Assembly (NCBI RefSeq): GCF_023101665.1
Contig: NZ_CP082161.1
Coordinates: forward strand, 5,766,001-5,830,000
Source of the DNA: Bradyrhizobium sp. 195
GTDB lineage: Bacteria > Pseudomonadota > Alphaproteobacteria > Rhizobiales > Xanthobacteraceae
Direction: 5' to 3'
DNA: 64,000 nucleotides
Shown: positions 1 to 64,000 of the stretch, in pieces
Position numbering within the stretch: the stretch's first letter is position 1
Layout: each line of letters begins with the position of its first letter
Position numbers and translations under genes: made by a program
Notes under the pieces: generated by a model
Database searches by the model: none
Told to the model about the DNA's origin: nothing
Seen by the model: only the letters and a program-made list of their open reading frames with translations

Positions 1-1213
1 CCGTACCGCCCTGCAGATAGACCGTCGAGTTGCCGTTACCGTCGGTGACGACCGCGCCGCTCGCGCCATACCCGCTCGGAACGCTCGGGGCACCGGTCGA
101 ACCCGGGGTCGGCGCATTCTTGAAGGTGATGACGTGACCGTCGACGTTCAGCGTCGAACCGTCCGCGATGGTCGCACCGAGCGAGCCCGCGGTCGTGGTC
201 CGGTTGACGTTCAAGCTGGCATTGCCTGCTCCCGAAGACGTGGTCAGGCCGAGCGCCTTCAGCAGGTCGGCCTTGCCGGTGACGCTCAGATCCGCACCCG
301 TCGAGCTCTTCAGCGTGACGGCGCCCGCACCAACGCTCGAAGCGGTCTGGTTGAAGCTGGTGGCGATGGTCGCAGCGCCGGCAGTGATGGAGGCCGTCTT
401 GACACCGCTGGCCAGATCGACCGCGGTCAACAGATCGCTGACGGTCGCAGCCGGAGTGCCGGCAGTGCCGAGATAGACGGTGGTGTTGCCGTTAGCGTCG
501 GTGACGAGATTGCCGCTGACGCCAGAACCGGACGCAACCGCGATCGACGCCGGAGCAGAACCCGAGCGGAACGTGATGGTCTTGCCGTTCACGGTCAGCG
601 TGTCGCCGTCGGCGGGCTGGGCGTTGCCGGCCAGGCCTGTTGCGGTCGTGCCGTTGGTGGCGATCAGGGTGATGGCGCCGGTCAGGGCCGCGGTGCCGTC
701 GCCGGCCGTTCCCGCAGTGCCCGTGAACGAGCCGATGGTGGCGCCGAGCGTCGTGGTGCCGTTCGCCGCCGTGGTGCCGCCGGCCGTGCCGTTATACAGC
801 ACGTTGCTGCTCGCGGTCGCGCTGGCGAAGCTGGTCGTGCCGCGCAGGTCGGCGGCGGTCGCACCGGAGATGGTGGTGGAGACGTTCGACTTGGTGGAGT
901 AGCCGACGGTGGTCTGCAGCGCCTGGTTGGCGATCGACTTGGCGCTGTCGATCAGCTTCTGCAACGAGGTCAGGCCGGTGTTGGCGGCCTGCAGCACCTG
1001 CACGCCGTTGGCGATGCCGTCGAGCAAATTGTTGATGTCGCTGGCGCGGTTGTCGAGCGACTGTGCGGTGAAGAAGTTGGTGGGATTGTCCAGGGCCGAG
1101 TTGACGCTCTTGCCGGTCGACAGACGGTTCTGTGTGGTGGCGAGGAGGTCAGCGGTGGACTGGAGAGAGAGGAGGTTCTGACGAACCGACGCAGAGAGAA
1201 CAATACCTGACAT
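1..1213 (-). CDS. fliC: Flagellin, large subpolar type, first tandem copy (3' part outside window)
   Basis: Flagellin is the structural subunit of the flagellar filament. It is exported by the flagellar type III apparatus and polymerised beyond FlgK/FlgL. The ATG lies at 1213-1211 and the first residues (MSGIVLSS) match the two complete copies downstream. About 404 codons are present, and the C-terminal half continues past the left edge. The visible part contains the conserved N-terminal flagellin helix domain and the first flagellin hook-IN type module (residues about 200-324), and runs into the second. It differs from the other copies near the module boundary (around 30-90 and 190-240), so it is a distinct paralogue and not an assembly duplicate. 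It is the last visible gene of a leftward array; each copy has its own upstream element and its own terminator. Confidence 0.93.
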   Translation of the reverse strand, partial: MSGIVLSASVRQNLLSLQSTADLLATTQNRLSTGKSVNSALDNPTNFFTAQSLDNRASDINNLLDGIANGVQVLQAANTGLTSLQKLIDSAKSIANQALQTTVGYSTKSNVSTTISGATAADLRGTTSFASATASSNVLYNGTAGGTTAANGTTTLGATIGSFTGTAGTAGDGTAALTGAITLIATNGTTATGLAGNAQPADGDTLTVNGKTITFRSGSAPASIAVASGSGVSGNLVTDANGNTTVYLGTAGTPAATVSDLLTAVDLASGVKTASITAGAATIATSFNQTASSVGAGAVTLKSSTGADLSVTGKADLLKALGLTTSSGAGNASLNVNRTTTAGSLGATIADGSTLNVDGHVITFKNAPTPGSTGAPSVPSGYGASGAVVTDGNGNSTVYLQGGT

Positions 1214-1291
1214 GACTCTTACCCTTCTGGCTTACGCGTCTTCGTTCGATCGCTTCGGATCGAGTGACGGGGCCAGCGTGCCGCGACATGG

Positions 1292-1340
1292 CTAACAAAG
1301 GGTGAAACGAACATCGCCTGCATAAGCGTCGGTTCACCAT
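1292..1340 (-). promoter_or_regulatory. Conserved element upstream of fliC copy 1
   Basis: Read on the minus strand, this has ATGGTGAA (1340-1333), 33 intervening bases, then TTTGTTAG (1299-1292), ending about 80 bp before the ATG. The same two octamers with exactly the same 33-base spacing precede copy 2 (3949-3901). The intervening sequence is poorly conserved, so the boxes look selected. They do not match sigma-54 or E. coli FliA consensus sequences. The factor is unknown. The rest of 1214-1538 holds the copy-2 terminator, plus an AT-rich ATTAACCATAACC stretch near 1412 that resembles a CtrA half-site. Confidence 0.5.
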
Positions 1341-1476
1341 AACCGACCGGCAGCCGCGCGCGGGTTCTGCAATCAGCCTGAAATCATTGGTGTTTCTCTG
1401 CGCTTACGCTCCATTAACCATAACCGCTGGTTACTTTTCGAAGGCCGCGCAGGACGCCGGCTGCGCGAGACGAGCG

Positions 1477-1511
1477 CAAAAGAAAGCGGCGGGGCCGAAG
1501 CCCCGCCGCCG
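1477..1511 (-). terminator. Rho-independent terminator of fliC copy 2
   Basis: On the minus strand a 10-bp GC-only stem (GCGGCGGGGC with its complement, loop TTCG) is followed by TTTCTTTTG. It lies about 30 bp beyond the copy-2 stop codon. An almost identical hairpin follows copy 3. Confidence 0.9.
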
Positions 1512-1538
1512 TAATCGTCTTGCGATGTCGTCCGCTTG

Positions 1539-3818
1539 TTAGCGGAGCAGCTGGAGCACGCTCTGCTGCGACTGGTTGGCCAGCGACAGCGCGGAGACCG
1601 CGATCGACTGCCGGGTCGACAGCGCCTGGCTGTTGGCGGCTTCGACGTTGGTGTCGGCCAGGGTCAGGTTGGACGAACCGGTCTGCAGCACGTTGATCAG
1701 GTTCTTGTTGAAGTCCTGACGAACCTGCACGATCGTCAGGTTCGAACCCAGAGCCGAAGCTTCCGAACGCAGCGTGCTCGAGGCGGAGTTCAGGTTCGTG
1801 AGCACCTTGTTGGTGGCAGCGTTATCGATGAAGTCGACACCGCTGGTCAGCGCAGCGAGGCCCAGACCCTTGGAGTTGTAGGTCACGCCCGTGATGCTCA
1901 GGCTCGACTTGGCAGTCTCGTCGAACACCAGCTTGAGCTGGTCGCCGTTCAAGAGGTTGACACCGTTGAACGAGGAGTCCTGCGCCGTCGAGTCGATCTG
2001 GTTCAGGATGTTGTTGTACTGGTTGACGAGATTGGCACGCGAGGTCTGCGCAACCGTATCCTGGACGGGGCTGGAAGCCGTCGAGAAGGTCAGCGCCGAA
2101 GTCAGCGTACCGCCGATCGAACCACCTGCGGCGCTCGAACCGATGGTCGAGGACGCGTAGTCGTTGGTGGTCGAGACCGTCAGCAGGCCGTTGGCGTCGA
2201 TCGTCGCCGTCAGGTTGTTGGCCTGAAGCTTGGTGTTGAGCTGATCGAGCGTCTTGACCGTGCCGTTGGTGCCGTCACCGAAGGTGGCGGTGACCGCCGT
2301 GCCGCCGTTGAAGGAGGAGAAGGTCAAGGTCTTGCCGGTGATGCCGCCGACGCCCGAAGTGCGCGCCGCGGTGAAGGCGGTCGAAGTGCCGGTGTTGCCG
2401 GCGAAGCCGAGCGCATTCAGCGCGTTGCCGGTGCCGGTGATCGACAGATCGGCGTTGACGCCGGTCGAGAGCTTGAGCTGACCCGAGGCGTTGATCGACG
2501 AGTTGGTCTGGCCGGTGGCGGTCGCAAGCGTCGCGGTGCCGTTGGCATTGACCGTCGCGGTCTGCACGCCGGTGGCAAGGTCGATCGCCTTCAGCACGTC
2601 ATTGACCGTACCGCCCTGCAGATAGACCGTCGAGTTGCCGGCGCCATCCGTGAGAACGTTGCCGCTCGCACCGAAGCCGCTCGGAACGCTCGGCGCACCG
2701 GTCGAACCCGGGATCGGCGCGTTCTTGAAGGTGATGACGTGACCGTCGACGTTCAGCGTCGAGCCGTCCGCGATCGTCGCACCGAGCGAGCCCGCGCTCG
2801 TGGTCCGGTTGACGCTCACGGTAGCGTTGCCGCCGCCCACAGACGTGGTCAAGCCGAGAGACTTGAGCAGGTCGGCCTTGCCGGTGACGCTCAGATCCGC
2901 ACCCGTCGAGCTCTTCAGCGTGACGGCGCCCGCACCAACGCTCGAAGCGGTCTGGTTGAAGCTGGTGGCGATGGTCGCAGCGCCGGCAGTGATGGAGGCC
3001 GTCTTGACGCCGCTGGCCAGATCGACCGCGGTCAACAGATCGTTGACGGTCGCAGCCGGGGTGCCCGCGGTCCCGAGATAGACCGTGGTGTTGCCGCTGC
3101 CGTCGGTGACGAGGTTGCCGCTGACGCCAGAGCCGGACGCAACCCCAGTTGACGCCGGAGCAGAACCCGAGCGGAAGGTGATGGTCTTGCCGTTCACGGT
3201 CAGCGTGTCGCCGTCGGCGGGCTGGGCGTTGCCGGCCAGGCCTGTTGCGGTCGTGCCGTTGGTGGCGATCAGGGTGATGGCGCCGGTCAGGGCCGCGGTG
3301 CCGTCGCCGGCCGTTCCCGCAGTGCCCGTGAAGGTGCCGATGGTGGCGCCGAGCGTCGTCGTGCCGGTCGCCGCGGTGGTGCCGCCGGCAGCGCCGTTAT
3401 ACACGACGTTGCTGCTCGCGGTCGCGCTGGCGAAGCTGGTCGTGCCGCGCAGGTCGGCCGCCGTCGCACCCGAGATGGTGGTGGAGACGTTCGACTTGGT
3501 GGAGTAGCCGACGGTGGTCTGCAGCGCCTGGTTGGCGATCGACTTGGCGCTGTCGATCAGCTTCTGCAGCGAGGTGATGCCGGTGTTGGCGGCCTGCAGC
3601 ACCTGCACGCCGTTGGCGATGCCGTCGAGCAGATTGTTGATGTCGCTGGCGCGGTTGTCGAGCGACTGTGCGGTGAAGAAGTTGGTGGGATTGTCCAGGG
3701 CCGAGTTGACGCTCTTGCCGGTCGACAGACGGCTTTGTGTGGTGGCGAGAAGATCAGCGGTGGACTGGAGAGAGAGCAGGTTCTGACGAACCGACGAAGA
3801 GAGGACGATACCGGACAT
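1539..3818 (-). CDS. fliC: Flagellin, large subpolar type, second tandem copy
   Basis: Complete filament subunit of 759 aa, far longer than typical 270-500 aa flagellins. Residues 1-110 and about 620-759 are the conserved helical D0/D1 domains that pack the filament core (SLSxANQSQQSVLQLLR C-terminus). The extra length lies in the surface-exposed middle, which carries two related modules at about 201-324 and 352-472. Each opens with a beta motif of the form TLTVNGKTITF / TLNVDGHVITF and continues with a VNDLL/VNDVL helix. These are typical flagellin hook-IN features. The size matches what is known of the thick subpolar flagellum flagellins of B. japonicum. From about 2471 to 3357 the DNA is nearly identical to copy 3. 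Confidence 0.96.
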   Translation of the reverse strand: MSGIVLSSSVRQNLLSLQSTADLLATTQSRLSTGKSVNSALDNPTNFFTAQSLDNRASDINNLLDGIANGVQVLQAANTGITSLQKLIDSAKSIANQALQTTVGYSTKSNVSTTISGATAADLRGTTSFASATASSNVVYNGAAGGTTAATGTTTLGATIGTFTGTAGTAGDGTAALTGAITLIATNGTTATGLAGNAQPADGDTLTVNGKTITFRSGSAPASTGVASGSGVSGNLVTDGSGNTTVYLGTAGTPAATVNDLLTAVDLASGVKTASITAGAATIATSFNQTASSVGAGAVTLKSSTGADLSVTGKADLLKSLGLTTSVGGGNATVSVNRTTSAGSLGATIADGSTLNVDGHVITFKNAPIPGSTGAPSVPSGFGASGNVLTDGAGNSTVYLQGGTVNDVLKAIDLATGVQTATVNANGTATLATATGQTNSSINASGQLKLSTGVNADLSITGTGNALNALGFAGNTGTSTAFTAARTSGVGGITGKTLTFSSFNGGTAVTATFGDGTNGTVKTLDQLNTKLQANNLTATIDANGLLTVSTTNDYASSTIGSSAAGGSIGGTLTSALTFSTASSPVQDTVAQTSRANLVNQYNNILNQIDSTAQDSSFNGVNLLNGDQLKLVFDETAKSSLSITGVTYNSKGLGLAALTSGVDFIDNAATNKVLTNLNSASSTLRSEASALGSNLTIVQVRQDFNKNLINVLQTGSSNLTLADTNVEAANSQALSTRQSIAVSALSLANQSQQSVLQLLR

Positions 3819-3900
3819 TGAGTGTTACCCTTCTGGTACGCAACGCAACAAACAAACTTCGATTAGGATTAATCGATGCCGGGACGGTGAACGCAGACGG

Positions 3901-3949
3901 CTAACAAAGCATGAAGCGTGTCGCGGCAGCCCTTGTCCGGATTCACCAT
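3901..3949 (-). promoter_or_regulatory. Conserved element upstream of fliC copy 2
   Basis: ATGGTGAA (3949-3942), 33 bases, TTTGTTAG (3908-3901) on the minus strand, about 83 bp before the ATG. It is the same pair and spacing as before copy 1. The remainder of 3819-4180 holds a TTAGGATTAATC A/T-rich stretch near 3863 and the copy-3 terminator. No gene is seen there. Confidence 0.5.
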
Positions 3950-4116
3950 ACGCGCGTTCGGAGCCGGATCGTGCCCGCCTATATCGCCATGATAAAATGA
4001 TGCTTTTCGGTGCAGCGACGAGGCGTTTGCGACTTGTCAACCATAACTCAGAGTGAGCAATTGGCTGCATCGAACGCATCCTCTCCACCCGCCGAGCGGC
4101 ACCTTGATGCAGGTAC

Positions 4117-4152
4117 AAAAAAAGAAAGCGGCGGGGCCGAAGCCCCGCCGCC
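4117..4152 (-). terminator. Rho-independent terminator of fliC copy 3
   Basis: On the minus strand, a GC-only 10-bp stem with TTCG loop followed by TTTCTTTTTTT, about 30 bp after the copy-3 stop. The stem is identical to that after copy 2. This implies each flagellin is at least partly a monocistronic transcript. Confidence 0.92.
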
Positions 4153-4180
4153 GGATCTTGCTTGCGATGTCGTCCGCGAC

Positions 4181-6460
4181 TTAGCGGAGCAGCTGCAGCA
4201 CGCTCTGCTGCGACTGGTTGGCCAGCGAGAGCGCGGAGACCGCGATCGACTGGCGGGTCGACAGCGCCTGGCTGTTGGCCGCTTCGGTATTGGTGTCGGC
4301 CAGGGTCAGGTTGGACGAGCCGGTCTGCAGCACGTTGATCAGGCTCTTGTTGAAGTCCTGACGAACCTGCACCACCGAGAGGTTCGAGCCGAGGCTCGAG
4401 GCTTCCGAGCGCAGCGTGCTCGACGCGGCGTTCAGGTTCGACAGCACCTTGTTGGTCGCGGAGTTGTCGATGAAGTCGACACCGCTGGTCAACGCAGCGA
4501 GGCCCAGACCCTTGGAGTTGTAGGTCACGCCCGTGATGCTGAGGTTCGACTTGCCGGTTTCGTCGAACACCAGCTTGAGCTGGTCGCCGTTCAGGAGGTT
4601 GACACCGTTGAACGAGGAGTCCTGCGAGGTCGTGTCGATCTGGTTCAGGATGTTGTTGTACTGAGACACCAGATTGGCGCGAGCCGTCTGAGCAACCGTA
4701 TCCTGGACGGGGGTGGAAGCCGTCGAGAAGGTCAGCGACGAGGTCAGCGTACCGCCGATCGCACCACCTGCGGCGCTCGAACCGATGGTCGAGGACGCGT
4801 AGTCGTTGGTGGTCGAGACCGTCAGCAGGCCGTTGGCGTCGATCGTCGCCGTCAGGTTGTTGGCCTGAAGCTTGGTGTTGAGCTGATCGAGCGTCTTGAC
4901 CGTGCCATTGGTGCCGTCGCCGAAGGTGACGTTGACCGCCGTGCCGCCGTTGAAGGAGGAGAAGGTCAAGGTCTTGCCGCTGATGCCGCCGACGCCCGAA
5001 GTGCGCGCCGCGGTGAAGGCGGTCGCCGTTCCGGTGTTGCCGGCGAGGCCAAGCGCATTCAGCGCGTTGCCGGTGCCGGTGATCGACAGATCGGCGTTGA
5101 CGCCGGTCGATAGCTTGAGCTGACCCGAGGCGTTGATCGACGAGTTGGTCTGGCCGGTGGCGGTCGCAAGCGTCGCGGTGCCGTTGGCATTGACCGTCGC
5201 GGTCTGCACGCCGGTGGCAAGATCGATCGCCTTCAGCACGTCATTGACCGTACCGCCCTGCAGATAGACCGTCGAGTTGCCGGCGCCATCCGTGAGAACG
5301 TTGCCGCTCGCACCGAAGCCGCTCGGAACGCTCGGCGCACCGGTCGAACCCGGGATCGGCGCGTTCTTGAAGGTGATGACGTGACCGTCGACGTTCAGCG
5401 TCGAGCCGTCCGCGATCGTCGCACCGAGCGAGCCCGCGCTCGTGGTCCGGTTGACGCTCACGGTAGCGTTGCCGCCCCCCACAGACGTGGTCAAGCCGAG
5501 AGACTTGAGCAGGTCGGCCTTGCCGGTGACGCTCAGATCCGCACCCGTCGAGCTCTTCAGCGTGACGGCGCCCGCACCAACGCTCGAAGCGGTCTGGTTG
5601 AAGCTGGTGGCGATGGTCGCAGCGCCGGCAGTGATGGAGGCCGTCTTGACGCCGCTGGCCAGATCGACCGCGGTCAACAGATCGTTGACGGTCGCAGCCG
5701 GGGTGCCCGCGGTCCCGAGATAGACCGTGGTGTTGCCGCTGCCGTCGGTGACGAGGTTGCCGCTGACGCCAGAGCCGGACGCAACCCCAGTTGACGCCGG
5801 AGCAGAACCCGAGCGGAAGGTGATGGTCTTGCCGTTCACGGTCAGCGTGTCGCCGTCGGCGGGCTGGGCGTTGCCGGCCAGGCCTGTTGCGGTCGTGCCG
5901 TTGGTGGCGATCAGGGTGATGGCGCCGGTCAAGGCCGCGGTGCCGTCGCCGGCCGTTCCCGCAGTGCCCGTGAAGGTGCCGATGGTGGCGCCGAGCGTCG
6001 TGGTGCCGCTCGCAGCCGTCGTGCCGCCGGCAGCGCCGCTAAACACAACGTTGCTGCTCGCCGTCGCGCTGGCGAACGAAGTCGTGCCACGCAGGTCGGC
6101 CGCCGTCGCACCCGAGATGGTGGCGGAGACGTTCGACTTGGTGGAGTAGCCGACGGTGGTCTGCAGCGCCTGGTTGGCGATCGACTTGGCGCTGTCGATC
6201 AGCTTCTGCAGCGAGGTGATGCCGGTGTTGGCAGCCTGCAGCACCTGCACGCCGTTGGCGATGCCGTCGAGCAGATTGTTGATGTCGCTGGCGCGGTTGT
6301 CGAGCGACTGTGCGGTGAAGAAGTTGGTGGGATTGTCCAGGGCCGAGTTGACGCTCTTGCCGGTCGACAGACGGTTCTGCGTGGTGGCGAGGAGGTCAGC
6401 GGTGGACTGGAGGGAGAGCAGGTTCTGACGAACCGATGAGGAGAGGACGATACCTGACAT
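4181..6460 (-). CDS. fliC: Flagellin, large subpolar type, third tandem copy
   Basis: Complete 759-aa filament subunit, the same length as copy 2. Protein differences from copy 2 cluster in residues 29-150 (for example NVVFSGAAGG against NVVYNGAAGG) and after about residue 470. Residues roughly 155-470 look identical. The two hook-IN type modules are at about 201-324 and 352-472. It is the first gene of the leftward flagellin array and is divergent from flbT. FlbT proteins are known to act on flagellin mRNA leaders, and the leader here is long (over 90 bp from the TTCGTTAG element to the ATG), leaving room for such control. Confidence 0.96.
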   Translation of the reverse strand: MSGIVLSSSVRQNLLSLQSTADLLATTQNRLSTGKSVNSALDNPTNFFTAQSLDNRASDINNLLDGIANGVQVLQAANTGITSLQKLIDSAKSIANQALQTTVGYSTKSNVSATISGATAADLRGTTSFASATASSNVVFSGAAGGTTAASGTTTLGATIGTFTGTAGTAGDGTAALTGAITLIATNGTTATGLAGNAQPADGDTLTVNGKTITFRSGSAPASTGVASGSGVSGNLVTDGSGNTTVYLGTAGTPAATVNDLLTAVDLASGVKTASITAGAATIATSFNQTASSVGAGAVTLKSSTGADLSVTGKADLLKSLGLTTSVGGGNATVSVNRTTSAGSLGATIADGSTLNVDGHVITFKNAPIPGSTGAPSVPSGFGASGNVLTDGAGNSTVYLQGGTVNDVLKAIDLATGVQTATVNANGTATLATATGQTNSSINASGQLKLSTGVNADLSITGTGNALNALGLAGNTGTATAFTAARTSGVGGISGKTLTFSSFNGGTAVNVTFGDGTNGTVKTLDQLNTKLQANNLTATIDANGLLTVSTTNDYASSTIGSSAAGGAIGGTLTSSLTFSTASTPVQDTVAQTARANLVSQYNNILNQIDTTSQDSSFNGVNLLNGDQLKLVFDETGKSNLSITGVTYNSKGLGLAALTSGVDFIDNSATNKVLSNLNAASSTLRSEASSLGSNLSVVQVRQDFNKSLINVLQTGSSNLTLADTNTEAANSQALSTRQSIAVSALSLANQSQQSVLQLLR

Positions 6461-6781
6461 AACTCTGTTACCTTTCTGGTAAACGACGCGACTGTTACAC
6501 GTCTGCTTGGATCGAGATCGACCCAGCGACCGGCGGACCGTGGGGCGGAGTCCTCTAACGAAACATGAAATGAAACCGGCGCTTTTACTGAGTCGGCGCT
6601 CGATTCGGCCGATCCGCCCGGCTGCGGCGCGGCACCGCCGCGCTATTTCAACGTTGATATGACTGCGCTTTTCAGCGCGAATGCCGGCGATTTACAACTC
6701 GTTAACTAATGTTGATGGAGTATTGCGCCTTGACCCGCCGCAACACACGCTCGGTTACGAAAGCGTTGATGGAGAACAGGC
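6461..6781. promoter_or_regulatory. Divergent fliC/flbT intergenic region
   Basis: No gene seen. On the minus strand, TTTCATGTTTCGTTAG (6569-6554) resembles the TTTGTTAG element of the other flagellin copies, here 94 bp before the ATG. The partner ATGGTGAA box is not at the expected spacing. On the plus strand, TTAACTAATGTTGAT (6702-6716) is an imperfect CtrA-like site (TTAA-N7-TGAT) about 70 bp before flbT. The flbT ribosome site is GGAGAA, ending 6 bp before its ATG. Confidence 0.45.
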
Positions 6782-7222
6782 ATGGCCCTCAAGGTCGAGC
6801 TCAGGCCGCACGAACGTATCATCGTCGGTAACTGCGTGATTACCAACACGGACCAGCGTGCCCGCCTCCTGATCGACGGCGACAACGTGCCGATCCTGCG
6901 CGAGCGCGACATCCTCACGCCCGAGACCGCCGATACGCCGGCCAAGCTCGTCTATCTGGCGGTCCAGCTCATGTACATCTCGCCGGATCCGCAGACCCAG
7001 CACGGCACCTATTTCAACCTGGTGCGCGACATCGTCACCGCGGTGCCGAGCGCCTGGCCGATTATCGAGGCCATCAACAACAACATCCTGAACGGCGACC
7101 TCTACCGGGCGCTAAAGGACGCCCGCAAGCTGATCGCCTATGAAGAGAAGCTGCGCAGCCAATTCGAGGCCACCCATCCCAAGGCGGACGCGGACAACGC
7201 CGACGTGAGCTCCGCCGCCTGA
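6782..7222 (+). CDS. flbT: Flagellin mRNA regulator FlbT
   Basis: 146 aa and collinear with the FlbT family from its start (MALKVELRPHERIIVGNCVI) through the YISPDPQTQHGTYFNLVRDI region. FlbT is a cytoplasmic post-transcriptional regulator that, in Caulobacter, binds the 5' leader of flagellin mRNA and couples its translation or stability to hook completion. Bradyrhizobium has FlbT paralogues for its two flagellar systems; this one sits with the large flagellins. Its usual partner gene flaF is not beside it: the next gene is convergent and unrelated. The ATG has a GGAGAA ribosome site. Confidence 0.95.
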   Translation: MALKVELRPHERIIVGNCVITNTDQRARLLIDGDNVPILRERDILTPETADTPAKLVYLAVQLMYISPDPQTQHGTYFNLVRDIVTAVPSAWPIIEAINNNILNGDLYRALKDARKLIAYEEKLRSQFEATHPKADADNADVSSAA

Positions 7223-7270
7223 CCACACGCCTTCGCGTGCCGAAGCCGCGCGGACGACCAAGTCCCGCAA

Positions 7271-7315
7271 ACGACAACGGCCCCGGATCGCCTCCGGGGC
7301 CGTCGTCCGTTTCAG
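7271..7315. terminator. Bidirectional terminator between flbT and the PLP decarboxylase gene
   Basis: A long GC-rich inverted repeat (ACGGCCCCGGA ... TCCGGGGCCGT, extended by ACGAC/GTCGT) lies between two convergent stop codons. It is followed by a short T-containing tail on the plus strand. Confidence 0.8.
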
Positions 7316-7328
7316 GCATGCACCAGTG

Positions 7329-8828
7329 CTATTGCGCCGCGAGCGGCGGCGCTTCGACCTCGATCATTCCGTCGCCGCACCGCCGGCCGCCAAACTCCAG
7401 CACGGCCGCGACCAGCGCATCGATGTCCGCCTCCTCGGTACGGTGATTGACGATCGCAGCGCGGATCGCAAACTTGCCGTTCAGCGTCGTGCTCGACGGC
7501 GCTGCTATTCCGGACTCCTGAATATCGGCGACGATCTCGCGATTGATCGCATCATCGGCACGGTAGCGGAAGCAGACGATGTTGAGGTTGACCGGCGCCA
7601 GCAATTCCAGGCGCGGCTCGGCAAGAATGCGCGTCTCCAGATATTTCGCGAGCGCGCAGCTTCGCGCGATCGTCGCACCCAGCCGGTCGATGCCGAACGT
7701 CTTCAGCGTGAACCAGGTCTTCAACGCACGGAAGCCGCGCGACAGATCGGGTCCGAGATCGCAGGGCCAGACCGCCCCCGCCGCAAGCCCCCTCGCCTCA
7801 CGCCGCAGATAGGCCGCCGGCTGCGCAAAGGCCTGCCGATGCTGCTCGCCGTCACGTACCAGCAGGAAGCCGGCATCGTAAGGCACCTGTCCCCATTTGT
7901 GGAAATCGAGCGCGATGGAATCGGCGAGCTCGATGCCGCCGAGCAGCGGCGCGAGCTCGGGCGAGAAGATCGCGAGCGCACCGAAAGCACCGTCGACGTG
8001 AAACCAGATCCCCTCCTCGCGGCACAGCTGCGCGATGGCCTTGAGGTCGTCGATCGCACCGATGTCGACCGTGCCGGCAGAGGCAACGATCAGGAACGGC
8101 TTGAAGCCGACCTCGCGATCAACGGCGATTTGCGCGCGTAGCGCGGCAACATCGATGCGATGATCGGCATCGACGGCGATCTTGCGCAGCGCATCCGTGC
8201 CGAGCCCGGCAATGTCCATCGCCCTGGAGACGCAGCCATGCGCGGCCTGCGAGGTATAGGCCGTGAGCAGAGCGCCATCGTTGCCGATGCCGTATTGCCG
8301 CGCCAGCGTGCCGAGCGCGTTCGTGCGCGCCACCAGCACCGCCATTAGATTGGCCATCGACGTGCCCGTGACGAAGATGCCGCTCGCGCTGTCCGGAAAG
8401 GCGAACAGGCGGCGCATCCAGTCCACGATCTGGCGCTCGACCTCGATCGGCATGTGATCGCGACCACCGAGATTGGCGTTGAGACCGGCTGCGAGCATTT
8501 CCGCGAGCATGCCGACCGCGGTGCCGCCGCCATGCACCCAGCCCATGAAGCCGGGATGGACGTTGCCGGTCGCAAACGGCGCGACGTGCTCGGCGAATTC
8601 GCGATAGACCTCGGCGAGGTCGCTCGCCTCGCGCGGCACGTCTGCCTTGAAGGCCGCGCGGGTCGCATCGGGGATCGGCTGCCAGACCGGGCGCGCCCGA
8701 ACGTCGGCGATGCCGTCGATCGTCTCGTCCAGCATGCGATGGGCGAGCGCGCGAAATGCGCTCCAGTCCTGCGGGTCGAGCGAGGCGTGCGCGACGGAGC
8801 TTTGCGCGTTGCGGACGATCTCGTTCAT
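7329..8828 (-). CDS. PLP-dependent amino-acid decarboxylase (group II, aromatic/glutamate type)
   Basis: 499 aa from the ATG at 8828, preceded by GAGGGGAG. This is a fold-type I decarboxylase, converting an L-amino acid to its amine with loss of CO2. The PLP Schiff-base lysine is K311 in DFHKWGQVPYDAG. D279 in WFHVDGAFG should contact the pyridine nitrogen, and H197 in SQAAHGCV should stack on PLP. The N-terminal VHPGFMGWVHGGGT segment is typical of aromatic-L-amino-acid decarboxylases. The substrate cannot be read from sequence. Its ATG overlaps the stop of the preceding ATP-grasp gene (ATGA), indicating translational coupling. It is the last gene of a four-gene cassette lying between flgL and flbT. 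A longer reading frame starts further upstream, but that extension overlaps the ATP-grasp gene and lacks family similarity. Confidence 0.9.
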   Translation of the reverse strand: MNEIVRNAQSSVAHASLDPQDWSAFRALAHRMLDETIDGIADVRARPVWQPIPDATRAAFKADVPREASDLAEVYREFAEHVAPFATGNVHPGFMGWVHGGGTAVGMLAEMLAAGLNANLGGRDHMPIEVERQIVDWMRRLFAFPDSASGIFVTGTSMANLMAVLVARTNALGTLARQYGIGNDGALLTAYTSQAAHGCVSRAMDIAGLGTDALRKIAVDADHRIDVAALRAQIAVDREVGFKPFLIVASAGTVDIGAIDDLKAIAQLCREEGIWFHVDGAFGALAIFSPELAPLLGGIELADSIALDFHKWGQVPYDAGFLLVRDGEQHRQAFAQPAAYLRREARGLAAGAVWPCDLGPDLSRGFRALKTWFTLKTFGIDRLGATIARSCALAKYLETRILAEPRLELLAPVNLNIVCFRYRADDAINREIVADIQESGIAAPSSTTLNGKFAIRAAIVNHRTEEADIDALVAAVLEFGGRRCGDGMIEVEAPPLAAQ

Positions 8829-10078
8829 GTTGCACTCCCCTCGCCTGCTCTTGCATGCCGCGACAGCATCGCCGAGAACGCCGCGAAGATCTTGCGCATC
8901 TGCGGCGGCTTGTAAGGAAACACGTCCGGCGAATCCATGTTGTGCACGACGGCGGTGTTGTCGGCTTCGAAGACCAGGAGCTCGTTGTCCTGGTTCTCGG
9001 CGCAATCGACGATGAAATAATCGAGGCCGACGCGCTTGCTCATCTCATCGAGCGCGCTTCTGTGGCGCGCTGCGAAGGCGCTGTCGAACTCGCGCATGAA
9101 GACGGCTTCCTCGGCCCGTTTCTCCTCGCTGAACGCCATGTAGGCGTTGAGATACCAAATATCCCAGCGGTCGGCGATCGCCATGTGGCAGGCGTAAGGC
9201 TTGCCGTCGACCATCGCGAGGCGATATTTGCGATAGAGGCCGTCCGCGTTCACGTAGTCGACGAAGCGCGCGACGAAGAAATCCTGGTCGTCGCGTGCGG
9301 AAAGATAAGCTGCGAGCGCCGCCGCATCGTCGAGCTTCGCGAGCCCGACGCCGGCATGCGAGCCGCGCGGCCGCGCGATCATCGGAAAGCGCAGTTCATC
9401 CGCAACGTCCCGGCAAGCGATCTGCTCTCGCGAAAGATCCAGCAATTGCGCGCGCGTCGCGTGGATGGTCGCGGGAATGTCGAGACCCGGCACGCCGGCC
9501 AGCAGCCGATGCAGCTTGTCGCGATCGAGATTGCCGATGCGATCAGGACGATTGAGCAGCGGCCGCGGCCAGTGCGGTGCGGCCTTCTCGATCAACGCGA
9601 GCGCCTCGCGGCATTCCTCGGAATCCGAGGCAACCACGATGGCAACGTCGTGCTCGGGCAAAATCTCCGGCAGACCGGCGCCCTTGACCACGTAGAGCGT
9701 CAACAGCTCGATGTCGGAGTCTTCGAGCAGAAAATCGATCGGCGTGTTGCCACCCATATCGATGTCGGCGGCAAGCGCGAGCACGCGCAGGCCCGGTTTC
9801 GGAGCAGCACTCGGCGTGCGAAACAATTGATGGAAGGCGAGCACCTCCGACTGGATCGCGAGCCCCTGATCCTTGTCGCCGAGAAGCTGGGTGATCAACG
9901 ACAGATCGAGCGCTTCGCCCGCCAGCGCGGTCCCCGCCGCGATCCGCGTCAGCATCTGGTCGCGCAACGGATGCAGGTCGACGCCTTCGAAGGCCCGGCG
10001 CGTCAGCTGCGCAAAGCCGATGCGGTCGGCATAGTTCGCCGCGGTCATGCCGATTGGCGCGGAAACCGGATGCTGCAT
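8825..10078 (-). CDS. ATP-grasp (RimK/ligase-like) protein
   Basis: 417 aa. Residues about 1-200 look like a pre-ATP-grasp region with a Rossmann-like half (LRVLALAADIDMGG, then EHDVAIVVASDSEECREAL). Residues 205-400 carry ATP-grasp features: FPMIARPRGSHAGVGLAKL (nucleotide-binding strand and glycine loop, with R where many relatives have K), YRKYRLAMVDG, and a metal-binding LLVFEADNTAVVHNMD with E371, D373 and N374. ATP-grasp enzymes form amide or ester bonds through an acyl-phosphate, so ligation of an acid to an amine is the natural guess. The amine could come from the coupled decarboxylase. The specific reaction is unknown. It starts one base after the stop of the upstream PLP enzyme and ends in an ATGA overlap with the decarboxylase, so all three are translated from one message. 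Confidence 0.75.
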   Translation of the reverse strand: MQHPVSAPIGMTAANYADRIGFAQLTRRAFEGVDLHPLRDQMLTRIAAGTALAGEALDLSLITQLLGDKDQGLAIQSEVLAFHQLFRTPSAAPKPGLRVLALAADIDMGGNTPIDFLLEDSDIELLTLYVVKGAGLPEILPEHDVAIVVASDSEECREALALIEKAAPHWPRPLLNRPDRIGNLDRDKLHRLLAGVPGLDIPATIHATRAQLLDLSREQIACRDVADELRFPMIARPRGSHAGVGLAKLDDAAALAAYLSARDDQDFFVARFVDYVNADGLYRKYRLAMVDGKPYACHMAIADRWDIWYLNAYMAFSEEKRAEEAVFMREFDSAFAARHRSALDEMSKRVGLDYFIVDCAENQDNELLVFEADNTAVVHNMDSPDVFPYKPPQMRKIFAAFSAMLSRHARAGEGSAT

Positions 10079-10079
10079 C

Positions 10080-11705
10080 TCACACCTCGAACGCGGAGTT
10101 TACGGGCACGGCCGCGACTGCGCCACGGTCAAGCAGCAGCTCGATCTTTACCAGGACCTGGGCGATGCGATCGAGAACGTGCTGCACATTGCGCTGCCGC
10201 TCCGCCGCGTCCGGCGACCAGGCCTCGGTCACGTGCCGGGCGCCGACGCAAAGGCGCAGCACGGCCTGCGGTGCCTCGTCCTCCCGCTCTAGACGGACCG
10301 GCTGGCCGATCAGGCAGCGCTGCGCGGCGACCTGCCGGTCCGCCGCGCTGCCACCGATCTCCTCGTTCATGTCGCGCGCCATCGCCCGATGAATGGCGCT
10401 GGTCTCGGCGATCGACGCTGGTTTGCCGCCGCGCAGCAGCATGAACGGAAAGATCGTGGTTTGTGCAAATTCCTCGTCATCCACGCTCGCCGTCCTGGTC
10501 GTGGGGGGAACGGAGCGAAGCGAGGGCGACAACGCGATCATGCTGTCGATGCCGGCGGCGAGCTCGGCCAGCACCTTGGCGCGGAAAGCCCCTGATACGG
10601 CGTAGTAGCTGCCGATCTCCGCGAGCGCCGCCTCCCAGCGCAGCCATTGACCGAAGTTCGGCCGGCGATCGAAGCGCGAACGCAGCGCCGTCCAGCCCAT
10701 CGGCCAATCGCAGCGGCCGGCATAGTCGAAGATACCGGGCGCTATTCCCTCGACCCGGTCGATCGATCGCGAAAGGACCTTCGGCACCAGCAGCGCACCG
10801 CTGAAGGCAGGCCCACCGAAAAATTTCGAGCCTGACATCAGCACCATATAGCCGCGGTCGAGATAGGAGCGCAGTCGGCGGCGGCCGAGCCGGGCCTGAC
10901 AGGCGTCGACGACGATCTGGACCTTGCGCGGCCAGCGCCGCGCGATCTCGTCGAGGCAGGCCGCGCTCGGCGCCCGCCATCCGAGCTTCGAGCAATCCAT
11001 GATCTGGAGCAGCACGGGCGCGCCGTGCGCGATCGTGGTCTCGATCGCATGCAGCACCGCGGCATCGGCGTCCGCACGCATCGCAATCCCGGGCGCGGTC
11101 TCGAGCAGCGGCAACGCAACGCTGGCGCCGGCGAGCCCCGCAACCGCGCCGTCCTTGCGAACCGCAAAGCCGCTCGCCGTCATGGCGCTGAAATGGTGCC
11201 CGCGGGCGCTATGGGTCGTCCCGCTTCCGGTCTGGTCGGCCCCGACCACGATCGTTACCGGCCGTGCTCCGAGCACTGCGCGCGCCAGGAACAGAGCGTG
11301 GAGCTGGGAATCCGTGCCGGAGGGCGAGAACACGACGTCGACGCGCGGCGGCAGCTGGAGATGGCCGCGCAGCTCGTCCCGCATGTCCTCGCAGCGCGCA
11401 TCGAAGGCGATTTCGACCTCGTCGAACAGGCATTTGTGCATCAGCTCTTCGCGCGCCAGCGCGGCACGGTCATAGGCCGCTTGCGAGATCGTCGACGCGG
11501 TCGAGGAGCCGACATTCCAGATCTCCGGCTCCGGCGAGGCCGCGCAGCCATAGCCGTTGACGCGATCCTTGGGGTCGAGCGCCAGCCGCGGATCTCCGCC
11601 GGAGACGAGGAGCGTGTCGAGCGGCGTGAAGAGATCGCGCAGGCGATAACGCGAACCGCCGGATGCGCGGTCCGGTTCTGACAGACGGGATGCGCCGGCG
11701 CTCAT
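10080..11705 (-). CDS. PLP-dependent fold-type I enzyme (class V aminotransferase-like), function unknown
   Basis: 541 aa from the ATG at 11705; an alternative ATG at 11729 would overlap the glycosyltransferase end by 14 bp, and both ribosome sites are weak. Fold-type I hallmarks are visible: FSPSGTDSQ (phosphate-binding loop), QIVVDACQARLG with D267 for the PLP ring nitrogen, and LMSGSKFFGGPAFSGALL with K294 as the likely Schiff-base lysine. The overall pattern is closest to class V aminotransferases and cysteine desulfurases, but I see no cysteine-desulfurase signature. At about 540 aa it is longer than the usual 380-450. The last 100 residues (after NEEIGGSAADRQ) look like an extra domain. 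It may be a transaminase, lyase or C-C bond-forming enzyme. It lies between a glycosyltransferase and an ATP-grasp gene in one cassette. Confidence 0.72.
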   Translation of the reverse strand: MSAGASRLSEPDRASGGSRYRLRDLFTPLDTLLVSGGDPRLALDPKDRVNGYGCAASPEPEIWNVGSSTASTISQAAYDRAALAREELMHKCLFDEVEIAFDARCEDMRDELRGHLQLPPRVDVVFSPSGTDSQLHALFLARAVLGARPVTIVVGADQTGSGTTHSARGHHFSAMTASGFAVRKDGAVAGLAGASVALPLLETAPGIAMRADADAAVLHAIETTIAHGAPVLLQIMDCSKLGWRAPSAACLDEIARRWPRKVQIVVDACQARLGRRRLRSYLDRGYMVLMSGSKFFGGPAFSGALLVPKVLSRSIDRVEGIAPGIFDYAGRCDWPMGWTALRSRFDRRPNFGQWLRWEAALAEIGSYYAVSGAFRAKVLAELAAGIDSMIALSPSLRSVPPTTRTASVDDEEFAQTTIFPFMLLRGGKPASIAETSAIHRAMARDMNEEIGGSAADRQVAAQRCLIGQPVRLEREDEAPQAVLRLCVGARHVTEAWSPDAAERQRNVQHVLDRIAQVLVKIELLLDRGAVAAVPVNSAFEV

Positions 11706-11715
11706 CCCGGCAGGC

Positions 11716-12501
11716 TCACGCCGCGGCATCTGCCGCCGCCGCGGGCGCGGCTGCGAATTGCGAAGCGATGTCGCCGTGGAAAACCGACGGCCCGACGTGA
11801 TCGAGCGAGCTCTGGATGTCGGCCCAGATCTCGCCGCCGATATCGGTCCAGCGCTTGCAGAAGGCGAAGTCCTCGGACAGATACGTGCCGGTTGCCGGAT
11901 CGATCATGCATTCGAACAATGCGAACCGGTTCGGGCTCGCGACCAGGGTGTCGTGCGAATGCTCGCGGAAGAACTGCAGGCTCGCATAGTCCGGATGGCG
12001 GCACATCGCCTCCAGCACGTGGCGCCGGATCATCAGGAAACCGGTGCCGGCATAGCGCACGCGGGTGAAGCCGTTGACCACGACGATACGGTCGGGATCC
12101 TCGATCTCGAGCACGTAGTCGAGCGAAGCCGCCGGCACGTCGGCCCGGCCAGACTGGATCGCCCGCGCGGCCTTGTCCCAGTTGACCCGCTTGATCGGAT
12201 AGCAGCCGGCGACGACGTCGGCGCCGCATTCGATCAGCCGGAACACCTGCTCCGGCTTGAAGCCGATGTCGGCATCGATGAACAGGAAATGCGTCGCCTT
12301 GGGATCGTCCAGGAACATCGCGGCCAGATTGGCCCGTGCGCGGGTGATCAGCGCGTCGCCGTCCCGCAGCAGCACCTTGAGCTCGAGGTTGGACATGCCG
12401 TGCACGGCGCGCTGCAGCGCGAAGATCGAGCTCGCATAGATGCTCGACACCTGCCCGCCGAAGCATGGCGTGGCCACCACCAGTTGCATCTTGTCCGACA
12501 T
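11716..12501 (-). CDS. GT-A fold glycosyltransferase-like protein
   Basis: 261 aa, cytoplasmic, no signal peptide. It begins with LVVATPCFGGQVSSIYASSI, then has an ITRARANLAAMFL helix and a DxD metal-binding motif in FLFIDADIGF (D76, D78). Further on are a GCYPIKR strand, AGTGFLMIRR and a possible catalytic region SEDFAFCKRW. These are features of nucleotide-sugar-dependent GT-A enzymes that transfer one sugar. The C-terminus is a short alanine-rich tail. The ATG is at 12501 with GGAG about 9 bp upstream. It is the first gene of the cassette, 71 bp downstream of flgL on the same strand. The acceptor is unknown; flagellin or hook protein is suggested by position only. Confidence 0.75.
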   Translation of the reverse strand: MSDKMQLVVATPCFGGQVSSIYASSIFALQRAVHGMSNLELKVLLRDGDALITRARANLAAMFLDDPKATHFLFIDADIGFKPEQVFRLIECGADVVAGCYPIKRVNWDKAARAIQSGRADVPAASLDYVLEIEDPDRIVVVNGFTRVRYAGTGFLMIRRHVLEAMCRHPDYASLQFFREHSHDTLVASPNRFALFECMIDPATGTYLSEDFAFCKRWTDIGGEIWADIQSSLDHVGPSVFHGDIASQFAAAPAAAADAAA

Positions 12502-12550
12502 CGGCAGCTCCGCCCCGCTCCAATCCTCACCAAGAGGTAAAGAGGCATGG

Positions 12551-12565
12551 TTAACGGCGTCTTAA
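12551..12565 (-). promoter_or_regulatory. Perfect CtrA box before the glycosyltransferase cassette
   Basis: TTAA-N7-TTAA, exactly the consensus of the alphaproteobacterial cell-cycle regulator CtrA. It lies between the flgL stop and the glycosyltransferase ATG, about 50 bp before the latter. In GC-rich DNA such a match is rare: at about 65% GC I would expect well under one per 64 kb. It suggests the cassette has its own cell-cycle-timed promoter in addition to any read-through from flgEKL. Confidence 0.65.
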
Positions 12566-12572
12566 CGCAGCC

Positions 12573-14462
12573 TTACAGGAACTTGACGAGCGAAAGCTGC
12601 GCCAGGTTCGATGTCACCTGGTAGGAGGCCTGAAGCGCGTTCTGGAGCGCCAGGATCTCGCTCGCGACCTGGTCCGGCGAGGCCGATTCCGCCTGGTCGA
12701 TGATGGTCTGGAGCTGCGCCTTGGCCTGGGTCTGGCGCGTGCTCGCGTCCTTCATCGTGTTCTGGGCCATCGCGATGTCGGTCTGGATGTCCTCGATGCG
12801 CTGCTGACCAGGCTGCTGCGTCAGCGCCTGGGTCACCCGCAGGCTCAGCGCGGCGACCTGCCCGCCCGAATATTGTCCGGTCGGCGAGGTCGAGAAGGTC
12901 CCGAACACCGCGGTCGCCTGCAATTGCCGGCGGATCGCGTCCTCATTCGCCTGGGCGCCATACTGCACCGTGACGGAATCGTCGACCCGCGCCATCGCGG
13001 TCGAGCGCGCCGAGCCGGGCCCGTCATTGCCCAGGTACCATTTCACGGTGGTGGCCGAGCCGTTGACCAGCGTCGTCGCCGAGCTCGCGGGCGAGGAGCC
13101 GACGCGGAGCGGCGGCTGCGTGGCGGTCACGGGCGTCGAGGCAAAACCGAGCGAGCCCAGCGCGCCCGTATTCGAGCTGGTGATATTCAGGCTGGCCGCA
13201 TCGTCGGTGTTGATCGTGATCGAACCGCCGTGGACCGTCGACGGCTTCGACGTCCCCGTGATCGCGTCGATCTTGCTCATCAGCGTCTGGATGCTGTCGC
13301 CGACGTTGAGCTGGTTGCCGGTCGCGCCCGTGGCCACGAAGGTCAGCGTGGTGCCGTTGACGGTGATGGTGTCGCCGGCGACGAAACCCGGCGAGATCGA
13401 GTCCGTCGGGCTCGCACCGGACAGCGCTGTCGCTCCGCTGATCGGTACGAGGGGGCCCGCCTGGCTGGTCTTGGGCGCGCCGATCGCAGAGCTTGCGGTG
13501 TTGAAGAAATTGTCACCGGCGGTCACGGCGGACGCCGCAACCAGCGAGGTGCCTGCGAGCTTCTGGATCGCGATGTTCAATGCGTTGTTGAGGTTCAAGG
13601 CCGTGTTGTTCGGGTTGACCGGCGTGCTCGCATCGATCGCGAAGCTGCCGAGCGGCGTCGGCGTCGCCGTCGATGCGGTCAGGTCGATCTGCTCGGTCGT
13701 GCCGTCCGGCAGCGTGAACTGAACGCTGAGCTTGTCGCCGTTGTTCGGATTGATGCCGTTGAGATCAACCGAGAACGACACCGGCGATCCGCTCGGGCCG
13801 GTGACGGTCGCGCCTGTCAGCGTCGAGGAGACCGCCTTGATCTTGAGGCCGAACGGCGAGCCCGCGACGTCTTCCGACACCTGGACCGAGCTCGGCGTCG
13901 GCTGTGGCGTTGCCAGTACCAGGCGGCCCATGCCGTTGGCCCCCAAGTCGGCGGCCTGGCGCTCCGCCATGACGGTCTTGAATCCCGCTTGCGTCGTCGT
14001 GCCGTTGATGATGTCGCCGGCGTCCGCAACCGACTGCGTGTTGACGGCGGTCCCGGAGAACAGATAGCGGTTGCCCGTCTGCGTGTTGAGCACGCCGACC
14101 ATCGAGCCGAACTGGGCGGCGGCGGTGTTCTGCGCGATGGTCTGGCCGTTGACGTTGAGGTCCTGCGCGGTGTTGGCGGCGCCCGTCTGCACAGTGCTGC
14201 GGATCTTGGTCAGCGACTGCAACGCGGTGTTGGCGAGGTTGATGCTGACATTGACGTTGGTGATCGTGTCGGTATAGGCGGCGATGTTGGAGAGCTGCGC
14301 GCGCCCGGCGATCGCAAAGCCCTCGTTGGTTCCCATCCCGGAATAGTTCTGCGACAGCTTCCCGGTCGAGAGCTGCGTCGACAGGTCCGTGAGCTGCTGA
14401 TTGATGTTGCGGATCTGCGAGCCGAGAACCGACGAGGAGTAGTTGATGCTGCTGATCGACAT
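12573..14462 (-). CDS. flgL: Flagellar hook-filament junction protein FlgL (HAP3), enlarged
   Basis: 629 aa, about twice the size of enteric FlgL. FlgL forms the last junction ring between the hook and the filament. The N-terminus (SSINYSSSVLGSQIRNINQQL, then DLSTQLSTGK) and the C-terminal helix (ending NLAQLSLVKFL) are the conserved flagellin-like coiled-coil ends. The middle carries an inserted module at about residues 362-440 (DTITVNGTTLTF, a DSIQTLMSKID helix and a GSLGF close). It closely resembles modules in FlgE and FliC of this locus. The gene is third in flgE-flgK-flgL, 21 bp after flgK. Confidence 0.93.
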   Translation of the reverse strand: MSISSINYSSSVLGSQIRNINQQLTDLSTQLSTGKLSQNYSGMGTNEGFAIAGRAQLSNIAAYTDTITNVNVSINLANTALQSLTKIRSTVQTGAANTAQDLNVNGQTIAQNTAAAQFGSMVGVLNTQTGNRYLFSGTAVNTQSVADAGDIINGTTTQAGFKTVMAERQAADLGANGMGRLVLATPQPTPSSVQVSEDVAGSPFGLKIKAVSSTLTGATVTGPSGSPVSFSVDLNGINPNNGDKLSVQFTLPDGTTEQIDLTASTATPTPLGSFAIDASTPVNPNNTALNLNNALNIAIQKLAGTSLVAASAVTAGDNFFNTASSAIGAPKTSQAGPLVPISGATALSGASPTDSISPGFVAGDTITVNGTTLTFVATGATGNQLNVGDSIQTLMSKIDAITGTSKPSTVHGGSITINTDDAASLNITSSNTGALGSLGFASTPVTATQPPLRVGSSPASSATTLVNGSATTVKWYLGNDGPGSARSTAMARVDDSVTVQYGAQANEDAIRRQLQATAVFGTFSTSPTGQYSGGQVAALSLRVTQALTQQPGQQRIEDIQTDIAMAQNTMKDASTRQTQAKAQLQTIIDQAESASPDQVASEILALQNALQASYQVTSNLAQLSLVKFL

Positions 14463-14483
14463 GTTTCAGAGCCCTGTTACTGC

Positions 14484-16367
14484 TTACCCTTGAGCCTGGA
14501 GCAACGTGTTCATCATGCTTTGCACCACCGACATGACGTGAGCGTTGGCGGCATAGGCATTCTGGAGCTGGATCAGGTTCGACATCTCGGAGTCGAGGTT
14601 GACGCTGGAGGTCGAGCTGAACTTGGCCTGGAGCGTCGAGACAACGACGCTCTGGCCCTGCTGGAGCTGGGTTGCCTGGGTCGCGGCGTTGGCCTGCACG
14701 CTCAGGAACTGCTGGAGAAAATTCGAAACGCTGCCGCTGAAGGGCTGGCTCGCCGAGCCGAGACCGCTCTGCGGCGAATAGGAGAACACCGACGAGGTGA
14801 GCTGCGAGTAGAGATAGTCGGAACGCGTGGTGTCGCCCGCGGGCGTCACCGGCGAGGTGTTGTACACCGACATCCTGGTCGGGTCGTTGACCAACTGCGT
14901 GTTCACGGCGATGCGTCCGGCAAGGCCGGTCATCTGCGATCCCGAGCCGGTGATCGCGCCGGTGTAGAGCGCCTGTCCGCCGTCGGTGAACAGCGGCAGT
15001 TGTGGATTGCCCGAGGTCAGCGACGAGATCGTCTTGCTGGTCGAGGCCGAATTGACCTTGGCGAGGCCGCTGCTGTCGTCGGTGACCCGCAGCGTCGTGG
15101 CGGTCGCTGGCGGCGGCGTGGCAGAGAAGGACAGGTGCGAGCCCGAGAGCGCGGTGTTGAGCGCGGAGGCGATCGCCCCCATGCCGCCGGCGAAGTTGAT
15201 GCCGATCCGCATCGGGTTGGCATTCGTCGCGTTCTGGAGCGGCAGCGCCGCCGGATCGGTCACGTTGACCAGCGTGACCTGACGCTGCGTGTTGGTTGCG
15301 GTGTCGGTGTAGGTGATATTGACCGTGTTGCCCGGCAGGGCACCAGCGAGATCGAGATCGAACCCGGCCGGCGGACCGGACACCGTGCTGCCGGGCGTAG
15401 TCTTGTCGGACAGCGCGCTCGACATCGTGGCGGCGAGCTGGTCGATCTGGTTCTGCGCCTGCACCAGCAGATCGTCGCGCAGCTTCAGGTCGGCCGCGAT
15501 CTGGCCGGACGACACCACGTTGTTGGCGACGACGTCGACCTGCGAGCCATTCGGCAGCTTGATGTTGAACGCGCCGACGCCGGACTTGGCCGGATCGATG
15601 TTGTAGAGCGAGGTCGCCGACAACGCGCCCGCGGACGCAAAGGAGAATTCCGATGCAAGGCCGGCACCGACCAGCTGAATGCCGGTCGTGGTGTAGATAT
15701 TGGCCTGGTTCGAGCCGTCCATGGTGACGCGGACGTCGACATATTTCGACAGCGTGTTGATGGCCTGGTCGCGCTGATCCATCAGAGTCGCGGCCGAGGG
15801 GTCGTTGGCGGACAGGGCCTGCAACTTGGTGTTGATGGTGGCGACCTGCTGCATCGCAGCGTTCGCGGCCTGCGCCGAGGTGCCGAGATCCTGCTCGACG
15901 TTCGAGCGCAGCGACTGGATGCCCTTGGTGGTGACGTTGAGCTGCGTGGCCAGCGCCTGCGCCGCACCGAGGGCAACGGTTTGCGCCGACGACGCGCCCG
16001 AGCTGGTCGACAGCGCCTGCAGCGCGGTGGTGAATTTGTTCAGCGCGTCTTCGAGCGTACCGCTGTTGCCGGGCGTGCCATAGACATTCTGAAGCTGCTT
16101 CAGGATGTTGGCCATCTGGTCGGCGTAACCGCTGCCGCCCGTCTCGGTGCGCAGTTGGTTCTGCACAAAGGTGTCGAGCTCCCGGCTGACGCCGGTCGTC
16201 ATCGCCGTCGAGCCGAAATCGCCGGTGGTGACCTCGATCTGGTTCGGCCTCTGGACGACGTAACCCGGCGTCTGCGAATTCGCGACGTTCGAGGAGACGA
16301 TCGAGAGCGCGGCCTGGTTGGCACGCAGACCGCTCATCGCACTGGCGAGGGCTGAACTCAAACCCAT
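14484..16367 (-). CDS. flgK: Flagellar hook-associated protein FlgK (HAP1)
   Basis: 627 aa. FlgK is the first hook-filament junction protein. The N-terminus (MGLSSALASAMSGLRANQAALSIVSSNVANSQTPGY) is the family signature also shared with rod and hook proteins. The C-terminus (DSEMSNLIQLQNAYAANAHVMSVVQSMMNTLL) is the conserved terminal helix. A variable, threonine-rich domain fills about 300-470. I did not see the TVNG-type module found in FliC, FlgL and FlgE. The gene lies 34 bp after flgE in the same operon. Confidence 0.95.
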   Translation of the reverse strand: MGLSSALASAMSGLRANQAALSIVSSNVANSQTPGYVVQRPNQIEVTTGDFGSTAMTTGVSRELDTFVQNQLRTETGGSGYADQMANILKQLQNVYGTPGNSGTLEDALNKFTTALQALSTSSGASSAQTVALGAAQALATQLNVTTKGIQSLRSNVEQDLGTSAQAANAAMQQVATINTKLQALSANDPSAATLMDQRDQAINTLSKYVDVRVTMDGSNQANIYTTTGIQLVGAGLASEFSFASAGALSATSLYNIDPAKSGVGAFNIKLPNGSQVDVVANNVVSSGQIAADLKLRDDLLVQAQNQIDQLAATMSSALSDKTTPGSTVSGPPAGFDLDLAGALPGNTVNITYTDTATNTQRQVTLVNVTDPAALPLQNATNANPMRIGINFAGGMGAIASALNTALSGSHLSFSATPPPATATTLRVTDDSSGLAKVNSASTSKTISSLTSGNPQLPLFTDGGQALYTGAITGSGSQMTGLAGRIAVNTQLVNDPTRMSVYNTSPVTPAGDTTRSDYLYSQLTSSVFSYSPQSGLGSASQPFSGSVSNFLQQFLSVQANAATQATQLQQGQSVVVSTLQAKFSSTSSVNLDSEMSNLIQLQNAYAANAHVMSVVQSMMNTLLQAQG

Positions 16368-16401
16368 GTTACTTGCCGCCTTTGGTTACGTTACGCGCCA
16401 A

Positions 16402-18663
16402 TCAGCGCAACACGTTCAAGAGATCCTGCACCATCGAATTCGCGGTCGTGATCACCTTGGTGTTGGCCGAATAGGCCTGCTGGGTCACGATCAGCTTGGT
16501 GAATTCGTCGGCAATGTCGGTGTTCGAGCCCTCCAGCGACGAGCCGCTGATGCTCCCCGATGCGCCATCGATCGCCGCACCCGACTGTTCCGTCGCCGCA
16601 TAAGCGCCGCCGTCCATCGCCTTCAGGTAGTTGGTGCCGTTGAAGTGGGACAGCGAGACTTGGGCTAGGTTGAGGTTCTGGCCGTTGGAGAAGGTGCCGA
16701 CCACGAGGCCGCTGTTGTTGACGGCGACCGACCGAAGCTGGCCCGCGGCGTAGCCGTTCTGCGTGATAGTGTTGATGGTCACGGCGCCGCTGGTGCTGGC
16801 ATATTGCGTCAGTCCGCCCGAGGAGATGTTGAAGGCGACGGAGCCGAGCGACTGGCCGCTGACGCTGACATTGTTGATGGTGATGCCCGAGCCGGCCGGC
16901 GTGGTCAGCGAGCCGTCTGAAGCGAAGGTGAAGGCCTGGCCCGTATTGACCCAGCCGACCGTGGTGCCGGTCGCGTTCGGATCAGTCTGGTAGAACAGGT
17001 TCCAGCTGTCGGAGTGACCTGCGCCCAGCGAGGCGCTGTCAGTTTTGGCCCAGCGCAATTGCAGGTTCACCGGCGTACCCGCAGCGTTGTAGGCGGTCAC
17101 CGCGCCGCCGCTGATCGACTCCTTGGTGAAGGTCGCGATGTCGTTGCCGATCACGCCGCCGGTGCCCGCGGTGCCGCCGCCGTTACGGTTCTTGGTGATG
17201 GTGGAGGTAAAGCCGAGCGCGGCGAAGGCGGAGCTGTTGGAACTGGACACCGACAGGTTTGACACGGTGCCCGTGTTCAAGGTGATCACACCGCTGGTGC
17301 TGACGGACGAGCCGGTGGCGCCGGAGAGCGCATCGATCTTGCTGAGCAGGGTCGTGATGTTGTCGGTGACGTTAATCTGGTTCGGACCGGACGCGCCCGA
17401 AGCCATGAATGTCAACGTCTGGCCGTTGACGGTGATCGTGTCGGCAGGCGGGCCCGCCGAAAAACCCGAGGAGAGAACCTGGGCGCCGCCGGCCGTCGCG
17501 CTGCCGCTCAACAGCGTCGCCCCGGAGATGGCGGGCGAGGACAGCACGTTGCCGCCGCGCGTCACGCTGGTGATACCGAGCGCCGTGGCCGCGGTGCCGC
17601 TGTTCACCGCCACGTCCGTGGTGGTGCCGCTCGAAATCACGATGTTGCCGCTGGCGCTCAAGGAAGCGGTGACGCCGGGGCCGGCTGCGTTCTGAATTGC
17701 GGTCAGAATGTCCTGGACCGTCGCAGGCGTGCCGGCGCCCAGACCGATGGTCGAGTTGGTGCCGAGCGTGACGGTGTTGCCGGCGTTGAAGGTGATCGTG
17801 TTGCTGCCGTTGATGGTCAGCGTCTGGCCGCTCAACGCGGTGAGGATGCTCGACGCGAGATGCGTGCCGACGGCGGCATCCAGCGATGTCGTCGTCGATG
17901 CCACGGCCGACGAGTTGTTCTGGAGAGCGACCCCTCCGGTGTTCGTCGTCGACGAATAGGGCGAACGGATGTTGCCCGTGGCCGCGGCGCCCGAAGCGGT
18001 GTTGTTGGTGTAGGGCGCGGGCGGCGTGCCGACCGGCAGCGGGTTGGCAGCGAAATCCGATGGGTTGAGGCCGCCGGCCGCCAGCAGCGTCCCGGGCGAG
18101 GCGGTCGAACTGGCCGCAGTGTTCGGCTGGGTCGGCAGGTTGGCCGCGTACTGGATCGAAGTCGTCGCCTGGGCGGGGATGAAGTTATTCTGGAATTTCA
18201 GGACGTTCGCCACGTTGCCGGTCGGGTTGCCGGTCTTGGGGTCGACCGTGACGCCCATCAGGTAATAGCCGGCGCCGTTGACCAGGTTGCCGTTGGCATT
18301 GAGCTGAAAGTCGCCGCGGCGTGTGTAGTAGGTGACGCCGCTGAACACCGGCACGTTGTCGACGACGCCGGTCGCCTTCTGGATCGAGAAGAAGCCGTCG
18401 CCGGTGATCGCCATGTTGGTGGCGACGGTGGAGCCGGAGATCGTGCCCTGCGTGGTGATGGTCGCCTTCGCATTGGCCGTCACGCCGCCCGCGACCTGCT
18501 TGCTCGGCACCGAGGAGTCGGGAATGAGATCGACGAAGCTGGTGCCGATGCCCTTGTAACCGGTGGTGGATGAGTTCGCGATGTTGCCGGAAATGTTCTG
18601 CAGCGCGTAGGACTGCGCCTGCAGGCCACCCACCGAGGTGTTCATTGCATCGAAGATACCCAT
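16402..18663 (-). CDS. flgE: Flagellar hook protein FlgE, enlarged
   Basis: 753 aa against about 400 in enterics. FlgE polymerises into the flexible hook. The N-terminus (MGIFDAMNTSVGGLQAQSYALQNISGNIANSSTTGYK) and C-terminus (NTDIADEFTKLIVTQQAYSANTKVITTANSMVQDLL) are the conserved D0 helices. Two inserted modules lie at about residues 278-364 (TLTINGSNTITF) and 406-486 (DTITVNGQTLTF). The second is strikingly similar to the FlgL insert, including a helix of the form ITTLLSKIDAL. First gene of the leftward flgE-flgK-flgL unit, driven by a sigma-54-type promoter. Confidence 0.95.
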   Translation of the reverse strand: MGIFDAMNTSVGGLQAQSYALQNISGNIANSSTTGYKGIGTSFVDLIPDSSVPSKQVAGGVTANAKATITTQGTISGSTVATNMAITGDGFFSIQKATGVVDNVPVFSGVTYYTRRGDFQLNANGNLVNGAGYYLMGVTVDPKTGNPTGNVANVLKFQNNFIPAQATTSIQYAANLPTQPNTAASSTASPGTLLAAGGLNPSDFAANPLPVGTPPAPYTNNTASGAAATGNIRSPYSSTTNTGGVALQNNSSAVASTTTSLDAAVGTHLASSILTALSGQTLTINGSNTITFNAGNTVTLGTNSTIGLGAGTPATVQDILTAIQNAAGPGVTASLSASGNIVISSGTTTDVAVNSGTAATALGITSVTRGGNVLSSPAISGATLLSGSATAGGAQVLSSGFSAGPPADTITVNGQTLTFMASGASGPNQINVTDNITTLLSKIDALSGATGSSVSTSGVITLNTGTVSNLSVSSSNSSAFAALGFTSTITKNRNGGGTAGTGGVIGNDIATFTKESISGGAVTAYNAAGTPVNLQLRWAKTDSASLGAGHSDSWNLFYQTDPNATGTTVGWVNTGQAFTFASDGSLTTPAGSGITINNVSVSGQSLGSVAFNISSGGLTQYASTSGAVTINTITQNGYAAGQLRSVAVNNSGLVVGTFSNGQNLNLAQVSLSHFNGTNYLKAMDGGAYAATEQSGAAIDGASGSISGSSLEGSNTDIADEFTKLIVTQQAYSANTKVITTANSMVQDLLNVLR

Positions 18664-18725
18664 AACTTTGTCTCCAAATCCGATCTCGGCGGCCGGTCGA
18701 CCAAGGCCGCAGTCGGGGGAGACAG

Positions 18726-18743
18726 TCGCAAGGGCTATGCCAA
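18726..18743 (-). promoter_or_regulatory. Sigma-54 (-24/-12) promoter of flgE
   Basis: On the minus strand TGGCATAGCCCTTGC has the invariant GG (-24) and GC (-12) separated by exactly 10 bases, with TTGC at -12. It lies about 65 bp before the flgE ATG. Hook genes of Caulobacter and relatives use RpoN with FlbD, so the match is biologically expected. I did not see an equally good site upstream of the flagellins. Confidence 0.7.
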
Positions 18744-18776
18744 TGCGGGTATTCTCAGGAAATCAACGACTTAATG

Positions 18777-18803
18777 AAAAAGCCCCGGCCTGATGACCGG
18801 GGC
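18777..18803 (-). terminator. Terminator downstream of msrB
   Basis: On the minus strand, a GCCCCGG/CCGGGGC stem is followed by TTTTTC. It lies about 130 bp past the msrB stop, on the far side of a palindromic repeat, and separates msrB from the flgE promoter. Confidence 0.75.
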
Positions 18804-18840
18804 ACAATTGCCGGGACCGGCAACAATTGCCGGGACGTGA

Positions 18841-18923
18841 CGTCATTCCGGAACGGTCCGCAGGATCGAATCCGGAATCTCGAGATTCCGGATTCGACGC
18901 TGACGCGTCGCTCCGGAATGACG
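18841..18923. repeat. Palindromic intergenic repeat (GTCATTCCGGA type)
   Basis: An 83-bp imperfect palindrome with arms starting CGTCATTCCGGA and ending TCCGGAATGACG, plus an inner GAATCCGGAATCTCG / CGAGATTCCGGATTC arm. It lies between msrB and its terminator. The shape is that of a dispersed REP-like element; only one copy of this type is in the window. Confidence 0.7.
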
Positions 18924-18932
18924 CCTCGCTGC

Positions 18933-19445
18933 CTACGTCGCCGATGCAGCAGCCGGGTGGAAGACCAGCCCGAATCCGTCGATGCAGTAGCGCAATCCGG
19001 TCGGCTTCGGACCGTCGTCGAAGACGTGGCCGAGATGGCCGCCGCAGCGGCGGCAATGCACCTCGGTGCGAACCATGCCGTAGGCCCGGTCCTCGGTCTT
19101 ACCGACATTGCCCTCGATCGGCTGGTAGAAGCTCGGCCAGCCGGTGCCGCTCTCGAATTTGGTCTCGGAGGCAAACAGCGGCAGGTCACAGCCGGCGCAG
19201 GCGAAGGTGCCCTTGCGATGCTCCTTCAGGAGCGGGCTGGAGCCGGGCCGCTCGGTGCCGTGCTTGCGCAGGATCTCATATTGCTGCGGCGTGAGCTGGG
19301 CGCGCCATTCGGCTTCCGTCTTCGTGATCTCGAACTTTTCCGCGGCTTTCTCGCCGGCCTCGGCCGGCGTTCCCTTGAGCCAGCGGAAGGCCGCAAGGCC
19401 GAACAGGCCGGCGGCAGTCGTCAACAGGATGCGGCGGTCAAACAT
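18933..19445 (-). CDS. msrB: Peptide-methionine (R)-S-oxide reductase MsrB, exported
   Basis: 170 aa. It reduces methionine-R-sulfoxide in proteins. It has two zinc-type CxxC pairs (CAGC, CRRC), the [10 protein letters not shown] substrate segment, and the catalytic cysteine in GLRYCIDG. The N-terminus, [20 protein letters not shown], has a twin arginine followed by a hydrophobic stretch, consistent with Tat or membrane-anchored export and periplasmic repair. I chose the ATG at 19445 because GGAGAA precedes it and the Tat-like signal begins there. A longer frame to 19499 would overlap the FAD oxidoreductase end. Confidence 0.93.
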
Positions 19446-19488
19446 CTCATTCTCCGTGCGGGAGCGTCCACGCCCTGAGATACGGGCT

Positions 19489-21003
19489 TTAACGGCCAAC
19501 GTTACACGTCCGGGCGGAATTTTTCTCGGGGTCTATCGCGCGACGCCGACGTCCTGCGAGGCCGGTTCCATGGCCCGTTCTTCCTCTTGAGCCGCGGGTT
19601 TCGGCGGCGGGGCCGGACGCGGCCGGACGCCGGGCGGGGGGGCGGCGCGGACCGGTGCCGGCGGCCCGGTTGGCTTCGGCGAGGCGCGCCTCGCGCTCCC
19701 TGTCCTTGACCCTGGCACGTTCGCGGTAACGGGCGAGCGAGCCTGCGGCGGCGGAACTCGCCCTGCCCCAGATCCCGACCAACTGTCCCGCGACCCGCCC
19801 CGTGGCACCGCCCGCCCAGACCAGTTCGAACGGCGAGAACAACTTCCAGCGCTCATCGCCCCGCAGGATGCTGCGCGCGATCATCTGCCCGGCCATGGCC
19901 GAGGTGTTCATGCCCTGGCGGCCGAACCCGCTTGCCACCCACAGGCCTTTGCGCAACTGGCCGATCTGCGGCATGCCGTGCACGGTCTGGCCGGTGGCGC
20001 CGCCGAACGTCTCGGTGATCTCGACATTGCCGAGCGCCGGGAAGATCGTACGGATCCGCCGCCTGACAGCGCCCCCAAAGCGTTGCGGACGCGCGGCCCA
20101 AGTGGTCTCCGGGCTCTCCCACATCAGCCGGTCGCCGTCGACGATGCGGAAATGGTCGACGCCGTCGGAATCCATCACCGATCCCTTGAAGGCGATAAGC
20201 TCGTGCACGCGCTCACCGAGCGGCGCGGTGATTCCGGCATAGCGCCAGACCGGTAGCAGCGTCTCCGACAGGCGCCTCAAGGGCGCGCCGAGATGAATGT
20301 TGCCCGCGAGCACGATATGGGTTGCACGCAGCCGCGCCGAGGGCGTGACGATGCGTTTGCGGATGCCGGAATGATCGATACTGACGACAGGCGTGTCCTC
20401 GAAGATGCGGGCGCCTGCCCGCCGTGCCAGCGCCGCGAGGCCGTGGACATATTTGCGGCCGTCGACCTGAAACGCCCTCGGGTAATACACGCCGTGGAAG
20501 TAGCGATCGGTCTTGAGCACCTCGCGGACGCGATCGACCTGCCAACCCTCGACCTCGGTGTCGAAATCCTCGTTCAGCATCTGCAACCGGCTGATTAGCC
20601 GGTCGCCGGCATCGACGTTGGAGACCTCCAGCACACCGTCGCTCCGGGCAATTCCCGGCATGTTCTCTTCCGTAGCGTTGGCCCGGACGAACTCGGCGCC
20701 CTCCTTCGACAACCCCCACAATTCACGCGCGTCCTCGAAGCCGATGCGCTCGATCAGGTCGGCGAGCGGCAGAGCAAAGCCCGGCATGACGGCGCCGAGC
20801 TGGTTGCCGGACGCGTTCCAGCCGATGTGGCGCCCCTCCAGCACCGCGACGCTGGCGCCGAGCCGGGCCGCTTCCAGCGCAATCGTGAGCCCGGCGAGAC
20901 CCGCACCGATGACGCAGATGTCGGCATCGAGGTCAAACGTCAGCCGCGTGCGGTCGCGAAGGCCGGCTTCTCCCTGGGACACGCTTGTGAAAGTCTCGCT
21001 CAT
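19489..21003 (-). CDS. FAD-dependent amine/glycine oxidase-type oxidoreductase (DAO family), C-terminal frameshift suspected
   Basis: 504 aa as read. [29 protein letters not shown] is a GxGxxG FAD site. [25 protein letters not shown] and the C-terminal [14 protein letters not shown] plus [18 protein letters not shown] block fit the DadA/PuuB-like family, which oxidises amines or amino acids. The substrate is unknown. After about residue 450 the frame becomes arginine-rich and implausible. Shifting by one base at the seven-base G run at 19636-19642 gives a proline-rich tail ending [11 protein letters not shown] with a stop at 19533, clear of msrB. That is the more natural ending, so either a homopolymer error or a real frameshift is likely. 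Confidence 0.85.
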
Positions 21004-21013
21004 GTCGTTTCTT

Positions 21014-21125
21014 AGAGCATGAACCCGAAAAGTGTGCAGCGGTTTTCCATGACTACCAACCGGGAAATCGGGTTTGCGTCGAGATCATGCTCACAATAAC
21101 GACCTAAAGCGCGATGACGATTCGT
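21014..21125. repeat. Palindromic repeat (AGAGCATGA... / ...TCATGCTC)
   Basis: About 110 bp with inverted ends (AGAGCATGA and GATCATGCTC), an inner AACCCGAAAAG/CGGGTT arm, and a trailing CTAAAGCGCGATGACGATTC. From memory this resembles a dispersed intergenic element of Bradyrhizobium and relatives. It fills the gap between the divergent oxidoreductase and phosphatase genes, so their promoters must lie in or beside it. Confidence 0.65.
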
Positions 21126-21223
21126 TCTAATCTCAGTGTGCTTTATACCAACCGGGCGCCTGTCACCTTGCCCTCAACCGGCGCCTGTAGCTTATTCTGG
21201 ATGTGGAACGATTCGAGAATGCC

Positions 21224-21760
21224 ATGCGCCGTTTGATGTTGCTGCGTCACGCCAAGACAGAGACTGACGCGCCGAGCGGCCGTGACCAGGATCGCCGGCT
21301 CGACGACCGCGGCCACAGGGATGCTGCGCAGATCGGCGACTGGATCGCCACCCATCGGCCCTTCCCCGATACCGTGCTGGTGTCACATGCCGTCCGGGCC
21401 CGGCAGACCTGGGACATCGCCTGGCAGGCGATGAAGGACCGCGTCCCGGCGCCGCAGGTCGAGATCCTGCCGGAACTCTATGGCGCCGATCCCGCGCAGA
21501 TCCTGGACTCCATTCGCACTGCAACGGCCCCGGCCGACCCGAAGCAGCTGCTGCTGGTCGCCCATAATCCCGGCATGCACGAGGCCGCGCTCATGCTGAT
21601 GGGCGGCGGCGATCCCGCCGGCGCCAAGGCGCTCGCCGACAATCTGCCCACCTCGGGACTTGCGATCTTCGACTTTGACGTCAAGGATTGGGGTGACGTG
21701 GCCTACCGCCGCGGCAAGCTGGTGCTGTTCACCAGCCCCAAGCTGCTTCGATCGGGATGA
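21224..21760 (+). CDS. SixA-type histidine phosphatase
   Basis: 178 aa from the ATG at 21224 (MRRLMLLRHAKTE); a GTG seven codons upstream is possible. RHAKTE is the catalytic RHG-type motif of the phosphoglycerate-mutase-like superfamily, with the nucleophilic histidine. VSHAVRARQTW and LLLVAHNPGMHEAAL supply the second arginine and the second catalytic histidine. SixA in E. coli removes phosphate from the histidine of Hpt proteins or the nitrogen PTS. The short single-domain form here fits that group. The target in this organism is unknown. It is followed 50 bp later by a universal stress protein gene. Confidence 0.88.
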   Translation: MRRLMLLRHAKTETDAPSGRDQDRRLDDRGHRDAAQIGDWIATHRPFPDTVLVSHAVRARQTWDIAWQAMKDRVPAPQVEILPELYGADPAQILDSIRTATAPADPKQLLLVAHNPGMHEAALMLMGGGDPAGAKALADNLPTSGLAIFDFDVKDWGDVAYRRGKLVLFTSPKLLRSG

Positions 21761-21810
21761 TCGCGCGACGTGCCGACAAGACGTGCTGACTGGAAGAATT
21801 GGAGGCGCAG

Positions 21811-22236
21811 ATGTTCAAGTCCATCCTCGTGCCCATCGACCTCGCCGACACCGATCTGGCCAAACCGGCGATCGCGACGGCGGCAACGCTGTCGCAGACC
21901 TGGAGCGGCATGGTGCGCCTGCTCAACGTGCTGCCGATGACGCCGGTGATGCTGGCCGAATACGTGCCGGCCGATTTCGATGAGCAGCAACGCCAGACCT
22001 CGGAAGAGGCGCTCGCCATCGTCGCGCGCGAATCCGGCATCGAGCAAGCGCGGATCTCCAGCGTGGTGCGCCAAGGCGGCATCTACCACGAGATTCTGGA
22101 GGAAGCCACGCACATGAAGGCCGATTTGATCGTCATGACCTCGCACCGGCCGGCGATGCGCACCTATTTCCTCGGCTCCAACGCCGGCCACGTCGTGCGC
22201 TACGCGAAGTGCTCGGTGCTGGTGGTGAGGCATTAG
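21811..22236 (+). CDS. Universal stress protein, UspA family
   Basis: 141 aa from the ATG at 21811, chosen because GGAGG precedes it by 5 bp. MFKSILVPIDLADTD is the family start. The C-terminal ATP-loop region reads DLIVMTSHRP...YFLGSNAGHVVRYAKCSVLVVR, close to the G-x2-G-x9-G(S/T) pattern of ATP-binding Usps. Likely a small cytoplasmic stress protein. It probably shares a transcript with the upstream phosphatase gene. Confidence 0.92.
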   Translation: MFKSILVPIDLADTDLAKPAIATAATLSQTWSGMVRLLNVLPMTPVMLAEYVPADFDEQQRQTSEEALAIVARESGIEQARISSVVRQGGIYHEILEEATHMKADLIVMTSHRPAMRTYFLGSNAGHVVRYAKCSVLVVRH

Positions 22237-22282
22237 GCGGCGCGGCGAACTCCGTCTGCGCTGGCGGCCCTGCTCTCTCAAC

Positions 22283-22370
22283 CGTCATTGCGAGGAGCCC
22301 TTGCGACGAAGCAATCCAGAATCCCTCCGCGGAAAAGATTCTGGATTGCTTCGCTGCGCTCGCAATGACG
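22283..22370. repeat. 88-bp palindromic repeat (CGTCATTGCGAGGAGC family), copy 1 of 3
   Basis: Ends CGTCATTGCGAGGAGC... and ...GCTCGCAATGACG form the outer stem; AGCAATCCAG/CTGGATTGCT forms an inner stem, with a variable loop. Two further copies of the same length lie at 23153-23240 and 34599-34686. The loops differ while the stems are conserved, as in REP/BIME-like elements. Confidence 0.85.
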
Positions 22371-22403
22371 AAGTTGAGGCATCGTAGGCTTCGCCACCAG
22401 TCC

Positions 22404-22490
22404 GTAGCCCGGATGGAGCGCAGCGCAATCCGGGACTGTCGTTCCGCATGGATGGACTCCCGGATTACGCTGCGCTCCATCCGGGCTACA
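22404..22490. repeat. Palindromic repeat (GTAGCCCGGATGGAGCGCAGCG type)
   Basis: An 87-bp inverted repeat with arms GTAGCCCGGATGGAGCGCAG... and ...CTGCGCTCCATCCGGGCTAC. It is separated by only about 30 bp from the preceding 88-bp palindrome. It has the shape of a dispersed non-coding element; the open frames across it are not credible. Confidence 0.75.
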
Positions 22491-22589
22491 AGATATCGCG
22501 TTGCCCGACGGGCAAAACATGCGAGCCCTGGGTCAACGCACGGCGGCGAAAATATTCCACTTTACCGAAATTCGGAAATGACGTATGTG

Positions 22590-23035
22590 TCGCCGCAACC
22601 CGGCCCAAGGAAGAGGGGCGTATCGCGATCGTCACGAACGCGGGCCGGACGGCGGTGGACGCTGATTGCATCGGCGCGAAGGGTTTCGCAGGGCGGGTAA
22701 CCGTGAGCGAAACACCTCGCGCACACGACCGGTGTGATCGGCGTACGGCAAAATCGTGTGGTCCTGACGCCCGGGGTCTGTGCGTCAAGTCTCAGCGGTG
22801 ATGTGGCGACCCGACCGGGCACGCGCATCGATCATCCGCAAGGCGACGGGGGCAACAGTGCATCGCTCCCCGAGGAGAGCACGACATAAGCCGTCAAACC
22901 ACTGCGCAGGGAAGGCCGGTTGTTTGGCTTCACCTGTATGCCGCTGTGCAATTTTTGCTACTGCCTTTCGCACAGTGGACCGCGGGTGCCAGCCGGCACC
23001 CGGTCTTCCCTGCGCCCTCTTTCAATTGAGGGGAA
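22590..23035. repeat. Likely copy of a dispersed ~0.45-kb Bradyrhizobium intergenic element
   Basis: Gene-free stretch running from about CCGCAACCCGGCCC, through TCGTGTGGTCCTGACGCCC, to CCCTGCGCCCTC. From memory, closely similar segments occur many times in Bradyrhizobium genomes and are often mis-annotated as small basic proteins. I cannot confirm copy number here. It includes a strong hairpin near 22982-23005 (CGGGTGCC/GGCACCCG). The short open frames inside have no ribosome sites or recognisable domains. It could be a non-coding RNA or a mobile-element relic. Confidence 0.5.
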
Positions 23036-23152
23036 GCGATCAAGCAAAGCTCGGGCGAGATGAGCCGCGAGGATGCGAAGGTGTGTCTGTGGGTGAGAAG
23101 GTGTGTCTGCGGGTGAAATGCGAATGATCATCGACCATGCCACCCCACACTC

Positions 23153-23240
23153 CGTCATTGCGAGGAGCCCTTGCGACGAAGCAATCCAGAGTCTTTCCGC
23201 GGCGGCAGTCCTGGATTGCTTCGCTCCGCTCGCAATGACG
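23153..23240. repeat. 88-bp palindromic repeat, copy 2 of 3
   Basis: Same outer arms (CGTCATTGCGAGGAGC / GCTCGCAATGACG) and same inner AGCAATCCAG arm as 22283-22370, with a different loop. Just before it, GGTGTGTCTGYGGGTGA occurs as a short direct repeat (23081-23118). Confidence 0.85.
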
Positions 23241-23276
23241 GTGCGGAAGCAATAGCGCGCCCAACACCACTCTCGT

Positions 23277-23408
23277 ACCCCGGACGCAGCGCAGCGCCTC
23301 TTCGGCGGTGCGCTGCAGAGCCGGGGCCCATGCATCAGTGAGCCCTGTGGCTTCCTAGGTCCCGGCTCTGCGCAGCAACGCCAAGAGCGTTGCAGCGCGT
23401 CCGGGACA
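23277..23408. repeat. Palindromic repeat (CCCCGGACGCAGCGCAGCG type)
   Basis: A long imperfect palindrome whose ends read CCCCGGACGC and GCGTCCGGGAC, with inner arms GCTGCAGAGCCGGG / CCCGGCTCTGCGCAGC. It abuts the stop codon of the DUF1127 gene and could serve as its 3' hairpin. Confidence 0.7.
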
Positions 23409-23414
23409 CGTGCC

Positions 23415-23651
23415 TCACAAATACCGCGTCAGCTCGGCCTTGAACTGCCCGTACACCGCGTCCTCGATCTGGCTGCGGGTGATGCCGATGTCGCGCAGGG
23501 CGCGGTCGTCGAGCTCGTTCAGGGTCTTGACGGCGGAGCGGCGCTCCAAGCGGTCGAACAGCGCATAGGCGGCGTGGGCGAGCGATGCAAAAAATCCGCC
23601 CGTTGAGGATGGGCGTAAGCTCCGCCCGGCAGTTTGTGAGATCAGGGTCAT
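23415..23651 (-). CDS. DUF1127 small protein
   Basis: 78 aa. The C-terminal half (LNELDDRALRDIGITRSQIEDAVYG) is the DUF1127 signature, a short arginine-rich motif common in alphaproteobacteria. Members have been tied to RNA binding and to phosphate or stress adaptation in other species. The N-terminal part here is unremarkable. It is divergent from the MocR-type regulator gene and shares its upstream region. Its function here is unknown. Confidence 0.9.
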   Translation of the reverse strand: MTLISQTAGRSLRPSSTGGFFASLAHAAYALFDRLERRSAVKTLNELDDRALRDIGITRSQIEDAVYGQFKAELTRYL

Positions 23652-23785
23652 TTTTCTTCTCCGGCAGTCGTCCCGCGCGGCGAAGCCGATGCCGTTGGCG
23701 CAGACGCTACGAGCGCTTGCACCTCATTGCCGTCGGATTGCTCTCGCTCTCCTCGGCTCAATCGCGGAACTTGATGGAACTTAAA

Positions 23786-23834
23786 TGCTCCAGTACACTA
23801 CTCGGAGCAAGTAAAACATTGCTCTCGGTGCAAT
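23786..23834. promoter_or_regulatory. Possible operator sites before the MocR-type gene
   Basis: Two inverted repeats lie just upstream of the MocR ATG (23836): TGCTCC-N12-GGAGCA (23786-23809) and ATTGC-N7-GCAAT (23818-23834). The second almost touches the start codon, and no clear Shine-Dalgarno sequence is present. This fits autoregulation, with possible joint control of the divergent DUF1127 gene. Inferred from symmetry and position only. Confidence 0.4.
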
Positions 23835-23835
23835 A

Positions 23836-25179
23836 ATGTCCAAGTTCGAGTACGTGAAGCTTGCCGATGCCATTGCCGTCGATATCGCTAACGGCACGTT
23901 AAGGCCCGGCGACCGGCTGCCGCCGCAGCGCAATTTTGCCTATGACCGTGGCATCGCGGTCTCGACCGCGAGCCGGGTTTATACGGAGTTGCTTCGCCGT
24001 GGGCTCGTCGTCGGCGAGGTTGGTCGCGGCACCTTCATCTCCGGCGACATCAGGCGCGAGGTCGAGGCCTTGAGCGAGCCGCGCGATGCGCGGATCGATT
24101 TCGAGGTCAATTATCCGCTGCTGCCGCAGCAATGGGCGATGATCGCCAAGAGCCTCGCAGGGCTCGAGCGCGTCGACGCGCTCGAATCCGCGCTGCGCGT
24201 CTCGACCAGCACCGGCACCAAGAGCGCACGCAATGCTGCGGCCGCCTATCTCGCGCGCAAGGATTTCGCGCCGCAGGCCGAGCAGATCGTCTTCACCGCC
24301 AACGGCAAGCAGTCGCTCGCGGCCGCGCTCGCAGCGCTCGTTCCCACCGGCGGCCGCTGCGGCGTCGAGGCGCTGACCTATCCTTACGTCAAGAGCATCG
24401 CCGCGCGGTTAGGCGTGACGCTGGTCCCAATTCCCATGGACGAGCACGGCGCGCGGCCCGACGCCATCCAGAAGGCGCATCGCGAGGCGCATCTGTCGGC
24501 GCTGTATCTCCAGCCCATCATCCAGAACCCCCTCGGCGTCACCATGAACGCGACGCGACGCGCCGACATCATGCGCGTCGCCGAGAAGCTCGACCTCACC
24601 ATCATCGAGGACACCGTCTACGGCTTCCTCGCCGACGATACGCCGCTGGCCGCGCTCGGGCCGGACCGCTGCATCGTGCTCGACAGCCTGTCCAAGAAGG
24701 TCGCGCCCGGCCTTGCGCTCGGTATCCTCGTGGCGCCGCCTCACTTGCGCGAAAGCGTGATGAGCGCGGTGCGGACCGGCGGCTGGATCGCCTCCGGCCA
24801 CGCGCTCGCATCCGGACAGCGGCTGATGGCCGACGGCACCGTCGCCGAGCTGGCGCGGCTGAAGCGCATCGACGCCGCGCGGCGCCAGCAGACCGCCGCA
24901 AGACTGCTGGCCGGGTACCAGCTCGCCGCCGACCCACGCTCCTATCATCTCTGGCTGACGCTGCCGCCGCACTGGCGCTCGCAGACCTTCGTCGCCGCTG
25001 CAGCCCGGCGCGGCATCGCGCTGACGCCGTCCTCCACCTTCGCCATCGCCCACGGCCATGCACCGAACGCGGTGCGCCTCGCACTCGCGCCGCCCACCTT
25101 CGAGCAACTCGATTCCGGCCTGCGCACCATCGTGTCGCTGCTCGGCACCAAGGAAGAGGATTTCGACTCGACGGAGTAG
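23836..25179 (+). CDS. MocR-type transcriptional regulator (GntR HTH fused to aminotransferase fold)
   Basis: 447 aa. Residues about 1-70 are a GntR winged helix (KLADAIAVDIANGTLRPGDRLPPQRNFAYDRGIAVSTASRVYTELLRRGLVVGEVGRGTFI). Residues 100-440 are a fold-type I aminotransferase-like domain (ARNAAAAYLARKDF, TANGKQSLAAAL, and DSLSKKVAPGLALG with the PLP-binding lysine). Such regulators sense PLP or a PLP adduct (GabR, PdxR, TauR are examples). The ligand here cannot be told. No obvious PLP-biosynthesis or GABA gene is adjacent; the divergent neighbour encodes DUF1127. Confidence 0.92.
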   Translation: MSKFEYVKLADAIAVDIANGTLRPGDRLPPQRNFAYDRGIAVSTASRVYTELLRRGLVVGEVGRGTFISGDIRREVEALSEPRDARIDFEVNYPLLPQQWAMIAKSLAGLERVDALESALRVSTSTGTKSARNAAAAYLARKDFAPQAEQIVFTANGKQSLAAALAALVPTGGRCGVEALTYPYVKSIAARLGVTLVPIPMDEHGARPDAIQKAHREAHLSALYLQPIIQNPLGVTMNATRRADIMRVAEKLDLTIIEDTVYGFLADDTPLAALGPDRCIVLDSLSKKVAPGLALGILVAPPHLRESVMSAVRTGGWIASGHALASGQRLMADGTVAELARLKRIDAARRQQTAARLLAGYQLAADPRSYHLWLTLPPHWRSQTFVAAAARRGIALTPSSTFAIAHGHAPNAVRLALAPPTFEQLDSGLRTIVSLLGTKEEDFDSTE

Positions 25180-25187
25180 CGATCGGT

Positions 25188-25781
25188 CTATGGCAGCAAC
25201 GACCGGGGCAATTGCTCGAAGCCATAGCTCCGCGGCTGGTTGCGTCGCACGAAGCCGCCGACCTGCCAGGCGAACAGCGCGGCAAAGCCGAGGATGAACA
25301 ACGCGCCGGCGAACTCGCCGATCACGAGCGCGCGGATCAACAGGCCGGCCATCGCCACCGTCAGCACCGCCAGGAACGCCAGCACCGCCGCATAGGCCGC
25401 GCCGCCAAGCCCGGCGGTCAGCGTCGCGCGGCTGCCGGCCTTCGCCATCCGCGCGTGCAGCGCGATGATGAAGGCGCGAAAGCCGTTGTCCTGCGGCGCC
25501 ATCAGCGCCGCGGTCTGCCAGCTCGTCGACAGGATCGCGATACGGCGGCCACTGCTGTGACTGACGTCGGCGCGAAAGCGGTGCTGCTGCATCGACACCG
25601 GGCGAAACGACAGCCGGATCGCGCTGATCTCGTCATACGGCCACAGGCCCGAGCGCCCGGCGATGTGCCACGAAAGCCCCTCCTCCGTCAGCTCGAAGCG
25701 ATGCGCCGAGCCGATCAGCGAGGCCTTGTAGGCATAGCTCGTGCCCGAAGTCGCCTCAGCTCCCGAATCCTGCATCTTCAC
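25188..25781 (-). CDS. Membrane protein of unknown function
   Basis: 197 aa. Residues about 20-115 form a soluble PH-like or beta-rich region (YKASLIGSAHRFELTEEGLSWHIAGRSGLWPYDEISAIRLSFRP). Two hydrophobic segments follow at about 126-150 and 156-180, then a short basic tail. I do not recognise the family beyond a general resemblance to bacterial membrane proteins with a PH-like lead domain. It is divergent from the gene at 25854. Confidence 0.75.
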   Translation of the reverse strand: MKMQDSGAEATSGTSYAYKASLIGSAHRFELTEEGLSWHIAGRSGLWPYDEISAIRLSFRPVSMQQHRFRADVSHSSGRRIAILSTSWQTAALMAPQDNGFRAFIIALHARMAKAGSRATLTAGLGGAAYAAVLAFLAVLTVAMAGLLIRALVIGEFAGALFILGFAALFAWQVGGFVRRNQPRSYGFEQLPRSLLP

Positions 25782-25853
25782 AATCGATCCAATCCCGCAG
25801 TCCCGCCTGCGACCCGCTTGCGTGATCGCCCTCGCCCATCCTACAAGCGAGAC

Positions 25854-26309
25854 ATGGCTGAGACGATTTTTTTTCCGCGCCGCCTGATTCTCGGCGCCGC
25901 AATGATCTCAGGCGTGCTGCTCGCGCTCGCGGTGCACATGCTGGGCGCGCGCTACGGGCTCGACCTCGGCGGGCTCTGGCGCTCCGACTCGCATGAGTTC
26001 ATCCCCGCCGGCGCGGCGATCGCGTGGTGGCTGATTGCCACGGTCGGCTTTTCCGGCGGCTATTTCACGGCGACGTTGATGCAGAGCGCCGTCTCCGGCC
26101 AGATCCCGCAGCGGATGCGGCAGTTCCTGATCGCGGTCGGCGTGCTCCTGCTTGCAGGCGCGGGCCAGGTGGCTTCGGCGCCGAGCCCGGTCCCGACCGT
26201 CTCGGGCGTGCTGGCCGGGCTCGCCGCGCTGTGCCTCGGCGCCGTCATGGCATTTTGCGGCGCCCATTTTGCGCTGCGCCGCGGCTACCCCTTAAGCCGA
26301 CGCCCGTAG
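25854..26309 (+). CDS. Small integral membrane protein of unknown function
   Basis: 151 aa from the ATG at 25854. There are about four hydrophobic segments (IFFPRRLILGAAMISGVLLALAV; IAWWLIATVGFSGGYFTATL; FLIAVGVLLLAGAG; VLAGLAALCLGAVMAFCGAHFAL). The very long upstream extension of this frame lies antisense-like inside the MocR gene and is not credible. No known domain recognised. Its 3' end overlaps the convergent GGDEF-EAL gene by 18 bp. Confidence 0.7.
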   Translation: MAETIFFPRRLILGAAMISGVLLALAVHMLGARYGLDLGGLWRSDSHEFIPAGAAIAWWLIATVGFSGGYFTATLMQSAVSGQIPQRMRQFLIAVGVLLLAGAGQVASAPSPVPTVSGVLAGLAALCLGAVMAFCGAHFALRRGYPLSRRP

Positions 26310-28697
26310 CAGCCGCGGGCGGTCCAGCATGATCGCCACGTCGGAGGCGGGCCGCGGCTTGCTGAACAGATAGCCCTGCGCCTGGTTGCAGCCCTCGCGC
26401 CTGAGCAGCTCGAGCTGGGCATCGTTCTCGACGCCTTCCGCGGTGGTGACGATCCCGAGGCTGCGGCCTAGGCCGGTCACGGCGCGGATGATCGCCATGG
26501 AATCCTCGCGCGTCGCCAGCTCCGACACGAAGGAGCGGTCGATCTTGATCTTGTCGAACGGGAAGCTGCGCAGATAGCTCAGCGATGAATAGCCGGTGCC
26601 GAAATCGTCGAGCGAGATCCGCACGCCCAGGGCGCGCAGCTCGTGCAGGGTGGTCAGCGTCGCCTCGCTGTTCTGAAGCAGCACGGATTCGGTGATCTCG
26701 AGCTCGAGACGGCGCGCCGGAAGTCCCGAGGCGGCCAGCGCCCCGATCACGGATGTGATCAGGTTCGGATTCTTGAACTGTACAGGCGACAGGTTGACGG
26801 CGAGGTCGACATCGTCCGGCCAGGTGGCCGCGTCAATACAGGCGGAGCGCAGCACGAATTCGCCGAGCTGGACGATCAGTCCGGTCTCCTCGGCCAGAGG
26901 AATGAAGTCGATCGGAGCAATCAGGCCGCGCTGCGGGTGGTTCCAGCGCAGCAGAGCCTCGAACGCGACGACGCGGCCGCTGACGACGTCGCGGATCGGC
27001 TGATAATACGCCTCAAACTCGTCGCGCTGCAGCGCCGCGCGCAGATCCATTTCGAGGAGGCGACGCGCCTGCGCGCGGGCGTCCATGCCGGTCTCGAAGA
27101 AGCGATAGGTGCTGCGGCCGTCCGCCTTGGCGCGATACAGCGCCAGGTCGGCATTCTTCAACAGCTCGTCCGGATTGCTGCTGTCCTGCGGCGACAGCGA
27201 GATGCCGATCGAGACGCCGATCACGATCTGATGACCGTCGATCTCGTAAGGCGCGGAGATCACCTCGACGAGACGGCCGGCGAGCGATCTCGCAGCGGCT
27301 TCCTCGGAACGTCCGATCTGGACCACGGCGAACTCGTCGCCGCCCAGCCGCGCCACGGTGTCGCTTTCGCCGACGGCGGCCGTCAGCCTGCGGCCGACCT
27401 CCCTCAACAGCGCATCACCGATGGGATGGCCGAGCGAGTCGTTGATATCCTTGAAGTGATCGAGATCGAGACAGAGCACCGCGAGCTGATCGCCCGCCGA
27501 CCTGGTCCGGCGCAGCCCCTGCTCGAGCTGCTCGTGGAACAGCACGCGGTTCGGCAGGCTGGTCAGCGCGTCATGGCGCGCCATGTGCGAGATCTTGGCC
27601 TGCGCCTCCAGCCATTCGGTGATGTCCTCGAAGGTCGCGACCCAGCCGCCGCCCTGCATCGGCTGGTTGACCACCCGGATGGAGCGGCCGAACCGGTTGA
27701 CGACGTCGGTCGTGGTGCGGCCCTCGCGCGCGTCGGCGACGAGGCGGGCGAAGAAATCATTCGCGTCGCCCTGCCACTGGCCCTTGGCCTGCTCGTCCCG
27801 CAATATGTCCACCAGCCGGCGGCCGGTGAGCGCGATGTCGGTGCGGCGAAGCATCGCCGCGTAGCGCTCGTTGAACAGGATGATCTTGCCGTCAGCGTCG
27901 AACATGCACAGCCCCTGCGACATGTTCTCGAGCGCTGTGTCCAACACCATTTGCTGGGCACCCAATTCGCCCCTGGCGCGGCGGTCGAGCAACGCGGCCA
28001 CGAGTGCGATCGCGATGATCGCGACCGCAGCGCTGGCGGTGAGGAAGGACAGCGAGGCCGGCGGGATCGACAGGCCGCCGATCGCGAGCGTCGGGTCCGG
28101 CGTCAATAGCACCGCGCCCATCGCCGTGAAATGATGCGCGACGATGGCGACCGTCAGCAGGGCAGTCGCCGCCAGCGCGTGGAAGAGGTCGTCGCGTCGC
28201 GCCGCCACGAACAACGCGAGTGCCGCAAAGAAAATTCCTGATAGCACCGAGACGGTGACCGTGCTTCCGATCCAGTCCACCCGCGCAGGTATCTCCAGCG
28301 CCGCCATGCCGGTGTAGTGCATCGCCGCGACACCCGAGCCGACGATGGCGCCGCCGAGAAGAATCCACACCGCGCGCAAGGACGATACGGCGATGCTCAG
28401 CCCCACGAAGGTCACCGAGATCGCGAAGATCAACGACAGGATCGTCACCGGGATGTTGTAGGCGCCCGCGCCTCCCGGCCCGTAGGCGAGCATCGCGATG
28501 AAATGCGTCGCCCAGATGCCGCATCCGCTGACGGCGGCATCGAGGCCGAGCCAGGCCAAACGCCCGAGGCCGCGCGTCGCGCGCGCCCGGTGGAACAGGC
28601 TGATCGCCGCCGCGCTGGCAAGCAGACACACCGCGCCGCCAAGCGCGACGAGCCGCAAATCGTGCTCTTCGGTGAGACAGTAGAGAACTTGATACAT
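26292..28697 (-). CDS. MHYT-PAS-GGDEF-EAL cyclic-di-GMP enzyme
   Basis: 801 aa. Residues about 1-235 hold seven hydrophobic segments with three MHYT-type motifs (WATHFIAM, AAMHYTGM, AHHFTAM), a domain proposed to sense diatomic gases through bound copper. A PAS domain follows (LFDADGKIILFNERYAAML). Then comes a GGDEF domain with an intact RLGGDEFAVV. The last is an EAL domain with AFEALLRWNHP, LELEITESVLL, DDFGTGYSSL and KIDRSFV intact. Both cyclase and phosphodiesterase sites look functional, so the net activity cannot be predicted. It may link respiration or oxygen status to motility and biofilm, which would be relevant to the nearby flagellar locus. Confidence 0.93.
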   Translation of the reverse strand: MYQVLYCLTEEHDLRLVALGGAVCLLASAAAISLFHRARATRGLGRLAWLGLDAAVSGCGIWATHFIAMLAYGPGGAGAYNIPVTILSLIFAISVTFVGLSIAVSSLRAVWILLGGAIVGSGVAAMHYTGMAALEIPARVDWIGSTVTVSVLSGIFFAALALFVAARRDDLFHALAATALLTVAIVAHHFTAMGAVLLTPDPTLAIGGLSIPPASLSFLTASAAVAIIAIALVAALLDRRARGELGAQQMVLDTALENMSQGLCMFDADGKIILFNERYAAMLRRTDIALTGRRLVDILRDEQAKGQWQGDANDFFARLVADAREGRTTTDVVNRFGRSIRVVNQPMQGGGWVATFEDITEWLEAQAKISHMARHDALTSLPNRVLFHEQLEQGLRRTRSAGDQLAVLCLDLDHFKDINDSLGHPIGDALLREVGRRLTAAVGESDTVARLGGDEFAVVQIGRSEEAAARSLAGRLVEVISAPYEIDGHQIVIGVSIGISLSPQDSSNPDELLKNADLALYRAKADGRSTYRFFETGMDARAQARRLLEMDLRAALQRDEFEAYYQPIRDVVSGRVVAFEALLRWNHPQRGLIAPIDFIPLAEETGLIVQLGEFVLRSACIDAATWPDDVDLAVNLSPVQFKNPNLITSVIGALAASGLPARRLELEITESVLLQNSEATLTTLHELRALGVRISLDDFGTGYSSLSYLRSFPFDKIKIDRSFVSELATREDSMAIIRAVTGLGRSLGIVTTAEGVENDAQLELLRREGCNQAQGYLFSKPRPASDVAIMLDRPRLLRASA

Positions 28698-28809
28698 CGC
28701 GGGCCCCTATCGACCCGCACTTGAACCAACAGAAGTGGACAGTCGGTAACTGGCTACGCGCCTGTTGCGGCAATGGTGAACAGAAGATGTGCTCATTCAC
28801 TCGGATTGT

Positions 28810-30219
28810 TCATCCTCGCGCCGGCGCACCGAGGCCGATCACGACGGCAGCGAGCAACAGGACCGACGCGGACACCAGCAGTGACAGATGCAGCCCTGCC
28901 ATGAATGCCCCCTCCGCGGCCACCAGAGAGCCGAACAGCGCGACGCCGAGCACGCTGCCGGTCTGCCGCGTCGCGTTCAGGACGCCCGCCGCGATACCGG
29001 AGCGCGCTTTTTCGACGCTGCCCAGCAAGGTCGAGGTCAGCGGCGGAACCAGGAGCCCAAGTCCGGAGCTGATCGCGATCATCTGCGCGCAGATCATCCA
29101 ATAGCTCGTGTCAGCCGCAATCCACAGCAGACCGAGACAGCCGAGCGCCGACGCGCAGGCACCGACCACGATGGTCGGGCACGGGCCGATGCGCTCGGCG
29201 AGGCGCGGCGCCAGCAGGTTGACCGGCAGCACCGCCGCCATCATCGGCACGAAAGCGAGCCCGGTCCACCACGCCGACAGCCCGTTGATGCGCTGGAAGT
29301 ACAGGCTGAGCACGAAGATCAAGCCGTAGATTGCGATGTTCACGAGCAGGCCGACGAGCGAGGTCAGCGCGAACAGCCTGTGGCTGAACAACGACAACGG
29401 CAGCATCGGCTGCGTCGCGCGCTTCTCGCGCCAGACGAAGAGCGCGGCGAAAACGGCGGCACCGACAAAAGCTGCGATCACGGCCGGATGCCCCCAGCCA
29501 AGCGCACCGCCTTCGATGATCGCTCCGGCCAGCGCCCCCAGCGTACCGATCGCGGCGAGCTGGCCGGGCAGATCGATCTCGCGCGAGCGCGCCCGCGTGG
29601 TCTCGCTGGCGTAGCGCCAGCTCAGCCACAGGCCGGTGAGCCCGATCGGCAGGTTGACCAGGAAGATCGCGCGCCAGCCGACCAGCGTGATCAGCGCGCC
29701 GCCGACAAAGGGGCCCGCGGTGAGCGCAAGGCTCGCTCCGGCAGCCCAGACCGCGACGGCACGACCGCGCGCGCGGTCGTCCGTATAGGCGTGATTAAGC
29801 AGCGCAAGCGAATTCGGCACCAGGATCGCCGCCGCCAGCCCCTGGACCAGCCGCGCTGCGATCAGCACGGCCGCGTTGGGCGACAGCGCGCAGGCGAGCG
29901 ACGCCGTGGTGAAGATGGCGAATCCCGCCATGAAGACGCGCTTGGCGCCGATGCGGTCGCCGAGCGCGCCTGCGGTCAGGATGAAGGCGGCAAACGCGAT
30001 GGTATAGGCGCTGACCACCCATTGCAGCTCGGCGACGCCGCCGCCGAGCGTCCTGCCCATCGCATCCAGCGCCGTATTGACGATGGTGACGTCGAGCTGC
30101 ACGACGCCATAGCCGAGGCTCATTGCCGCCAGCGTGAGAGAGGTCGCAAGAGGCGACGAGGCGCGCGGTGTGGCGACCCGGTTGTCGAAGGTTTCAGTTC
30201 TGATGGTGTTGGCTCGCAT
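28810..30219 (-). CDS. MFS multidrug exporter, DHA2 (EmrB/QacA) type
   Basis: 469 aa with about 14 transmembrane segments. Motif A-like GALGDRIGAKRVFM and the DVTIVNTALDAMGRTL segment after TM1, with LQWVVSAYTIAFAAFILTAGAL, are typical of the 14-TM DHA2 drug:H+ antiporters. AAGASLALTAGPFVGGAL is motif C (antiporter motif). A single-component exporter is implied, since no membrane-fusion partner is adjacent. The substrate is unknown. The upstream region contains a large palindromic repeat. Confidence 0.9.
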   Translation of the reverse strand: MRANTIRTETFDNRVATPRASSPLATSLTLAAMSLGYGVVQLDVTIVNTALDAMGRTLGGGVAELQWVVSAYTIAFAAFILTAGALGDRIGAKRVFMAGFAIFTTASLACALSPNAAVLIAARLVQGLAAAILVPNSLALLNHAYTDDRARGRAVAVWAAGASLALTAGPFVGGALITLVGWRAIFLVNLPIGLTGLWLSWRYASETTRARSREIDLPGQLAAIGTLGALAGAIIEGGALGWGHPAVIAAFVGAAVFAALFVWREKRATQPMLPLSLFSHRLFALTSLVGLLVNIAIYGLIFVLSLYFQRINGLSAWWTGLAFVPMMAAVLPVNLLAPRLAERIGPCPTIVVGACASALGCLGLLWIAADTSYWMICAQMIAISSGLGLLVPPLTSTLLGSVEKARSGIAAGVLNATRQTGSVLGVALFGSLVAAEGAFMAGLHLSLLVSASVLLLAAVVIGLGAPARG

Positions 30220-30333
30220 GCTGCACCCGATTGCAGCCCCATGCGAAATATACGTTTCCAGCCCGCCGCCATGCTTCGATAATGACCGAATGATGGATGC
30301 CGGCTAGCCGGACGCGCGGCACGCTCGCTGTGA

Positions 30334-30491
30334 ACCCCCTCCCTTGTGGGCCCCTTGTGGAAGAGGGTGGCTCGCCGCGCTAGCGGCGAGACGGGCAAGG
30401 GGTTGTCTCCGCGAATTCGACTCTCACTCGAGTTCGCGGCGACAACCCCTCATCCGGCGCTTCGCGCCACCTTCTCCCACAGGGGGGGGAG
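30334..30491. repeat. Large compound palindromic repeat
   Basis: About 160 bp of nested inverted repeats: outer CCCCCTCCC... / ...GGGGGGAGG, then GGGGTTGTC / GACAACCCC, CGCCGCTAGCGGCG and an inner CGAATTCGA/ACTCGAGTTCG. It lies between the MFS and DUF892 genes, close to the DUF892 stop. No open frame here is credible. Confidence 0.7.
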
Positions 30492-30515
30492 GTAAGCGCG
30501 CGCTTGCCGCGGCCG

Positions 30516-31022
30516 CTAGCTCGCCGCGCGCAGGTTCACCTTGCTCTCGGCGAGTTTCGTCAGCTTCATGTCGGTCGCCTTCTCTTCCTCGAGCGTCTTG
30601 GCGAGCACGCTGGCGCAGTCGTTGCGGCCGAGCTGCTTGGCCCAGGCGATCAGGCTGCCGTAGCGCACGATCTCGTAATGCTCGGCGGCCTGCGCCGCAT
30701 TGATCAGCGCCGCGTCGAGCACCGCCTTGTCGGCAACTTCGCCGGCGGTCTCGTCGGCTTCCTCGATGATCCCGTCAATGGCCGGGCAATCGACTGCCTT
30801 CACGGGGACGCCGTGCATCTTGAAGACCTCCTCGAGCCGAGCGACGTGTTGCTTGGTTTCCTCGAGGTGCGTCAAAAAGCCCTGTTTCAGCTGGGGATCG
30901 GTCGCCTTGCTTGCCATTTTCGGCAGCGCCTTGGTCAGCTGCTGCTCGGCGTAATAGATGTCCTGGAGCTGGTGCACGAACAGGTCGTTCATGGTCTTGA
31001 TGTCTTTTGTGAACAGTCCCAT
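30516..31022 (-). CDS. Ferritin-like DUF892 (YciE-type) stress protein
   Basis: 168 aa from the ATG at 31022, chosen because AGAGGA precedes it and homology starts at MGLFTKDIKTMNDLFVHQLQDIYYAEQQL. This is the YciE/DUF892 ferritin-like four-helix bundle, with acid residues for a di-metal site spread over YYAEQQL, HLEETKQHVARLEEVF, and AAEHYEIVRYGSLI. Members are general stress or desiccation-response proteins. An EcfG-type promoter about 90 bp upstream supports control by the general stress response. Confidence 0.92.
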   Translation of the reverse strand: MGLFTKDIKTMNDLFVHQLQDIYYAEQQLTKALPKMASKATDPQLKQGFLTHLEETKQHVARLEEVFKMHGVPVKAVDCPAIDGIIEEADETAGEVADKAVLDAALINAAQAAEHYEIVRYGSLIAWAKQLGRNDCASVLAKTLEEEKATDMKLTKLAESKVNLRAAS

Positions 31023-31448
31023 CGTTCCGTCCTCTTTCGGTTTCTGAGACACGACGGCAGCGGCCTGCACGAAAAGCCGCTTATTCCGCCATGTTCGGTT
31101 GCTGATGGGGCACAACGAGCGCGCGGCAGCGACGTTCCAAAAAAGGCCCGTAAGGCTTGCGCTGGAACAATACGGACGGCGCCGGGATCTGAGATCATGT
31201 CAGCATACCAAATGCGCGAGCCGGCCGGTTTCACGACTCATATGCTTAACGCGCCTTCGATGTGAACCGCGTATGACAAAATGGCCGGTCCCGCGCAGAA
31301 CCTATTGTTGTCAAGGGCTGCACAAGCCGCTGTTTTTGCCTTAAATGAGCTGGATCATGCCTAGCGATCGATGCCTGCCTTTGGCCATGATCGCACCCGA
31401 CTGGCCAATACCTGGCCCGGTCGGTCTTGCCCCCCGCCGGGAGGATGA
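31023..31448. other. Intergenic region between DUF892 and the UPF0104-like gene
   Basis: No gene recognised. It holds the EcfG-type promoter at 31114-31138 for the leftward gene. The right part has short A/T-rich patches (ATGCTTAACG, CTATTGTTGTCAAG) that could form a promoter for the rightward gene, but nothing decisive. Short open frames across it lack ribosome sites and homology. Confidence 0.5.
31114..31138 (-). promoter_or_regulatory. EcfG-type (general stress sigma factor) promoter of the DUF892 gene
   Basis: On the minus strand GGAAC (31138-31134), 16 bases, CGTT (31117-31114). This matches the GGAAC-N16/17-CGTT consensus used by EcfG/RpoE4-type sigma factors in Bradyrhizobium, Methylobacterium and Caulobacter. 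It ends about 90 bp before the DUF892 start, in the correct orientation. Confidence 0.7.
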
Positions 31449-32531
31449 ATGCACGGACTGCTGCCTGCGCTGAAGCGCGGCTTCAAGAGATGGATCGGCT
31501 GGCGACGGCTCGGAGTTGCCGCGAGCATCTTCATCATCGCCTTCGCGATCACCACGCTGGTGCGGACCCTCAAGGGCATCGATACCGGGGTCATCCTGAC
31601 CGCGTTGACCGAGATTCCCCGCGGGAGCATCGGGCTCGCGGCCATCTGCGTCTTCTTCGCGTTCTGTACGCTGACATTCTACGACTTTTTTGCACTGCGA
31701 ACGATCGGCAAGAAGCACGTGCCCTATCGCATCGCGGCACTCTCCAGCTTCACGTCCTATTCGATCGGTCACAACATCGGCGCCACCGTCTTCACGGGCG
31801 GCGCGATCCGTTTCCGGATCTATTCGGATTACGGGCTGAACGCGATTGACGTCGCCAAGATCTGCTTCCTGTCGGGCCTCACCTTCTGGCTCGGTAACAT
31901 CTTCGTGCTCTCGATCGGGCTGGCCATCCATCCGGATGCGGCGTCCTCGATGGATCAGCTTCCCCCGTCGATCAACCGGCTGATCGCGCTCGGCGGCCTT
32001 GCCTCGATTGGCGCGTATCTGGTCTGGCTGTGCATGGGCGAGAAGCGGCGGGAGCTCGGCCAAAAGGGCTGGAAGGTGGTGCTGCCCTCGGCGCCGCTGA
32101 CGCTGGTCCAGATCCTGATCGGCGTGGTCGATCTCGGCTTCTGCGCCTTGGCAATGTATCTGCTGATGCCTGCCAATCCGCCGATCGACTTCATGTCGCT
32201 TGCCGTGGTGTTCATCCTGGCGACGCTGATCGGCTTTGCCAGCCATGCGCCCGGCTCGATCGGCGTGTTCGATGCCGCCATGCTGGTGGCGCTGCCCCAA
32301 TTCGGCCGCGAAGAGCTTCTGGCGACGCTGCTGGTGTTCCGCATCCTCTATTTCGTGATCCCGTTCGGCCTCGCCATCTCCATCATGGGCACGCGCGAGC
32401 TCTGGATGAACGTGGTCGCGCCGTGGCAGGAGCGACGACGGCTGGCGGAGGCCTGCGCCCAGGCTAATCTGCCCAAGCAGGTGGCCACGATGGAGCGTGA
32501 ACGGGCGCTGCGGCAGGTTGGCAAGCGGTAG
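31449..32531 (+). CDS. UPF0104/lysylphosphatidylglycerol synthase TM-region family membrane protein
   Basis: 360 aa, polytopic with roughly eight hydrophobic helices. Conserved patches include YDFFALRTIGKKHVPYRIAALSSFTSYSIGHNIGATVFTGGAIRFRIYSDYGL and ATLIGFASHAPGSIGVFDAAMLVAL, which are typical of the flippase-like half of MprF and the UPF0104/YbhN group. It lacks the C-terminal aminoacyl transferase domain of MprF. Likely involved in lipid or lipid-linked translocation at the inner membrane; the substrate is unknown. Confidence 0.85.
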   Translation: MHGLLPALKRGFKRWIGWRRLGVAASIFIIAFAITTLVRTLKGIDTGVILTALTEIPRGSIGLAAICVFFAFCTLTFYDFFALRTIGKKHVPYRIAALSSFTSYSIGHNIGATVFTGGAIRFRIYSDYGLNAIDVAKICFLSGLTFWLGNIFVLSIGLAIHPDAASSMDQLPPSINRLIALGGLASIGAYLVWLCMGEKRRELGQKGWKVVLPSAPLTLVQILIGVVDLGFCALAMYLLMPANPPIDFMSLAVVFILATLIGFASHAPGSIGVFDAAMLVALPQFGREELLATLLVFRILYFVIPFGLAISIMGTRELWMNVVAPWQERRRLAEACAQANLPKQVATMERERALRQVGKR

Positions 32532-32621
32532 GCGGATCCTCAAACCCGTGAGACAAAGGTTGCAGGCGGGGGAGCAATCCTCTCTTATTTCCGCCTCAAC
32601 TTTGCCGTTGAACAGCGGGCC

Positions 32622-34574
32622 ATGATCCCTCTCCCCCTTCGTACCCTTTCCGCAGGCGCCCTGCTGCTTGCGGGGATTCTGATCGACTTGCCGCCCCAGC
32701 GCGCCGCCGCTCAGGACGCCGGCAGCCTGCAGATCAGCTGGGAGGTGCGTAACCGCTTCCGGCTGTTCCGCGAGGAGCGCGACTTCCTGCTCCATGTCGA
32801 GAACGCGCGCAACCGCAACATCCTGGCCGCTGAACAGTCGCTGGAGCTCCAGAGCGAAGGTCGCGGCTGGGCCCGCAACATGGTCAACCGCCTCTGCATC
32901 GACCTCCAGGGCCGGGTCAACCAGCCCTGCACGCGCGACAACACCAAGGAAAACTATCTCACCCCGATCGATCATCCCGTCACCGTGCGCCTCGTCGGCG
33001 CCGTGCCGGTCGGCGCCACCTGCGCCTGGTCGTTCGACGACGGCGACGGGCCGCAACAATCGACCTTCGACTGCGCCGAGCCGATCAACTTACGTGTCCG
33101 CTACGGCAAGCAGACGGTCGCGACCGTCGACGTCTCCTCCGGCTCCGATCCGACCCAGCGCGTCCAGACCGAGATCCAGGTCCGCGACATCTTCGTTGCC
33201 GGCCTCGGCGACAGCATCGCCTCGGGCGAAGGCAATCCGGACCGGCCGCTGGCGCTATCCGATGAAGGCTTTTGCTTCCGCTCTTATCTCGGCACCGCCG
33301 GTGCGCAGTACTACCGTCCAAGCCGCCACGGCTTCAAGGGCGGCCGCGCCTGCGAGGCGCCGGATACGCTCGCCAACTGGCAACGCTACAGCGCGCTCTG
33401 GTTCAACGCGCCCTGCCACCGCTCGCTGTACAGCTACCAGACGCGCACCGCGCTGGCGCTCGCGGTGCGCTACACCCACATCGCCGTGACCTATCTGCCG
33501 CTCGCCTGCACCGGCGCCAGCATCGGCGACGGGCTGCTCGGCTCGCAGCGCGCCCGCGAATGCCCGCCCGGCAAGACCGGCGTCTGCAACACCAGCGTGA
33601 CCGCCCAGGTCGCCGAGCTGCGCGAGGCGCTCACTGCGGCGAAGAAACGCCAGCCCGACCGCACGCTCGACCTCGTGCTGCTCTCGGTCGGCGCCAACGA
33701 CGTCTATTTCTCCGGCCTCGTCGCCGACGTGATCGTCGAGACCGCGACCGAGCGCACGCTGTTCCGCCGCTCCGGCGTGATGGCGAGCGTCGACGATTCC
33801 CGCGACGCGCTGGCGCGGGAGCTGCCGCAGAATTTCGTCAAGCTGCGCGAGGCACTGAAGCCGCTGGTCGGCGGCGACCTCTCGCACGTGGTTTATGTCT
33901 CCTACGCCAATCCCGCGCTTGCCGAGGGCGGCGTGCCCTGCCGCGGCGGCCGGGCCGGCTTCGACATCCATCCCTCCTTCAACGCCGACCCGCAGCGCCT
34001 GGCGCGCGTCTCGACCTTCGTCGACACTGAATTCCTGCCGCAGCTGAAGGGGCTCGCCACCTGTACCCGCGGCGCGCTGTGCCGCGATCCCGAGGCCGAG
34101 CGCATGACCTTCGTCGATGCGCATCAGGCGGCGTTCGCCGACCACGGCTTCTGCGCCCATTCCGGCAATGATCCCGAATTCGATCGCGCCTGCTTCGCCG
34201 AGAACGGCCAGAGCTTCAATCCCGATATCGTGAGCGCGGCGAGCCAGCCGATGCTTTGCGGCCGCGGCGCCTCGGAATATCGCGCCTACCTGCCGCGCGG
34301 GCGCTGGATCCGCGACGCCAATGACAGCTATTTTGCCGCGATGACTTATCCGCAGGGATTGCCGGCGGCGAGCCAGCCGACCGACATCCACGACGCCACC
34401 TGGGGCGTGCTCTCCGCCGTCTATGGCGGCGCGGTGCATCCGAGCGCCGAAGGTCATGCCGCGATGGCGGATGCGGCGCTTCCCGCCGCAAGCGCCGTGC
34501 TCGGGCTGGACGCCGCGCCGCCGGGCGTGACGCGCGGATTCCTGCCGCAGCTGTTGCCGAGCGCAAGGCAGTAG
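32622..34574 (+). CDS. Secreted SGNH/GDSL-family hydrolase
   Basis: 650 aa. A signal peptide is evident (LRTLSAGALLLAGILIDLPPQRAAAQ, cleavage near AAAQ/D). Residues about 30-190 form an N-terminal beta-rich domain containing a CAWSFDDGDG segment reminiscent of PKD folds. The SGNH esterase/lipase core then begins with AGLGDSIASGEGNP (nucleophilic serine), continues with TGASIGDGLL and LLSVGANDVYFSG (block III), and ends with GAVHPSAEGHAAMA (catalytic Asp-x-x-His region). Several cysteines suggest periplasmic or extracellular disulfides. The substrate (polysaccharide ester, lipid or cell-wall acyl group) is not known. It stands alone between repeat-rich gaps. Confidence 0.87.
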   Translation: MIPLPLRTLSAGALLLAGILIDLPPQRAAAQDAGSLQISWEVRNRFRLFREERDFLLHVENARNRNILAAEQSLELQSEGRGWARNMVNRLCIDLQGRVNQPCTRDNTKENYLTPIDHPVTVRLVGAVPVGATCAWSFDDGDGPQQSTFDCAEPINLRVRYGKQTVATVDVSSGSDPTQRVQTEIQVRDIFVAGLGDSIASGEGNPDRPLALSDEGFCFRSYLGTAGAQYYRPSRHGFKGGRACEAPDTLANWQRYSALWFNAPCHRSLYSYQTRTALALAVRYTHIAVTYLPLACTGASIGDGLLGSQRARECPPGKTGVCNTSVTAQVAELREALTAAKKRQPDRTLDLVLLSVGANDVYFSGLVADVIVETATERTLFRRSGVMASVDDSRDALARELPQNFVKLREALKPLVGGDLSHVVYVSYANPALAEGGVPCRGGRAGFDIHPSFNADPQRLARVSTFVDTEFLPQLKGLATCTRGALCRDPEAERMTFVDAHQAAFADHGFCAHSGNDPEFDRACFAENGQSFNPDIVSAASQPMLCGRGASEYRAYLPRGRWIRDANDSYFAAMTYPQGLPAASQPTDIHDATWGVLSAVYGGAVHPSAEGHAAMADAALPAASAVLGLDAAPPGVTRGFLPQLLPSARQ

Positions 34575-34598
34575 AAGCGAAGACGGACTCTCTCCTCG

Positions 34599-34686
34599 CG
34601 TCATTGCGAGGAGCGCTTGCGACGAAGCAATCCAGACTGTTTCCGCGGATGCATTCCTGGATTGCTTCGCTGCGCTCGCAATGACG
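34599..34686. repeat. 88-bp palindromic repeat, copy 3 of 3
   Basis: The same stems as the copies at 22283 and 23153, 25 bp downstream of the SGNH hydrolase stop codon, with a different loop. It may act as a transcript-end hairpin. Confidence 0.85.
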
Positions 34687-34718
34687 AGCTTGGGGTTCAC
34701 ACTTTCCACACCCTCACT

Positions 34719-34821
34719 GTCATCGCCCGGCCTTGACCGGGCGATCCAGTACTCCGCGGCAGCTGCGATTGAACCGAGAGGCCGCGGCGTACTGGATTCC
34801 CCGCCTTCGCGGGGAATGACA
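34719..34821. repeat. Palindromic repeat (TGTCATCGCCCGG ... GGGGAATGACA type)
   Basis: About 100 bp. Arms include GATCCAGTACTCCGCGGC and GCCGCGGCGTACTGGATTC, flanked by CGCCCGGCCTTGACCGGGCG and CCGCCTTCGCGGGG hairpins. With the preceding 88-bp repeat it fills most of the gap 34575-34991. The rest, about 34860-34980, should hold the gudP promoter, but I see no clear boxes. Confidence 0.75.
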
Positions 34822-34991
34822 GCGGAGTGCGTGGTGAGCAGGTTCGCAATTTCCGCGTAACGTTCCCTCTTCCTGCCGTTTCATCAATCCAAAAACGGCA
34901 TCGATCGATGCTGCCTTGAACTTGGACACTTCGCCGCGCGCGCCTCTAGGACTCGTCTCGGGGAAACGGGTCGAGTTCAAGGAGGCGCCTG

Positions 34992-36344
34992 ATGAGCGCA
35001 GTGGTGTCCGCAGCGGATGCGAGGAGGTCTCGCGTCAGGCTATTCATCGTGACCATGTTGTTCCTGGTCACCACCGTGAATTATGCCGACCGCGCCACGC
35101 TGTCGATCGCAGGCCCCGCGCTCTCCAAGGAGCTGCATCTCGATCCCGTCGCCATGGGCTGGATCTTCTCGGCCTTCGGCTGGTCCTATGTCGCGGCGCA
35201 GGTGCCGGGCGGCTGGCTGCTCGACCGCTATGGCTCGCGCATCGTCTATGCCTTCAGCATCATCATCTGGTCGCTGTTCACGCTGATGCAGGGCTGGGTC
35301 GGCTTCCTCAGCGCGGGTACGGCCGTCACCGTGCTGTTCGCGCTGCGCCTGCTTGTCGGCGTTGCGGAAGCGCCGTCCTTCCCCGCCAATGCGCGTATCG
35401 TCGCCGCCTGGTTTCCGAGCAACGAGCGCGGCACCGCGTCGGCCTTCTTCAACTCGGGACAGTATTTCGCCACCGTGATCTTCGCGCCGCTGATGGGCTG
35501 GATCGCGCACTCCTACGGCTGGCGCTTCGTGTTCTTCGTGATGGGCGCGCTCGGCATTGTCATGGGCTTCGTCTGGCTCAAGAGCATCTATGGCCCGAAG
35601 GAACATCCTTCGATCAACGACGCCGAGTTCGAGTACATCAAGGAGGGCGGCGCGCTGGTCGATCTCGATGCGCCCAAGAACGATCTGCCGCGCGCGCGTG
35701 CGCCCGAGGCCGGCTCCGGATGGGATCACATCCGCCAGCTGCTCTCCAACCGCATGATGCTCGGCGTCTATCTCGGCCAGTACTGCATCAACACGCTGAC
35801 CTATTTCTTCCTGACCTGGTTTCCGGTCTATCTCGTCAAGGAGCGCGGCCTGTCGATCCTGCAAGCGGGCTTCGTCGCGACGCTGCCGGCGCTGTGCGGC
35901 TTCATCGGCGGCGTGCTCGGCGGCATCATCTCCGACGCGATCCTGCGCAGGACCGGCTCGCTGACCATGGCGCGCAAGATCCCGATCGTGGGCGGCATGC
36001 TGCTGTCGATGTCGATCATCGCCTGCAACTATGTCGACGGACAGGCGCTGGTGGTCGGCTTCATGGCGCTCGCCTTCTTCGGCAAGGGCATCGGTGCGCT
36101 CGGCTGGGCGGTCGTCTCCGACACCTCTCCGAAGGAAGCCGGCGGCGTCTCAGGCGGCCTGTTCAACACCTTCGGCAATTTGTCCTCGATCACCACGCCG
36201 ATCGTGATCGGCTACATCCTGGCCGCGACCGGCTCCTTCAACGGCGCACTGGTGTTCGTCGGCGCCAACGCGTTGGTGGCCGCATTCGCCTATCTCGTGA
36301 TCGTCGGCAAGATCGAGCGGGTGACGCTCAAACGTTCCTCCTGA
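34992..36344 (+). CDS. gudP: MFS transporter, probable D-glucarate/galactarate permease
   Basis: 450 aa with about 12 transmembrane segments, of the anion:cation symporter (ACS) branch. Typical ACS pieces are VTTVNYADRATLSIAGPAL after TM1, FSAFGWSYVAAQVPGGWLLDRYGSR, and NSGQYFATVIFAPLMGWIAHSYGWR. The assignment to glucarate/galactarate uptake rests on its position as first gene of a cluster encoding every catabolic step for those sugars. The ATG has a perfect GGAGG 6 bp upstream. A terminator follows, so it can be transcribed separately from lysR. Confidence 0.88.
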   Translation: MSAVVSAADARRSRVRLFIVTMLFLVTTVNYADRATLSIAGPALSKELHLDPVAMGWIFSAFGWSYVAAQVPGGWLLDRYGSRIVYAFSIIIWSLFTLMQGWVGFLSAGTAVTVLFALRLLVGVAEAPSFPANARIVAAWFPSNERGTASAFFNSGQYFATVIFAPLMGWIAHSYGWRFVFFVMGALGIVMGFVWLKSIYGPKEHPSINDAEFEYIKEGGALVDLDAPKNDLPRARAPEAGSGWDHIRQLLSNRMMLGVYLGQYCINTLTYFFLTWFPVYLVKERGLSILQAGFVATLPALCGFIGGVLGGIISDAILRRTGSLTMARKIPIVGGMLLSMSIIACNYVDGQALVVGFMALAFFGKGIGALGWAVVSDTSPKEAGGVSGGLFNTFGNLSSITTPIVIGYILAATGSFNGALVFVGANALVAAFAYLVIVGKIERVTLKRSS

Positions 36345-36376
36345 GGGCTCCCATGGGAGCTTGACCAGGCAACTCA

Positions 36377-36409
36377 ACGGCGGCCCTCAAAAGCCGCCGT
36401 CTTTGTTTT
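36377..36409 (+). terminator. Rho-independent terminator after gudP
   Basis: ACGGCGG stem and CCGCCGT with a 10-base loop, then CTTTGTTTT. It lies between the transporter and the LysR gene. Confidence 0.8.
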
Positions 36410-36468
36410 GGGGATGATCGATGCTAGAAGTGCCGGGGAAACGCCTTATTCATCTAAGGCATGTATCG

Positions 36469-37374
36469 ATGTTCGACCTCAACCAGCTCCGCTGTTTCGT
36501 CACGGTGGCGGAGGAACTGCATTTCGGCCGCGCCGCCGCGCGGCTGAACATGACCCAGCCGCCGCTGTCCCGGCAGATCCAGGTGCTCGAGCATATCATC
36601 GACGCGCCGCTGCTGGAGCGCACCAGCCGCTCGGTCCGTCTCACCCCTGCGGGACGCAGCTTCCTGCCGGAGGCGCGCCGCATTCTCAAGCTTGCGGAAA
36701 GCGCTTCGCAAGTCGCCCGCCGCATCGCGCTCGGCAAGACCGGATCGCTGAAGATCGGCTTCACGGCCGCCGCAGCTTACGGCTTCCTGCCGGAACTGGT
36801 CGCAGCCTGCCGCGCAAAACTGCCGGAGGTGGATTTCTCGCTGAAGGAGATGGTGTCGGGCGACCAGTTCGAGGCGCTGACCTCGGGCCAGATCGACGCC
36901 GGCCTGCTCCGTCCGCCGATCGCGCGGCCCGAGCTGACCAGCCGCCGCGTCGTCGCCGAGCCGCTGCTCGCCGCGATCCCGAAGAAGCATCCGCTCGCGA
37001 ATGCTGACAGCATCACCATCAAGGATTTCGACGACCAGCCCTTCGTGATGTATTCGCCCTATGAGAGCCGGTACTTCCACGATCTGCTGGTGGCGCAATT
37101 CACCCGCGCCGACGTGCTGCCGCGCTATGTCCAGCACCTCAGCCAGATCCACTCGATCCTGGCCATGGTGCGCGCCGGCCTGGGCCTTGCCATCGTGCCG
37201 GCTGCGGCCGCGGGCCTGAAGATCTCCGACGTCCGGCTGCGCCCGCTGAAGCTGAGGGGCCGCGTGCCGGTCGAGCTGTTCATGGTGTGGCGCCGCGACG
37301 ACGAGAATCCGCTGCTCTCGGCGCTGGTCAAAATCGCCGGTGAATTGTCCTCCACGGAGGTGGCGGAGGATTGA
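36469..37374 (+). CDS. LysR-family transcriptional regulator of the aldarate cluster
   Basis: 301 aa from the ATG at 36469 (MFDLNQLRCFVTVAEELHFGRAAARLNMTQPPLSRQIQVLE), with AAGG about 9 bp upstream. An in-frame ATG at 36421 would add 16 residues without homology. Residues 1-60 are the LysR winged helix; about 90-290 are the effector-binding domain (LKIGFTAAAAYGFLPELV...). The sequence is of the BenM/CatM-like branch that senses small carboxylates. By position it should respond to glucarate, galactarate or ketodeoxyglucarate and control gudP and the genes that follow. Confidence 0.9.
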   Translation: MFDLNQLRCFVTVAEELHFGRAAARLNMTQPPLSRQIQVLEHIIDAPLLERTSRSVRLTPAGRSFLPEARRILKLAESASQVARRIALGKTGSLKIGFTAAAAYGFLPELVAACRAKLPEVDFSLKEMVSGDQFEALTSGQIDAGLLRPPIARPELTSRRVVAEPLLAAIPKKHPLANADSITIKDFDDQPFVMYSPYESRYFHDLLVAQFTRADVLPRYVQHLSQIHSILAMVRAGLGLAIVPAAAAGLKISDVRLRPLKLRGRVPVELFMVWRRDDENPLLSALVKIAGELSSTEVAED

Positions 37375-37505
37375 TGCTCAATCCGCATCGGTCGATATAG
37401 GCTTTGGCTTGGACGCGTATCGAACGGTCTCCTAAACCACGGCGCATGGACGCGCAGGCCTCAAGGCCCGCGTCCTCCACAACACGCAATAAGGGAGCCG
37501 CGCCC

Positions 37506-38450
37506 GTGAGCAAGATGACCCCGCAGGAAATGGCCAAGAAGATCGGATCCGGCCTCCTGTCCTTTCCCGTCACGCCGTTCAAGGCGGACTATTCCTTCGA
37601 CGAGGCGACCTACCGCTCCAACATGGACTGGCTGTGCGGCTACGACGTCGCCGGCCTGTTCGCTGCCGGCGGCACCGGCGAATTCTTCTCGCTGACGCCG
37701 GCCGAGGTTCCGCAAGTCGTCAAGATCGCCGTCGACGAGACCAAGGGCCGCGTGCCCGTGCTTGCCGGCACCGGCTACGGCACCGCGATCGCCCGAGAGA
37801 TCGCTGTGGGTGCCGAGAAAGCCGGCGCCGACGGCCTATTGCTGCTGCCGCCTTATCTCACCCATGCCGAGCAGGACGGCCTTGCCGCCCATGTCGAGGC
37901 GGTCTGCGCCTCGGTGAAGATCGGCGTCATCGTCTACAACCGCGACAACGCGATTCTCCAGCCCGACACGCTCGCCCGCCTTGCCGAGCGCTGCCCCAAC
38001 CTCGTCGGCTACAAGGACGGCATCGGCGACATCGAGCTGATGACCCGCGTCTACACCAAGCTGGGCGACCGCCTGACCTATGTCGGCGGCCTGCCGACCG
38101 CGGAGACATTCGCGCTGCCCTATCTCGACATGGGCGTGACGACCTATTCCTCTGCCGTGTTCAACTTCGTTCCGGAGTTCGCCACCAATTTCTACACGGC
38201 CGTGCGCAAGCGCGACCACGCCACGATCCAGGCCGGGCTGAAGGATTTCATCCTGCCGCTGATCGCGATCCGCAACCGCAAGAAGGGCTATGCGGTCTCG
38301 ATCATCAAGGCCGGCATGAAGGTGATCGGCCGCGATTCCGGCCCGGTCCGCCCGCCGCTGACCGACCTCACCGAGCAGGAGATCGCGGAAGTGACCGCGC
38401 TGGTGAAGAATCTGCCCGCCATCCGATCGTCACAACAGGCTGCAGAATAG
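37506..38450 (+). CDS. kdgD: 5-dehydro-4-deoxyglucarate dehydratase
   Basis: 314 aa from a GTG at 37506 with AGGGAG 8 bp upstream; an ATG three codons later is the alternative. It is a class I (DHDPS-like) decarboxylating dehydratase: 5-keto-4-deoxyglucarate gives 2-oxoglutarate semialdehyde, CO2 and water. [10 protein letters not shown] is the KdgD start, [16 protein letters not shown] is the GGTGE substrate loop, VYNRDNA supplies the tyrosine, and [15 protein letters not shown] holds the Schiff-base lysine. It lies 131 bp after lysR and 24 bp before gudD. Confidence 0.94.
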
Positions 38451-38474
38451 GACGACAACAGCGAGGACTGTGCG

Positions 38475-39818
38475 ATGGCCCAGACTGATATTTCCGGCGC
38501 ACCTGTTATCACGGCGATGCAGGTGATCCCGGTCGCGGGCCGCGACAGCATGCTCCTCAACCTCAGCGGTGCGCACGCCCCGTTCTTCACCCGCAACATC
38601 GTCATCCTCACCGACAATGCCGGCCACACCGGCCTCGGTGAGGTGCCTGGCGGGCAGAAGATCTGGCAGACGCTCCAGGACGCCCGCGATCTCGTCATCG
38701 GCAAGACCGTCGGCGCGATGAACAACATCCTCGCCGACGTCCGCACCGCCTTCGCCGACCGCGATGCCGGCGGCCGCGGCAAGCAGACATTCGATCTCCG
38801 CGTCATGATCCACGCGGTGACGGCGATCGAATCCGCGCTACTCGATTTGCTCGGCCAGCACCTCAACCTGCCGGTCGCGGCGCTGCTCGGCGAGGGCCTG
38901 CAGCGCAAGAGCGTCGAGACGCTCGGCTATCTCTTCTTCGTCGGCGATCGCCGCAAGAGCAGGCTCGACTACGCCGCGGGCGAGACCGGCAAGCCCGAGT
39001 GGTTCAACCTCCGCCATCAGGAGGCGATGACGCCGGAGACCGTGGTGCGGCTCGCGGAGGCCACCCACGACCATTACGGCTTCGCCGACTTCAAGCTGAA
39101 GGGCGGCGTGCTGCGCGGTGAGCAGGAGATCGAGGCGGTCACCGCCATCGCAAAGCGCTTCCCGAACGCGCGCGTCACGCTCGACCCCAACGGTGCTTGG
39201 TCGCTGGACGAAGCTGTCAGCCTCTGCAAGGGCATGCACGGCATCCTCGCCTATGCCGAGGACCCCTGCGGCGCTGAGGCCGGCTTCTCCGGACGCGAGA
39301 TCATGGCCGAGTTCCGCCGTGCCACGGGGCTGCCGACCGCGACCAACATGATCGCGACCGACTGGCGCCAGCTCTCCCATGCGCTGCGCCTCGGCGCAGT
39401 GGACATTCCGCTGGCCGATCCCCATTTCTGGACCATGCAGGGCTCGGTGCGCGTCGCCCAGACCTGCCGCGACAACGGCCTGACCTGGGGCTCGCATTCC
39501 AACAACCATTTCGACATTTCGCTGGCCATGTTCACCCATGTCGGCGCCGCCGCACCCGGCAAGGTCACCGCGATCGACACCCACTGGATCTGGCAGGACG
39601 GCCAGGCGCTGACCAGGGAGCCCCTCCAGATCAAGGGCGGCAAGATTGCCGTCCCGGACCGGCCGGGGCTGGGTATCGAAATCGACAGGGCGGCCATCGA
39701 CGCGGCGCATGACCTCTACAAGCGGCATGGACTTGGCGCCCGTGATGACGCTATTGCCATGCAGGACCTGATCCCAGGCTGGACCTTTGACGACAAACGT
39801 CCCTGCCTCGTGCGCTAA
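38475..39818 (+). CDS. gudD: Glucarate dehydratase
   Basis: 447 aa, enolase superfamily. It dehydrates D-glucarate to 5-keto-4-deoxyglucarate. Visible elements are [24 protein letters not shown] (N-terminal capping domain), the KxK pair in [13 protein letters not shown], the metal ligand in [16 protein letters not shown], and the catalytic histidine near [15 protein letters not shown]. The length agrees with E. coli GudD (446). The ATG has GAGGA upstream. Middle of the catabolic operon. Confidence 0.95.
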
Positions 39819-39833
39819 ACTCTGGAGGAATAC

Positions 39834-41282
39834 ATGACTGCGATCCTGAAGAACTTCATCGGCGGCGAATGGGTCGACGGCTCCGGCATCACCAGGAACA
39901 TCAACCCCTCCAACACCAACGATCTCGTCGGCGAATACGCCAAGGCCGACAAGGCGCAGACCGAGAAGGCGATCGCCGCCGCCAAGGCCGCCTTCCCCGC
40001 CTGGGCCCAATCGACGCCGCAGGTGCGCTATGACGCGCTGAACAAGATTTCCCTCGAAATCCTCGCCCGCAAGGAAGAACTCGGCCACCTGCTGGCCCGC
40101 GAGGAAGGCAAGACCCTGCCCGAGGGCATCGGCGAGGTCGCCCGTGCCGGCCAGATCTTCGCGTTCTTCGCCGGCGAGGCGCTGCGCCTGATCGGCGAGA
40201 AGGGCGCCTCCGTGCGTCCCGGCCTCGACGTCGAGCTCACCCGCGAACCGGTCGGCGTCATCGGCATGATCACGCCCTGGAATTTTCCGATCGCGATCCC
40301 GGCCTGGAAGATCGCGCCCGCGCTCTGCTACGGCAACACGGTGGTGTTCAAGCCGGCTGAGTTGGTGCCGGGCTCGGGACATGCGCTGTCCGAGATCATC
40401 ACCCGTTCCGGCATTCCCGCCGGCGTGTTCAATCTCGTGGTCGGCTCCGGCTCCGTGGTCGGCCAGACCCTGCTCGACCACCCGGATGTGGCTGCGATCT
40501 CCTTCACCGGCTCGGTGCAAACGGGGCGCAAGATCGCGCAGGCCTGCGTGCTCTCGAACCCGATGAAGAAATTCCAGCTCGAGATGGGCGGCAAGAATCC
40601 GCTCGTCGTGCTCGACGATGCCGACCTCAAGACCGCCGTCGAGGTCGCCGTCAATGGCGCTTATTTCTCCACCGGCCAGCGCTGCACCGCCTCCTCCCGC
40701 CTGATCGTCACCGAAGGCATCCACGACCGCTTCGTCGCGGCCGTGGCCGAGCGGCTGAAGGGCCTGTCGGTTGACGACGCGCTCAAGGCCGGCGTGCATA
40801 TCGGCCCTGTGGTCGACCAGAGCCAGCTCGACCAGGACCTGCGCTACATCAAGGTCGGCCAGGACGAGGGCGCCAAGCTCGCTTTCGGCGGCGAACTGCT
40901 CAAGCGCGAAACGCCCGGCCATTACCTCCAGCCGGCGCTGTTTACCGAAGCCAACAACAACATGCGCATCGCGCGTGAGGAAATCTTCGGACCGGTCGCC
41001 GCCGTCATCCGTGCGAAAAACTACGAAGAAGCACTGGCGATCTCCAACGACACCGAGTTCGGCCTCGCCTCCGGCATCTGCACCACCAGCCTGAAATACG
41101 CCTCGCACTACAAGCGCAACAGCGAGTCCGGCATGGTGATGGTCAATCTGCCGACCGCCGGCGTCGACTATCACGTGCCGTTCGGCGGCCGGAAGGGCTC
41201 GAGCTACGGCGCCCGCGAGCAGGGTTCGTATGCGCGCGAGTTCTACACCACGGTGAAGACGGCTTATACGTTCCCGGGTTGA
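39834..41282 (+). CDS. 2-oxoglutarate semialdehyde dehydrogenase (aldehyde dehydrogenase family)
   Basis: 482 aa, NAD(P)+-dependent. TPWNFPIAIPAWKIAPALCYGNTVVFKPAE is the coenzyme site. E in FQLEMGGKNPLVV is the general base, and C in TGQRCTASSR the nucleophile. The last step of the pathway, oxidation of 2-oxoglutarate semialdehyde to 2-oxoglutarate, is inferred from the gene order kdgD-gudD-aldH, since family membership alone does not fix the substrate. The gene starts 15 bp after gudD with GGAGG before the ATG. Confidence 0.92.
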   Translation: MTAILKNFIGGEWVDGSGITRNINPSNTNDLVGEYAKADKAQTEKAIAAAKAAFPAWAQSTPQVRYDALNKISLEILARKEELGHLLAREEGKTLPEGIGEVARAGQIFAFFAGEALRLIGEKGASVRPGLDVELTREPVGVIGMITPWNFPIAIPAWKIAPALCYGNTVVFKPAELVPGSGHALSEIITRSGIPAGVFNLVVGSGSVVGQTLLDHPDVAAISFTGSVQTGRKIAQACVLSNPMKKFQLEMGGKNPLVVLDDADLKTAVEVAVNGAYFSTGQRCTASSRLIVTEGIHDRFVAAVAERLKGLSVDDALKAGVHIGPVVDQSQLDQDLRYIKVGQDEGAKLAFGGELLKRETPGHYLQPALFTEANNNMRIAREEIFGPVAAVIRAKNYEEALAISNDTEFGLASGICTTSLKYASHYKRNSESGMVMVNLPTAGVDYHVPFGGRKGSSYGAREQGSYAREFYTTVKTAYTFPG

Positions 41283-41289
41283 TAGACTT

Positions 41290-41380
41290 CGTAGGGTGGG
41301 CAAAGCGAAGCGTGCCCACCGCTTACGGTTCGACGTGAAGAATGGTGGGCACGGCGCGATGCGCCTTTGCCTACCCTACG
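41290..41380. repeat. Palindromic repeat inside the aldarate operon (CGTAGGGTGGGCAAAGCG type)
   Basis: A 91-bp inverted repeat with ends CGTAGGGTGGGCAAAGCG and CTTTGCCTACCCTACG and an inner CGTGCCCACC/GGTGGGCACG arm. It starts 7 bp after the dehydrogenase stop and ends just before the garD ribosome site (GGAGG at 41386-41390). It therefore sits within the likely polycistronic message and may set the garD level. Confidence 0.8.
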
Positions 41381-41399
41381 GCTTCGGAGGCAAGCGCAC

Positions 41400-42941
41400 A
41401 TGGACCAGGACGTCGCAGCGAAAGAGCAGCCCCGCTACATCAAGCTCAACGATCGCGACAATGTCGCGATCGTGGTCAATGATTTCGGGCTTCCCGCCGG
41501 CTCTCGCTTCGGCTGCGGACTGACGCTGCGCGCCTTCGTGCCGCAGGGCCACAAGACGGCGCTGGTCGATATCGCGGAAGGCGCGCCGATCATCCGCTAT
41601 GGCGAAATCATCGGCTATGCGCTGTCGCCGATCCTGGCCGGCGAATGGGTGGACGAGGCGCGCATCCGCATGCCGGAGGCCCCCGACCTCGACAAGCTCG
41701 AAATCTCGACCGCCGTGCCGGCGGCGCTGCCGCCGCTCGAAGGCTTTACGTTCGAGGGCTATCGCAATCCCGACGGATCGGTCGGCACGAAAAACATTTT
41801 GGGCATCTCCTCCTCCGTGCAATGCGTCAAGGGGACGATGGAATATGCGGTGAAGCGCATCCGCGCCGAGCTGCTGCCGAAATACCCCAACGTCGATGAC
41901 GTCGTGCCGCTGACGCACGCCTATGGCTGCGGCGTCGCCATCACCGCGCCCGATGCGGTGGTGCCGATCCGCACGCTGCAGAACATCGCGCTGAACCCGA
42001 ATTTCGGCGGCGAGATCCTCGTCGTCGGTCTCGGTTGCGAGAAGCTCGCGCCGGAGCGGCTGGTGCCGGAAGGCGTCAGCGACGCCATCGTACGCATGCA
42101 GGACGAAGCCTTCGACGGCTTCGGCGCGATCGTCGACGCGATCATGACCCAGGCCGAGGCACGGCTGAAGGTGCTGAACGCCCGCAAGCGCGAGACCTGC
42201 CCCGCCTCCGACCTCATCATCGGCCTGCAATGCGGCGGCAGCGACGCCTTCTCCGGCGTCACCGCGAACCCCGCCGTCGGCTTCGCCGCGGACCTCCTGG
42301 TGCGCACTGGGGCCACCGTGATGTTCTCGGAAGTGACCGAGGTGCGCGACGCCATCCAGTTGCTCACGCGGCGCGCGATCAACGAGGACGTCGGACGCGC
42401 ATTGGTGCGCGAGATGGCCTGGTACGATTCTTATCTGGCCCGCGGCGGCGCCGACCGCAGCGCCAACACCACGCCCGGCAACAAGAAGGGCGGCCTCGCC
42501 AACATCGTCGAGAAGTCATTGGGCTCGATCGTCAAGTCCGGCTCAAGCGCCATAACCGGCGTGCTCTCGCCCGGCGAGAAGGCGACGCAGAAGGGCATGC
42601 TGTTCGCGGCAACGCCCGCCTCCGATTTCATCTGCGGCACGCTCCAACTCGCCTCGGGCATGACGCTGCAGGTGTTCACCACCGGCCGCGGCACGCCTTA
42701 CGGCCTTGCGGCTGCGCCCGTGATCAAGGTCGCGACCCGCAGCGAGCTCGCGCGCCGCTGGAAGGATTTGATCGACTTCGACGCCGGCCGCATCGCCACC
42801 GGCGAGAAGACCATCGAGGAGACCGGCTGGGACCTGTTCCGCCTGATCCTCGATGTCGCCTCTGGCCGCACAAAACCGTGGTCGGATCGCTGGGGCATCC
42901 ACAACGACCTCACACTGTTCAATCCGGCGCCGGTGACCTGA
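41400..42941 (+). CDS. garD: Galactarate dehydratase (UxaA/GarD family)
   Basis: 513 aa from the ATG at 41400, chosen for its GGAGG 9 bp upstream. It has an N-terminal SAF-like domain ([23 protein letters not shown]), then two UxaA-type lobes: [14 protein letters not shown] and [27 protein letters not shown]. The cysteines and histidine there are the usual iron ligands. Length is close to E. coli GarD (523). Altronate dehydratase is the alternative, but the cluster lacks hexuronate genes and has a complete aldarate pathway, so galactarate is the better guess. It lets galactarate join the route at ketodeoxyglucarate. Confidence 0.88.
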
Positions 42942-42960
42942 GCGCCGGCGAACCGGTCGA

Positions 42961-43701
42961 TCACTGACTATCGATCAGGTGCATGTCGCCCAGTGTCACG
43001 GGCAGACTGCGCGTGATCAGGTCCGCGATCGCCGCGCGCAACCGTTCACTTGCAGCTGGGCCGTCAAACGTGTCGTCGACCTGGCCGCTGGGGCCCGCGA
43101 TACTCACGGTCCCGGTGTTGTCGAGCGGCGCGGCCGCCCTCTTCTCGATCACGTCGAACGACTTGCCCTCGATGACGCGCACCTCGTACAGCGCGTGGAT
43201 CAAGCCGTAATTTGCGAGCAGCGTCCGGTATTCGGCGAAGCCGACTCCCTCGACGCTGCGTCCATTTCCGAGTTTCGATCTTGCCCGGGTGATGACGATA
43301 TAGGCGTCCAGCCCCTGCGGGGTGATGTCGCTGCGAACCAGCTCCTTGAACGGATCGCTCCGCAGCAGATTGACGGGCGCAACCGCCGAGTCCCTGATCG
43401 CAGCGAACGCTGCGCGCCTGTAGGTCACCGGCTGCACACGAAAACGTCCGCCGAGTAGCCTCGTCGTCTGTTGCACGATTAGCTCGTCCAGTCCCCATGC
43501 GCTGATCGAGACGCTTTGCGCGCTGTTGCCAAGGCCGGTCAGGCCGGCCTGTGTCAGGCTCATCTCCTCGCCGATGGCCGAGACGACGCCGATGGTCTTG
43601 ATCGCCTGGAGACGGCTCGCGCGCGTCTCGAAGGCCGCGGCGGCGCCGAGAGCGACGCAAGTGGCCGCGAGGCCAATCCATAGAAAAGCAGTGCGGCGCA
43701 T
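42961..43701 (-). CDS. Exported protein of unknown function, MipA-linked
   Basis: 246 aa with an N-terminal hydrophobic signal or anchor (AFLWIGLAATCVALGAAAAFETRA). The rest is soluble, with SIGEEMS-like and RFRVQPVTYRRAAFAAI segments. I do not recognise the family. It starts 6 bp after the MipA/OmpV gene and is surely co-transcribed with it, so a shared envelope role is likely. Confidence 0.8.
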   Translation of the reverse strand: MRRTAFLWIGLAATCVALGAAAAFETRASRLQAIKTIGVVSAIGEEMSLTQAGLTGLGNSAQSVSISAWGLDELIVQQTTRLLGGRFRVQPVTYRRAAFAAIRDSAVAPVNLLRSDPFKELVRSDITPQGLDAYIVITRARSKLGNGRSVEGVGFAEYRTLLANYGLIHALYEVRVIEGKSFDVIEKRAAAPLDNTGTVSIAGPSGQVDDTFDGPAASERLRAAIADLITRSLPVTLGDMHLIDSQ

Positions 43702-43707
43702 GGCGAG

Positions 43708-44595
43708 CTATCGAATCCTGAAGTCGAACGAATAGGACGCGCCGAGGCCGACCGTGGTCTGGTTCGACGATCCCCGCAGCTTCACCAGCGGGCTGTCCGC
43801 GGCGTCGCCGAGCAGCTTCTCGTATTCGACATAGGCGTGGACCTCCCACTGCGGATTGATGCGGTAGGAGATCTGGCTGCCGAAGCCGACCGAGTGCGCG
43901 CCGCCTTTGGCATCGTACCTCGGCAACCCCGACGCCAGCGCCTGCGCGGTGTCGACGCCGAAATACGGGGCGGTCGCCTTGGTGCTCTTCCAGGTGAAGC
44001 GTGGACCGGCCGAGATCGTGAGCCTTTGAATCAGCGGCACGATGACGTCGGCGGAGATGTCGGCGACTGTGCCGGTATGGCCGCCGATGCCCTGGCGCAG
44101 TTCGCTGCGCAGGCGGAGCCAGTCGACCGGATAATATTCGACGAAGCCGCCAACCTCGTATGCGGCCTTGACGTCGCCAAGCCCGGTCAACTCGGCATAT
44201 TTGCTGCTCTTGCGCGAAGAAACGTATTTGAAGGCAGGCCCGGCGCGAAAATTGCCGACGTCCAGCAACGCGATGCTGGCGCTGTCGCGCGGCCCGCGAA
44301 ACTGGTCGACCGATCCGGCACGACGAATGGCGAAGATCGGAATGGGGAGGAATTTTCCATCCTTCGATCCGACGAAATCGGGCATGTATTGTCCGCCGAT
44401 GCCGACCATGACCGTCCAGTTTCCGGAGGGCGAAGGCAGCATCGGCAAATCGAACGGCGGCGCCGGCAGCGTGACCGCGGTCTGCGCCGAAGCCGACTGA
44501 GGGATCGTCACGACCGCGCCGAGTGCGGCAAGGAGGGCGGTCGTACGCCGCGCATTCACCGAGAGGCGGAAAGCGGCTTCGTCAAAATGCTTCAT
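43708..44595 (-). CDS. MipA/OmpV-family outer-membrane protein
   Basis: 295 aa from the ATG at 44595; a longer frame to 44760 has no signal peptide and lacks homology. Signal peptide about 1-36 (ALLAALGAVVTIPQSASAQ). The mature part is a beta-barrel pattern: WTVMVGIGGQYMPDFVGSKDGKFLPIPIFAIRR is the MipA/OmpV start, and the chain ends GLGASYSFDFRIR with a terminal aromatic-rich strand. Family members scaffold murein enzymes or respond to antimicrobial peptides and osmotic stress. It is divergent from an OmpR-type two-component system, its probable regulator. Confidence 0.88.
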   Translation of the reverse strand: MKHFDEAAFRLSVNARRTTALLAALGAVVTIPQSASAQTAVTLPAPPFDLPMLPSPSGNWTVMVGIGGQYMPDFVGSKDGKFLPIPIFAIRRAGSVDQFRGPRDSASIALLDVGNFRAGPAFKYVSSRKSSKYAELTGLGDVKAAYEVGGFVEYYPVDWLRLRSELRQGIGGHTGTVADISADVIVPLIQRLTISAGPRFTWKSTKATAPYFGVDTAQALASGLPRYDAKGGAHSVGFGSQISYRINPQWEVHAYVEYEKLLGDAADSPLVKLRGSSNQTTVGLGASYSFDFRIR

Positions 44596-44668
44596 TACGG
44601 GGCCCCGGACCGGCCTTGCTGGCCTGGTCGACTGATGTGGTTCGGAGCTCAGCATGTGGGCCGGCAAA

Positions 44669-44684
44669 ATTGCCCCAAGATTGC
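44669..44684. promoter_or_regulatory. ATTGC direct repeat, 11-bp spacing, mipA-proximal
   Basis: ATTGCCCCAAG followed at once by ATTGCAAGG: two ATTGC half-sites 11 bp apart, 74 bp before the mipA start. OmpR-family regulators bind such head-to-tail pairs one helical turn apart. A second pair with identical spacing lies at 44748-44763. Confidence 0.5.
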
Positions 44685-44747
44685 AAGGCGAGAGCCGCTG
44701 TCCCAATCCGTTTCCGGCGTGCGCTGCGCACGGGCCGCCGAACCAAC

Positions 44748-44763
44748 ATTGCCCGAACATTGC
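44748..44763. promoter_or_regulatory. ATTGC direct repeat, 11-bp spacing, regulator-proximal
   Basis: ATTGCCCGAAC followed by ATTGCCGGG, again two ATTGC half-sites 11 bp apart, in the divergent mipA/response-regulator region (44596-44944, no gene seen). Here the half-site can be extended to AACATTGCCSG. It is a likely binding site for the adjacent OmpR-type regulator. Confidence 0.55.
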
Positions 44764-44944
44764 CGGGCCGCCCTTACGCGCCCAAACTTTGGCCGGCAGT
44801 GCCGGTCAGCCCGTTCGCGTCTGCCTTTTATTCGCCAAGCTCGCTGCCTTTATGGGAACCCTGCGCACGAGCCGAAACGCCAGACTTCGGCCAGGGAGCG
44901 TCACGCTCGGGGTTTGTTACCCAGCAGAGTCAAGGACGACCCGC

Positions 44945-45625
44945 GTGCGTTCCCTCGTGATCGAAGACGAACCGCAGATCGGCGCTTATGTCAGCCGCCT
45001 GCTCGGGCAATTGCACGGGATCGTCGACCTCGTCGGCTCGATTGCCGATGCCCGCCAGGCCCTGGACAACTTCAAATACGACCTTGCGATCGTCGACCGG
45101 ATGTTGCCCGACGGCGATGCACTCCAGGTGGTCACGGCGCTGAGCCAGTCGCCGGAACGTCCCGCGATCATCATGCTGACGTCCAAGGACGCCAAGGAGG
45201 ATGTCGTCGATGGCCTCAACGGGGGCGCTGACGACTATCTTGGCAAGCCGTTCGAGCCGCAGGAGCTGCTTGCGCGGGTGCGCGCGGTGCTGCGGCGGCC
45301 ACGGCTGCTCGCGCCCTCGGTGCTGTCGCTCGGCAATGTCGAGCTGCATCTCGGCAGCAACGAGGCCGTTGTCGCCGACACCAGGATCCTGTTGCGGCGG
45401 CGTGAAGCACTAATCCTCGGCGCGCTGCTGATGCGGCGCGACCGCGTCATCACCCGCGCCGCCCTGATCGAGGAGATCTACGGCTTCGATGACGAGATCG
45501 AGTCCAACACGCTCGAAGCGCAAGTCTCACGCCTGCGCAAGAAACTGGCCGAGCTCGGCGGCGACGTCGAAATCCGCAGCATGCGGGGCATCGGTTACAT
45601 CCTGCGGCTGGCAAGTCCGCGATGA
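44945..45625 (+). CDS. OmpR-family response regulator
   Basis: 226 aa from a GTG at 44945 preceded by AAGGA. The receiver domain (1-115) starts MRSLVIEDEPQIGAYV, has the phosphorylated aspartate in LAIVDRMLPDGDAL and the conserved lysine in DDYLGKPFEPQEL. The C-terminal winged helix (130-222) includes LLRRREALILGALLM, EIESNTLEAQVSRLRKKL and RSMRGIGYIL. It overlaps the kinase gene by ATGA. Paired ATTGC sites upstream suggest autoregulation and control of mipA. Confidence 0.95.
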   Translation: MRSLVIEDEPQIGAYVSRLLGQLHGIVDLVGSIADARQALDNFKYDLAIVDRMLPDGDALQVVTALSQSPERPAIIMLTSKDAKEDVVDGLNGGADDYLGKPFEPQELLARVRAVLRRPRLLAPSVLSLGNVELHLGSNEAVVADTRILLRRREALILGALLMRRDRVITRAALIEEIYGFDDEIESNTLEAQVSRLRKKLAELGGDVEIRSMRGIGYILRLASPR

Positions 45626-46986
45626 AGTCGATCGCCCGGACGTTTGCGCTCTCGCTCGGCATCGCCGCGACGACGATCTTCCTGATCATGGTCGGCATCT
45701 TCGTCTGGCGCTACCCGATGGAAGAACGCGAGTTCAGGGCCTGCCGGGTCGTGGCGGCCGTTCTCGATCGTGCCACTCTGATCGATAGGCAGAACCTGAC
45801 GGTACGTCCGACTCCCGCCCTCGAGGAATTGAAGGCGGACAGCCCGAACCTCTGGTACGTCGTGTCCGCCGGCGATGTCGTCAGCGAATACGGCAGCGAG
45901 CGCCGGCCAGCCCTTCCTTTCGCCTTTCCCTATCGTGGGCCCGTCGGCCTGTCCGTCTTCAGCACACCCGACCAGAGCAGCACGTTCTGTCTCGCCGTTG
46001 CGCAACGGGGCTCTTTGCGGCTCACGATGATGGTCGGCGAGCCTCAGGTTCGCTTCGGCCGAATTGCGAGGAGCTTCCTCGTCCGCAGCTTCTTCTCGAT
46101 TTTCCTGGTGGCCGTGGCCTTTGCCGCGACCGTCGCAATCGGTTCGGCGCTTGCTGCGCGTTTCGTCTCGCGCGGGATCGAGCGGGTGGCGCGACGCGCC
46201 CTCGCGATCGATCCGTCGGCGCCGCAAGGCTTGATCTCCTTGTCCGAGGTTCCCTCGGAGCTGAAGCCGCTGGTCGAGGCGTTGAACCGCGCCTTCGGCG
46301 AGATCGACGCCTACATCAGGATGCAACGCCGCTTTCTCGGCAACGCCGCCCATCAACTCCGCACGCCGCTCACGCTGCTGCGTGCGAAGATCGAGGACGT
46401 GCCCGAGCCGGCACTGAAAGCCGAATTGGTGCGCGACATCAGGCGCCTGACGTCGCTGGTCTCCGCCATGCTCGACCTGGCCCGGCTGCAAAATCATGCG
46501 ATCGAGAAGCGGCCGATCGATCTCGCCCAAATCACGCTCGACGTGCTGGCCGATTTCGGTCCCTCGGCACTGGACGCCGGCATCGAACTCGCGCTGGAGC
46601 AGGACGAAAAAGGTCCGCTCCCGGTGCAAGGCGTGGACGCCGCGATTCGCAGTGCGCTCGCCAATCTCGTCGGCAACGCGCTCATCCACGCCCATGGCGC
46701 GCAACGCATCGTTGCCACGCTCAGCCGAGATGGCATCTCCATTCACGACGACGGCGCGGGCCTGCCCGATGGCGCCGAACACGGCCTGACGGAGCCGTTT
46801 CAGACCGGCAACGCCGCCGGCGATGGCGCAGGCCTCGGCCTGTCGATCGTCCGCGAGATCATGGCTGCCCATGGCGGCGAGCTGATCATCTCTTCCGCGC
46901 CCGGCCGCGGCACGACCATGAGCCTGCGCTTTCCCCAAGGCGCCGCGCCGGTCAAAGCCCCGCAGCTCGATTTGCAGGTGCACTAG
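45622..46986 (+). CDS. Sensor histidine kinase
   Basis: 454 aa, inner membrane. TM1 is at about 8-29 and TM2 at about 160-185, with a periplasmic sensor between. A HAMP-like linker follows (SRGIERVARRALAIDP). The H-box is LGNAAHQLRTPLTLL, the N-box LVGNALIHAH, and G-boxes are IHDDGAGLP and GDGAGLGLSIV. Translationally coupled to the response regulator. The QLRTPL form is of the EnvZ/QseC type. The stimulus is unknown; cationic peptide or envelope stress is possible given the MipA neighbour. Confidence 0.94.
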   Translation: MKSIARTFALSLGIAATTIFLIMVGIFVWRYPMEEREFRACRVVAAVLDRATLIDRQNLTVRPTPALEELKADSPNLWYVVSAGDVVSEYGSERRPALPFAFPYRGPVGLSVFSTPDQSSTFCLAVAQRGSLRLTMMVGEPQVRFGRIARSFLVRSFFSIFLVAVAFAATVAIGSALAARFVSRGIERVARRALAIDPSAPQGLISLSEVPSELKPLVEALNRAFGEIDAYIRMQRRFLGNAAHQLRTPLTLLRAKIEDVPEPALKAELVRDIRRLTSLVSAMLDLARLQNHAIEKRPIDLAQITLDVLADFGPSALDAGIELALEQDEKGPLPVQGVDAAIRSALANLVGNALIHAHGAQRIVATLSRDGISIHDDGAGLPDGAEHGLTEPFQTGNAAGDGAGLGLSIVREIMAAHGGELIISSAPGRGTTMSLRFPQGAAPVKAPQLDLQVH

Positions 46987-47102
46987 GCGAGACGCTACGG
47001 CCCTCCCGCGAAACCGTCCGGAAACATTGACGCTCAATGCTTCTTCATCGTTTCGTCCTTTCGCAACAAGCAACCAATATGTGCGCCGTAGGCAATGGGA
47101 AT

Positions 47103-47120
47103 GTTCGCACACGAGCGAAC
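47103..47120. promoter_or_regulatory. Palindrome before the small secreted protein gene
   Basis: GTTCGC-N6-GCGAAC, a perfect 6-bp-arm inverted repeat, about 59 bp before the ATG at 47179. It is operator-like in size and position. The regulator is unknown. Confidence 0.4.
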
Positions 47121-47178
47121 CTGTTCCGGCAACGTCGCGACCAAACCTCCGATTGACATCTTCAACGGAGATTTTCCA

Positions 47179-47448
47179 ATGCGTGTTCTCACAATGATTG
47201 CCGTCGCCGGCGCCGTGATTGCGAGCTCGGCCGGCGCCTTCGCCAGTGAACTCCCCTCTTACGAAGTGAAGTCCTTGCCGATCTCGGCGACGCAAGTGCA
47301 GGTGCTCGGCGGTGCCGGCGTCGAGGAACAGTCGGCCGCGCCCGCGATGATCGTCGCCGGCATGCCCGCCTCGCCCGCGCAGGTCACAGTGCTGTCGCAG
47401 CGCGTCAAGCGGCTCGCAAGCGCCGGCGCGACGAGCGAGCAGCGCTGA
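47179..47448 (+). CDS. Small secreted protein of unknown function
   Basis: 89 aa from the ATG at 47179 with GGAG 8 bp upstream. The signal peptide is clear (MRVLTMIAVAGAVIASSAGAFASE, cleavage after AFA). The mature 66-residue chain (LPSYEVKSLPISATQVQVLGGAGVEEQ...) matches no family I know. The two halves both contain a TQVQVL/AQVTVL motif, hinting at an internal repeat. It lies between the two-component system and a TonB receptor. Confidence 0.75.
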   Translation: MRVLTMIAVAGAVIASSAGAFASELPSYEVKSLPISATQVQVLGGAGVEEQSAAPAMIVAGMPASPAQVTVLSQRVKRLASAGATSEQR

Positions 47449-47639
47449 TCGCCAGCGCGCAAGGCGCACCACGTCATCTTGTCATTCGCGCATTCGCGCG
47501 CCGGCATCAACCGGCGCGCGCTCGGTTTATAGCAATACTAATTCCAAATCTGATGATTGAGGGATCATTGCGTCCTTCTGCACTTCAAGCCCGGGAATGC
47601 ACTTGTTAGTCGTGCCCGTCAGGAATGATGGGGTCGCGA

Positions 47640-49892
47640 ATGACAACATGGGTGAAGACGGCAACGAGATTGATTGGCGGCGCGCTGCCGCTATTGGCTG
47701 GCCTGATCGACGCGGCGCCGGCCGAGGCGCAATCATCGTCGCAGGAATTGCCCGCCGTCGTCGTCGAACGGCCGTCGTCGCGACCAAAGGCGGGAACACG
47801 TCCGCTCCGCTCGCGGCAGGCCGGGCAGACAACGAACCGACGCCGTCAGCACGCACAGTCGAACGCCAATTCGCCGGCGGCGGGTGGTGGTGCTGCTGCT
47901 GAGACCGCGACAGGCCCGGTGCAGGGCTACGTGGCAAGTCGCAGCGGCACCGGCACCAAGACCGACACGCCGCTCCGCGAGACGCCGCAGTCAATCAGCG
48001 TGGTGACCGCGGACCGGGTCATCGACCAGGGCGCGACCACCGTGCAGGAAGCGTTGCGCTACGTACCAGGCGTGTTCGCCGACGCCTACGGCGCGGACTC
48101 GCGCGGCGACTATCCGCGCATCCGTGGGCAGGACCCGAACATCTATCTCGACGGCACGCGGATGGTGAACACCTGGAATTTCAATGAATGGCGGCCGGAG
48201 CCTTATACGCTGGAGCGCATCGAGGTTCTGCGCGGCCCCTCTTCCGTGCTCTACGGCGACACCTCGACGGCAGGCTTGCTGAACCTGATTTCAAAGCGGC
48301 CACGGGCGGAATCCGCCAGCGAGATCGGCGTGCAATATGGCAGCTTCAACCGCAAGCAGGTGCAGCTCGACTCCACGGGCAAGCTGACCAAGGACGGCGA
48401 GTGGCTCTATCGCTTCATCGGCGTATTCCGCGACAGCAACATGCAGACGGATTACGTCAAGGACGATCGCATCGTGCTCGCACCGTCGCTGACCTGGCGT
48501 CCGACCAACGATACCAGCTGGACCGTGCTCGGCACCTACCAAAAGGACACGACCGGCTCCTCCACCGCGTTTCTGCCGCATGAAGGCACGCTGTTTGCCG
48601 GCCCCAACGGCTTCATTCCGATCAACCGCTTCGCCAGCGAGCCGGGCTGGGACCGCTATCGGACCGAGACGGGCGCCGTCTCAAGCCTGTTCGAGCATCG
48701 CTTCAACGACGCCCTGACCGTCAGGCAGAACATGCGTTATGTGCACGTCGAGGGCATCTATCACAGCCTCTATCCGGACGTGTACTCCAAGCCGGACAAT
48801 CCGTTTCTGGATCTCGAACGGCGCACGGTGGCGCGCTACGTCTCGGCGCGCGACAGCGTCAAGGACAACTTCACCTCGGATACCAATGCCGAACTGAAAT
48901 TCGCAACCGGCGCCGTCCAGCACAAGGCGCTGTTCGGGATCGACTACCGCGGCTACAGGGAGCGCGCCTCGTCCGGCGGAGGCTATGATCCGACGCCGTT
49001 CGATCTCTACGCGCCCGTTTACACCGGCGTCACGCCGCCGGACATGTCGGCCGAGCCCGATCTCCGCCAAAGCCAGCTCGGCCTCTACGCCCAGGACCAG
49101 TTGCGGCTCGGCCCCTGGCTCGCGGTGCTCGGCCTGCGCCACGACTACGTCACCAGCGACACCCAGGGCACGCCGGGCGAGCATTACCGGGCGACTACAG
49201 GCCGCGCGGCACTGATGTACGAGTTGCCGTTCGGCGTCACGCCCTACGTCACCTATGCGCAGTCGTTCAACCCGGTGTTCGGTAGCGGTGTCTGCGCCAC
49301 GGGTGTTTGCACGCCACAACGCGGCGAAATGGTGGAGCTCGGCTTCAAGTACAATCCGTCACCCGGCAATGCCATCAACGGCGCGATCTTCGACACCACC
49401 GAGCGGAACAGGCTTGCCAGCGATCCCGATAATCCGCTGCTCTCGATCCAGACCGGCAAGGTCCGCATCCGCGGCGCCGAGCTCGAGGTGCTGGCCCGCA
49501 TCACGCCGGAGCTCGATCTGATCGGCGCTTACACCTACCTCGATGCCCGCGTCGAGAGCGGCGACAACGCCGGCAAGCATGTCGAGACCGTGCCGGACCA
49601 TCAGGCCTCGCTCTGGGCAAAATACCGCCTCGCCCTATTCGGCCTGCCCGGCGTCACGCTCGGCGGCGGGGTACGCTACATCGGCGCCTCCTGGGACGGC
49701 ACCGACACGCTCCGCACGCCAGACTACACCCTGTTCGATGCGATGATCCGTTACGACAACGGCCCCTGGCGACTCCAGGTCAACGCCAGCAATCTCTTCG
49801 ACAAACGCCATCTCACCACCTGCCTGGCGCGCGGCGATTGCTTCCTCGGCGTCGGCCGCACGGTTCTCGGCAGCGTGACGTACAAATTCTAG
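47640..49892 (+). CDS. TonB-dependent siderophore receptor
   Basis: 750 aa from the ATG at 47640; an ATG at 47625 adds five residues. Signal peptide about 1-30 (LIGGALPLLAGLIDAAPAEAQ). A low-complexity stretch (about 31-95) is followed by the plug domain: TPQSISVVTADRVIDQGATTVQEALRYVPGV, RIRGQDPNIYLDGTR and IEVLRGPSSVLYGDTSTAGLLNLISKRP. This is the FhuA/FpvA-type ferric-siderophore receptor pattern. The 22-strand barrel ends VGRTVLGSVTYKF with terminal phenylalanine. No FecI/FecR pair is adjacent. The ligand is unknown; a ferrichrome- or pyoverdine-like xenosiderophore is typical. Confidence 0.93.
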   Translation: MTTWVKTATRLIGGALPLLAGLIDAAPAEAQSSSQELPAVVVERPSSRPKAGTRPLRSRQAGQTTNRRRQHAQSNANSPAAGGGAAAETATGPVQGYVASRSGTGTKTDTPLRETPQSISVVTADRVIDQGATTVQEALRYVPGVFADAYGADSRGDYPRIRGQDPNIYLDGTRMVNTWNFNEWRPEPYTLERIEVLRGPSSVLYGDTSTAGLLNLISKRPRAESASEIGVQYGSFNRKQVQLDSTGKLTKDGEWLYRFIGVFRDSNMQTDYVKDDRIVLAPSLTWRPTNDTSWTVLGTYQKDTTGSSTAFLPHEGTLFAGPNGFIPINRFASEPGWDRYRTETGAVSSLFEHRFNDALTVRQNMRYVHVEGIYHSLYPDVYSKPDNPFLDLERRTVARYVSARDSVKDNFTSDTNAELKFATGAVQHKALFGIDYRGYRERASSGGGYDPTPFDLYAPVYTGVTPPDMSAEPDLRQSQLGLYAQDQLRLGPWLAVLGLRHDYVTSDTQGTPGEHYRATTGRAALMYELPFGVTPYVTYAQSFNPVFGSGVCATGVCTPQRGEMVELGFKYNPSPGNAINGAIFDTTERNRLASDPDNPLLSIQTGKVRIRGAELEVLARITPELDLIGAYTYLDARVESGDNAGKHVETVPDHQASLWAKYRLALFGLPGVTLGGGVRYIGASWDGTDTLRTPDYTLFDAMIRYDNGPWRLQVNASNLFDKRHLTTCLARGDCFLGVGRTVLGSVTYKF

Positions 49893-49901
49893 AGACAATC
49901 T

Positions 49902-50273
49902 CTACGTCATGCTGCCCGGCATGAAGCAGCGCACGCGCGGGTGACCGTCGATATAGTGCTTCCACACCATGGTGCGGCCGATCTTGTTCGGCACGGTGAT
50001 CACCGCGCCGTCGGGCACCACGACCCACTCGTCGTCGATGCGGACGCGGAAGCGGCCGCGATCGGACTCCCAATCGACGTCGGCAATGACGTAGCCGTCG
50101 GCGTCGGTGCAGCACTGTCCGAATTCGCTATGCAGGCTTTCGAACCAGGGTTTTAACGGCGAGTTGGCGTAACGCCCGTCGTCGCGCGCCAGCGCCGATG
50201 TCGCCAAGAGTGCTGTCAGACCCAGTGCTGTCAGGCCCAGCAATGGCGCTACACACAATCCTGCAAGTCGCAT
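49902..50273 (-). CDS. Small exported protein of unknown function
   Basis: 123 aa from the ATG at 50273, preceded by GGAGA. A signal peptide is visible (MRLAGLCVAPLLGLTALGLTALLATSALAR). The mature part has CCTDADGYVIADVDWESDRGRFRVRIDDEWVVVPDGAVI, a pattern common in small alphaproteobacterial periplasmic proteins of unknown role. It is convergent with the TonB receptor, 9 bp apart. Confidence 0.8.
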   Translation of the reverse strand: MRLAGLCVAPLLGLTALGLTALLATSALARDDGRYANSPLKPWFESLHSEFGQCCTDADGYVIADVDWESDRGRFRVRIDDEWVVVPDGAVITVPNKIGRTMVWKHYIDGHPRVRCFMPGSMT

Positions 50274-50567
50274 GTCGTCTCCGCGGGTCGAAATGATCGC
50301 GGCGTGGGACAACGCGCACCGCCCGCCTTCCGCAACTCGGCGAAAGGCTCGGAGGGCTGCGACTCGTTCCCCCAGCAGCTCTGCGGATAGCTATGCAAAT
50401 CCGGCGCCAGCATGCATTCCGGGCAACTACTGGAGCGGGCTCGCGGCGCATTCGTCTTTCGGCGGATATGACCGCCGACGACTTTCCGTCTTCCCCGCCT
50501 GCACGAGGAATGACGACGATGTGTGGAGCACTGCCGGTCAGGCGGCACAGCGCGCGACGAACGCCCC

Positions 50568-51164
50568 TTACTGCTTGGGTGCCGGCGCCATCATCCCGCC
50601 GCCGCCCTTCTTCGTCGCAGGTGCCGGCGGCTTGGTGGCCGCAGCCTGCGCGGGCAGATATTTTGCGACGATGGCGGGATCGACCTGGGCGATGCTGGCG
50701 TCAGGCAGGCGCGTCCAGGCCTCGTCCTTGCCGAGCAGCGAAATTCCGAGATAGCCGCGCAAGGTCAGGGTCTGGCCATCAGGACTGACCTTCATATTGG
50801 CTTTCCAGATCTGGCCGTCGCGCGGATTGAGCACGTTGCCGCCTTCGTACTTCATGCCTTCGCGCTTCATGTTGCGGACGAAGGAGATGCCGAGCACCGG
50901 CGCGTTCTTGCGGTCGTCGGTGCACTTGCTGCAGATCTCGTTCGGATCGTCGCCGGGCCGCGGGAAGGTCTTTGCGATCACGCCTTCGAAGATGCCGTTA
51001 CGGTCGATGAAGAGGAACCAACCGACCGTCTTGCCGTCTTCGACCTTCTGCCAGAGGCCCGCCGCCGTGGGCTCGGCGGTCTGCGCCGCAGACGGCGTCA
51101 CCGTCGCGAGCGACAATGCCAGCGCGAGGAGGGGGAGCCGAAAGCTGGAAAAGAGAGTCCGCAT
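50568..51164 (-). CDS. DUF2147-type exported protein
   Basis: 198 aa from the ATG at 51164 (AAGG 8 bp upstream; an ATG two codons earlier is possible). Signal peptide about 1-26 ([17 protein letters not shown]). Residues 30-140 are DUF2147-like: [51 protein letters not shown], and [32 protein letters not shown]. Members are thought to bind small ligands in the periplasm. The C-terminus is an Ala/Pro/Lys/Gly tail. The preceding 294 bases (50274-50567) contain no gene I can support. Confidence 0.85.
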
Positions 51165-51275
51165 TATCATCACCTTGCTGAGCCAATCTCGTTGCCAAGC
51201 CACGACCGGAATGGCCGCAGACTACGGCGATTTCGCGAACGGTTCCAGCACCAGAAACATGGGGGCTCGGCGCCG

Positions 51276-52364
<1,089 letters not shown>

Positions 52365-52482
52365 CTAGCCAACGGGAATGGATCAGGGAAGGCATAAAAG
52401 CAGGAGCGCCCCGCAGCCGCGCCCACTTGCCGGGGCAGCATAACTGGGCTGTAACGAGCAAGGATATGACGGAGATCAATCG

Positions 52483-52950
52483 GTGAACGCACCAAGTCGC
52501 CTCGATACGACGCCGCGCCTGGAGGACTTTCCCTACCGCCTCAGCGACAACGTCCGCTTCGGCGATCTCGATCCCAACCAGCACGTCAACAACGCGGTCT
52601 ACGCCACCTATTTCGAGACCGGCCGCGTCACGCTGATGAAGCTTCCGCAGTACGGCCTGACCCCGCCGGGCCTTGCCTGGATCATGGTGCGGCTCGACAT
52701 GCATTTCCGCGCCGAGCTGCACTGGCCGGGCACGATCGAGCTTGGCCTCGGCGTGGTGAAGTTGGGGCGAACCTCGGTGACCTTCGAGCAGGTCGTGTTC
52801 TCGCAAGCAAAGTGCATCGCCTCGGCGATGTCGGTCGGCGTCATGCTCGACGAGGCAACGCGGCGGCCTGCGCCGCTCAGCGCGGAGATCGTCGAGAAGC
52901 TCAGACCCTGGCACAAGCGCGGCATCGAGGTCGCGCCGCCGAACGTATAG
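52483..52950 (+). CDS. Acyl-CoA thioesterase, hot-dog fold (4-hydroxybenzoyl-CoA type)
   Basis: 155 aa from a GTG at 52483 with GGAG upstream. VRFGDLDPNQHVNNAVYATYFETGRV is the catalytic helix signature of the YbgC/4HBT group, with the aspartate in DLDPNQH. A single-domain cytosolic thioesterase is implied; the acyl-CoA is not known. Flanked by divergent FNR and convergent ferredoxin. Confidence 0.88.
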   Translation: MNAPSRLDTTPRLEDFPYRLSDNVRFGDLDPNQHVNNAVYATYFETGRVTLMKLPQYGLTPPGLAWIMVRLDMHFRAELHWPGTIELGLGVVKLGRTSVTFEQVVFSQAKCIASAMSVGVMLDEATRRPAPLSAEIVEKLRPWHKRGIEVAPPNV

Positions 52951-53010
52951 TTCAATTCAGAAGGGGCGGGCTTGTCAGGACAAAGCCCGTCAGGACGACG
53001 CCTGTAGCGA

Positions 53011-53331
53011 TCAGGCTTGGCGTTCCGGCGTCGTCACGACGAGACCGTCGAGGTCGTCGGAGACCTTGATCTGGCAGGACAGACGCGAATTCGGGCGCAC
53101 GTCGAAACCGAAATCGAGCATGTCCTCCTCCATCGGCGTCGGGCTGCCGACCTTCTCGCGCCAGGCTTCGTCGACATACACATGGCAGGTCGCGCAGGCG
53201 CACGCGCCGCCGCATTCGGCCTCGACGCCGGGAATGCTGTTACGGATCGCGGCTTCCATCACCGTTGCGCCGTTCTCGATTTCCACCGTGCGGGTTTCGC
53301 CCTTGTGGTCGACAAAGTGAATCTTGGCCAT
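53011..53331 (-). CDS. 2Fe-2S ferredoxin, adrenodoxin type
   Basis: 106 aa from the ATG at 53331 ([21 protein letters not shown]). Cluster ligands are C40, C46 and C49 in [12 protein letters not shown] (Cx5Cx2C) and C86 in RLSCQI. The [10 protein letters not shown] segment is typical of FdVI/Isc-like ferredoxins feeding P450s or Fe-S assembly. No isc or P450 gene is nearby; the adjacent FNR-type reductase may reduce it. Confidence 0.94.
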
Positions 53332-53494
53332 GTGTGCTCGTGCTGCCGCGGTGCTGGAATGAAGGAGGGTCCGGGCTGTCCTATAACGGGTCGATCCGCC
53401 CGGCGCCATAGGGTTTTGATGCGAAGTGAATCCCGCTTTGCGGCAAGAAAATGCGTCAAAACAAGAGACTAGAGCCCGGCTCCGCCGCGTGGCC

Positions 53495-53869
53495 TCAAGG
53501 CTTCAGGATCGCCTGGATGGCGGCGCGGGCCTCGGTCACCGCCTCCTTCAGCGCGGCGAAGGCGTGGCGCTGGTTGCGGCCGGTCTGGATCGCGGTCTCG
53601 AGGCTCGCTGCGGCATCTGCCACCGCAAAAGCGCCGATCCCGCGGGCCGAGCCCTTGAGCTTGTGGGCAAGTGCACCGGCCTCGGCCGGCAGCGTCGCCA
53701 TCGCCGCCATCAGGCGGACCGCCTGCTCGGCGAACATGGCCAGCACTTCCTGTTCCAGCTCCGCATCGCCCAGCGTCATCCGGGAGAGATGGTCGAGGTC
53801 GAGCGGACTGTCGATGGGTGCAAGCGGGGGCGAGGGCATCCAGTCCATCCGTTGCAGTTCAGGCGTCAT
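53495..53869 (-). CDS. Hpt-domain phosphotransfer protein
   Basis: 124 aa from the ATG at 53869; a start at 53929 would add 20 residues. The phosphorylated histidine is H69 in [14 protein letters not shown], the Hpt signature. [24 protein letters not shown] is the first helix pair. A free-standing Hpt protein links a hybrid kinase to a response regulator. It is divergent from the giant polar protein gene, with a CtrA box in between, so it may belong to cell-cycle or polarity signalling. No dedicated kinase is adjacent. Confidence 0.88.
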
Positions 53870-54268
53870 GGCGCAGGCCCCGGCATCGCGCGACGGTTCC
53901 GCCGGTCCGGCGGGCGAATTTGACCTCACCCAAGCATGGAAATGGTTAACGAAATGTTTGGGCTGTTTGACGTAGATCTGCCCGTTTATTGACGAAAAGT
54001 TGCCGCAATCGACCGCGTCCGGTGGAGAATTGCATTTATTGCTAAGGCGTTAGGGCGCGATCCTGTTAACGATGATTAAGAATGTCTTAATCGCGGGCAT
54101 TTCATTCGCGACGCTCTGCCAATAGGATGTTGCAGAAATTGGCGGACAAGCCGTCCGGGTGGGGACGGCTCGGAGATCCGCGCAAGCGGCATGATCCGGT
54201 CTGTGGGCTTGCGTTGTGCGCAGGGCTCGCGGGGGGACGCGTACAAGTAACGAGGGCTCGGACTGAAC
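53870..54268. other. Divergent control region between Hpt and GPR-like genes
   Basis: No gene. It includes the perfect CtrA box at 54076-54090, an overlapping TTAA-N6-TTAA at 54066-54079, and a TTAACG half-site near 53947. The A/T-rich stretch 53935-54090 stands out from its GC-rich surroundings and probably holds both promoters. The leader before 54269 is over 150 bp long. Confidence 0.6.
54076..54090 (+). promoter_or_regulatory. Perfect CtrA box before the GPR-like gene
   Basis: TTAA-N7-TTAA, an exact CtrA consensus, about 180 bp before the ATG of the 1970-aa protein and 207 bp before the Hpt gene. It is one of only two perfect matches I found in intergenic DNA of this window. An additional TTAA half-site overlaps it on the left. 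Confidence 0.65.
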
Positions 54269-57200
54269 ATGGCGAACACTCCGAAGAAGGTCAAAGACCC
54301 CACAGAAGTTGCGCTTTCTGCGATCCAGGAAGCCCTCAACATCAGCGACACCGCTGCGGACACCAGCCGCAGCGCCGCGATGCGCAACGAGACGACGTCC
54401 TCGGTGGCGCCGCCGCCGCCCCCGATTTTCGACGACGAGCCGAGCTTCGAGCCGCGCCCCGCCGCCAATGAGCGGGCGAACGTGTTCGACCCGATCGAGG
54501 AGCCGCGCACCTCGCGCCGCGCCGCCAATGACGACCGGGAGACCATCGGCCAGTTGCTCCAGGCGCTGCAGAAGGGCCGCCCTGCCCGCAGCGTCTATAC
54601 GTTCGCCACCATCTTCGCCGGCGTCTGGCTCGCCGCCTGCGCCGCGCTGACCTTCGGCTTCCTGCCCTCGATCCAGGCCGCCATGGGCCAGAGCGGCGGC
54701 GTGCTCGTCATCGCCGGCCTGATCGCGATGTTCTTCGCGCCGATCATGCTGTTCTACTTTCTGGCGAGCCTCGTCTGGCGCGGCCAGGAAATGCGCATGA
54801 TCGCCCAGGCGATGGCGCAGGTCGCGATCCGTTTCTCCGAGCCCGAGGGCTCGGCGTCCGATTCCATGGTCACCGTCGGCCAGGCCATCCGCCGCGAAGT
54901 CGCGGCGATGGGCGACGGCATCGAGCGCGCGATCGCGCGCGCCGGCGAGCTCGAGACGCTGGTCGCCAACGAGGTCGCTGCGCTCGAACGCGCCTATTCC
55001 GACAACGAAGTGCGCATCCGCGCCCTGCTCCAGGACATCGCGCATCAGCGCGACAATCTGGTCGGCCAGGCCGAGCAGGTCCGCAGCGCCATCTCCGGCG
55101 TGCAGATCGATTTGCGCCACGACATCGCGCTGATCTCGGACGCGATCGCCTCGCGCGTCGACGAGGTCGCCAAGTCCATCACCGGTGCGCTGGAAGAGCG
55201 CGGCGCCCACATCACCAGCGCGCTGAGCAATGCCGGCGACAACATGATCCTGGCGCTCGGCGAGCGCGGCGGCGACCTGCTCGACCGCCTCGAGGAGGCC
55301 AGCAACGAGACCACGCGCGCCGTGCTCGACGCCAGCGAGCGGCTGACCACCAGCCTCAACTTCAAGACCGGCCACGTCCACGACGAGTTCGTCGACCTCG
55401 CCGACCGCGTCCACGAGATGCTGAACGAGCGCATCGACCGCATCACCGGCGAATTCGAGCAGCGCTCCGCCGCGATCGTCGACGGCATCTCCGAGCGCAC
55501 CGAGCAGGTGCACGACAGCCTGAAGAATTCCTCGGATTCGCTGCTGCTCGAGCTCGAGCTGCGCTCCAACGACCTCTCCTCCAAGATCGACGACGCCGGC
55601 AGCCGCCTCGCCGGCCAGATCTTGACGAGCGGCGACAAGGCGAGCGAGGCGCTCGACGCCACCGTCAACACCCTCGTGGCCAAGGTCGTCAGCCAGACCG
55701 AGACTGCGCACGATTCGCTGTCGCTGCAGATGAGCGCGTTCGACGAGCTGGTGCGGAACCAGGGCACCGAGCTGGTCGAGAAGTTCGCCCGCGACTCCGG
55801 CACGCTGGGCGCCCTGATCACGCGCCACATCTCCGAGTTCGACCGCACCGTGAAGACCTTCGGCGGCGAGATCGTCGAGCGCATGGGCCAGCGCACGCAG
55901 GACATCCATGAATCGCTGAAGACCTATGTCGACAATTTCGACACCCGCTTCACCGCCAACGGCGGCGAGATCACGGCCGTGCTCGACCAGCGCCTGGTGC
56001 AGTTCGAAACCACGATCGGCGAACGCGTCAGCAATCTCGACTCTTCGCTGAACGGCAAGATCTCCAGCCTCGACTCGACGATCGAAGGCCACATCAAGAC
56101 GTTCGACGACCAGCTCGTCGGCCGCGTCGCGGCGCTCGAACAGTCGTTCGACACCCGCGCGAAGTCCGTCACCGACACCATCGACGAGCGTCTCAACACG
56201 CTCGCCTCGTCGCTGACCGACGGTGCCGCGCAGGCGATCCAGTCAGTCGACTCCCGCCTCACCCACCTCACGACCTCGCTGACCGGCGGCGCATCGCAGG
56301 CCATCGAGTCCATCGATGCGCGCCTCAACCACCTCACGAGCTCGCTGACCGATGGCGCATCGCAGGCCATCGAAACCATCGATGCGCGCCTCAACCACCT
56401 CACGGCCTCGCTGACCGATGGCGCATCCCAGACCATCCAGTCGATCGACACGAGGCTGACCCACCTCACCACGACGCTCACCGGCGGCGCGTCGCAGGCG
56501 CTCGAGTCCATCGACTCCCGCCTCACCTACCTCACCACCGCGGTGACGAACGGCGCATCGCAGGCCGTGCAGTCGATCGACACCCGCTTGACCCTCCTGA
56601 CCTCGACCCTCACGGACGGCACCGCGCAGGCGATCGAGGCGGTCGACCGCCGCATCACCGGCGTCACCGAGATCATTGACGGCCGCAGCACGCACCTGAC
56701 CGACACGGTCACGGCGCGCTTCCAGGAGATCCATCAGGTCATCGAGACCAAGGTCGGCTCGGTCGCCAGCGACATCGACGTGCGCGTGGCGCAGTTCGAG
56801 GACCTGCTCGGCTCGCGCGTCGAGGCCGTCGCCGGCCGCATCGAAAGCAGCGGCCGCCAGGCCAGCGAGGACATGATGTCCCGCGCCGAGATGATCTCGA
56901 CCGCGATCCGCTCGCATGTCGAGGACGCCGAGCGCTCGCTCACCAACCTCGTCGTCAACACCAGCGAGACGATCCAGACCGGTGCGCGCACCGCCCAGCA
57001 GTCGCTGATGACGGTTTCCTCCGACGTCAACGCCCAGCTCAAGATGACCTCCGCCGAGGTCGAGCGCGCGCTGACCGCGGTCGGCACCGGCTCCGCGAAC
57101 TCGATCCTGAGCAGCGCCCGCGAGGCGCAGTCGACGCTGGTCGCCGCCTCGGGCGAAGCCTCCAACCAGATCAAGGGGCTCGCGGCCGACGTCGAACGCA

Positions 57201-60181
57201 CGCTGTCGGCGGCAGGCTCGGCCACCGCGGCCTCGATCCTGGCCGGCGCCCGCGAGGTCCAGACCACCCTCGTCACCGCGTCCTCGGATGCGGCCAACCA
57301 CGTCAAGACGCTCACCGCCGACGTGCAGCGCTCGCTGTCGCTGGCCGGCTCCACCACGGCGGAATCGATCACCGCCGGCGCCCGCGATGCGCAGAGCACC
57401 CTGATCGCGGCCTCGACCGAGACCGCCAACCAGATCAAGGCGCTGTCCTCCGACGTGCAGCGTTCGCTGACGATGGCCGGCACCTCGACCGCCGAGATCC
57501 TCACCAGCGGCGCCCGTGAGGCCCAGAACACGCTGGTTGCCGGGTCCTCGGATGCGGCGGCCCAGGTCAAGTCGCTCACGGCCGATGTGCAGCGCTCGCT
57601 CACGATGGCCGGCACTTCGACCGCCGAAACCATCACCGCCGGCGCTCGCGAAGCGCAGAACATGCTGGTGACGGCGTCCTCCGAGGCGGCGAGCCAGGTC
57701 AAGTCGCTCTCGGCCGAAGTTCATCGTTCGCTCTCGCAGGTCGGCCAGTCGACCGCCGAGACCATCACCACCAGCGCCCGCGACGCCCAGAGCACCCTGC
57801 TCACGGTCTCGGCCGAACAGACCAGCCAGGTCCGTTCGCTCGCGGCCGAGATGCAGCGCGCGCTGGCAACCGCCGGCGGCGCCACCATCGAGGCGCTCAC
57901 CAGCGGCGTGCGCGAGGCCCAGGGCTCGCTGATCTCCGCCTCGACCGACGCGGCAAGCCAGATCAAGTCGCTGACCACTGACATCGAGCGCACGCTGACC
58001 GCGGTCGGCGCCGACACCGCCTCGACCATCCTCAACAGCGCACGCGAGGCCCAGACCTCGCTGACCTCGACCTCGGCGGACGCCGCGAGCCAGATCCGCA
58101 CGATCTCGACCGAGATCGAGCGCACGCTGAGCGCGGCCACCGCGAACGCGACCAACGACATCCAGACCAGCGCGCTCAATGCCCAGAACGCGCTGATCAC
58201 GGCCTCCAACGAGGCGAGTTCGCGGGTCAAGTCGAGCTCGTCCGACGTCGAGCGTTCGGTGCTCGCCGCCAGCAGCAGTTTCGGCCAGGCCATGACCGGC
58301 AAGACCGACGAGATCGTCACCTATGTGCAGCAGCAGGCCGACCGTCTGTCCAACATGATCGACGCCAAGCGCGGTGCGCTGGTCGATGCGATCGGCTCCA
58401 AGACCAGCCAGCTCACGCTCGACATCGACCGCGTCACCTCGGACGCGCTGAAGTCGATCGAGACGCGCGGCCAGGCCTTCTCGCAGACCATGATGGGCAA
58501 CGGCTCGGAAGTCGCCCGCACCATCAACGCGGCGCGCGAGATCGCCACCAGCGCGGTCGGCAAGTCGCTCAAGGACCTCGAGCAGTCCTCGCGTTCCGCG
58601 ATCGACCAGTCGCGCCAGGTCTCGATCGCGGCCGTCACCGAGATGCAGGAGACCAGCAAGATCCTGCGTACCGACACCGTGGCGCTGTTCGAACGTCTGC
58701 GCGAAGGCAACATCCTGCTTCAGGAGGTGCTGACCGGTGCGCACGACAACCTCAACTCGCTCGAGCGGGCGCTGGTGACGCGCGTCGCCGACTTCGTCTC
58801 GGCGATGAACGACGTCACCTCGCGCAACGGCGCGGCGACGCAGAACCTGGAAGAGCAGCTCAACGTCTTCAACAGCAAGACCACGAAGGCCCTCCAGGAT
58901 CTCGGCGAGCTGTCGACCCAGTTCGACGCGCACGGCAAGGCGCTGGTCGACGCCGCGCAGGTCGTCGAGCAGAGCAACAAGAACACCACCGCCTCGCTCG
59001 CCGAGCGCAAGCAGGCGCTGGAATCGCTCGTCACCACGATCGACCTGCGTACGGCCGATCTCGACCAGCGGCTGTCGCGCTTCACCGGCCTGCTCGATGA
59101 ATCGCTGGCGGCCGCCGAGGAGCGCGCCCGCGACATCGCGCGCGTCGTCGCCGAGACCGCCGGCGCCGGCTCCGCCGCGATCACCCGCCAGTTCGAGGCG
59201 GTGCGCGTCGCCTCCGAAGAGGAGCATCGCCAGACCATCGAGGCGATGCACGACATCTACCGCCAGACCACGGACGAGGCGGATACGATGTTCAAGCAGT
59301 CGACGGAGAAGTTCACCAACCTCGTCTCCAGCATGAAGCAGATGGCCTTCGAGATGCACAACGAGCTCGAAGCCACCCGCAACGAGCTGCGCCGCGGCGT
59401 GCTCGAGATGCCGCAGGAGGCCGCCGAGAGCACTGCGCAGATGCGCAAGGTGATCGTCGATCAGATCGAGGCCCTCGCCGAGCTCAACCGCATCGTGGCC
59501 CAGCATGGCCGCGGCCTCGACGTCACCACGACGGGCCGCGCGTCCGCCGCGGTCCAGCGCCAGGAAGAGCCGATCATGGCAGCGGCGGGTGGTCGTGGCA
59601 CCGAGACCCGCATGCGCGACACCGGCAGCGCCTCCACGCTGCCGCCGCCGGACCTCGGCGTGCCCGCCAACTCGCGCCGCACCGAAGCGCCGCCGGTCGC
59701 GCCCGCAGTCAACGACCAGGGACGTGACGGCTGGCTGTCGGACCTCCTCAACCGGACCGACGCCAATCAGGGCGCCCCGACCGGTCAGGCTTCCCGTGGC
59801 CGCGCCGCACCCGCGCCGCAGCCGCAGGCCCCGCAAGCCAGCAGCAATCCGTTGGAGTCGCTGTCGCTCGACATCGGCCGGCTGATGGACCGCAACCTCG
59901 CCGCCGAGATGTGGGACCGCTACCAGCGCGGCGAGAACAAGGCCTTCACCAAGCGCCTCTACACGCCCGCCGGCCAGAAGGCCTTCGACGAGGTCGCCCG
60001 CAAGTATCGCGCCGACCGCAACTTCAAGGGCACGGTCGACCGCTACGTCGCCGAGTTCGAGCGCCTGCTCGACGAGGTCGCCCGCGACGGCCGCGGCCCG
60101 CAGGAGCTGCGCAGCCACCTGACCTCGGAGACGGGTCTGGTCTACACGCTGCTCGCGCATGCGGCGGGACGGCTGGGGTAA
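54269..60181 (+). CDS. GPR/RgsE-type growth-pole ring protein: giant membrane-anchored apolipoprotein-like repeat protein
   Basis: 1970 aa. Residues 1-105 are acidic/proline-rich and cytoplasmic. Two transmembrane helices at about 109-131 and 144-168 form a hairpin anchor. Residues 180-1750 are almost entirely helical apolipoprotein-like repeat with many DxRL/xxxAxxI heptad- and hendecad-type patterns. Within it are seven 22-residue repeats (from residue 648) and eight exact-length 44-residue repeats (from residue 950). A Pro/Ala linker (about 1760-1860) leads to a compact conserved C-terminus (LDIGRLMDRNLAAEMWDRYQRGENKAF...). The architecture and size match the growth-pole ring protein of Agrobacterium (about 2100 aa) and RgsE of Sinorhizobium, which organise polar growth. 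The assignment is from memory of the architecture. An Hpt gene and a CtrA box upstream support a polarity role. Confidence 0.72.
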   Translation: MANTPKKVKDPTEVALSAIQEALNISDTAADTSRSAAMRNETTSSVAPPPPPIFDDEPSFEPRPAANERANVFDPIEEPRTSRRAANDDRETIGQLLQALQKGRPARSVYTFATIFAGVWLAACAALTFGFLPSIQAAMGQSGGVLVIAGLIAMFFAPIMLFYFLASLVWRGQEMRMIAQAMAQVAIRFSEPEGSASDSMVTVGQAIRREVAAMGDGIERAIARAGELETLVANEVAALERAYSDNEVRIRALLQDIAHQRDNLVGQAEQVRSAISGVQIDLRHDIALISDAIASRVDEVAKSITGALEERGAHITSALSNAGDNMILALGERGGDLLDRLEEASNETTRAVLDASERLTTSLNFKTGHVHDEFVDLADRVHEMLNERIDRITGEFEQRSAAIVDGISERTEQVHDSLKNSSDSLLLELELRSNDLSSKIDDAGSRLAGQILTSGDKASEALDATVNTLVAKVVSQTETAHDSLSLQMSAFDELVRNQGTELVEKFARDSGTLGALITRHISEFDRTVKTFGGEIVERMGQRTQDIHESLKTYVDNFDTRFTANGGEITAVLDQRLVQFETTIGERVSNLDSSLNGKISSLDSTIEGHIKTFDDQLVGRVAALEQSFDTRAKSVTDTIDERLNTLASSLTDGAAQAIQSVDSRLTHLTTSLTGGASQAIESIDARLNHLTSSLTDGASQAIETIDARLNHLTASLTDGASQTIQSIDTRLTHLTTTLTGGASQALESIDSRLTYLTTAVTNGASQAVQSIDTRLTLLTSTLTDGTAQAIEAVDRRITGVTEIIDGRSTHLTDTVTARFQEIHQVIETKVGSVASDIDVRVAQFEDLLGSRVEAVAGRIESSGRQASEDMMSRAEMISTAIRSHVEDAERSLTNLVVNTSETIQTGARTAQQSLMTVSSDVNAQLKMTSAEVERALTAVGTGSANSILSSAREAQSTLVAASGEASNQIKGLAADVERTLSAAGSATAASILAGAREVQTTLVTASSDAANHVKTLTADVQRSLSLAGSTTAESITAGARDAQSTLIAASTETANQIKALSSDVQRSLTMAGTSTAEILTSGAREAQNTLVAGSSDAAAQVKSLTADVQRSLTMAGTSTAETITAGAREAQNMLVTASSEAASQVKSLSAEVHRSLSQVGQSTAETITTSARDAQSTLLTVSAEQTSQVRSLAAEMQRALATAGGATIEALTSGVREAQGSLISASTDAASQIKSLTTDIERTLTAVGADTASTILNSAREAQTSLTSTSADAASQIRTISTEIERTLSAATANATNDIQTSALNAQNALITASNEASSRVKSSSSDVERSVLAASSSFGQAMTGKTDEIVTYVQQQADRLSNMIDAKRGALVDAIGSKTSQLTLDIDRVTSDALKSIETRGQAFSQTMMGNGSEVARTINAAREIATSAVGKSLKDLEQSSRSAIDQSRQVSIAAVTEMQETSKILRTDTVALFERLREGNILLQEVLTGAHDNLNSLERALVTRVADFVSAMNDVTSRNGAATQNLEEQLNVFNSKTTKALQDLGELSTQFDAHGKALVDAAQVVEQSNKNTTASLAERKQALESLVTTIDLRTADLDQRLSRFTGLLDESLAAAEERARDIARVVAETAGAGSAAITRQFEAVRVASEEEHRQTIEAMHDIYRQTTDEADTMFKQSTEKFTNLVSSMKQMAFEMHNELEATRNELRRGVLEMPQEAAESTAQMRKVIVDQIEALAELNRIVAQHGRGLDVTTTGRASAAVQRQEEPIMAAAGGRGTETRMRDTGSASTLPPPDLGVPANSRRTEAPPVAPAVNDQGRDGWLSDLLNRTDANQGAPTGQASRGRAAPAPQPQAPQASSNPLESLSLDIGRLMDRNLAAEMWDRYQRGENKAFTKRLYTPAGQKAFDEVARKYRADRNFKGTVDRYVAEFERLLDEVARDGRGPQELRSHLTSETGLVYTLLAHAAGRLG
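56210..56671 (+). repeat. Seven tandem 66-bp (22-aa) repeats within the GPR-like gene
   Basis: Unit of the form SLTDGASQAIESIDARLNHLT, repeated seven times without indels, with units 2-4 highly similar even at DNA level. Twenty-two residues equal two hendecads, the same period as the amphipathic helices of apolipoprotein A-I. Confidence 0.85.
57116..58171 (+). repeat. Eight tandem 132-bp (44-aa) repeats within the GPR-like gene
   Basis: Each unit begins AREAQxTL, contains an S-x-IKxLxxDVxRSL centre and ends T-x-AESIxxG. Eight consecutive units are exactly 132 bp; a ninth, partial unit follows at 58172. Forty-four residues are four hendecads, in register with the 22-residue repeats upstream. 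Confidence 0.85.
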
Positions 60182-60218
60182 AGCGGCTCGCGACTGGCGA
60201 GTAACGAATAGCGAATGA

Positions 60219-60252
60219 AAACGGAGGCCTCGCGGCCTCCGTTTTGTTTTGC
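60219..60252. terminator. Bidirectional rho-independent terminator
   Basis: AAAACGGAGGCC - TCGC - GGCCTCCGTTTT, followed by GTTTT on the plus strand and preceded by A-rich sequence. It separates the convergent GPR-like and response-regulator genes. Confidence 0.92.
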
Positions 60253-60261
60253 AGGGAAAGC

Positions 60262-60909
60262 TCAGTTCGCGCCGGGCTGGCCGAATGACAGCCGCTCGGC
60301 CAGCACGGCAGCCTGGGTCCGCGAGCCGACGCCGAGCTTGCGCAGGATCGTCGAGACATGGCCCTTCACGGTCTGCTCGGCGATGTCGAGCTCGCCCGCG
60401 ATCTGCTTGTTGAGCTTGCCCTCCACGATCATTGCGAGAATGCGCAGCTGCTGCGCGGAAAGCGTGGCCATTCGTGCGGCGAGCTCGACATCGGCGCCCT
60501 GGATCGAGCCGCGGCCGCCGACATTGGGCGGCATCCAGATCTCGCCGGCGAGGATCTTCGTGATCGCATCCGCCATCTCGGGCAGGCCGAGCGATTTCGG
60601 GATGTAGCCGGATGCGCCGTAGGCAATGGCGCGGCGGATGGTGGTGGCATCCTGCCGGGCCGAGATGATCGCCACCGGCACCGTCGGGAATTGCGCCGAC
60701 AGGATGAACAGCGCGGCAAAGCCCTGGATACCCGGCATGGTCAGATCCCAGAGGATCAAGTCGATCTCGTCGGACTGGGCCGTCAGGATGCCGATGGCCT
60801 CGTCCAGCGACTGGCAGGCGACGATGTCGAGATCGGGCAGCACGCTCGACAGCGCGCTCCGCAACGCGGCCTGTACCAGCGGATGATCGTCGCCGATCAG
60901 GATGCGCAT
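60262..60909 (-). CDS. NarL/FixJ-family response regulator (CrbR/ErdR-like)
   Basis: 215 aa. The receiver domain starts MRILIGDDHPLVQAAL, with the phosphorylated aspartate in LILWDLTMPGIQG and the lysine in GYIPKSLGLPEM. The C-terminal LuxR helix-turn-helix (about 145-205) reads LSAQQLRILAMIVEGKLNKQIAGELDIAEQTVKGHVSTILRKLGV. It follows the hybrid kinase by 2 bp. The pairing of a symporter-fused kinase with a NarL-type regulator is the CrbS/CrbR (MxtR/ErdR) arrangement, which in Vibrio and Pseudomonas controls acetate use via acs. Confidence 0.92.
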   Translation of the reverse strand: MRILIGDDHPLVQAALRSALSSVLPDLDIVACQSLDEAIGILTAQSDEIDLILWDLTMPGIQGFAALFILSAQFPTVPVAIISARQDATTIRRAIAYGASGYIPKSLGLPEMADAITKILAGEIWMPPNVGGRGSIQGADVELAARMATLSAQQLRILAMIVEGKLNKQIAGELDIAEQTVKGHVSTILRKLGVGSRTQAAVLAERLSFGQPGAN

Positions 60910-60911
60910 CG

Positions 60912-63900
60912 TTAGGGAGCCTCCAGTTTAGTCCCGAACTGCCGGCTCAGGGCTTCGCCGCCGAGAAAGCGCCGCAGAGCTGCCGGCTTGACCGGCTTCG
61001 ACAGGATCTCGCAGCCGCGCGCCCTCGCCTCCTTGCGCACCGCCTCGCTGCGATCGCCGGTGACGACCAGCGCGCGGACGGTGCGACCCGACTTCTGCCT
61101 GAGATCGTCGAGAAAGTCCAAGCCGGTGCGACCGCCATCAAGATGGTAGTCGAGCAACACGACATCGGGCGGACCGGCTGTGACCGCAACCATCGCCTCG
61201 GCGATATCTGCCGCGACGAGCACGCGATGTCCCCAGCCGCCGAGCAGCGCCGTCAGGCCCTCGAGGATCGTCGCATCATTGTCGAGACACAGGATCGTCA
61301 GCGGCCGTTCCGCCGCTGCGGGCGCCGCAATGGCTGGATTGCGCTGAAGCGGCCTGGCCGGTCCGCGCGCAAGCGGCACCGTGACGGCAAAGCACGACCC
61401 ATGCCCCGGGCGCGAACGGACATCGACGGCATGGTCCAGCAACCGCGACACGCGATCGACGATGGCGAGCCCCAGGCCCAATCCCTTGTCCGAGCCGGGC
61501 GCGAGACGCTGGAACTCTTCGAAGATGCGTGTCTGGTCCTCCGCCGGGATCCCGATGCCGGTATCCCAGACCTCGATGCGCAGCCCGTCGCCGCGCCTGC
61601 GGCAGCCGAGCAGGATGCGCCCCCTAGGCGTGTAGCGAAGCGCGTTCGACAAAAGGTTCTGCAAGATGCGACGCAGCAGATGCGGATCGCTGTGCACGGC
61701 GAGGCGGCAATCGACGACGCGGAGGAAGAGCCCGCGATCGTGCGCCATCGCCGAGAACTCGACGTTCAACTGCACGAGCAGGTCGGCGATCGGAAAGTCG
61801 AACGCCTCCGCGCGGACGGCGCCGGCATCGTAGGAGGAGATGTCGAGCAGCCTGTCCAGCACGTGCTCGGTCGAGCGCAGCGCCGCAATCGCGCTGCTCG
61901 CCAAGGTGCGCTCCTTGTCGGCATCACCGGCTCGCGACGAGGCATGCAGGCCCTCGTCGAGCGCGGACAGAAACAGACGGGCCGCGTTCAGTGGTTGCAG
62001 CAGATCGTGGCTGGCCGCCGCCAGGAAGCGGGTCTTGCCGAGATTGGCCTGCTCGGCCTCCGCCTTCGCCTGCTCGAGCGCCTCGGTCCGCTCGCGGACA
62101 CGCAGCTCGAGCCCCTCATTGGCGCGTCGCAGGGCTTCCGCGGCACGGTGACGCTCGGTGACGTCGGTGTAGGTCGAGACGTAGCCGCCCTCGGCAACGC
62201 GGTCGTAAACGATCTCGAGCACCGTGCCGTCCGGCCGCTTGCGCTCGTACAGATAGGGCCAGCTCTGCGTGGCGACGTCACGATTGACCAGGAGCGCGGC
62301 GAATTCGGAGGCGGCATATTCGCCGCGCTCCACGTTAAAGGCAATCAGGTCCGCCAGTGGAAGACCCACGCGCACGAAATCCGGCGGCAGGTCCAGGAGC
62401 GCGATGAACCGGCCGTTCCAGGCCGTGATGTTGAAATCCGCATCGAACGCGCAAATGCCCTGCGGTACGCTCTCCAGCGTGCTCTGCAAAAGGCTGCGGT
62501 TGAAGCGCAACGCCTCCGAGGCTTCATCGAGCATCGCCATCGCCGCCCGCCGCGACAGCGAGTGCCCTTCCAGCGACGCCGCGATCACCACGCGCGCCGA
62601 TGCCGCACCGATCGCCCCCGCGAGCAGGTTCTCGGTGAATCGGATCGAGTCGAGATCGACGAGCCCCGACGGATCGAGTCGCGGCCCGGTGCCGGCGATG
62701 CGAGCCGCGAGATAGCCGTCGAAGGCCGCCACGCCGCGCTCCGCGCCGACAAACCGCAGCGCCAGCGCGCGGAGATCGTCGAGCCGGACCACCACGCGGG
62801 ACGACAGTTTCGGAATCGATTCGCGCACGACACCGTCGGCGAATGCCGCGGCCTGGTTGCGCTCGACGGTCGATTGCCGCCCCAGCGCCGAGAACATCAG
62901 GAAGCAGACGAGGTTGAGGCCGAGGCTCCAGAGCGTGGCGTGCGAGATCGGATCAATCCCTCCGAGGCCGAACAGCGCGTTCGGCCTGAGCCAGGCGATC
63001 TGCCACGGACCGTGGCGAACGATCTCCTCGATCCCTGGCCACAGTGGCGCTGCCGAGGGCAGCAGCAGCGTATAAGCCCAGATGCAAAACCCGATTGCGA
63101 TCCCGAGCGAGGCACCGGTCTTGTTGGCACGCGGCCAGAACAGCCCTCCCACGAAGGCGGGACCGAATTGCGCGACCGCGACGAACGACAGAAGTCCGAT
63201 CACGGTGAGCGGATAGGACTGGTTGACCAGGCGGTGCATCAGATAGGCGAGCAGCAGGATGCCGAGGATCGAGAGCCGGCGCACCGCCACCAACACCGAC
63301 GTCATCGGCCGGCTCTGCGCACGCAGGCCGAAGACGCGTGACCGCAGCAGCAGCGGCATGATGACGTCGTTGCAGAGCATGGTGCTGAGCGCGACGGAGG
63401 TCATGATCACCATGCCGGTGGCGGCCGACAGGCCGCCCAGGAAGGCGATCAGGCTGACGGTGCCCGCGTCCGCCGCGATCGGTAGCGAAATGACGTAGGT
63501 GTCGGGGTCCATCATCGCGCCGAAGCGGTCGAGCCCGGCTGCGGCGATCGGCAGGATCAGCAGGCTGAACAGCACAAGATACGCAGGATAGAGCCACGCC
63601 GCGGTGCGCGTGTGGGCCGGACTCTCGTTCTCGACGACGGCGACATGGAAGGCCTGCGGCAGGCAGAGGAAGGCGATCGCCGAGATGATGATCGTCGAGG
63701 GCCAAACCGGCTGCGCCAGATCGAAGGTCAGAATCCCCGCCGATTGCGGATCCGACTGGAACTGCGACAGCAGAGCGGTCGGCCCGCCGGACAGGCCGAA
63801 CAGCACGAACAGCGCGACAATCAGGAAAGCGGCCAGCTTGACGACGCTCTCGAAGGCGATCGCGAGCATCAGGCCGCGATGATGCTCGCTGGCATGGACA

Positions 63901-64000
63901 TGCCGGACGCCGAACACGATCGCGAACAGCGCCATCGACGCCGCCACGCCGAACGCCGAATCCTGCCAGAACTGCAGCGCCTCGCCGCTGGCCCGCTCCG
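60912..64000 (-). CDS. Symporter-fused hybrid sensor kinase (CrbS/MxtR-like), N-terminus outside window
   Basis: The frame is open to the window end, so at least 1028 residues are present and the first few transmembrane segments are missing. An SLC5-type sodium:solute symporter domain of about 10 visible helices occupies the first part (ESPAHTRTAAWLYPAYLVLFSLLILPIAAAGL, GGLSAATGMVIMTSVALSTM, PAFVGGLFWPRANKTGASLGIAIG). A PAS domain follows (LQSTLESVPQGICAFDADFNITAWNGRFIALL). The kinase core has FLAAASHDLLQPLNAARLFL (H-box), LLSNALRYT (N-box) and WDTGIGIP...KGLGLGLAIVDRV. A C-terminal receiver has the aspartate in VVLLDYHLDGG. Probably senses acetate or a related carboxylate while possibly transporting it. 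Confidence 0.92.
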   Translation of the reverse strand, partial: ERASGEALQFWQDSAFGVAASMALFAIVFGVRHVHASEHHRGLMLAIAFESVVKLAAFLIVALFVLFGLSGGPTALLSQFQSDPQSAGILTFDLAQPVWPSTIIISAIAFLCLPQAFHVAVVENESPAHTRTAAWLYPAYLVLFSLLILPIAAAGLDRFGAMMDPDTYVISLPIAADAGTVSLIAFLGGLSAATGMVIMTSVALSTMLCNDVIMPLLLRSRVFGLRAQSRPMTSVLVAVRRLSILGILLLAYLMHRLVNQSYPLTVIGLLSFVAVAQFGPAFVGGLFWPRANKTGASLGIAIGFCIWAYTLLLPSAAPLWPGIEEIVRHGPWQIAWLRPNALFGLGGIDPISHATLWSLGLNLVCFLMFSALGRQSTVERNQAAAFADGVVRESIPKLSSRVVVRLDDLRALALRFVGAERGVAAFDGYLAARIAGTGPRLDPSGLVDLDSIRFTENLLAGAIGAASARVVIAASLEGHSLSRRAAMAMLDEASEALRFNRSLLQSTLESVPQGICAFDADFNITAWNGRFIALLDLPPDFVRVGLPLADLIAFNVERGEYAASEFAALLVNRDVATQSWPYLYERKRPDGTVLEIVYDRVAEGGYVSTYTDVTERHRAAEALRRANEGLELRVRERTEALEQAKAEAEQANLGKTRFLAAASHDLLQPLNAARLFLSALDEGLHASSRAGDADKERTLASSAIAALRSTEHVLDRLLDISSYDAGAVRAEAFDFPIADLLVQLNVEFSAMAHDRGLFLRVVDCRLAVHSDPHLLRRILQNLLSNALRYTPRGRILLGCRRRGDGLRIEVWDTGIGIPAEDQTRIFEEFQRLAPGSDKGLGLGLAIVDRVSRLLDHAVDVRSRPGHGSCFAVTVPLARGPARPLQRNPAIAAPAAAERPLTILCLDNDATILEGLTALLGGWGHRVLVAADIAEAMVAVTAGPPDVVLLDYHLDGGRTGLDFLDDLRQKSGRTVRALVVTGDRSEAVRKEARARGCEILSKPVKPAALRRFLGGEALSRQFGTKLEAP

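Follow-up and report, generated by a model that had tools for sequence, protein, structure and literature searches.

An ATP-grasp ligase and decarboxylase module in the flagellar locus of Bradyrhizobium sp. 195 and its possible role in filament modification

Introduction

In Shewanella oneidensis, the small operon sfmABCDE is needed for a fully functional filament (PMC3765264). The passages of that paper dealing with the operon assign an ATP-grasp domain to its last gene, sfmE (SO_3265), and propose that the product is a carboxylate-amine ligase or a peptide-modifying enzyme; the sfmE deletion mutant retains the filament and swimming but spreads less on soft agar (PMC3765264). Among the partners given in the same passages are a TPP enzyme, a reductase and a methyltransferase, and neither a decarboxylase nor a class V PLP enzyme is named there. 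For the type B locus of Clostridioides difficile, glycosyltransferases and the ATP-grasp protein CDR20291_0245 were proposed to act in flagellin modification, and the other genes in the relevant part of the report are FemAB-like, ornithine cyclodeaminase-like and FdtB-like, with no decarboxylase listed in that part (PMC5207246). In Caulobacter, the pertinent sections on FlmG describe a cell-cycle-regulated flagellin O-glycosyltransferase composed of a TPR part, which binds flagellins, and a glycosyltransferase domain, which puts pseudaminic acid on them (PMC7591256).

Here, we describe a four-gene cassette of Bradyrhizobium sp. 195, located in a 64-kb window, i.e., the whole stretch of 64,000 nucleotides that was analysed. 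A sequence-only reading of this DNA had recognised no named pathway with such a combination of enzymes, and likewise none was found described in the open-licence literature, in which a search for papers on the locus tags bll5848-bll5851 also gave no result. In our best explanation, to which we assign a probability of roughly one half, the cassette is the form taken in Bradyrhizobium by a module that is widespread but undescribed, and the most likely use of this module is to modify filament proteins.

Gene organisation and promoter region

The four same-strand genes noticed earlier were confirmed as open reading frames, all on the minus strand. The first gene behind the promoter encodes a putative GT-A glycosyltransferase (GT) of 261 aa (11716..12501), and it is followed by genes for a PLP enzyme of 549 aa, counted from the first ATG at 11729 (10080..11729), an ATP-grasp ligase (AG) of 417 aa (8825..10078) and a group II PLP decarboxylase (DC) of 499 aa (7329..8828). 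With the first ATG, the GT and PLP genes overlap by 14 bp, while the internal ATG at 11705 leaves 10 bp between them and yields a protein of 541 aa; many homologues are 540-544 aa long. One homologue name, Bll5850, is probably a locus tag of B. diazoefficiens USDA110. The PLP and AG genes are separated by 1 bp, and AG and DC overlap by 4 bp.

As had been read from the sequence, the cassette stands directly after flgL (12573..14462, minus strand), which ends at position 12573, and before flbT (6782..7222, plus strand), which is convergent and runs towards the cassette. The name flgL comes from the earlier reading and from the position of the gene after a flgK-like open reading frame (14484-16367). 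All 18 of the relatives that were searched gave a match to flbT (E <= 0.001), and this gene adjoins flgL at sites without the cassette. A G+C-rich inverted repeat was read by eye near 7279-7304, in the interval between flbT and DC.

The perfect TTAA-N7-TTAA reported ahead of the first gene was located by the motif scan at 12551..12565 (TTAACGGCGTCTTAA), and its end lies some 50 bp ahead of GT. This motif, which we take to be the CtrA consensus, occurs at 2 sites in the 64 kb, against 0.01 expected. The CtrA-type box is kept across Bradyrhizobium: all 38 of 38 loci with GT carry it upstream with at most one mismatch (exact in 21/38, one mismatch in 17/38), at positions -58 to -87. Judging from this motif, CtrA is a candidate regulator of the cassette.

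Enzyme families

The four family labels of the sequence-only reading fared differently. That of DC was upheld by Pfam, that of AG agrees with a weak similarity and that of the PLP enzyme with predicted structure, while the putative label of GT comes from a motif and from a match to a family of unknown function; GT, PLP and AG had no Pfam match in the profile search of the window proteins.

DC passes PF00282 with E 1.2e-65 and 222.1 bits (cut-off 27), its residues 53-423 matching positions 1-375 of the 375 in the profile. It can be aligned across most of its length with solved group II PLP decarboxylases, namely 4obu, DOPA decarboxylase and 5o5c, the last being a decarboxylase of the desferrioxamine pathway, and the lysine of HK and the aspartate of VDGA are aligned as catalytic residues. 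No substrate was assigned to DC because its scores lie far under the cut-offs of all NCBI equivalog models listed; the DABA decarboxylase model, for example, gave 179.5 where 900 is required. An assignment through known equivalogs was tried, and neither the scores nor the structure alignments yielded one.

AG is placed in the ATP-grasp superfamily by similarity that is weak but consistent. Its family profile matches the RimK-type structure 3vpd at E 5.2e-4 and D-Ala ligase at E 0.005, and the match to rimK_fam is likewise weak (E 5e-4); with 19.5 bits, AG stays below the curated cut-off of 143.4 for the RimK family glutamate ligases (TIGR00768). Its relatives give weak matches to TPR_12 in 10/53 members and to GSH-S_ATP in 5/53, and the N-terminal part is TPR-like in relatives. 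A phage origin was considered and dropped, as one run of a viral scan found no relative of AG.

The PLP enzyme is predicted to adopt the class V aminotransferase fold, and its SGSKF lysine is conserved. The top structural rows, from alanine-glyoxylate aminotransferase, PhnW and NifS, mostly show 10-14% identity to it, and Aminotran_5 (PF00266) matched 1/63 members of the family (E 0.0072) and not the window protein. The enzyme represents an unnamed family within the class V fold; placement in a specific subfamily was rejected because aminotransferase and desulfurase rows tied in Z.

GT carries the motif FIDAD, from which we presume the GT-A assignment, and matches phrog_1574, a family of unknown function, at E 2.4e-32. 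Its Bradyrhizobium relatives cluster at about 91-98% or 74-85% identity, apart from some distant ones.

Variation of the cassette within Bradyrhizobium

The Bradyrhizobium loci were marked with flgL as the query. Of the 53 given, L090, L091 and L223 were dropped by script rule, the piece lacking flgL or flbT. Because loci were partly chosen for missing PLP or GT, the shares below are not population frequencies. The flgL-flbT junction was closed in 10/50 loci, so the cassette does not always sit beside these genes, and these empty sites identify it as an accessory insertion. In the 40 occupied loci, AG and DC were present in 40/40, an intact PLP gene in 25/40 (absent or broken in 15/40) and GT in 38/40 (all except L087 and L227). 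L111, with its match split in two pieces, was counted as PLP-bearing. Because a locus can keep AG and DC while lacking intact PLP or GT, the fixed four-gene pathway initially envisaged is rejected; the core consists of DC and AG, and PLP and GT are variable.

The empty sites, and the breakage or loss of PLP in several genomes, would also fit a metabolic operon inserted by chance among flagellar genes, with no flagellar role. We consider this improbable, as the box and the position of the cassette are maintained across diverged Bradyrhizobium, and the module occupies several flagellar-cluster positions in unrelated bacteria, with enrichment over the control.

A TPR-GT (GT9-like) gene lies in the same cluster in 8/50 Bradyrhizobium loci; it is not present at the locus in the window, and the own genome gave only weak partial matches. 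NeuB matches were found twice in the own genome, outside the window, and in 8/16 Bradyrhizobium with GT, AG and DC. As NeuB was found in only half of these cassette-bearing strains, nonulosonic acids do not seem to be required, and obligate nonulosonic-acid tailoring was discarded.

A tentative alternative, which overlaps with our best explanation, is that an amine or amino acid is joined to a flagellin glycan and that the Bradyrhizobium GT transfers this sugar, so that the filament would be modified by tailoring of its glycan and not by amidation of the protein itself. The presence of GT in 38/40 occupied loci argues for it, as do the TPR-GT gene, TPR-GT-like matches near 7/64 named modules (best 80 of 279 loci) and the ATP-grasp genes that published excerpts on flagellin-modification clusters of other bacteria mention. 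Against it stand the two occupied loci lacking GT, the failure of GT to match in the best 80 of 279 loci and the incomplete occurrence of NeuB.

Distribution of the module across bacteria

The prediction that the same genes co-occur elsewhere was borne out for three of them. DC, AG and PLP were found together in 64/80 loci, these named loci being the best 80 of 279 and related ones among them not independent; in 59 of the 64 modules, the three genes are contiguous on one strand. Fusions in a single open reading frame join DC to AG (L122, L145, L172), AG to PLP (L126, L164) and DC to PLP (L178). The genes form a functional unit, in which PLP is usually the third gene outside Bradyrhizobium. GT, unmatched in the named loci, looks like a Bradyrhizobium addition. 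The module was also detected in Proteobacteria, Geobacter relatives, Riflebacteria and Fibrobacteria, of which the last three come from MAGs, so misbinning is possible for them. Although the operon is widespread, shows natural gene fusions and takes varied positions in flagellar clusters of unrelated bacteria, no Pfam family exists for two of its three enzymes.

Association with flagellar genes

The proposed tie between the cassette and the flagellar locus held in part: occurrence in flagellar loci extends well beyond Bradyrhizobium, but in 42/64 modules outside this genus, the flank that was retrieved contained no gene of the flagellum (best 80 of 279 loci). At least one core flagellar gene was present in the flank of 22/64 modules (best 80 of 279 loci) compared with 1/20 windows (Fisher p 0.007) of a small control drawn from flagellin-bearing contigs of 9 module-carrying genomes, two of whose windows overlap; L139 and L154 among the 22 were counted for FliT alone, a label given by eye. 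Less than 18 kb of sequence is available for 25/64 module loci, and with the comparison limited to modules with at least 18 kb, the values were 15/39 and 1/20 (Fisher p 0.005; best 80 of 279 loci). The flagellar query set was derived from the same loci, with 10 representatives checked with Pfam and the rest named by eye.

The positions of the module differ, i.e., flgN/flgM with flgB, ycgR-fliK-fliS-fliD, fliS-fliD-fliC, flgK/fliT and flgL/flbT, and supported branches of the DC tree force 4 changes of location. When the neighbours of the 64 modules (best 80 of 279 loci) were grouped, the 45 largest families included flagellin, in 13 loci, and FliS and FliD, in 10 each; no metabolic partner gene stood out among the listed families, the recurrent ones being flagellar. 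At the genome level, flagellin was found in 25/26 PLP-bearing genomes, a count read by eye from two listings and including G594 with a marginal PLP match, and in 305/372 other genomes; because most genomes are flagellated, this association is weak. Among the module genomes without flagellar neighbours, 2/42 had no flagellin match.

The modules without flagellar neighbours agree with another explanation, in which the module makes a free amide or dipeptide-like metabolite, a signal or protectant for motile cells, that is co-expressed with the flagellum in some bacteria and never attached to it. Possible transporter genes adjoin some modules (EamA in L066 and L067, an ABC transporter in L056), a PLP relative in L107 follows an NRPS and has a MatE exporter close by, and peptide formation is generally common among ATP-grasp ligases. 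We regard this explanation as rather unlikely, given the TPR-like N-terminus of AG and the few transporters noticed among the 45 largest neighbour families, namely an ABC ATPase (6 loci) and an MFS protein (4 loci). Were it correct, the product would be a metabolite tied to motility across several phyla.

Proposed function

The presence of these enzymes in flagellar clusters of many Bradyrhizobium and of unrelated bacteria points to a pathway not yet described, which may modify the flagellum chemically. In the scheme that follows, we infer what the enzymes act on, which bond is made and in which sequence, what the target is (flagellin, the hook or a metabolite) and which regulator acts. DC would convert an amino acid to an amine, and AG would use ATP to form an amide bond between this amine and an acceptor carboxylate. 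The PLP enzyme, which resembles a transaminase or a lyase, might supply or edit a building block and would be dispensable, and in Bradyrhizobium, GT might add a sugar. Most likely, the pathway would serve to modify flagellin, or some other protein of the filament, and would be timed with flagellum assembly by the CtrA-type promoter. The ATP-grasp genes in the flagellin-modification clusters of S. oneidensis and C. difficile speak for such a use. Against it stand the modules without flagellar neighbours, the PLP relatives that occur without AG and DC, and the retained filament and swimming of the sfmE mutant. A search for mass data on the Bradyrhizobium filament returned none.

The TPR-like N-terminus of AG and the neighbouring TPR-GT genes recall FlmG; judging from the FlmG sections, the TPR-GT found in one clade of Bradyrhizobium and, putatively, AG have its TPR-plus-enzyme layout, whereas FlmG acts through a GT domain and AG is a putative ligase. 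A more specific version of filament modification, which we consider unlikely and which would represent a new class of flagellar protein modification, is that AG, guided by its TPR part, directly amidates side-chain carboxylates of flagellin with the amine, independently of sugar pathways, that PLP diversifies the amine and that the Bradyrhizobium GT extends the product. If the filament is indeed modified, amide-type chemistry would be added to flagellin modification, and the presentation of flagellin to hosts by plant-associated bacteria could be affected.

Relatives of the PLP enzyme outside the module

Some relatives of the PLP enzyme occur without AG and DC. Among 10 neighbour proteins checked at PLP-only loci of Rhizobium and Phenylobacterium, there was no ligase or NRPS. 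A family of open reading frames beside PLP in L059-L061 (fam4) was set aside, as its sequences were judged to resemble antisense frames and the two that were checked had no Pfam match. The relatives without AG and DC comprise 9 Rhizobium loci in which the gene stands alone, L055, L059-L061, and L107 and L189, where it follows an NRPS.

Gene content of the cassette

Four ORFs, all on the minus strand, lie between flgL and the convergent flbT, in line with the same-strand set of genes described in the sequence-only reading. They encode a putative GT-A glycosyltransferase (GT), a class V-fold PLP enzyme (PLP), an ATP-grasp ligase (AG) and a group II PLP decarboxylase (DC). A single base pair separates PLP from AG, and AG runs 4 bp into DC. 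The spacing of -4 to about 10 bp given in that reading holds for these junctions and for a GT/PLP gap of 10 bp, but with the alternative PLP start these two genes share 14 bp. The Pfam search of the four proteins assigned a family to the decarboxylase only (PF00282) and none to GT, PLP or AG. Close homologues belong to Bradyrhizobium wherever the source gives a name, and the strain's own genome contained one match each for PLP and the ATP-grasp protein. GT (11716-12501) is similar to the phage protein family phrog_1574, whose function is unknown.

The perfect TTAA-N7-TTAA reported before the first gene lies at 12551-12565. The pattern occurs twice in the window against 0.01 expected, the second exact copy (54076-54090) being another candidate CtrA box. 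Among the 38 Bradyrhizobium loci with GT, the upstream element is exact in 21 and one base off in 17, always 58 to 87 bp from the GT start and with a variable N7 spacer. The background of exact copies in the same loci is 0.022 per 260 bp, counted sites included; one-mismatch copies are less rare, and a second one lies close by in several loci. Where other genes part GT from flgL, a one-mismatch element remains with GT.

Variation among Bradyrhizobium flagellar loci

PLP relatives were detected in 116 of the 195 Bradyrhizobium genomes drawn (fragments and distant types included) and GT relatives in 148 (distant ones included). The flagellar loci of chosen genomes were then tallied by gene content; 53 were given and three dropped, leaving 50 with both flgL and flbT. 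As these were picked partly for missing genes, the shares are not frequencies: 21 contain GT-PLP-AG-DC, a further three contain these four genes together with another AG copy and a TPR-GT9-like gene, 14 carry GT, AG and DC without intact PLP (TPR-GT in five of them, a second AG in three), one lacks only GT, one has AG and DC alone, and in 10 the site is empty, flgL adjoining flbT. The proposed four-gene order beside flgL/flbT recurs in other Bradyrhizobium loci, but not in the empty sites, the 14 loci without intact PLP or the two without GT. None of the 40 occupied loci lacks AG or DC. Short PLP remnants between GT and AG in G623 (L092), G793 (L093) and G755 (L098) point to loss of the gene in place. 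The second AG and TPR-GT9-like gene were seen in the flagellar loci L085, L086, L089, L090, L102, L103 and L104, some of which also contain several unrelated interposed genes.

A decarboxylase and a carboxylate-amine ligase would form a minimal amide-forming pair, to which class V PLP chemistry would be optional.

The module outside Bradyrhizobium

PLP relatives were taken from other families of the order and from a phylum draw. AG and DC stand beside PLP in L020, L021, L056 and L062-L067, and DC alone does so in L057 and L058. L018 contains PLP, DC and, about 2.7 kb past DC, an AG relative fused to TPR; L019 combines PLP with a different ATP-grasp, ATPgrasp_ST. In L055 and L059-L061 neither AG nor DC was seen in the locus, and L068 is interrupted by a contig end.

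A distant PLP alignment, used to scan the named genomes, turned up 279 relatives, the best 80 of which were analysed. They include Sulfuricella, Gallionella, Methylobacter, Cupriavidus, Variovorax, Undibacterium, Caulobacteraceae and Rhizobium, as well as MAGs of Geobacter, Riflebacteria and Fibrobacteria. DC, AG and PLP occur together in 64 of these 80 loci, in 59 as contiguous DC-AG-PLP on one strand, in three with PLP on the opposite strand and in two as DC-PLP-AG. The other 16 comprise four truncated by a contig edge so that a fragment of AG comes first, one PLP with AG, 10 PLP alone (nine Rhizobium, one Phenylobacterium) and one PLP after an NRPS. Single-ORF fusions were found in six loci, with all three pairings of DC, AG and PLP represented.

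Where AG is absent, other amide-forming partners recur: ATPgrasp_ST (L019), an NRPS (L107) and, at L057:4938-11493, a 944-aa protein behind PLP-DC that has ATP-grasp regions in tandem as well as an acylphosphatase domain. The PLP-family gene directly follows an NRPS at L107:84-10447 (Bradyrhizobium G631), where a MatE exporter comes next on the opposite strand, and at L189:1-2924 (Rhizobium mongolense), so this family seems also to serve a natural-product pathway. At L018:7825-13073, PLP and DC adjoin an FAD oxidoreductase and a HAD hydrolase, which we take to resemble phosphonoacetaldehyde hydrolase; the predicted PLP fold is also near that of 2-aminoethylphosphonate transaminase.

Flagellar neighbourhood and probable role

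The ORFs of the 64 module loci were clustered into families, with the module and its antisense ORFs set aside. The commonest neighbours were flagellin (13 loci), FliS (10) and FliD (10), followed by an MCP-like family (seven, named by eye) and by hook, ring and rod proteins. Ten representatives of the flagellar labels were run against Pfam, the rest being named by eye; nine matched flagellar families, and the FliA one matched sigma-70 regions only. With the queries of each locus itself excluded, at least one core flagellar gene was present in 22 of 64 loci (two on FliT alone), and in 15 of the 39 with at least 18 kb of sequence. Only one of 20 random 20-kb control windows on flagellin-bearing contigs of the module genomes had such a gene, a FliA-like match (Fisher p = 0.007 and 0.005, respectively).

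The module sits at flgL/flbT in Bradyrhizobium, between flgM/flgN and flgB in L118, L119 and L185, and elsewhere beside ycgR-fliK-fliS-fliD, beside fliS-fliD-fliC (with TPR-GT genes in some) or near flgK and fliT. The DC tree (75 rows) requires nine changes of flagellar label, four forced by well-supported branches; its bootstrap has not settled, and the label 'no flagellar gene seen' may stem from short contigs. Among 42 genomes whose module lacks flagellar neighbours, 40 have flagellin, which adds little because 330 of the 398 phylum-draw genomes also have it; within that draw flagellin occurs in 25 of 26 genomes that bear PLP and in 305 of 372 that do not (p = 0.04).

The flagellar enrichment, the TPR-like AG, the TPR-GT neighbours and the ATP-grasp genes of known flagellin-modification clusters (PMC3765264, PMC5207246) favour filament modification, direct or via a glycan, as the most likely use of the module, with a probability of about one half. 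A free metabolite is the less likely alternative; probabilities of readings that overlap do not exclude one another. Of the genes in the Shewanella cluster, the ATP-grasp one contributes least to swimming (PMC3765264), so a mild phenotype would be unsurprising. The earlier statement that no named pathway has this combination agrees with the open-licence literature searched, whose accessible portions yielded no paper joining such enzymes with flagella. The available text of a phylogenomic survey of Bradyrhizobium flagella lacks the terms 'glycos' and 'decarboxylase' (PMC6406911), and in that of a Bradyrhizobium flagellum paper 'glycosyl' appears in a reference title only (PMC4823718). In the latter paper bll5843-bll5846 are named as the subpolar flagellins FliC1-4. 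In the window, two tandem flagellin-like genes of 759 aa (1539-3818 and 4181-6460) lie on the other side of flbT.
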